From NCBI GenBank assembly GCA_021786915.1, contig JAJYMP010000458.1:1-23952 (forward strand): a stretch of 23,952 bases of DNA, read 5' to 3'. The stretch is from Chloroflexota bacterium (GTDB lineage Bacteria > Chloroflexota > Limnocylindria > Limnocylindrales > CSP1-4). This document shows positions 1 to 23,952 of the stretch, piece by piece. The position numbers and the translations under genes were made by a program. Under the pieces are notes generated by a model. The model ran no database searches and was not told the DNA's origin. It saw nothing but the letters and a program-made list of their open reading frames with translations. Position 1 is the stretch's first letter; each line of letters starts with the position of its first letter.

Positions 1-120
1 TCCGCGGCGCCGAGTCGCGTTCCGCGGCGCCGAGTCGCGTTCCGCGGCGCCGAGTCGCGTTCCGCGGCGCCGAGTCGCGTTCCGCGGCGCCGAGTCGCGT
101 TCCGCGGCGCCGAGTCGCGT
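1..120. repeat. Six perfect tandem copies of a 20-bp unit
   Basis: The unit TCCGCGGCGCCGAGTCGCGT occurs six times head to tail with no mismatch and no spacer. The array starts at the first base of the window, so its true length is unknown. The unit length is not a multiple of three and no plausible protein reads through it, so it is probably non-coding. There are no unique spacers, so it is not a CRISPR array. The reverse complement contains CGCGACTCGG, a core related to the repeat block at 190-335. Confidence 0.95.
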
Positions 121-189
121 CAGGTTCAACGGCGGCGTCTCCGAGCGCAGGCCCCGCTCCGAAGCGCCTGCCCGGCCGGTGGGTCACGC

Positions 190-335
190 TCGGCCGCCTC
201 GATTCCGAGTCTGCCGCGACTCAGCCGACCGGGGCGACTCGGCCGCCTCGATTCCGAGTCTGCCGCGACTCAGCCGACCTGCCGCGACTCAGCCGACCTG
301 CCGCGACTCAGCCGACCGGGGCGACTCAGCCGACC
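190..335. repeat. Imperfect direct repeats (41-bp pair and 19-bp unit)
   Basis: A 41-bp segment at 190-230 is repeated exactly at 239-279. Its last 19 bases, TGCCGCGACTCAGCCGACC, occur at 212-230, 261-279, 280-298 and 299-317. A degenerate further copy ends at 335. The CGCGACTC core is the reverse complement of GAGTCGCG in the 1-120 array. The flanking stretches 121-189 and 336-500 show no gene that I can support. The block may be a regulatory or recombination-prone intergenic region. Confidence 0.85.
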
Positions 336-500
336 GACCTTCCTCACCTTGGTTCTCGACCCGGGTGCCCGCACACCGGTGGGCCACCGGCGTCGCGCGG
401 AGGTTCGGGCCGACGCGGCCCCGCCCCACCCCCCCGAGGATCCCCCGGACGAACGACCCCCATCTTCCGGGGGGAAGACGCCGCGGGCCTTCTTGATCGC

Positions 501-506
501 TACCGT
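501..506 (+). promoter_or_regulatory. TACCGT -10 box, leaderless-type, for the kinase remnant
   Basis: TACCGT lies exactly six bases before the GTG at 513. The same TANNNT-6-start spacing precedes pabB, the HNH gene and the gene at 9629. AGGAGG also lies directly against the GTG, too close to work as a normal ribosome binding site for it. Confidence 0.45.
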
Positions 507-512
507 AGGAGG

Positions 513-1127
513 GTGATCGGCGACTGGATCCTGGAGCGCGTCGAGCGAAGTGAACCCGCGGGCCCTGGATTGGAGCATCGCCCTCGCCATTGCGGCGTTC
601 GGCCTGGTCAGTCTCGCCATCGACCCCGTCGGGCAGGGCGGTCGCGAGGCGACGCCGTTGTCGGTGGCGCTCGTCCTGCTGATGAGCCTGCCGCTCGTGG
701 CGCGGCGGCGGCACCCGGACGCGGTCCTCTCGCTGGTCGGCTGCTCGACCATCGTGTACGCCGCGACTGGCCCGCTCTCGCTGGCCGGCATCGGCGTGCT
801 CTACGCCTTCTACTCGATGGCCGTGTACGCCGCCCCGGGCGACTCGCAGCGGGGCCTGTTCTGGACGATGCTGGGCATCACGGCGACCTTCATCGCGGTC
901 CTGTTCAACCAGCCGAACCTGACGCCCGTCTCGTGGGCCAGCCAGCTGCTGACGGCGTGGCTCACGTTCGGGGTCGCGTGGCTGCTCGGCGACCTGATGC
1001 GCCGCCGGAGCGACGCCCTCGCGGAACTCCGGCTGCGGGCCGCGGAACTCGAGGAGGAGCGCGGGGAGAACGGCGGCTCGCGGTCGAGGGCGAGCGGGCG
1101 CGGATCGCGCGCGAGCTGCACGAGCCC
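513..1127 (+). pseudogene. Sensor histidine kinase (NarL/DesK-type) remnant, frameshifted and truncated
   Basis: This is the N-terminal part of a two-component sensor kinase. The frame starting at the GTG at 550 encodes four to five hydrophobic segments and then a cytoplasmic Glu/Arg-rich helix (LRAAELEEER). The phosphoacceptor helix of HisKA_3 kinases, VEGERARIARELHE, continues only in another frame (1083-1124). A one-base deletion near 1071 is therefore implied. If translation begins at the GTG at 513 (VIGDWILERVE), an opposite one-base shift near 550 is also needed. Similarity stops directly after the H-box, where DVVAHS would be expected. The dimerisation remainder and the HATPase_c domain are absent, so the product cannot be a working kinase. 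No response regulator is adjacent. Confidence 0.7.
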
Positions 1128-1603
1128 TGGGCCGCCTCGATCGCCGCTCGGAGCGCGTTCACTTCGTGCGCGTACCTGTCGTCCGGTATCCGCGGCCATC
1201 TCTGGTCGGCCATCATGAACCGAGGCGGCCGCCCCGGATCGGGGTCGTCGGTGTATCTGGGCACGATGTGTGTGTGCAGGTGCGGCAGCGAGTTGCCGAG
1301 CGTCAGGTAGTTGAGCTTGGCCGGCTGATACGCGCCTTCGATGCCGAGCGATACCAGGCGCACCTCGCCCGCGAAGCCGCACGACTCCTCCGCAGTCAGG
1401 TCTGTCGGGTCGGCGGCGTGGCGCCCGCGCCAGAAGACCAGCGTGTATCCGCGGGCCGCAGTGTCGCCGTTGAGATACGCATCCGACCACCGACCGGCAA
1501 AGACGCGTTGGCCGTTGGGGATCTTGTCTGGGCGGCCCTCCTTGCACGCGACGCAGTCGACCCCGCGTCGGCGGTCGTCCCAGTCAGCGGGCCAAGTCCT
1601 CAT
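962..1603 (-). CDS. HIT-family (histidine triad) hydrolase, natural 3' end lost
   Basis: HIT proteins are nucleotide hydrolases or transferases acting on AMP-linked substrates. The start ATG at 1603 has GGAG 11 bases upstream. The protein carries a CxxC pair near residues 17-20 (DCVACK) and the diagnostic HxHxH triad at 108-112 (LPHLHTHIVPRY). The recognisable HIT sequence runs about 160 residues and ends near 1124 (AAIEAAQG). There it meets the antisense strand of the truncated kinase. The original stop codon is gone, so the open frame continues for about 54 residues of antisense kinase sequence to a stop at 962. The core domain looks complete, so activity is possible with a foreign tail. 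The junction is either a deletion or an assembly chimera. Confidence 0.72.
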   Translation of the reverse strand: MRTWPADWDDRRRGVDCVACKEGRPDKIPNGQRVFAGRWSDAYLNGDTAARGYTLVFWRGRHAADPTDLTAEESCGFAGEVRLVSLGIEGAYQPAKLNYLTLGNSLPHLHTHIVPRYTDDPDPGRPPRFMMADQRWPRIPDDRYAHEVNALRAAIEAAQGSCSSRAIRARSPSTASRRSPRAPPRVPRPAAGVPRGRRSGGASGRRAATRPRT

Positions 1604-1860
1604 CGTGGCGCTCCAGTTCGTGCTGATGCCGGCACACAGTGTCCAGCAACAAGCGAGGTGGGTACAGGAGGCAGCGCCCACAGGTGGACAATCCGTCGGC
1701 GGCGTGTGCGTCGAACGTTGCGCGCGAGCTCGGCCCGTCGGCCGAGGTGCTCGGGACGGATACCGAGCGCTTGACGGTGACTTCCGTGGCGGGCCGCCCG
1801 TGTACGGGCGCGAGCAGGCGTGGGGTCCTGCGGCGGTGAGCGGGTAACCCACGCCGTCCC
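1584..1860 (-). CDS. Possible small Cys/His-rich protein upstream of the HIT gene
   Basis: A minus-strand frame ending at 1584 overlaps the HIT start by 20 bp. Its C-terminal part reads STCGRCLLYPPRLLLDT, then VCRHQHELERHDEDLAR. The CxxC followed by CxHxH is a plausible zinc-binding pattern. I find no good ATG or GTG start in frame, only TTG codons, so the 5' end given is a guess. I do not recognise the family. It may be a real small gene coupled to the HIT gene, or a stop-free frame in GC-rich DNA. Confidence 0.3.
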
Positions 1861-1986
1861 CACTCGTACAATCGCTCGCGACGCGCGGGAAGCCCAAGCA
1901 CCACAGGGCCCCCCAACGAGCAGGTCACGATCGAGCTACCGCCGACGATGGGCGAGTTGATCGACGACGAGGAGCCGAAGGGATGA
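1843..1986 (+). pseudogene. Possible 3' remnant of an unknown gene
   Basis: An open frame running from the stop at 1837-1839 ends QVTIELPPTMGELIDDEEPKG. Its stop TGA overlaps the next gene's start as ATGA, which is typical of translational coupling. No start codon or family is recognisable. It could be the tail of a gene whose 5' part was lost at a rearrangement between the HIT gene and this point. Confidence 0.25.
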
Positions 1987-2426
1987 GTACGACGGGTTCG
2001 CCGGCCTTCTCGCGCGCGGTGCCGCCCGGCTTCCCGCCGGAGCGCCCGGCACCGCCCGTCGTCGCGGAGCCGGACGACCCTTTCACCGCACTCCGCGTGG
2101 TGGACGCGTTCGCGCGGATGGAGCGTGGGCGCCCAGTCGCGATCGACGCGCTCGTCGCGCACCTCAACGCCGCCCACCTCGACTGGCTGTTCACGCGTGA
2201 CGTCGTCGTGTCGGTGCTGGTGGCGCTCCAGGCGAACTGGATGGCCGACTACCGCAACACGTCGGGGATCGTGCTCGAGGACGGGCCGGGCGGCGCGACG
2301 GTCCAGCTCGAGGACTCGTCCCGCGTGGACCCGTGGCTCGTCCGCCAGGCGCTGCGCGTGGCCGCCGACTGTCGCGAGGCCCTCGCCGAGTTCGCGCGAC
2401 GCGACCGGCTGGCGACGGGAGGATAG
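1983..2426 (+). CDS. Hypothetical protein, 147 residues
   Basis: The ATG at 1983 overlaps the stop of the preceding frame (ATGA) and follows a GAAGGG purine run. The first 30 residues are Pro-rich and probably disordered. Residues 35-80 are predicted helical (DPFTALRVVDAFARM, IDALVAHLNAAHLDW). A conserved-looking segment with a beta-hairpin feel follows (IVLEDGPGGATVQLED), and then a C-terminal helix. There is no signal peptide or membrane segment. I do not recognise the family. The arrangement of helices before a hairpin could be a small winged-helix fold, but that is a guess. It is followed two bases later by a tiny gene, so the two are probably cotranscribed. Confidence 0.6.
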   Translation: MSTTGSPAFSRAVPPGFPPERPAPPVVAEPDDPFTALRVVDAFARMERGRPVAIDALVAHLNAAHLDWLFTRDVVVSVLVALQANWMADYRNTSGIVLEDGPGGATVQLEDSSRVDPWLVRQALRVAADCREALAEFARRDRLATGG

Positions 2427-2428
2427 GG

Positions 2429-2557
2429 ATGGCTCGGCTTGGGCGACTCGGGCGGATGCTCCTCTCGCGCCCGCGGCTCCTCGCGTTCGCCGGCATCGTG
2501 ATGGGCACCATCGGGAACTGCGGGATGCCGCAGATCAAGCCGCCGGGGCTGCCGTAG
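2429..2557 (+). CDS. Small hydrophobic protein, 42 residues
   Basis: This frame begins two bases after the stop of the 147-residue gene, with a GGAGGATAGGG purine run just ahead of the ATG. It encodes a basic N-terminus (MARLGRLGRMLLSRPR), one hydrophobic stretch (LLAFAGIVMGTIGNCG) and a short Pro-rich tail. It resembles a single-span membrane or secreted micropeptide. The Cys after the hydrophobic part is lipobox-like but not canonical. The function is unknown. Coupling and the strong ribosome binding site support translation. Confidence 0.5.
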   Translation: MARLGRLGRMLLSRPRLLAFAGIVMGTIGNCGMPQIKPPGLP

Positions 2558-2573
2558 GGGAGCTCCCGGCTCC

Positions 2574-2690
<117 letters not shown>

Positions 2691-2691
2691 C

Positions 2692-2748
2692 CCGCCGTTG
2701 AGGAGCCGGCCGCCGTTGAGGAGCCGGAGCCCGCCGTTGAGGAGCCGG
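2692..2748. repeat. Three copies of an 18-bp direct repeat
   Basis: CCGCCGTTGAGGAGCCGG occurs at 2692-2709, 2710-2727 and 2731-2748. The first two are contiguous and the third follows three extra bases. The array sits exactly where the 5' half of the Fic gene should be. Confidence 0.9.
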
Positions 2749-2763
2749 CGCTCGGGGTCCACC

Positions 2764-3294
2764 GTGCCGGTCGGGCCGGCGCGGGCGCTCGTCCTCGACT
2801 TCCTGGCGATCCATCCGGTCGCTGACGGGAACGGGCGCCTCGCTCGTTTGGTGACGACCCACGCGCTGCTTGCGCAGGGCTGCGCAGTATCGCGCTATGT
2901 GAGCATCGAGCAGCGCATGTTCGAAACCAAGGACGCGTCTTGCGACGCGATCGACGCTTCTCAGAGGCGGTGGCACGACGGAGACCACGACGTCTGGCCG
3001 TGGGTCGGCTATCTTTTGGGCGTCCTCGTTGCTGCATACGACGACCTTGCGGCGCGCGTCGTCGCGCGGCGGAACCTCGCGTTCGGGTCGAAGCAGGACC
3101 AGGTTCGCCGCTACATCCTCGACCACGCCCCGGCTGTGTTCCGCTTTCGTGATGTCCGATCGGCGCTCCCGGGCATCAGCGATCCGACGATCGAGCGGGT
3201 GCTGGCCGACCTGCGTCGAGAGGGGGCGATTGCACTGGTCGATCACACCGCCAGCGGCCGGCTATCCGCCTGGAGGCGGCTCAGCCGATCGTGA
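2764..3294 (+). pseudogene. Fic-family protein, 5'-truncated remnant
   Basis: Fic enzymes transfer AMP or related groups to protein side chains. The catalytic loop HPVADGNGR matches the HPFx(D/E)GNGR signature, with its His codon at 2812. The frame then continues through the C-terminal helices of the Fic fold (SRYVSIEQRMFETK). A winged-helix-like tail follows (SDPTIERVLADLRREG). Everything before VLDFLAIHP is missing: the Fic_N region with the inhibitory helix and the first half of the core. Only about 175 of roughly 350 residues remain. Repeats and low-complexity DNA replace the 5' half. A GTG at 2764 could start translation but the fold would be incomplete. Base composition is somewhat less GC-rich than its neighbours. 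Its stop overlaps the dmpA stop tail-to-tail by 14 bp. Confidence 0.75.
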
Positions 3295-4537
3295 ACCGCG
3301 GCGGCCCTCCCGCCTTCGGCCCGGGCTCGCCGTCGAGGTCGACCCGCTTCGCCAGCGTCTTCGGCCCGCGGCCATACCTCGCCATGATGTCGACCAGCCG
3401 CTCGTGGGCCAGCGCGTGCGCCGTGATCCCGTCCCGGCCTGACATCGTCTCCGCCGCGAGCAGGGCGTTCACGATCGCCGCCTCGGTCGCCTCGACCGCC
3501 GCCTGGAACAGGGGCGTGATCCCGCGATCCACCACCATCTCGGCGGTGACGGTGTGGCGGGGGTCCCGCTCGCCGGCCGATGTCGACAGCTCGCGGTTGC
3601 CCGTCGCGAACGCGAGGATGAGGTCCCCCGAGCCGTGCGACGCGATGCCGCCCATCCGGGCGATCCCCAGGCTCGCGCGCTGCGCGAGGCGCTCGCACTG
3701 GTGCGGGAGGAGCGGTGCGTCGGTCGCGAGCACCACGATGATCGAGCCGCCGCCGGGACCGCAGCGCCCCGACGTGCCGGTGGAAGCGGACAGGGTGCCC
3801 GATGCCTCGGCCGCTTCGAGCCGCTCCTCGTCGTCCCACGGGCTCGGCACCTCGGCGAGTGGGATCTCCTGGCCCACCGGCACGCCGTCGACCCGTAGCA
3901 GCCCGCGCGACCCGTAGTTCGCCTGGACCAGCGCGCCCACGACCCAGCCGCCGTCGCTGTCGGCCGTCCGGCGCGACGCCGTCCCGATGCCGCCCTTGAA
4001 CTCGTGGCAGATCATCCCGGTGCCGCCGCCGACGTTGCCCTCGGCCACGGGCCCGCCACTCGCCGACGCGATCGCCGCATCCACGTGGGCTTGTTTCACG
4101 TGAAACCCGTTGATGTCGTTGAGCGCGCCGTCGTAGGTCTCGCCGACGACCGGCAGCGACCAGAAGACCGACCGCGGGCTGTGCGACCGCGCGGCGTGGG
4201 CGATGAGCGCGTCGTGGACCACGCCGACGGAGTGCGTGTTGGTGATGCCGACGATGCCGCCCAGGAACCCGGACTCGCGCACCCACTCGAGGCCCGTGAG
4301 CTCGCCATTGCCGTTGAGCCGATGGCAGCCGGCGAAGAGGGGCTCGGTCCAGACGTCGCCGTCGTGCGGGATGACCACGGTCACGCCGGTCCGCACCGGA
4401 CCCTGGCCCACGACCAGCGGCCCCTCGCCCGAGACGAGCGTCGTGTGCCCCACGCGAACGCCCGGGACGTCGGTGATGGCGTCGAGGTCACCGGGCTCGA
4501 GCAGGCCGATCCGAATGCCCAGCTCGCGTGCGCGCAT
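3281..4537 (-). CDS. dmpA: P1 family peptidase (DmpA-type L-aminopeptidase/D-esterase, family S58)
   Basis: Family S58 enzymes are N-terminal-nucleophile hydrolases that cut themselves into alpha and beta chains and release N-terminal residues from peptides, amides or esters. The 418-residue protein starts DLDAITDVPGVRVGHTTL, typical of the family. It contains GGIVGITNTHSVGVVHDA and EGNVGGGTGM. The self-cleavage site is PGGGSIIVVLATDAPL, with the predicted nucleophile Ser265. Tyr135 and Asn207 align plausibly with the supporting catalytic residues of DmpA. No signal peptide is seen, so it should be cytoplasmic. The ATG at 4537 follows GGAGGAG at good spacing. It is divergent from pabB. A parS-like site lies inside the gene at 4092-4107, encoded by GFHVKQ. 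Substrate preference (D-Ala, beta-peptides or other) cannot be read from sequence. Confidence 0.92.
   Translation of the reverse strand: MRARELGIRIGLLEPGDLDAITDVPGVRVGHTTLVSGEGPLVVGQGPVRTGVTVVIPHDGDVWTEPLFAGCHRLNGNGELTGLEWVRESGFLGGIVGITNTHSVGVVHDALIAHAARSHSPRSVFWSLPVVGETYDGALNDINGFHVKQAHVDAAIASASGGPVAEGNVGGGTGMICHEFKGGIGTASRRTADSDGGWVVGALVQANYGSRGLLRVDGVPVGQEIPLAEVPSPWDDEERLEAAEASGTLSASTGTSGRCGPGGGSIIVVLATDAPLLPHQCERLAQRASLGIARMGGIASHGSGDLILAFATGNRELSTSAGERDPRHTVTAEMVVDRGITPLFQAAVEATEAAIVNALLAAETMSGRDGITAHALAHERLVDIMARYGRGPKTLAKRVDLDGEPGPKAGGPPRFTIG
4092..4107. other. parS: parS-like ParB-binding site inside dmpA
   Basis: TGTTTCACGTGAAACC matches the widely conserved bacterial parS consensus TGTTNCACGTGAAACA at every position except the last. 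The inner GTTTCACGTGAAAC is a perfect 14-bp palindrome. On the dmpA strand it is read as TTT-CAC-GTG-AAA-CAA. TTT, AAA and CAA are unusual codons in a genome that otherwise prefers TTC, AAG and CAG, which suggests the DNA sequence itself is under selection. Known parS sites centre near the replication origin. No parA or parB gene is in the window. Confidence 0.8.
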
Positions 4538-4588
4538 GGCTCCTCCGCGTGTCCCAAGCTGCCCCGGCCGAGGGGCGACCCGATCTCC

Positions 4589-4598
4589 ACCCTATCAT
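4589..4598. promoter_or_regulatory. Overlapping divergent -10 boxes for dmpA and pabB
   Basis: On the plus strand TATCAT (4593-4598) lies six bases before a GTG at 4605, the leaderless arrangement seen repeatedly here. On the minus strand TAGGGT (4594-4589) would give dmpA a leader of about 45 bases that contains its GGAGGAG site. The two hexamers share two bases, so RNA polymerase could probably occupy only one at a time. No clear -35 boxes are visible. Confidence 0.5.
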
Positions 4599-4604
4599 CG
4601 CCGG

Positions 4605-6185
4605 GTGTCGTCCATGTCCCGAGCCCGTCCCGATGCGCGGCCCGTTGCCCGCGGTCGCGGAGCGCCTGATTCACACCGGCTGGTTCGCGTCCGGCGGCTG
4701 CCAGAGCTCGACGGCGTCGCGCCGATGGACGCAGCCGAGGCGTTCCGCGACCTGCCCGGGCTCGCCCTGCTGGAGAGCGCGCGGCCGGGCCGGATGGGTC
4801 GCTGGAGCCTGCTGACCGCCGATCCGGTGGCCGTGCTCGAGACGGCGGACGATGGCGTCGATCCGTTCCGCGATGTGCGGTCGCTGCTGGCCAGGCTGGC
4901 GCCGGGCGAAGCCGAAGCCGACGAAGCCGACGACGCCGAAGCTGGCGAAGCCGATAACGACGCCGACGACGCCGACGCCGAGGCCGGCGAACCCGGTGGA
5001 CGCGACCACGACTGGGCCCGCCGCGCTCCACGGCCCCCGTTCCTCGGCGGGCTGGTGGGCTATCTCGGGTACGACCTCGGGCGGCGGCTCGAGCGGCTGC
5101 CGTCGATCGCGCGCGCGGACCAGTCGCTGCCCGAGCTCCGGCTGGCCCTCCACGACTGGGTGATCGCGTGGGATCGCCGGACGGGCGCGGCGTGGCTCGG
5201 CGGGCGGACGCTCGACGGGGATGCGTCGCGGCTCGAGCGGCGTCTGGGAGCAGTGCGGGAGCGGCTCGCGTCCGCTTCGGCTGCGTCGGCTTCGTCGGCT
5301 TCGGCCTTGTCGCCCGCCGACACCGCCCTCGTCCTCGTCTCGGGCACCACCCGCGCGCAGTGGGTCGAGCGGATCGAGGCCGTTCGCAGCGCCATCGCCG
5401 AGGGCGAGGTCTACCAGGCGAACCTCACGCGCCGCCTCGAGGCGCCCTTCGTCGGCGACCCGTGGCCCCTCTTCCGCCGCCTCCGCACCGGCGACCCCGC
5501 CCTGTTCGCCGGCTACCTCGACCTGGGCGCCGAAGCACAGACAGGCGTCCCGCGCGCCCTCCTCTCCGCGTCGCCGGAGCCGTTCCTCTCGGTGGACGCC
5601 CACGGCAACGTCTCGACCGACCCGATCAAGGGCACCCGGCCCCGCGGGCGGACACGCGAGGAGGACCGGGCTCTCGCGCGCGAGCTCCTCGCCAGCCGCA
5701 AAGACCAGGCCGAGAACGTGATGATCGTGGACGTGCTGCGCAACGACCTCGGGCGCGTCTGCGTGCCCGGGACCGTCCGCGTGCCCCGGCTGCTGCGCCT
5801 TGAGCGCACGGCGGCCGTCCAGCACCTCGTGACCACCGTGACCGGCCGCCTGGCGCCGGGCAAGGACGCCTTCGACCTCCTCGCGGCCTCGTTCCCGGGC
5901 GGCAGCATCACGGGCGCGCCCAAGATCCGGGCCATGGAGGTCATCGAGCGCCTGGAGCCCGTGCGCCGCGGCCCGTACTGCGGCACCATGCTGTGGCTGG
6001 GCGCCGACGGCCGGATGGGCTCGTCCATCCTGATCCGGACGTTCGTCGCCGACGGCGCGCGGCTCACGCTCCACGTGGGCGGGGGGATCACGTGGCGGAG
6101 CGACCCGCAGGACGAGTGGGACGAGACGGTCGCGAAGGCGCGCGGGCCGCTGGCCGCGATCGGCGCTGTGGAGGTGCTTGCGTGA
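4605..6185 (+). CDS. pabB: Aminodeoxychorismate synthase component I
   Basis: PabB converts chorismate and ammonia to 4-amino-4-deoxychorismate for folate synthesis. The ammonia comes from a PabA glutaminase not encoded here. The N-terminal part contains GRWSLLTADPVAVLE. The chorismate-binding domain carries DPIKGTRPRG, whose Lys (codon 5628) matches the PabB nucleophile that replaces the Thr of anthranilate synthase. SFPGGSITGAPKIRAMEVIE and CGTMLWLGADGRM follow, so PabB is favoured over TrpE. The GTG at 4605 fits a leaderless start; the ATG at 4614 is the alternative and shortens the protein from 526 to 523 residues. Two Ala-rich low-complexity insertions occur: an Asp/Glu/Ala stretch near residues 102-128 and an Ala/Ser stretch near 223-235. 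They are made by one repeat in opposite orientations. The gene overlaps pabC by 4 bp. Confidence 0.9.
   Translation: MSSMSRARPDARPVARGRGAPDSHRLVRVRRLPELDGVAPMDAAEAFRDLPGLALLESARPGRMGRWSLLTADPVAVLETADDGVDPFRDVRSLLARLAPGEAEADEADDAEAGEADNDADDADAEAGEPGGRDHDWARRAPRPPFLGGLVGYLGYDLGRRLERLPSIARADQSLPELRLALHDWVIAWDRRTGAAWLGGRTLDGDASRLERRLGAVRERLASASAASASSASALSPADTALVLVSGTTRAQWVERIEAVRSAIAEGEVYQANLTRRLEAPFVGDPWPLFRRLRTGDPALFAGYLDLGAEAQTGVPRALLSASPEPFLSVDAHGNVSTDPIKGTRPRGRTREEDRALARELLASRKDQAENVMIVDVLRNDLGRVCVPGTVRVPRLLRLERTAAVQHLVTTVTGRLAPGKDAFDLLAASFPGGSITGAPKIRAMEVIERLEPVRRGPYCGTMLWLGADGRMGSSILIRTFVADGARLTLHVGGGITWRSDPQDEWDETVAKARGPLAAIGAVEVLA
4911..4942 (+). repeat. GCCGAA/GCCGAC repeat, forward copy in pabB
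   Basis: This 32-base stretch reads GCCGAAGCCGACGAAGCC and on. It matches the reverse complement of 5274-5305 with two mismatches, the first 22 bases being identical. Here it encodes alternating Glu/Asp and Ala, and related triplets continue to about 4990. Confidence 0.85.
5274..5305 (-). repeat. GCCGAA/GCCGAC repeat, inverted copy in pabB
   Basis: This is the reverse-complement partner of 4911-4942, about 330 bases downstream. Read on the plus strand it encodes alternating Ala and Ser. It lies between the N-terminal and chorismate-binding parts of PabB, where a flexible linker is tolerable. Confidence 0.85.
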
Positions 6186-7090
6186 CGGGTCCGGGACCGA
6201 AGTTCGCGTGGATCAACGGCGAGGTGCTGCCGGCCGACGCGTGCCACCTCTCGGTGAACGACCGCGGCTTCCAGCTGGGCGACGGCATCTTCGAGACCCT
6301 GCGCGCGAAGGCCGGGCGCTGCACCGAGCTGCTCGAGCACGTGGCGCGACTCCGGCATTCGGCGGCCGGTCTGGCGATCGAGTTGCCCGATGACGTGGAC
6401 GTCCGGCTCGCCGACGGCATCGCGCGGCTCCTGGCGGCGGAGGGGCTCGACGGGCCGGGTGGCGACGCCTCCGTGCGGATCACCGTCTCGCGCGGGGTCT
6501 GGGCCTCACGCGGCCTGCTCCCGCCGCGCGACATGCACCTGGCCCCCACCATCGCCATCCAGGCCTGGCCGGTCGACCCGCCGCCCGCCGGGCACCTCGA
6601 GCGTGGCATCGCGGTCGTGGCCTCGGCCATCCGGCGCGACCCGCAGAACCCGATCGTCACGCTCAAGACCACTTCGCGCGCCGACTACGTGTTCGCCCGC
6701 CTCGAGGCCCGCCGCGCCGGCGCGGACGATGCGCTGTTCCTCACCAACACCGGCCACCTGTCCGAGGCCACGACCGCGAACGTCTTCCTCGTCCGCACGG
6801 CCGCCGACGGCGTGCTGGAGCTGGCGACCCCTGCGCTCGACTGCGCGATCCTCCCCGGCACCACGCGCTCGTGGCTGCTGCGCTGGGCGGCGGGCGTGGG
6901 CCTGCGGCCGTTCGAGGGTTGGCTGACCCCCGACGAGCTCGCGACCGCCCACGAGGCGTTCATCTCGTCGTCGGTGGCGGGCGTGCTGCCGATCACGCGG
7001 TTCAACGGCCACCCGATCGGGGATGGGCTGCCGGGCCCCTGGACGCGTCGCGCGCGTGCGGACCGCGAGGCAGTGTTCGGCCGGGGTTGA
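6182..7090 (+). CDS. pabC: PLP-dependent class IV aminotransferase / aminodeoxychorismate lyase
   Basis: Position directly after pabB, with a GTGA start-stop overlap, points to aminodeoxychorismate lyase, which releases pyruvate and p-aminobenzoate. The 302-residue protein has the fold-type IV pattern: WINGEVLPADACHLSVNDRG, then GDGIFETLRA. The PLP Lys162 lies in VTLKTTSRADYV. Glu195 in HLSEATTANVF should contact the pyridine nitrogen. ALDCAILPGTTRSWLL and AHEAFISSSVAGVLPI near the C-terminus are family-typical. The same fold includes branched-chain and D-amino-acid aminotransferases, so the assignment rests on the operon. There is no separate promoter. Translation is presumably coupled to pabB. 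Confidence 0.85.
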   Translation: MTGPGPKFAWINGEVLPADACHLSVNDRGFQLGDGIFETLRAKAGRCTELLEHVARLRHSAAGLAIELPDDVDVRLADGIARLLAAEGLDGPGGDASVRITVSRGVWASRGLLPPRDMHLAPTIAIQAWPVDPPPAGHLERGIAVVASAIRRDPQNPIVTLKTTSRADYVFARLEARRAGADDALFLTNTGHLSEATTANVFLVRTAADGVLELATPALDCAILPGTTRSWLLRWAAGVGLRPFEGWLTPDELATAHEAFISSSVAGVLPITRFNGHPIGDGLPGPWTRRARADREAVFGRG

Positions 7091-7125
7091 CCTCAATCCA
7101 CCCCGACATTGATGGGAGACGGCAA

Positions 7126-8064
7126 ATGGACCAGCGAACGATCCGCGTTGCAGTCATCCAGGCCGGATCGGCCACGTTCGACACCGACGCGACGCTCGCG
7201 CGCGTCGAGTGTCTCGTCGCCGAGGCGGCGTCGCAGGGCGCCCAGCTCGCGGTCCTGCCGGAGGCGCTCGTCGGCGGGTATCCCAAGGGTGCCGACTTCG
7301 GGGCGACCGTCGGGCGCCGCACGCCGGAGGGCCGCGAGTGGTACGCGCGGTACCGGGCGGGGGCGATCGACGTCCCCGGGCCGCTGACAGCGCGACTCGG
7401 CGAGCTGGCCCAGCGCCACGCGCTCCATCTCGTCATCGGCGTCATCGAGCGTGACCGAAGCACGCTCTACTGCACCGTCCTGTTCTTCGGCCCGTCGGGC
7501 GACCTCCTTGGGAAGCATCGGAAGGTCATGCCCACCGCCGTCGAGCGGCTCATCTGGGGCCAGGGCGACGGCTCGACCCTGCCGGTGATCGACACGCCGA
7601 TCGGCCGGATCGGCGCCGTCATCTGCTGGGAGAACTACATGCCCCAGCTCCGCCTCGCCATGTACGGCCAGGGGGTCCAGCTCTACTGCGCCCCGACCGT
7701 CGACGACCGCGAGACGTGGCAGGCGACGATGCGCCACATCGCCCTGGAGGGGCGCTGCTTCGTGCTCGCGGCGTGCCAGTTCGCGCGGCGGTCCGACTAT
7801 CCCGACGACTACCCGGTCCCGGCCGACAGCCCCGACGCGGTGCTGATCGGCGGCGGGAGCGTGATCGTCGACCCGCTCGGCCGGGTGCTCGCCGGGCCGG
7901 TCCGCGACGGCGAGGCCGTCCTGGTGGCGGATCTCGACCTCGATGCCATCGACCGCGCCGTGCTCGATCTCGACGTCGTCGGCCACTACGCGCGGCCCGA
8001 CATCTTCCGCCTCGAGGTTGACACGCGCCCGAAGACGCCGGTGCGCTTCACGGGCGACGACTGA
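7126..8064 (+). CDS. Nitrilase (carbon-nitrogen hydrolase, branch 1 type)
   Basis: Nitrilases hydrolyse organic nitriles to acids and ammonia. The 312-residue protein shows the complete triad: Glu46 in LPEALVGGYPKG, Lys133 in GKHRKVMPTAVER, and Cys167 in IGAVICWENYMPQLR. The segment LIWGQGDGSTLPVIDTPIGR is characteristic of true nitrilases (plant NIT and bacterial aliphatic/arylacetonitrilases) rather than amidases or NAD synthetase domains. The ATG at 7126 follows GGGAGA at good spacing. An upstream extension of the frame lies inside pabC and was rejected. The gap to pabC is 35 bp with no terminator, so it is probably the third gene of the pab operon. The natural substrate is unknown; indole-3-acetonitrile, cyanoalanine and aliphatic nitriles are all possible. 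Confidence 0.9.
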   Translation: MDQRTIRVAVIQAGSATFDTDATLARVECLVAEAASQGAQLAVLPEALVGGYPKGADFGATVGRRTPEGREWYARYRAGAIDVPGPLTARLGELAQRHALHLVIGVIERDRSTLYCTVLFFGPSGDLLGKHRKVMPTAVERLIWGQGDGSTLPVIDTPIGRIGAVICWENYMPQLRLAMYGQGVQLYCAPTVDDRETWQATMRHIALEGRCFVLAACQFARRSDYPDDYPVPADSPDAVLIGGGSVIVDPLGRVLAGPVRDGEAVLVADLDLDAIDRAVLDLDVVGHYARPDIFRLEVDTRPKTPVRFTGDD

Positions 8065-8640
8065 GGCAGGACGTTCGGATCCGGCCCGCGCATCCCTCGA
8101 CCAGCCTCGCGAGCCTGGCCGCGCGCGTCTCCGGCCGCTTCGCCGACATCGCCCAGTGCGTCGCGGTGCGTCGCTAGCCGGCCGGCTGCGCCTCGAACCT
8201 CGCCCATGCGCCGGTACGAGCCCGGATCGCGGCGACGGCGGCCGCGTCGAGCTCCGTCGCGTTCTCGAACGCGTAGATCCCCGCCCGGTCGTCGCGCCGC
8301 TTGGCGAACGCCGCCTCGCCCGCCGCCCGCATCCGACCCTCCGCCCGCAGCGCCTCCACCCGAGCCACGTTGCGCGCGCTCCAGACGCTCCCGGGCCGAC
8401 GCGGCGTCAGCCGCTGCGGTGCGCGTCCGGCGGGAACGGCATGCGCACGCCGTCGATCCAGCCCACGGCCAGCAGCTCGTCCACGAGCTCGGGCCACCCG
8501 AACGGCGGCCTGCGCTCCTTCGTGCGCTGCGGCAGGCCCACCCAGAGCTCCGTCGCGTGCTCTCCGTTGGCCTCGAGCCAGGCACGGCGCTCCTCGACGG
8601 ACGCGAAGAAGTGGACGTCGTGCGGTTCGAGGCGAGGCAT
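8048..8640 (-). pseudogene. YdeI/OmpD-associated family protein, frameshift plus premature stop
   Basis: The start ATG at 8640 opens MPRLEPHDVHFFASVEERR, then WLEANGEHATELWVGL and ELLAVGWIDGVRMPF, all typical of the YdeI (bacteriocin-protection-like) family. This frame stops at 8407. A neighbouring frame resumes at once with RLTPRRPGSVWSARNVARVE, so one base is missing near 8412-8420, perhaps from a short C run. That frame ends at a TAG (8174-8176). Reading past it gives RRTATHWAMSAKRPETRAAR, the expected C-terminus, so TAG probably replaced a Tyr TAC codon. Repaired, the gene would be about 197 residues, the usual family length, and would end at 8048, overlapping the nitrilase stop tail-to-tail. 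Two independent lesions argue for real decay. Confidence 0.8.
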
Positions 8641-8685
8641 CGGAGAAGCGTACGCGGCAGCGGCCCGGAACGGTGGCCAACCCTC

Positions 8686-8691
8686 TACCCT
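8686..8691 (+). promoter_or_regulatory. TACCCT -10 box for the HNH gene
   Basis: TACCCT sits six bases before the ATG at 8698, and no Shine-Dalgarno sequence is present. Transcription would start at or next to the ATG, giving a leaderless mRNA. Confidence 0.55.
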
Positions 8692-8697
8692 GGATCG

Positions 8698-9609
8698 ATG
8701 ATCGGTGACACGGACGGCGAGATCCGCAGGGCGGTGTTCGACTGGCTGACACGACACCGTGAAGAGACGGGTCATGAGACCTTCACGCGGGACGAGTTGT
8801 CGAACTACCAATTCCGCGGACAACGCGTACCCCTCGTTGGCCCGCAAGGGATCTGGAAGCCGGCGGCATGCGAACTCCCGATTTCGATTGCCACCATCGC
8901 CGGGGGCCCGTACGACGACGCGTTTGACGAGCAGACCGGGCGCCTTACCTATGCCTACCGAGGCACGGACCCGAACCATCGCGACAATCGCGGCCTTCGA
9001 CAGGCCATGCGCGACCGCATTCCCCTCGTGTATCTCGTCGCGGTGGAACGCGGAGTCTATGTCGCCCAGTACCCAGTCTTGATCGTGGCAGACCGACCCG
9101 GCGCGTTGACGTTCGACGTGCAGGTCGACGACATCGGCGCAGCGTTGACGCCGGCCGATGGGTATCTCGCGATCGGGGAGGGTGCCGATGCTCGGCGCTC
9201 CTACGTGACTCGCGCCGTTCGCCAGCGACTGCACCAAGTGGCTTTTCGGGAGCGCGTGATCCGCGCCTACCAGGAGCGCTGCGCGCTTTGCCTCTTGCGC
9301 CACCAGGAGTTGCTCGACGCCGCCCACATCACTCCGGACAGCCAGGACGAAGGCGAACCCGTTGTCACGAATGGCATTGCGCTGTGCAAGCTGCACCACG
9401 CCGCCTTCGACCGCATGTTCTTTGCGATCCGTCCCGACTACGTGATCGAGGTCCGGCCTTCGATCCTTCTCGAGCACGACGGGCCGATGCTGGTCGTCGG
9501 CTTGCAGCAGATCCACGAGAAGACGATCCACCTGCCTCGACGACTAGCGCAGCGCCCGGATCCTGATCGGCTCCAAAAGCGCTATGAGGAATTCCAGCGA
9601 GCCTCGTGA
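8698..9609 (+). CDS. HNH endonuclease, putative stand-alone restriction enzyme (COG3440-like)
   Basis: The 303-residue protein has three parts. Residues 1-60 look helical (IRRAVFDWLTRHREE) and end in FRGQRVPLVGPQGIWKP. Residues 60-150 form a probable beta-rich recognition domain (LTYAYRGTDPNHRDNRGL, IPLVYLVAVERGVYVAQYP). Residues 190-240 are the HNH nuclease: zinc Cys195/Cys198 (CALC), AAH at 208-210, Asn225, Cys230 and the His pair 233-234 (LCKLHHAAFDRMF). Proteins of this architecture are annotated as predicted restriction endonucleases, and some relatives cut modified DNA (type IV-like). No methyltransferase is adjacent, which fits a modification-dependent or solitary enzyme. Base composition is less GC-rich than its neighbours, hinting at transfer. 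Start chosen from the -10 spacing; the upstream extension lies antisense to the YdeI remnant. Confidence 0.85.
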   Translation: MIGDTDGEIRRAVFDWLTRHREETGHETFTRDELSNYQFRGQRVPLVGPQGIWKPAACELPISIATIAGGPYDDAFDEQTGRLTYAYRGTDPNHRDNRGLRQAMRDRIPLVYLVAVERGVYVAQYPVLIVADRPGALTFDVQVDDIGAALTPADGYLAIGEGADARRSYVTRAVRQRLHQVAFRERVIRAYQERCALCLLRHQELLDAAHITPDSQDEGEPVVTNGIALCKLHHAAFDRMFFAIRPDYVIEVRPSILLEHDGPMLVVGLQQIHEKTIHLPRRLAQRPDPDRLQKRYEEFQRAS

Positions 9610-9616
9610 CCCTCGG

Positions 9617-9622
9617 TACACT
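9617..9622 (+). promoter_or_regulatory. TACACT -10 box for the gene at 9629
   Basis: TACACT lies in the 19-bp gap after the HNH stop, exactly six bases before a GTG start. There is no ribosome binding site. The gene therefore appears to have its own leaderless transcript despite being so close to the HNH gene. Confidence 0.55.
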
Positions 9623-9628
9623 CGGGGC

Positions 9629-10261
9629 GTGACCCGAGACGAGCTCATCCTCCGCACACGCCAGCTCATCGCCGAGGGTGAGCGCCTCGACGCCAGCCCC
9701 AGCCTCAACGCGCTCCAGACCTGGCTCCAGCTGTCCGACGACCTGTTGGCCACTGCCTGGGGGACCATGGACCGCTACCACCTCGCCTGGCTGATGGTGG
9801 GCAAGCCCAAGGGGATCGTGCGCGGGCGCGAGATGACCGCCGACGAGGCCGCGGCCTACGTGCGCGAGGTGGCGTCGGCGAAGACCGCGGCGCTGCGGAT
9901 GAGCCTCGACGCGGTGGAGCGACAGCGGATGCCGTTCCGGGGCGAGAGCGGCGGGATCGGCGCGGGGCAGGGGATGGGGACCGTGCCGGGCTCGAGGGCC
10001 GGGACGCCCGAAGCCGACGAAGCCGAAGCCGAAGCCGACGAAGCCGAAGCCGACGAAGCCGAAGCCGATGCGGGGGCCCGAACCGCCGCGCCTCGGCCCG
10101 AGCCCAGCCGAAACCGCCAGATCCCGCTCGACCCCGAGCTCTCCGCCCGCCTCGGGGAGGTCCGTCGCGCCGCCGCCGACCACGCCGCCCACGAGCGCAG
10201 CGCCGCCCCCGCGACGCCCGCCCAGCGCCGCGCGCCGCGCCCCGAGCGGCTCCAGCACTAG
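9629..10261 (+). CDS. Hypothetical protein with acidic Ala/Glu/Asp repeat, 210 residues
   Basis: The GTG at 9629 is chosen because of the TACACT box six bases upstream; an ATG at 9584 would start inside the HNH gene. Residues 1-100 form a compact, probably all-helical domain (LILRTRQLIAEGERLD, NALQTWLQLSDDLLATAW, EAAAYVREVASAKTAALRM). A Gly-rich linker follows. Next comes an Asp/Glu-Ala repeat of about 20 residues, made by the same GCCGAA/GCCGAC DNA repeat seen in pabB. The tail is Ala/Pro/Arg-rich. I do not recognise the helical domain. The C-terminal half looks disordered and may vary between strains through repeat-number change. Confidence 0.65.
   Translation: MTRDELILRTRQLIAEGERLDASPSLNALQTWLQLSDDLLATAWGTMDRYHLAWLMVGKPKGIVRGREMTADEAAAYVREVASAKTAALRMSLDAVERQRMPFRGESGGIGAGQGMGTVPGSRAGTPEADEAEAEADEAEADEAEADAGARTAAPRPEPSRNRQIPLDPELSARLGEVRRAAADHAAHERSAAPATPAQRRAPRPERLQH
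10009..10069 (+). repeat. GCCGAA/GCCGAC repeat inside the gene at 9629
   Basis: About ten alternating GAAGCC, GACGAAGCC and GAAGCCGAC units lie here. They share GCCGAAGCCGACGAAGCCGA with the pabB copies. The tract is in frame, stop-free and a multiple of three. Confidence 0.85.
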
Positions 10262-10309
10262 CTCACTGACGCGCCGGAGGGCCCTGACCGGCTCCCTCGA
10301 TGCTCTGCG

Positions 10310-10831
10310 TCAGCTTGGCGAGGCGCTGGCGGTCGAGCCCCGCAGCGGCGCGCTCAGCTTCGAACCCACCGTGTGCAGGTAGCAGGTGACCTGCCGCTCG
10401 CCGTGGGCCCACGCGTCGGCGTTGGGGAAGAAGTACCCGACGACGAGGTCGGGCGGCAGCGTCGCGTCGGCGCCCAGGTACGCCTGCGCCGCCGAGGCCC
10501 CGCAGCTCGCGCTCACCCACGACGCGATCGCGGCGTCGCCGGGATAGCCGGACAGGGCGACCGACGCGGAGGCCTCCCCCGATCCCGACGCCGCGGCCGA
10601 CCCGGTCGGGGAGGTGCTCGGGGTGTCGGCGATGAAGACCTCGGCGTCGTGCGTGCTCGTGCAGTCGATGGTCGCGATGTCGCCCACCTGCGCGCCGGTC
10701 GGGATGTCGAAGCAGTCGCCGGGCTGCAGGGTGAACGCCGTGGTGGGCCTCGGCCCCCGGGTGGCGAACATGGCGATGCCGAGGAGCCCGAGCAGCAGCA
10801 CCGGGACGACCACCCAGACGATGCGCCGCAT
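10310..10831 (-). CDS. Membrane-anchored septum-formation-like protein
   Basis: The 173-residue product begins with one transmembrane segment (residues 3-22, IVWVVVPVLLLGLLGIAMF). The outer domain contains LQPGDCFDIPTG, IDCTSTHDAEVF, a Ser/Ala-rich linker, WVSASCGASAAQAYLG and RQVTCYLHT. The four cysteines in GDCFD, DCTS, SCG and TCYL match the spacing of the Septum_form family (PF13845), where they probably form disulfides outside the membrane. The role in that family is poorly defined. The ATG at 10831 follows the stop of the upstream membrane gene by six bases, so the two form an operon. Its 3' end is convergent with the gene at 9629; the 48 bp between them show no strong terminator. Confidence 0.75.
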   Translation of the reverse strand: MRRIVWVVVPVLLLGLLGIAMFATRGPRPTTAFTLQPGDCFDIPTGAQVGDIATIDCTSTHDAEVFIADTPSTSPTGSAAASGSGEASASVALSGYPGDAAIASWVSASCGASAAQAYLGADATLPPDLVVGYFFPNADAWAHGERQVTCYLHTVGSKLSAPLRGSTASASPS

Positions 10832-10837
10832 CCGTGC

Positions 10838-11317
10838 CTACCGACCGCGGACTGCGCCGGCCAGCGCAGCCAGGACGATCGACCCCGGCGCCACCCAGCC
10901 GAAGCGGGCAAGCAGGTACTCCCAGGGCAGGAGCACGCCGCCGAGCGCGTACGCGCGGAGCGAGTCCGCGAGCAGGCCGAGGGCCAGCCCGCCGGCCGCG
11001 AGCGCGCCCGCCGCCACCGCTCGTTTCGGACCCGCGTCCGGCCCCGCGCCCATGCCCACGCCGCCCGCGAGCGCAAGCCCCGTCAGCCACCCTCCGGCGA
11101 GGCCGATGACGAGCAGCCCGGGATCGACCTCGAACGTGGTCAGGGCGAAGGTGACGACGGCCGTCCCGAGCGCGGCAGCCAGGGCCCAGGAGACCCGCCG
11201 GGAGCGTGACGGGCCTGCGCCCGAGCCTGGCGTCGGCGACCCCTGGCCGTCGGCCGTCCGGTATCGCTCGCCCGGCGCGCGCTCGAGTCGTCGAACCTCG
11301 CCTCCCTGTTCCTGCAT
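10838..11317 (-). CDS. Hypothetical four-span membrane protein
   Basis: The 159-residue protein has a hydrophilic, Arg/Gly-rich N-terminus (about 40 residues). Four hydrophobic segments follow: VSWALAAALGTAVVTFAL, GLLVIGLAGGWLTGLAL, AVAAGALAAGGLALGLL and a C-terminal one (APGSIVLAALAGAV). No catalytic motif is visible and I do not recognise the family. The start ATG at 11317 is chosen because TACCAT lies seven bases upstream on the minus strand; the longer open frame would run into the divergent gene. It heads a two-gene operon with the septum-formation-like gene. Confidence 0.7.
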   Translation of the reverse strand: MQEQGGEVRRLERAPGERYRTADGQGSPTPGSGAGPSRSRRVSWALAAALGTAVVTFALTTFEVDPGLLVIGLAGGWLTGLALAGGVGMGAGPDAGPKRAVAAGALAAGGLALGLLADSLRAYALGGVLLPWEYLLARFGWVAPGSIVLAALAGAVRGR

Positions 11318-11324
11318 GCCTTGA

Positions 11325-11358
11325 ATGGTACGCAGCGCGGCGGTCGGGGCGGTATCCT
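11325..11358. promoter_or_regulatory. Back-to-back leaderless promoters
   Basis: On the minus strand TACCAT (11330-11325) precedes the ATG at 11317 by seven bases. On the plus strand TATCCT (11353-11358) precedes the GTG at 11367 by eight. Only 22 bp separate the two -10 boxes, so each promoter's -35 zone overlaps the other promoter. Neither gene has a ribosome binding site. Confidence 0.55.
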
Positions 11359-11366
11359 TCCCGATC

Positions 11367-11849
11367 GTGAGCCATCCGACGCTGGGCCAGCCGCCCCGCA
11401 GCCTCCAGGCCGGCTTCCCGGCCGCCGCGGAACGCCTTCGCGAGCAGCGCTCGTCGCTCGCCATCCGGGCGCTGGAGATCGCGGTGGACGCGGACCCCTC
11501 GATCCGCCGCCGCTACGACGACACCCGTCTGCGCGCGCTGTTCGCCGACGCCACGGCGCTCGTGGACCGCCTCGCGCTCTGCGTGGCGAGTGACGACTCG
11601 TACTTCCTGACGCAATTCGCGGACAACTCAGCCACCGTGTTCCGCCGCCGCAAGGTGGCGGTGATGGACGTGATCCACCTCCTCGAGGGCGTGCGTGACG
11701 CCTCGCGGGGCGTGTTGAACGAGGCCGAGATGGAGACCGCGGACCGATCGGTCAACGCCGCCGTGAAGGTGTATCGCCGGTTCCACGACATCCGCGGCGA
11801 CGCCCGTGAGTGGAACCCGGTCACATCCAAGCTCTACAAGGGCATCTAG
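11367..11849 (+). CDS. Hypothetical helical protein, 160 residues
   Basis: The GTG at 11367 is supported by the TATCCT box eight bases upstream; an ATG at 11325 would lie within the divergent promoter. The protein is almost entirely helical by composition. Notable segments are SLAIRALEIAVDADPSIRRR, LRALFADATALVDRLALCV, FRRRKVAVMDVIHLLEGVRD and a C-terminal EWNPVTSKLYKGI. The spacing of helices recalls sensor-type helical bundles such as RsbR N-terminal domains, but I see no diagnostic residues and do not assign it. Its stop codon is embedded in the ribosome binding site of the DUF433 gene, so the two are coupled. Confidence 0.65.
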   Translation: MSHPTLGQPPRSLQAGFPAAAERLREQRSSLAIRALEIAVDADPSIRRRYDDTRLRALFADATALVDRLALCVASDDSYFLTQFADNSATVFRRRKVAVMDVIHLLEGVRDASRGVLNEAEMETADRSVNAAVKVYRRFHDIRGDAREWNPVTSKLYKGI

Positions 11850-11863
11850 GAGCTCGCGACGCG

Positions 11864-12172
11864 ATGACGATCAAGTGGGTCAAGTCCGACCCGCTCGTGA
11901 TGAACGGCGAGCCGTTCTGCTACGGGTCCCGGCTCACCGTTCGCCAGGCGCTCGAGCTTCGGCGCGACGGCGCCACCGTGACCGACCTGCTCAAGGACTA
12001 CCCGGAGCTCAGGCTGATGGGCATCGCCCACGCGTACGCGTACGCGGGGTCGAACCGCTCGCGCTATGCCGAGTTCTTCGCCGCCGACGGCTCGCTCCAG
12101 GGGCCCGGGCTGTCCACCGCCGAGGCTGATCGGCTGCCGGCGGGCCTGCGCATCCCGGGCATCGTGGTCTAG
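11864..12172 (+). CDS. DUF433 family protein (antitoxin-like)
   Basis: The 102-residue protein carries the DUF433 pattern: VKSDPLVMNGEPFCYGSRLT, then VRQALELRRDGATVTDLLKD and YPELRLMGIAHAYAYA. DUF433 proteins are small helical DNA-binding proteins, often antitoxins paired with DUF5615 PIN-like toxins. AGGAG overlaps the upstream TAG stop and lies 11 bases before the ATG. The partner gene upstream is not DUF5615-like and no PIN motif is visible. A classical toxin-antitoxin pair is therefore not demonstrated, though an unconventional pair is possible. The C-terminal 30 residues extend beyond the usual domain. Confidence 0.75.
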   Translation: MTIKWVKSDPLVMNGEPFCYGSRLTVRQALELRRDGATVTDLLKDYPELRLMGIAHAYAYAGSNRSRYAEFFAADGSLQGPGLSTAEADRLPAGLRIPGIVV

Positions 12173-12179
12173 AGCTGCT

Positions 12180-12256
12180 GCCCGCTTCGGGCGGGCTTGG
12201 GCTCCTGCGGCTCGCACTGTCTCGGGCTCCCGCGCCTTCGTCGCCCCTCGCGGGGC
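12180..12256. terminator. Two GC hairpins between convergent genes
   Basis: GCCCGC (12180-12185) and GCGGGC (12191-12196) pair around TTCGG. GCCCC (12243-12247) and GGGGC (12252-12256) pair around TCGC. Neither is followed by a U-rich run. They occupy the 113-bp gap between the DUF433 stop and the DUF302 stop, so a bidirectional or factor-assisted terminator is plausible. Nothing else is seen in the gap. Confidence 0.45.
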
Positions 12257-12285
12257 GGTGTGCCCCGGTCCGCTCGCTGGCTTTC

Positions 12286-12783
12286 CTAGCGCTGCGCCGT
12301 GCTGGCCGCCGCGTCCTGACCCGTCGGGGCCGCGGCGAACTCTCGCTCGATCGCCGCCATCGCCTTGCGAAGCCGCCCGCGCGCGTCCTCGGCGATCTCG
12401 CGGACCACAGCGTTGTCGATCATGCCGACCATCATGCGCGGGTCCATCATCTCGACCACCACCGCGTCGCCGTCCTCCCGCAGGACCACGTTGCACGGCA
12501 GCAGCGCGCCGATCGCGGGCTCCACGTCCAGCATCCGGTGCGACAGGCTGGGGTTGCACGCGCCGAGGATGAGGAACGGCGGTCGGTCCACGTCGAGCTT
12601 GGCCTTCAGCGTCGCCTGGACGTCGATCTCGGTGAGGACGCCGAAGCCCTCGGCTTTGAGCGCGGCCTCGACTTTCGGCCGCAGCTCCGCGAAGGGGACC
12701 GGCGCGAGCCGGGTGATGAAGGTGAACGACCGGTCCTGCACGAAGCGCTCCTGGCTGATGTCTGCGGGCCGCCATCGTGCCAT
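12286..12783 (-). CDS. DUF302 domain protein
   Basis: The 165-residue protein contains the DUF302 core: FITRLAPVPFAELRPKVEAA, LKAEGFGVLTEIDVQATLKA, ILGACNPSLSHRML and IGALLPCNVVLREDGD. Cys residues in GACNP and LPCNV are family-typical. The biochemical role of DUF302 is not established. The ATG at 12783 is preceded, three bases upstream, by a perfect 7-2-7 inverted repeat rather than a ribosome binding site. This suggests a short or absent leader and direct repressor control. A long upstream open extension is antisense to the XRE gene and was rejected. The last 20 residues are Ala-rich and probably disordered. Confidence 0.88.
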   Translation of the reverse strand: MARWRPADISQERFVQDRSFTFITRLAPVPFAELRPKVEAALKAEGFGVLTEIDVQATLKAKLDVDRPPFLILGACNPSLSHRMLDVEPAIGALLPCNVVLREDGDAVVVEMMDPRMMVGMIDNAVVREIAEDARGRLRKAMAAIEREFAAAPTGQDAAASTAQR

Positions 12784-12786
12784 TAG

Positions 12787-12802
12787 TTGCGCAGTTGCGC
12801 AA
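12787..12802. promoter_or_regulatory. Operator-like palindrome at the DUF302 start
   Basis: TTGCGCA-GT-TGCGCAA is a perfect inverted repeat with a two-base spacer. The same bases form tandem GTTGCGCA octamers (12786-12793 and 12794-12801). It ends three bases before the DUF302 ATG on the minus strand, where a bound repressor would block transcription or early elongation. The cognate regulator is not identified. Confidence 0.6.
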
Positions 12803-12917
12803 GTGGCCAGACCCGTGGCCGCCCGTCCATGAGGCCGCGACTTTCGATCAGGGCGACGAAACGGTGGTCGACGGTTGCGGAATCGCGACTGCAGAGCTTG
12901 CTGCCGCGGGCCTTCGG

Positions 12918-13694
12918 TTAGGCATCCATCCGAGAAAGGTTGGCGGTCATGGCAGGCGGCCGAGCGGCGTTGTCGCCTTGCGAGGGCGTCCGGCGCCGGA
13001 CACGACGTGTCGGTGACAGGCGCGTGCCATTCGGTGATGACAGGAAGATCAGCAGCCCGACAGCGCCGGACGGTGAGCGAAGCCATGATCGCGCCTCGGC
13101 CCCACGGACTGGAAACAACTCGCCCAACACGGCTCCGTGCCGATCGACCCGACGTCGCGATGTGGTGTCGTCGGGCAGCACCAGCATCGACGCAGTGGCG
13201 CTCGCCTTCCAGCCGAAACGCTCCCTCGCGATGCCCCTGGCAAGCCGGACCTTGACGTCCTGCCGTCGCAGCGTCTCCTCGATCGAGTTGAGTGAGCTCT
13301 TCACCTCCACGACGAGGAGGGTTCGGGTTGCCGGGTGCCAAGCCAGGATGTCGATCGAACCACGCTCCCCGTAGACGGAGAACGTCACCTCGGCCTGGAC
13401 GACCCAGGCCGCGTTCACGAGCAGGCCACCGGCGACGCCGCTGAGCAGTGCGTGGCGCTCGTCGACCAGGCGGTCTAGGTCGCCGCCGCGCCAGTAGGCC
13501 TGGAGCGGCATGTCAATCTCGAGCGACTTGAGCACCTTGCGGATGGTGCCCAGCTGAAGCCGGTCAAGTCGACCGTGCTCCACGCGCCAGACCGTCGTGG
13601 CGCTTACTCGCGCCGCGCCCGCGACATCACTCTGGCGCCAGCCGAGGCGGATACGAACCGCCCTAACACGTGACCCGAACTGAAGGTCGTTCAT
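12918..13694 (-). CDS. XRE helix-turn-helix protein with PD-(D/E)XK nuclease-like domain
   Basis: Residues 5-60 form an XRE-type DNA-binding domain (VRAVRIRLGWRQSDVAGAAR, VSATTVWRVEHGRLDRLQLG). Residues 85-175 resemble a restriction-endonuclease-like fold: YGERGSIDILAWH with Asp115, TRTLLVVEVKSSL with Glu130-x-Lys132, then a basic helix. The Asp...ExK pattern is that of PD-(D/E)XK nucleases such as Holliday-junction resolvases. Related HTH-plus-ExK proteins occur in Actinobacteria and Chloroflexota, usually annotated only as transcriptional regulators. The C-terminal 45 residues are basic and probably disordered. The ATG at 13694 has no good ribosome binding site. Related short repeats lie on both sides of the gene. 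It is not clearly operonic with anything. Confidence 0.78.
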   Translation of the reverse strand: MNDLQFGSRVRAVRIRLGWRQSDVAGAARVSATTVWRVEHGRLDRLQLGTIRKVLKSLEIDMPLQAYWRGGDLDRLVDERHALLSGVAGGLLVNAAWVVQAEVTFSVYGERGSIDILAWHPATRTLLVVEVKSSLNSIEETLRRQDVKVRLARGIARERFGWKASATASMLVLPDDTTSRRRVDRHGAVLGELFPVRGAEARSWLRSPSGAVGLLIFLSSPNGTRLSPTRRVRRRTPSQGDNAARPPAMTANLSRMDA

Positions 13695-14006
13695 GCCGCC
13701 ATGGTCCGCGGGGACGCTTTGGCCGCACTTATTCGACGCGTGTCGCAGCGGCGACCGCCATTTCTCCTCCCGGCGGCGCCAATCCGGGCCATCCGACGCT
13801 GGGACGCCGATTCCGCAACGTTCGGCCCCCATTTCCTCGTCCTGGGAAGCCACGGGCCAACACCGAACCCTAGGCGCCTCCCGGGGGAGGAATGGTGGGC
13901 CGACGAACCGGGCGGCGGTACGAGCGATCCGAGGCGCGGCGCCCGGCGTCGGAGCGGGGTGCCCGCGCCGGCTCCGCCCGAAGATGGTCATTTCCCAGCA
14001 CGGTGC
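13695..14006. other. Intergenic region with related AAATGG..TGCGG repeats
   Basis: These 312 bases contain no gene I can support. On the minus strand, 13841-13808 and 13768-13741 share AAATGGnGGnCGnnnGnTGCG. A third relative, in the opposite orientation, lies at 12855-12885 beyond the other end of the XRE gene. The block also holds the probable XRE promoter and the promoter of the DUF59 gene. Confidence 0.4.
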
Positions 14007-14012
14007 TAGGAT
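14007..14012 (+). promoter_or_regulatory. TAGGAT -10 box for the DUF59 gene
   Basis: TAGGAT lies nine bases before the ATG at 14022, and no ribosome binding site is visible. The spacing is slightly longer than in the other leaderless candidates but still leaves almost no 5' leader. Confidence 0.45.
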
Positions 14013-14021
14013 TTCTGGGTC

Positions 14022-14369
14022 ATGAACGAGATCCAGCCCAACGCCCCCACCGCGTCCGCGTCGGCAGCCGCCGACGCCGCCTTCGACGCGCAGCGCCGCG
14101 CCACCGAGTACGCGATCCTCGACGCGCTCCGCGCCGTCGTCGATCCCGAGATCGGGATGAACGTGGTGGAGTTGGCCCTGATCAAGCAGATCATCCTCGG
14201 GCCTGAGTCCACCGAGATCAAGATGATCCTGACCACGCCGTTCTGCCCGTACGCCGGGGCGATGATCCAGCAGGTCAAGGAGCAGGCCGAGAGCGTCGTC
14301 GACCACGACGTCCAGGTCACGCTCCTCGCTGAGCGCTGGGACCCGCGCGATGCCGGCCTCATGTGGTGA
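14022..14369 (+). CDS. MIP18/SufT-like DUF59 iron-sulfur assembly protein
   Basis: The 115-residue protein belongs to the DUF59 (MIP18, PaaD/SufT) family, involved in Fe-S cluster maturation. Family marks are DPEIGMNVVELALIKQI, MILTTPFCPYAGAMIQQV with the conserved Cys, and the Trp near the end (LLAERWDPRDAGLMW). The first 25 residues are Ala-rich and probably disordered. No suf operon is adjacent, so it is likely a stand-alone carrier or assembly factor. A 70-bp gap separates it from the adenosyltransferase gene on the same strand, with no clear terminator. Confidence 0.87.
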   Translation: MNEIQPNAPTASASAAADAAFDAQRRATEYAILDALRAVVDPEIGMNVVELALIKQIILGPESTEIKMILTTPFCPYAGAMIQQVKEQAESVVDHDVQVTLLAERWDPRDAGLMW

Positions 14370-14439
14370 GCGGCCGCCCACGACGCGCCGCCGGCCAACG
14401 ACGCCGCGCCTCCAGGGCCCACACGACCAGACGATCCCG

Positions 14440-15129
14440 ATGAGCAGCCGCCTCCCGTTCCGCAGCGTTGTCGCCACTGGCCGTGGCGATGACGGGACGA
14501 CCGGCCTCCTGTTCGACAGCGCCCGCGTCCGCAAGGACGACCTCCGGACCGAGGCGTTCGGCACGGTCGACGAGGCCGTGGCCGCGCTCGGGATCGCCCG
14601 CGCCGAGCTCGCGAGCAAGCACCAGCAGGGCGCCCTGTCGCCCAACTTCGGCAGTCTCGGGCGGCTGGTCCTCCGGATCCAGCGCGAGCTGTTCGTCGCG
14701 GGCGCGGAGCTGGCGACGGCGCCCGACTCGCGCGATCGCCAGGTGGACGGCCAGACCCGGGTGTCGAAGGCGATGCTCGAGGGCATCGAGGCGGTCCTGC
14801 GCGAGGCCGAGGCCGCGATCGAGCTCCCGCGCGAGTTCATCGTCCCCGGCGAGACCCGCGTGTCCGCCGGCATCGAGCTCGCCCGCACGATCGTCCGTCG
14901 GGCTGAGCGCAGAACTGTCACGCTGGCCGACAATGATGCGGGGATCCGCGATAGCTTCGTCCTGCCATACCTGAACCGCCTCGCGGACCTGCTCTGGATT
15001 CTCGCCCGCTTGGCGGAGCAAGCCGAATCACGCAGCTCGACGACGGTCCGAACCAGCGGGCCGCACCGGTCGAGCGCCAAGACGCGGACCAAGCCCGCGC
15101 CGACCACACCTGAAGTGAGCGAGCCATGA
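14440..15129 (+). CDS. Cob(I)alamin adenosyltransferase, PduO type
   Basis: The enzyme transfers the adenosyl group of ATP to cob(I)alamin to make coenzyme B12. The 229-residue protein shows the PduO-type pattern: ATGRGDDGTTGLLFDSARVR (ATP loop and Lys/Asp segment), then EAFGTVDEAVAALGIARAE. ELARTIVRRAERRTV provides the Arg/Glu of the active site. YLNRLADLLWILARLAEQ matches the C-terminal family motif. It is a helical-bundle trimer in characterised relatives. The ATG at 14440 gives MSSRLPFRS and fits the family; its ribosome binding site is weak. The C-terminal 30 residues are basic and low in complexity. Its stop overlaps the BI-1 start (ATGA). No B12-dependent enzyme or riboswitch is visible nearby. 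Confidence 0.9.
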   Translation: MSSRLPFRSVVATGRGDDGTTGLLFDSARVRKDDLRTEAFGTVDEAVAALGIARAELASKHQQGALSPNFGSLGRLVLRIQRELFVAGAELATAPDSRDRQVDGQTRVSKAMLEGIEAVLREAEAAIELPREFIVPGETRVSAGIELARTIVRRAERRTVTLADNDAGIRDSFVLPYLNRLADLLWILARLAEQAESRSSTTVRTSGPHRSSAKTRTKPAPTTPEVSEP

Positions 15130-15824
15130 ACTTCCGACCCTATCCCGGCCAATCCATGTACGGCGTCCGGCCTGCACCGGCCCTCGTCCAGCAGCTCCTC
15201 GTCGGGGCGTTCGGCTGGATGTTCGCGGGCCTCATGCTGACGGCGGGCGTCTCCTACCTGACCGCCACCAGCGCGGCGATCACCCAGGCTGCGGCCACGA
15301 TCTTCCTCCCGCTGCTGATCGGGCAGTTCATCCTGGTGATGGTGATCAGCGCGGGCATCAACCGCCTGTCGCCGATGGCCAGCCTCGCGCTGTTCTTCGT
15401 CTACGCCGCGACGATGGGCCTCACGATCGGCGTCATCGTCCAGCTCTACACGGGTTCATCGGTCGCGATCGCGTTCGCGTCCAGCGCGGCGATGTTCGGC
15501 GGGGCGGCGGTCTACGGTCGGGTGACCAGCCGAGACCTCTCGCAGATCGGCTCGATCATGGTCATGGCACTGTTCGGGATCATCGTCGCGTCGGTGCTCA
15601 ACCTGTTCTTCCACTCGACCGGGCTGAGCTGGATCATCTCGATCGTCGGCGTCGCGATCTTCGCGGTCCTGACCGCGTGGGACGTCCAGAGGATCGTCAA
15701 CGGCCAGCTGGCGGCGCTGGTGAAGTCGGCCGAGCGCGCGACGGTGCTCGCCGCCCTCCACCTCTACCTCGACTTCATCAACCTGTTCCTGTTCATGCTC
15801 CGGCTGTTCGGCGAGCGCCGCTGA
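15126..15824 (+). CDS. BAX inhibitor-1 (BI-1/YbhL-YetJ) family membrane protein
   Basis: The 232-residue protein has seven predicted transmembrane helices. The family mark is LTAWDVQRIV and LYLDFINLFLFMLRLFG, whose two Asp residues correspond to the pH-sensing pair in the Bacillus YetJ calcium leak channel. A cytoplasmic N-terminus of about 20 residues precedes the first helix. The start overlaps the adenosyltransferase stop by 4 bp, so translation is coupled. The GAGCGAG just upstream is a weak ribosome binding site. The shared operon with B12 adenosylation has no obvious functional explanation. The gene is followed by a strong palindromic terminator. Confidence 0.93.
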   Translation: MNFRPYPGQSMYGVRPAPALVQQLLVGAFGWMFAGLMLTAGVSYLTATSAAITQAAATIFLPLLIGQFILVMVISAGINRLSPMASLALFFVYAATMGLTIGVIVQLYTGSSVAIAFASSAAMFGGAAVYGRVTSRDLSQIGSIMVMALFGIIVASVLNLFFHSTGLSWIISIVGVAIFAVLTAWDVQRIVNGQLAALVKSAERATVLAALHLYLDFINLFLFMLRLFGERR

Positions 15825-15844
15825 GCTTCGGGAACGACCGCCCG

Positions 15845-15872
15845 ACGGGGCCCGGCGCGCGCCGGGCCCCGT
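15845..15872. terminator. Perfect 28-bp palindrome after the BI-1 gene
   Basis: ACGGGGCCCGGCGC is followed immediately by its exact reverse complement, ending in GT then TTCG. With a GCGC loop this gives a 12-bp all-but-two-GC stem. It lies 20 bp after the BI-1 stop and can serve both strands, including the convergent c-di-GMP gene. Confidence 0.85.
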
Positions 15873-15938
15873 TTCGATTCCCGGAGGCCGAAGAACCGAG
15901 AGGCCGAAGCATGGTGATGCCGAAGCACCGGTCCGCCG

Positions 15939-18900
15939 CTAGTTGACCGGCAGCACCGGCAGCACCACTCGCGGCCCGGTCGCGGTCGCCAGCAGGTGCT
16001 CGATCTCGTCGGCAGGGAGCGGGCGCGCGAACCAGTAGCCCTGCCCGCGGTCGCAGTCGAGGCCTTGCAGCTCCGCCAGCTGGGCCTGCGTCTCGATCCC
16101 CTCCGCCACCACGTCCACCCCGAGGTTGTGCGCCAGCGCCACGACCGTCCGCACGATCGGCGTGTCGAGCGGCGTGTCGCCCAGACCGGAGACGAAGGCG
16201 CGGTCCACCTTGATCGTGTCGAGCGGCAGCCGGCGCAGGTAGGCCAGCGACGAGTACCCGGTACCGAAGTCGTCGAGCACCAGCCGCACCCCGAGCGCCC
16301 GCAGCCCGCGCAGCCGCTCCACCGACGCCTCGGTCTGGTCCATCACGACGCTCTCGGTGATCTCGAGCTCGAGGCATGACGGCTCGATGCGGGTGTGGTC
16401 GAGGATGTGCGCCACGATCCCCGACAGATCGGCCTGCGCGAACTGCCGCGCCGAGATATTCACCGACAGCGCCATGCCGCGCGCGGCCGGGAACCGCTGC
16501 TGCCAGTCGCGCAGCTGCTCGCAGGCGGTCTCGAGCACCCAGCGCCCGATCGGCAGCACCAGGCCGGTCTCCTCGGCGAGCGGGATGAACGAGAGCGGCG
16601 GCATGAGACCGCGCGTCGGGTGCTGCCAGCGGAGGAGCGCCTCGGCCCCGATGAGCTCGCCGGTCGAGAGGTTCACGATCGGCTGGTAGTGCAGCCGCAG
16701 CTCGCTGCGGTCGATCGCACGCCGCAGGTCGTGCTCCAGCGTCGCGCGCTCCACGCTCCGGGCGTGCATCTCGGGGTCGAACCGCACGGTCCACACCGAC
16801 GGGTCCGCCTTCGACCGGTGCAGCGCAACCTCCGCCTCGCGCAGCAGGTCGTTGGGCGAGGTCGTCAGGGTGGAGCTGATGGCGAGCCCGAGCGACGCCG
16901 TGATCGGGACGTCCTGCCCGGCGAGCTCGAACGGGACCGCCAGCTCGCGCTCGATCCGCGCCGCCACGCGCTCCGCCTCGCGCACGCTGCGCACGGTGCC
17001 CAGGAGCACGCCGAACTCGTCGGAGCCCAGTCGCGCCACGGTGTCGGTCGTGCGGGCCGCCCGGACCAGCCGCTGCCCGGCGCCCACCAGCAGCTGGTCG
17101 CCCGCGTCATGGCCCAGCGTCTCGTTGACCAGCGTGAAGCGGTCGACATCGATGAGCAGGAGCGCCACCCGGGGGCCGGACGAGCGAGCGCGGCCGGGCG
17201 CCGCCGTGCGCCCGCCCGGCTGGAGCAGCTCCGCGAGGCGGTTCGTGAGCAGCGTGCGGTTGGGCAGGCCGGTGAGGGTGTCGTGGAGCGCGGCGTGGGC
17301 ACGCCGGCGGACCTCGGTTTGCGCGCGCTCGAACAGGCGCCCGTTGTCGAGCGCCACCGACGCCAGCTGGGCGAACCGCGCGAGCGCCTCGACCTCGCGC
17401 TCCGAGAACGGGCGCCCCATGTCACCCGAGGCGAGGCCGATGCAGCCAGCCACCTCGCCGCCGCTGGTCAACGGGACGGCGCACATTGACCCGTACAGCT
17501 CGGCGGGCAGGTCTCGGGCGCGCTGGGCGAACTCCGCATAGTCATCGACGACCATCGGCCGACCGCTGCCCACGACCGTCCAGCCCAGGCCGGTCCCCTT
17601 CGGCAGCCGATACCCGGCGAGCGGCTCGAACACGCCGGTCGCGATGGCCATGACCAGGTCGACTTCGCCCTGGGGGCCGTCCTCCAGCAGATAGAGGAAC
17701 CCGTTCCGCACGCCGACGAGGGTGGCCGCCCGGTCGACGATGTCGCGCAGGAGCTCGGCCGGCGCGAGGTGCTCCATCAGCCGGAGCGTCGTCTCGTCGA
17801 TGGCCGCGAGGTACGGATCCCGGGTGGGGTCCAGGCCCCCGGACCGCGAGGTGGCCGGCGGCTTCACCAGGTAGAGCTGCCGGTCGGCCAGGGAGACGAG
17901 CTCGTCCTTGGTCGTCCCGTCGTCGGGGTGGACGGCGATGCCCACGCTTGCCGTGACCAGCGGGCCTGCCTGCTCGGTGAGGCGCGCGACGGCTGCCCTT
18001 ACGCGTTCGGCGACCTCGCGAGCCGCGGTCGCCCCCGCCCTCGGCAGGATGACGGCGAACTCGTCGCCGCCGTAGCGGTACACGCGGTCCTCGTCGCGGA
18101 GGGTCTCGCGCATCGTCGTCGAGATCCGGGCCAGGAGCGCGTCCCCAGCGGGGTGGCCGTGCGAGTCGTTGTAGTTCTTGAACCTGTCCAGGTCAATCAT
18201 CAGCAACGCGAACGGCGTCCCGGCCGCGACCGCATCGCCCAGCTCGCGCTGGAACGCGCCGTGGTTGCGGAGTCCGGTCAGTGCGTCGTGCTCGGCGCGC
18301 GTCACCACCTCGCCGTGCATCTCGGCATTGCGCAGGGCGATCGAGGCCTGGGCGGCGAACAGCTGGACCAGCTCGAACTCATCGCGCGAGAAGTGCGCCT
18401 CGTCCCCGCCCATGCGCGACACGTTGAGCGTGCCCGCGACCTCGCCGTCGATCATCAACGGGCAGACGATGAGCGACTCCGCCTCGTCGGGCGTGCCCGG
18501 GATGGTGATCACGCGCGGATCGAGGTGGGCGTCGTTGGCCAGTACCGCGGCCGCCTCACGGGTCACCCAGCCGGTGAGCCCAGAGTCGACCGGCGTCTGG
18601 TGCTGGAGGATGAGCTCTGAGAACCGGTCGCGGGCGACGAGCGCGCGCCGGGTGCTGGTGGTCCAGTCGATCCGGTAGATGGTGAGCGCGTCGTACGTGA
18701 CGACCGTCTTGAGCAAGTCGGCGATGGTCTCGAGCACGCTGGCCGGGTCGAGAGTCGAGAGCAGCTTCTCGCTGACCTCGAGCAGGCGCCGCTGGCTCTC
18801 GAGCCGGTGCTGGAGCTCGGAGCGCTGGCGGTGGACCTCCCCGAACGCCTCCGCGTTGGCGAGCGCCTGGGCCGCGTAGCCCGCGAAGATCTCGAGCATG

Positions 18901-19922
18901 CGCTCGTCATCGTCGGAGTACTGGTCGTAGCCCCCGGTGGACACGACGATCACGCCCATCACCCGGTCTTCCCAGGACATGGGCACCAGGAGCATCGACT
19001 CCGCGCCCCGGCTCGCGCCGATCTGGACGGAGCGGCCGTCCCTGGCGGCGTCGCCCAGGCGGACCGTGGAGTTGTTGCGGGCGACCCATCCCGTGAGGCC
19101 CGTGCCGATCGGCACGCGGAGCATCTCGGTGGTGGGCCGGCCGATGCCCATGAACTCGCCCTGGAAGGCGATCGGCTCGCACATGCTGGTCGCGTCGTCG
19201 ATGCGGTAGACACGGATCGTGTCGTGGCGGATGAGGCGGTCCATGCCGGCGACGATCGCCTCGCCGATCCCCTCGGTGTTCTGGATCCGGTTGAGGCGTG
19301 CCGAGAGATCCTGGATGGCCTGCAGACGCGCGGCGCCCGTCCGGACCGAGTTGAACAGCCGCGCGGTGGCGACGACGCTGGCCATCTGGTGGGCGAACGA
19401 GGAGCACAGGTCAAGCTCGGCGGGCGTCCACCGGACCGCGGCGCGGTGGCAGAGGACCAGGAGCGCGATGGGCTTGTCGCGGAAGACCAGCGGCACGTTC
19501 ACGACGGTCCGCAGACCCATCCGCCCGTAGACGCGTCCGAAATGGGGGGCGCGCGCCGGATCCTCGTACACGGTCGGACGGTGCTCCTCAGCGGGCCGCC
19601 AGGGCCTCGTCGAGCGGCGCGTGAGCTGGGCGGCCGCGTCGAGCAGCTCCTTGCGCAGTCCGACGTGGGCCGCGAGCTGGAGCGGGTGGTCGCCGTCGCC
19701 CAGAAGCCACAGGCCCGCGAGCTCCGCGCCGAACAGGGACTGGGCCCCGGCGAGCACGTCGCCGAGGACCACGTCGAGCTCGAGGTCGGGGCTGATGCCC
19801 GCCACGATCTGCTCGAGGGCGAGGTGACGCGCGTTCTGCAGGGATCGGTCCGGCCGCGCCGGGGCCTTGGGCCCGCGTTTCACCGGCTTGGGCTGGGTGG
19901 TGTCGTCGAAGGCGAGCGCCAT
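15939..19922 (-). CDS. Multi-GAF dual GGDEF/EAL cyclic-di-GMP protein, 1327 residues
   Basis: Order of domains: GAF1 (about 35-190), GAF2 (205-365), GAF3 (385-540), GGDEF1 (545-690), GAF4 (710-865), GGDEF2 (880-1040), EAL (1060-1315). GGDEF1 has an intact active site (RYGGDEF, 618-622) and the inhibitory RxxD site (R609-D612), so it should make c-di-GMP under product control. GGDEF2 reads LGSDEF (966-970) with RTTD at 957-960; the Gly-to-Ser change may lower activity or turn it into a GTP-binding regulatory domain. The EAL domain keeps GAEALLRW (E1094), NISARQ, DDFGTGYSSL (1217-1222), K1238 and AEGIET (E1274), so phosphodiesterase activity is likely. There is no membrane segment or signal peptide, so it is a cytosolic sensor. 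Short coiled linkers join the GAFs. The ligands are unknown. The ATG at 19922 has no strong ribosome binding site. Confidence 0.93.
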   Translation of the reverse strand: MALAFDDTTQPKPVKRGPKAPARPDRSLQNARHLALEQIVAGISPDLELDVVLGDVLAGAQSLFGAELAGLWLLGDGDHPLQLAAHVGLRKELLDAAAQLTRRSTRPWRPAEEHRPTVYEDPARAPHFGRVYGRMGLRTVVNVPLVFRDKPIALLVLCHRAAVRWTPAELDLCSSFAHQMASVVATARLFNSVRTGAARLQAIQDLSARLNRIQNTEGIGEAIVAGMDRLIRHDTIRVYRIDDATSMCEPIAFQGEFMGIGRPTTEMLRVPIGTGLTGWVARNNSTVRLGDAARDGRSVQIGASRGAESMLLVPMSWEDRVMGVIVVSTGGYDQYSDDDERMLEIFAGYAAQALANAEAFGEVHRQRSELQHRLESQRRLLEVSEKLLSTLDPASVLETIADLLKTVVTYDALTIYRIDWTTSTRRALVARDRFSELILQHQTPVDSGLTGWVTREAAAVLANDAHLDPRVITIPGTPDEAESLIVCPLMIDGEVAGTLNVSRMGGDEAHFSRDEFELVQLFAAQASIALRNAEMHGEVVTRAEHDALTGLRNHGAFQRELGDAVAAGTPFALLMIDLDRFKNYNDSHGHPAGDALLARISTTMRETLRDEDRVYRYGGDEFAVILPRAGATAAREVAERVRAAVARLTEQAGPLVTASVGIAVHPDDGTTKDELVSLADRQLYLVKPPATSRSGGLDPTRDPYLAAIDETTLRLMEHLAPAELLRDIVDRAATLVGVRNGFLYLLEDGPQGEVDLVMAIATGVFEPLAGYRLPKGTGLGWTVVGSGRPMVVDDYAEFAQRARDLPAELYGSMCAVPLTSGGEVAGCIGLASGDMGRPFSEREVEALARFAQLASVALDNGRLFERAQTEVRRRAHAALHDTLTGLPNRTLLTNRLAELLQPGGRTAAPGRARSSGPRVALLLIDVDRFTLVNETLGHDAGDQLLVGAGQRLVRAARTTDTVARLGSDEFGVLLGTVRSVREAERVAARIERELAVPFELAGQDVPITASLGLAISSTLTTSPNDLLREAEVALHRSKADPSVWTVRFDPEMHARSVERATLEHDLRRAIDRSELRLHYQPIVNLSTGELIGAEALLRWQHPTRGLMPPLSFIPLAEETGLVLPIGRWVLETACEQLRDWQQRFPAARGMALSVNISARQFAQADLSGIVAHILDHTRIEPSCLELEITESVVMDQTEASVERLRGLRALGVRLVLDDFGTGYSSLAYLRRLPLDTIKVDRAFVSGLGDTPLDTPIVRTVVALAHNLGVDVVAEGIETQAQLAELQGLDCDRGQGYWFARPLPADEIEHLLATATGPRVVLPVLPVN

Positions 19923-20181
19923 GGACGGACCGGCGACTCCGTACGACGCCGGCTGCGGTGGCTGCGGGCCGCAGCGAAGGCGCTGGCGTCAACGCTACGC
20001 TCCCGTTGGTCGGGTGCGCGACAGTACGGAGGTCACTCCCTGACTGGGGCTCCTGCCGGTGGCGGAATGACGTAGCCGGACGGGGCGATTTCGTCTTGTT
20101 CGTGGTGCACAATCGCTCGCCCCGGCGGCAGAATGGCGGCAGGCGGCGCCACCGGCGTCGTGCACGCGGAGGCAGGCCCCC
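19923..20181. other. Divergent intergenic region
   Basis: These 259 bases separate the c-di-GMP gene and the oxidoreductase gene. I see a GGAGG ribosome binding site for the latter (20168-20172) but no confident promoter, RNA gene or repeat. Confidence 0.5.
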
Positions 20182-20787
20182 ATGCGCATCGCGATCCTCG
20201 GAGCCGGCAACGTGGGTGGTGGCCTGGGCAGGGCGTTCGCGGCCGCGGGCCACGACGTCGTGTTCGGCGTCCGCGACCCGGAGAGCGTCAAGACACTTGC
20301 AGCGCTCGCGGACATCCCCGATTCCGTCGCCGCCTCGCCCGGGGCGGCGGTGGAGGGCGCCGACGTGGTGGTGTTCGCCGTGCGACCGGTGGCCATCAGC
20401 GCGACGGCCTCGGAGCTGCCCCCGCTGGCAGGTAGGGTCGTGATCGACGCGATGAACCGGTTCGACGCCGAGGCCACCGCCCGCTCGACCACGCAGGACC
20501 TCGCGCAGCTGCTGCCAGGCGCCAAGCTGGTCAAGGCGTTCAACACCATCGGCTTCGAGAACTTCGCCTCGGCCCGTGCGCGCTCGATCCCGGCCGCCAT
20601 GTTCATCGCCGGCGACGACGAGGATGCCAAGCGCGTCGCGATGGGCCTGGCCGAGCAGATCGGGTTCCAGCCCGAGGACGCCGGCGGCATGGCGAACACC
20701 AAGGTGCTCGAGGAGATGGTCAAGGTCTGGATGGCGCTCGCGCAGGCGCACGGCCGGACCGTCGCGTTCGCGATCTCGGAGGGTTAG
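20182..20787 (+). CDS. NADPH-dependent F420 reductase-like oxidoreductase
   Basis: The 201-residue protein opens with a Rossmann dinucleotide loop (MRIAILGAGNVGGGLGRAF). FGVRDPESVKTL follows, where Arg after the second strand suggests NADP(H). ADVVVFAVRP and GRVVIDAMNRF come next, then KLVKAFNTIGFENF, a motif typical of the F420_oxidored family (COG2085). The length fits. Family members reduce F420 with NADPH or are NADP-binding proteins of unknown substrate, and sequence alone does not decide. The ATG at 20182 has GGAGG nine bases upstream, a classical initiation unlike the leaderless genes around it. The gene stands alone, divergent from the c-di-GMP gene. Confidence 0.9.
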   Translation: MRIAILGAGNVGGGLGRAFAAAGHDVVFGVRDPESVKTLAALADIPDSVAASPGAAVEGADVVVFAVRPVAISATASELPPLAGRVVIDAMNRFDAEATARSTTQDLAQLLPGAKLVKAFNTIGFENFASARARSIPAAMFIAGDDEDAKRVAMGLAEQIGFQPEDAGGMANTKVLEEMVKVWMALAQAHGRTVAFAISEG

Positions 20788-20798
20788 GGCCGTATCGA

Positions 20799-20835
20799 AC
20801 GGGGGCCCAGCGGCCGGCCCCGGCCCCGGCCCCGT
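20799..20835. terminator. GC hairpin after the oxidoreductase gene
   Basis: ACGGGGGCC (20799-20807) can pair with GGCCCCGT (20828-20835), with one bulged G, around a GGCCCC-rich loop. There is no U run. The rest of the 220-bp gap (20836-21007) holds only a 9-bp inverted repeat, GACTCACTC at 20871 and GAGTGAGTC at 20951. Confidence 0.4.
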
Positions 20836-21007
20836 GTCAGCGTCTGCTTGCGCGCCCGCGAGTCAGGTGGGACTCACTCCGGCGGCGGCCGAGCGCGGGC
20901 CAGGTCCTGAGAGCCCGAGTTGCGCCGTTGACCATGCACGAGGGCGCCTCGAGTGAGTCGGTCGCGACTCGGCGGCACGGCCCGGCGCATCGAGGCGGTC
21001 GGCAGCC

Positions 21008-22747
21008 CTACTTCGCAAAGCGGTACACCTCGTCCGTGCCCGACGCCTCGGCGAGGAGGAGCGTCCCGGCGTCTCGGGCCGCGTGCAGACTGGCCACCAC
21101 GGTCGGGGCCACCATGTCGCCGTGGACGAACACGTACGTGGCCCCGAACTTCCGCGCAGACGCCAGCCACGCGTCGAGGTTCGCGCTGGTGACGACCTTC
21201 CGGATCGCGACGAAACCGTGCGGCAGGAACCCGCTCCAGCCGCCGAGTCGCGGATGCCCGTCCACGGTGGACGCCATCATCTCGTAGGAGACGAAATCGC
21301 CCGTCGCCGGAAGCTCGACAACAGGTCCGGCAGGCTGGGTCCTCAGCCAGGCGTAGGCCGCCGGGAGCTGCGCGCCCCACGCGACGGTCTGGACCGGGAC
21401 GCTCGCCGAGTAGTCCACGCCGAGAGCCAGGACCAGTGCCAGGATCGCGATCATCCGTCGTGAGCCTCGCGGCACGTGCTCCATCAGCCGAACCATCGCT
21501 GTCGCCCCGAGGACCGCGACCACAAGGAGGACGATCAGCCCGAATCGTGCCGGGGACCGCAAGCTCTCCAGGAAGAGCGGCAGCGCAAGCCAGTGATACG
21601 GCAGCGGCAGGAGCCCGGCCTGGCTGGCGGGCGCATGGGCTGCGTTCGGCCAGAGGTACGGCCCGAGGCTGAACAGGACGCTGATCGCGCCCATCACGAG
21701 CCAAGGGGTCGCGTCGCGGAGACGGCCCCAGTCGCGGCGGATCAGTGCGATGGCGGTGCCCGCGAGCAGGAAGAGCAGCACCACGGCACCCGGGAACAGC
21801 TCCCGTTCGTCGATGCCGGTCGCCGGACGCTGAGCGGTGAAGAGCCCGTGCAAGGCAAGGCTGTCCGCAGCCGGCGTGAGGTAGTCGTTGAGGCGCGCGG
21901 AGAACTGGAACGTGTCGGTCGACGATCGGGAATAGCCCTGCAGGCGCAGCACGACGTACGGAACGAGCAGCACGAGGCTGATGGCGCCGGCCACGACGCC
22001 GGGCCGGATCAGCGCGCGGAGGTGGGCGACGACATCATGGCGATCGCGTGCCAGGACGAGCCGAACGGCGACGTAGAGCGGCTGCGTGAGCACGAGCAGG
22101 AGCAGGTAGTTGAGCGACGTCGTCGCCGCGGCCACGATCGCGAAGGCCCAGATCAGGGCTCCACGGCGGGACCGCTCGCGCAGGGTCATCTCGAGGCCCA
22201 GGAACGCCAGTGCCACCGTCCATGACTGGAGCAGCTGGAGGTGGATCACGTGCTCTATCCGGAAGCTCGCGAAGGCGAACGCGGTGCCCACCACGAGTCC
22301 GCCGACCCGCGAGCCCGTCACGTACCGGCCCAGGAGGTCGCCGCAGACGGCCGTCACCGCGAATGACAGGACGGTCAGGAGGTTGAGCACCAGGAGCGCG
22401 TCCGCGCCCATGAGGTGGAGGGGGAGCGCCAGCACCTGGAGCCCGATCTGGTCATCGGCCATCGCCAGGGTGAAGTGGGCCGGATAGAAGAAGTACCCGT
22501 CGAAGATGTGGAGCAGGTCGAGGCTGAGCAGCCGACGGGTGACGTTCTCGAGGACCGTCGCCTGGAAGCCCGGGTCGCGGATCGAGTGCGGCACCGATGT
22601 CGTCATCGCCGTGAGCAGTGGCCACAGGACCACCGAGGTCAGCAGCGCGTAGAAGCCGAGGGCCGCCAGGTCTTCGGGCCGGATCGCCCGCGCTGCCCGG
22701 GCGATGCCTCCTCCGCCGCGCGCAGCCAGGTTTCGCGCGCCGCTCAC
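21008..22747 (-). CDS. Polytopic membrane protein, GT-C glycosyltransferase-like
   Basis: From the GTG at 22747 the protein has 579 residues and about ten to twelve hydrophobic helices (for example LGFYALLTSVVLWPLLTAM, ALIWAFAIVAAATTSLNYLL, VVAGAISLVLLVPYVVL, RFGLIVLLVVAVLGATAMV). An early periplasmic loop contains SIRDPGF and FDGYFFYPAHFTLAMADDQ, where GT-C enzymes place their metal-binding acidic residues. A soluble C-terminal domain ends VFVHGDMVAP and DEVYRFAK. The layout resembles lipid-linked-sugar glycosyltransferases of uncharacterised families. Donor and acceptor are unknown. The longer open frame to 23017 has non-protein-like sequence. There is no ribosome binding site at the GTG; translation may depend on the overlapping leader frame. 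Confidence 0.78.
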   Translation of the reverse strand: MSGARNLAARGGGGIARAARAIRPEDLAALGFYALLTSVVLWPLLTAMTTSVPHSIRDPGFQATVLENVTRRLLSLDLLHIFDGYFFYPAHFTLAMADDQIGLQVLALPLHLMGADALLVLNLLTVLSFAVTAVCGDLLGRYVTGSRVGGLVVGTAFAFASFRIEHVIHLQLLQSWTVALAFLGLEMTLRERSRRGALIWAFAIVAAATTSLNYLLLLVLTQPLYVAVRLVLARDRHDVVAHLRALIRPGVVAGAISLVLLVPYVVLRLQGYSRSSTDTFQFSARLNDYLTPAADSLALHGLFTAQRPATGIDERELFPGAVVLLFLLAGTAIALIRRDWGRLRDATPWLVMGAISVLFSLGPYLWPNAAHAPASQAGLLPLPYHWLALPLFLESLRSPARFGLIVLLVVAVLGATAMVRLMEHVPRGSRRMIAILALVLALGVDYSASVPVQTVAWGAQLPAAYAWLRTQPAGPVVELPATGDFVSYEMMASTVDGHPRLGGWSGFLPHGFVAIRKVVTSANLDAWLASARKFGATYVFVHGDMVAPTVVASLHAARDAGTLLLAEASGTDEVYRFAK

Positions 22748-22770
22748 GGGGACCAGTCGATCCGGGTCAC
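22744..22770 (-). CDS. Possible 8-codon leader peptide upstream of the GT-C gene
   Basis: On the minus strand TACACT (22783-22778) lies seven bases before a GTG at 22770. That GTG opens a short frame, VTRIDWSP, whose TGA stop overlaps the GTG start of the membrane protein as GTGA. The arrangement would let ribosomes that load on a leaderless transcript restart on the main gene. It is equally possible that initiation occurs elsewhere. Confidence 0.35.
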   Translation of the reverse strand: MTRIDWSP

Positions 22771-22777
22771 GACACCG

Positions 22778-22783
22778 AGTGTA
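22778..22783 (-). promoter_or_regulatory. TACACT -10 box for the GT-C gene
   Basis: The hexamer is identical to the one before the gene at 9629. It predicts transcription starting about 25 bases before the GT-C GTG at 22747, at the short leader frame. The remaining 344 bases to the RDD gene (22784-23127) hold no supported gene. Confidence 0.45.
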
Positions 22784-23127
22784 CGGGGAGTGAAACGGCA
22801 CTGGCTGGTCCGTTTCGACCCCGAGCCCCCGGCGCGACACCTCTGGGGCGCCGGGGTCGACCGCCACTGCCGGCTTGCCAACGCCGTCGCGCGACTGGTT
22901 GATCGGCTCGGCCTGTTGCCGCATCGTGCCGCCGAGCGGCTGCGGGGCGTGATCGGCGGCAATCTGTAATGGACTTGAGATCACCGTGCCGTCGGGGGCG
23001 CGCCCATAGTTGCCCAATGGTTGGGTGGCACGAGGCTCCCCACACGCCCCAACCAGGCCCGCGCTGTGCGGCTGCCGGTTTGACGTTCTGGGTCAATGAC
23101 AAGGCCAGCTCGACCGAGGAGGGTCTG

Positions 23128-23670
23128 ATGTCCCAGCAGCCGCCGCCCCCGTACAGCCCGCCCCCCTCGAGCCCGGCCCCATACGCCGCTCCCGCGCCGC
23201 AGGCGTGGGTCCCTCCGGTCGCTGGACCGGCCGCCGGCGTCTCGTACGCGAGCGGGGGCTCGCGTCTCGTCGCCTACATCATCGACTGGGTGATCGCCTG
23301 GATCCTCATCTTCGTGATCTCGCTCGTCCTGGGCTCGGTGATGGCGGCCGGGGCAAGCAGCAACAGCGGCGCGGTGGCGGGGACCAGCCTTCTGGTCTGG
23401 ATCATCGCGCTGTTCGTGATCACGCTCGGGTACTTCCCGTGGTTCTGGTCCCACGGCGGCGCCACCCCGGGCATGAAGATGCTCCACATCCGGGTGGTGC
23501 GCGAGGTTGACGGCGGTCGCGTGACCGGCGGCCAGGCCATCATGCGGCTGATCGGCTACTGGGTCAGCTCGTTCATCTTCTACCTCGGCTTCATCTGGAT
23601 CCTCATCGACGCCCACAAGCAGGGCTGGCACGACAAGATCGCCAACACCGTGGTGGTCGAGAGCCGCTAG
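23128..23670 (+). CDS. RDD-family membrane protein with Pro-rich N-terminus
   Basis: The 180-residue protein starts with about 45 residues rich in Pro, Ala and Ser (MSQQPPPPYSPPPSSPAPY). The RDD core follows: GGSRLVAYIIDWVIAWILIF with the Arg and Asp of the first helix, LLVWIIALFVITLGYFPWFW, GGATPGMKMLHIRVVR and a final helix pair ending in WHDKIANTVVV. RDD proteins are small integral membrane proteins, and some have been linked to ion exchange. The role here is unknown. GGAGG lies eight bases before the ATG at 23128, so initiation is classical. The open frame upstream of this ATG is not protein-like. Confidence 0.9.
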   Translation: MSQQPPPPYSPPPSSPAPYAAPAPQAWVPPVAGPAAGVSYASGGSRLVAYIIDWVIAWILIFVISLVLGSVMAAGASSNSGAVAGTSLLVWIIALFVITLGYFPWFWSHGGATPGMKMLHIRVVREVDGGRVTGGQAIMRLIGYWVSSFIFYLGFIWILIDAHKQGWHDKIANTVVVESR

Positions 23671-23793
23671 GTCCAGGGGTCAGGCGGAGGTGCTTTCCGG
23701 CGCGGGTGCCGCCGGGCGCTGTCCTGAGCTCACCGGGCGCCGGTTGGCGCCTCTGCCGCCATACACCGCTTGTCTTGGGGAGCACCCCGTCGC

Positions 23794-23826
23794 GCGCCCT
23801 CTCTTGAGTTGGCACGAGAGGGGCGC
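23794..23826. terminator. Bidirectional hairpin between convergent genes
   Basis: GCGCCCTCTC (23794-23803) pairs with GAGAGGGGCGC (23816-23826) with one bulge and a 12-base loop. It lies between the RDD stop and the stop of the partial gene at the right edge. The surrounding 23671-23849 shows no gene. Confidence 0.55.
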
Positions 23827-23849
23827 CGTCTCTCAGCCTGACGACGTGC

Positions 23850-23952
23850 CTACGGCGTGAAGTAGCCGGTGACGTCGAAGACCACGTGGGCCGTCCGGCC
23901 GGCGGACGAGGCGTAGGTGGCCGACAGGGTCCCGCCCGCGCCGAGGGCGACC
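23850..23952 (-). CDS. 3' end of a secreted or surface protein gene (partial)
   Basis: A minus-strand frame enters from the right edge and ends VALGAGGTLSATYASSAGRT, then AHVVFDVTGYFTP and TAG. The DVTGYF ending is common at the C-terminus of large extracellular beta-sandwich proteins in Actinobacteria and Chloroflexota. About 33 codons are visible, so the start, signal peptide and other domains cannot be judged. Confidence 0.65.
   Translation of the reverse strand, partial: VALGAGGTLSATYASSAGRTAHVVFDVTGYFTP

Follow-up and report, generated by a model that had tools for sequence, protein, structure and literature searches.

A parS-like site conserved within the codons of a dmpA-like peptidase gene in uncultured Chloroflexota

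Results

The dmpA-like gene and its neighbourhood

The window, by which we mean the whole 23,952-nucleotide stretch of Chloroflexota DNA analysed here, carries on its minus strand a dmpA-like gene (3281..4537) whose product belongs to the S58 peptidases (PF03576, Peptidase_S58; 373 bits, 1.8e-111), has 5tzb as its best match in the PDB (1.1e-107) and is a relative of D-aminopeptidase and beta-peptidyl aminopeptidase. This gene is the host of the site described below. Divergent from it on the plus strand is a gene for a chorismate-binding enzyme (pabB/trpE-like, 4599..6185; PF00425 and PF04715), a neighbour that is kept in relatives; the start at 4599 is our choice, the mechanical open reading frame (ORF) beginning at 4203. 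A class IV aminotransferase gene (6188..7090, plus strand) belongs to the same conserved neighbourhood. On the side of dmpA that faces parAB in relatives lies a conserved small ORF (1983..2426, plus strand) with no Pfam match, which is 66-94% identical in the relatives G001-G006 and serves as a synteny marker. A search of the window for tRNA genes found none, and its GC skew shows a weak sign change near 17 kb that was not used in placement.

Two further stretches were noted in the window. A frame with a DUF7134 domain (window 550-1600) ends abruptly near position 1090, beside an opposite-strand frame with a HIT domain; the alignment with relative G022 omits window bases 986-1449, and the 550-1600 stretch has the appearance of inserted or rearranged DNA. 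Positions 2125-3294 give a weak Fic-family match (22.5 bits against a cut-off of 24), and the stretch beside it encodes repeated Ser-His-Pro-Arg and Pro-Arg units.

A palindromic parS-like site within the dmpA reading frame

The sequence TGTTTCACGTGAAACC, which we located in the window at 4092..4107 and list without a strand, lies 431-446 bp into dmpA. Fourteen of its bases, GTTTCACGTGAAAC at 4093-4106, form a perfect palindrome. Compared with TGTTNCACGTGAAACA, which we, like the first-pass annotation of this DNA, take to be the 16-bp parS consensus, the site has one mismatch: its 14 central bases fit the consensus and its last base is C instead of A. The annotation had described a near-consensus parS at exactly this position, with its last base off and a 14-bp palindrome, and both position and letters are correct. 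When we searched the whole window for the consensus with up to three mismatches the dmpA site was the sole match (a palindromic site is reported on both strands and counts as one place), while 0.02 matches were expected from 100 shuffles. The dmpA site thus has both the 16-bp consensus and the palindromic core of a parS.

The reading frame passes through the site as GGG (4108-4106) TTT CAC GTG AAA CAA (4093-4091), the palindrome starting at the last base of GGG and ending at the first of CAA. The one mismatch, at 4107, falls on the middle base of the Gly codon and is therefore fixed by the protein, while the synonymous positions inside the palindrome all agree with parS. To judge the spelling we compiled codon usage from 13 window ORFs (4,839 codons) picked for Pfam matches or synteny, and removed one each of GGG, TTT, CAC, GTG and AAA for the site itself, CAA being kept in. 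TTT accounts for 2 of 148 Phe codons (1.4%), AAA for 3 of 55 Lys codons (5.5%) and CAA for 8 of 126 Gln codons (6.3%); CAC (85/95 His) and GTG (190/415 Val) are common, and GGG makes up 27% of Gly codons (121/443). Given the peptide GFHVK, the product of these frequencies puts the chance of this spelling at 8.2e-5; codon usage from contigs G002:C51 and G001:C43, in which the site codons were left in, gives 5.8e-5 and 1.7e-5, respectively. Since the value of 8.2e-5 concerns one gene that was chosen after the site had been noticed, the comparison with relatives weighs more.

The first-pass annotation had named five codons, TTT to CAA, and called three of them disfavoured. TTT, AAA and CAA are indeed all rare, but the rarity of CAA is incidental to the site, because its third base falls outside the 14-mer and varies among the seven site-bearing relatives described below (five CAG, one CAA and one CCA). 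The Gly codon GGG, which the annotation did not include, has its third base within the palindrome and is conserved.

Relatives of dmpA with and without the site

Among the best 80 dmpA loci of the matches listed, five carry the 14-mer, and these are the five most similar to the window's gene (78-93% protein identity); all five are from Chloroflexi MAGs. Their genomes fall in one family of 107 genomes, which also has a member (G014) named Candidatus Limnocylindrales. In 30 genomes of this family we found dmpA in 20 (E up to 1e-60), and seven of the 20 (G001-G005, G022 and G023) bear the site in genes with 77-92% DNA identity to the window dmpA. The codons GGG-TTT-CAC-GTG-AAA (Gly-Phe-His-Val-Lys; window 4094..4108, minus strand) are unchanged in all seven.

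The same residues also occur without the site. FHVK is present in nine of the best 80 loci, four of which (L006, L047, L065 and L076) lack the site. Within the family, the dmpA of G006 (L170, 77% identical) encodes FHVKQ as TTC CAC GTC AAG CAG and lacks the site, and this genome still has two parS beside parA. At this place in DmpA, the site-less G025 and G021 have QHVRA and QHVRP, respectively, with the genes around dmpA arranged as in the site-bearers, and the remaining ten site-less genes of the 20 have R or T where the site-bearers have K. The ordinary codons of G006 show that this peptide can be encoded without the site arising and that dmpA need not carry it. The first-pass annotation had offered as a refutation the finding of orthologues that spell FHVKQ ordinarily in species that keep parS elsewhere; one such case thus exists, while the other eight sequences, counting the window's own, keep the spelling, and the absence in G006 leaves unexplained why they do. 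The FHVKQ of G006, with K where ten others have R or T, may be a protein trace of a lost parS; G006 may be such a relic, or a branch that predates the gain. Taken together, G006, G025 and G021 indicate that the site is either dispensable or a late gain.

Retention of rare codons between lineages

In a DmpA tree the site-bearing sequences cluster as one clade, or nearly one, and divide into three groups: the window with G002 and G022 (support 100/99), G004 with G005 (100/99) and, more weakly, G001 with G003 and G023 (83/86). DNA identity between the groups is 76-83%. The position of G006 and G025 relative to these groups is not settled in trees of GyrA, DmpA or ParA, so the order of gain and loss cannot be set.

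Plain codon identity proved too weak a test of selection: 86 of the 257 other degenerate, amino-acid-invariant dmpA codons are identical in all eight sequences, and the residue-wise product of such rates, calculated by hand, is about 0.03. For this reason we used instead the retention of A/T-ending codons. Outside the site, 101 invariant columns contain any A/T-ending codon and none of them shares one across all eight sequences; between groups, such codons are retained in 3-21% of comparisons. At the site, TTT and AAA are retained in all eight. That five codons are identical in eight dmpA sequences, with rare codons unchanged in the window and in seven relatives from three lineages, points to selection on the DNA, as the first-pass annotation had supposed.

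Distribution of the 14-mer in the family

The exact 14-mer occurs in 55 of the 107 genomes of the family, that of the window's nearest relative, in a total of 74 copies: 67 in the parA flank, seven in dmpA and none elsewhere. Of the parA-flank copies, 63 are no more than 574 bp from parA1 on the same contig. The other four (two in G003, one in G011 and one in G091) are on contigs where no parA was found, beside mreD-, mrdA- and rodA-like genes, and were assigned to the parA flank by eye, genes of these kinds flanking parA1 in G002. The reversed sequence as a control gave no exact match in the 107 genomes. A scan of the kind that the first-pass annotation proposed, made in the genomes of relatives, therefore places the motif at anything but random positions: it clusters near the origin as parS sites do, in the parA flank or in dmpA only.

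Allowing one mismatch in 15 genomes yielded 23 sites in 12 of them. Five of these sites are in dmpA, and the other 18 belong to the parA1/parB1 locus or the mreD side of it; G008-G010 had no site even so, and the reversed control gave one match in G004 and three in G005. We had considered whether weak sites might be scattered over the genomes, and rejected the idea, as these one-mismatch extras also lie at the parA1/parB1 locus.

The 14-mer stands beside parA in G002, G004, G005, G006, G021, G022 and G025, and site-bearing genomes whose parA flank could be seen have one to three sites there. We looked at eight parA1 loci from genomes that lack the exact 14-mer. Five of these (G019, G020, G026, G028 and G029) carry GTTTCACGTGCAAC or its complement, a sequence that fits the consensus through its free base and that is also the parA-side site of G001; the other three (G016, G018 and G037) carry other variants.

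The parA-side parS of G002 (L123 1429-1446) can itself be read as ATG TTT CAC GTG AAA CAA (MFHVKQ), in frame with the mechanical mreD ORF. Gene starts called on such parS-containing frames may be wrong.

ParAB proteins of the relatives

The gene order in G002 is gyrA-gyrB-parB-parA-[parS]-mreD-mrdA-rodA. GyrA, GyrB, MreD, MrdA and a RodA model score above NCBIfam cut-offs. Matches of the ParA-like protein are to ParA/MinD-type models, none of them above the NCBIfam cut-off, and ParB1 matches solved Spo0J/ParB chains, the best at 6.4e-59. A ParB above the TIGR00180 cut-off is present in 15 of 15 relatives, with a model that also matches 10 of 14 control genomes. In Caulobacter ParB, residues R173 and G201 are reported to contact parS and to differ in Noc (PMC7383237). 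ParB1 has R and G at these positions, counted ungapped from the GKAR motif in G002, in 17 of 17 genomes, a set that excludes G023; ParB1 was not found in G003.

Where the first-pass annotation had read a ParABS system out of the site and had named the absence of parB as grounds for rejection, parB is present in the relatives, and the 14-mer beside parA, together with a ParB that has the residues predicted to read parS, supports such a system in them.

A second parA-parB pair (parAB-2; L111 1390-2418, L106, L241 and L242) was also observed: at least two ParA-like matches were obtained in 25 of 30 genomes and two ParB over the cut-off in 13 of 15. In G001-G004 residue 173 of its ParB-2 is K; residue 201 is S in G001, G003 and G004, the coverage in G002 not reaching it. 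Within 10-20 kb around parAB-2 in G001, G002, G003 and G006 we found no parS with up to two mismatches, and of the perfect 14-nt palindromes there none recurs in all four loci, while two recur in two of them.

Position relative to parA and dnaA

Collinearity with the window extends over roughly 45 to 73 kb of G002:C51 and, from window base 38 on, over G022:C42; window bases 1-1919, unplaced against G002, are mostly covered by G022. In G002 coordinates G022:C42 and C16 meet. The dmpA site and parA1 are on the same contig 26.4 kb apart in G002 and 36.4 kb apart in G001, and by the gene order of G022 and G002 the site in the window's genome should lie about 26-28 kb from parA.

In eight of the 20 genomes searched for dnaA (G012, G018, G020, G021, G031, G033, G037 and G064) parA1 and dnaA share a contig and are 24-51 kb apart. 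Another 11 have the two genes on separate contigs, among them G001-G005 and G022, whose dnaA contig does not carry dmpA either; in G016 no DnaA scores above the cut-off. There is no dnaA in the 32 kb beyond parA on G001:C43, and in G021 dnaA lies on the opposite side of parAB from dmpA. The origin-proximal location that the first-pass annotation had deduced thus appears sound, resting on synteny to parA and on the parA-dnaA distance in those eight relatives. Wherever the distance is visible, directly in G001 and G002 and through synteny in G022, the site-bearing dmpA is close to parAB. In G012, parAB and dmpA share a contig, about 620 kb apart, and this dmpA has no site. G021 has the dmpA-parAB gene order without the site, which shows that gene order is not tied to it.

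Discussion

We consider it very probable, on the sequence comparisons above, that the dmpA site is a parS at which the chromosomal ParB, ParB1, would load, and that selection acting on the DNA has preserved it inside the peptidase coding sequence. The best reading is a secondary parS, maintained by selection, that belongs to the chromosomal ParABS system. It resembles chromosomal parS (TGTTNCACGTGAAACA) in its 14 central bases, in the presence of the same 14-mer beside parA within the family and, by synteny, in its place in the origin region. It differs in that it ends in C and not A, lies in a peptidase gene and is 26-36 kb from parA in two relatives, and it is a candidate recognised from sequence alone.

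If so, ParB-CTP would load on the dmpA site, its clamp would close and it would slide onto adjacent DNA. At parS, ParB of this type is loaded as a clamp that depends on CTP, and then slides; it is reported to cover up to 18 kb around parS (PMC8299390). Loading at dmpA would create a second ParB patch 26-36 kb from the main parA-side parS, perhaps touching the first, within the origin region that ParA would move and where SMC would load. ParB binding, clamp loading and use of the dmpA site in segregation are all predictions of this kind.

The main alternative use of the site is in transcription. ParB loaded at dmpA could slide over the dmpA and pabB promoters and lower their expression, with segregation incidental. 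The position of the site is suitable, 431-446 bp into a gene whose start faces the divergent pabB-like gene, and in Pseudomonas aeruginosa the promoters adjacent to parS3 and parS4 are reported to be repressed (PMC5521831). However, G025 and G021 have the same arrangement of neighbouring genes although the site is absent there, and as a replacement for a role in segregation we regard regulation as unlikely; an effect of ParB on dmpA/pabB transcription is compatible with such a role.

It is very improbable that we are looking at a chance match passed on by descent, FHVK having happened to be spelled with TTT and AAA in relatives too close to have diverged. The site-bearers do form one clade or nearly, and identity of a codon in all eight sequences is not rare (86/257). 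But rare codons elsewhere in dmpA were not kept, with between-group retention of only 3-21%, the dmpA 14-mer is identical to the parA1-side site, and random hits should scatter, whereas none of the 74 exact copies in 107 genomes lies outside the parA flank and dmpA.

A shade less probable again is that the site belongs to the diverged parAB-2 system or is of Noc type. Second pairs are widespread (at least two ParA-like proteins in 25/30 genomes, two ParB in 13/15), but G001, G002, G003 and G006 have no site with up to two mismatches near parAB-2, and ParB-2, where covered, has K173 (four genomes) and S201 (three) in place of the R and G that ParB1 has in 17/17. A Noc acting at a Noc binding site (NBS) would have the equivalents of Q173 and R201, and the dmpA site itself has parS bases, not NBS bases, at positions 1 and 6. 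Least credible of all is that the spelling reflects either translation of dmpA, slowed at TTT and AAA, or a constraint on the protein: TTT and AAA are rare, it is true, but G006 encodes an identical peptide through TTC, GTC and AAG, the non-rare GTG and GGG are conserved exactly where the palindrome requires them, and the identity with the parA-side site would go unexplained.

Intragenic parS are known, so the kind of site is not new. In Pseudomonas aeruginosa nine of ten parS are reported to be most likely within coding sequences (PMC4368675). Those sites are likewise written within reading frames, but their letters differ (TGTTCCACGTGGAACA), and dmpA here holds one intragenic site outside the parA flank. 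In Corynebacterium glutamicum, parS1 lies in trpCF, in a set of ten sites that spans 35 kb at 73 kb from oriC (PMC7083940). There parS1 is, like the dmpA site, the sole intragenic and outlying member of its set, at a similar scale of distance; the nine other C. glutamicum sites are intergenic in one cluster, whereas here one to three stand beside parA in the site-bearing genomes whose flank could be seen. The open-access literature searched (subscription papers lay outside the search) yielded nothing that joins Limnocylindria with chromosome segregation or ParABS with Chloroflexota, and no paper on parS, ParB and Chloroflexi was, by its title and the start of its abstract, a study of parS in Chloroflexota. 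As far as searched, the novelty within that literature lies in the organism group, in one single outlying site that recurs and in how strong the codon evidence is.

Going further than a secondary parS, one may speculate that the centromere of this clade has two nodes, the parA-side parS cluster and a recurrent dmpA site 26-36 kb off with a role of its own, whether as another point of SMC loading, as the edge of the ParB domain or in control of dmpA/pabB by ParB, and kept for long enough to hold the spelling of a motif in the peptidase fixed and perhaps to have caused its Arg-to-Lys change. We hold this extended proposal to be possible but doubtful.

With the dmpA site read as a selected secondary parS, the locus offers a clear natural example in which a protein-binding site dictates codon choice, the five residues concerned being encoded both with it (in the window and seven relatives) and without it (in G006). 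An otherwise uninformative contig gains a place on the chromosome, and an uncultured Chloroflexota family gains a predicted ParABS system together with its set of sites.
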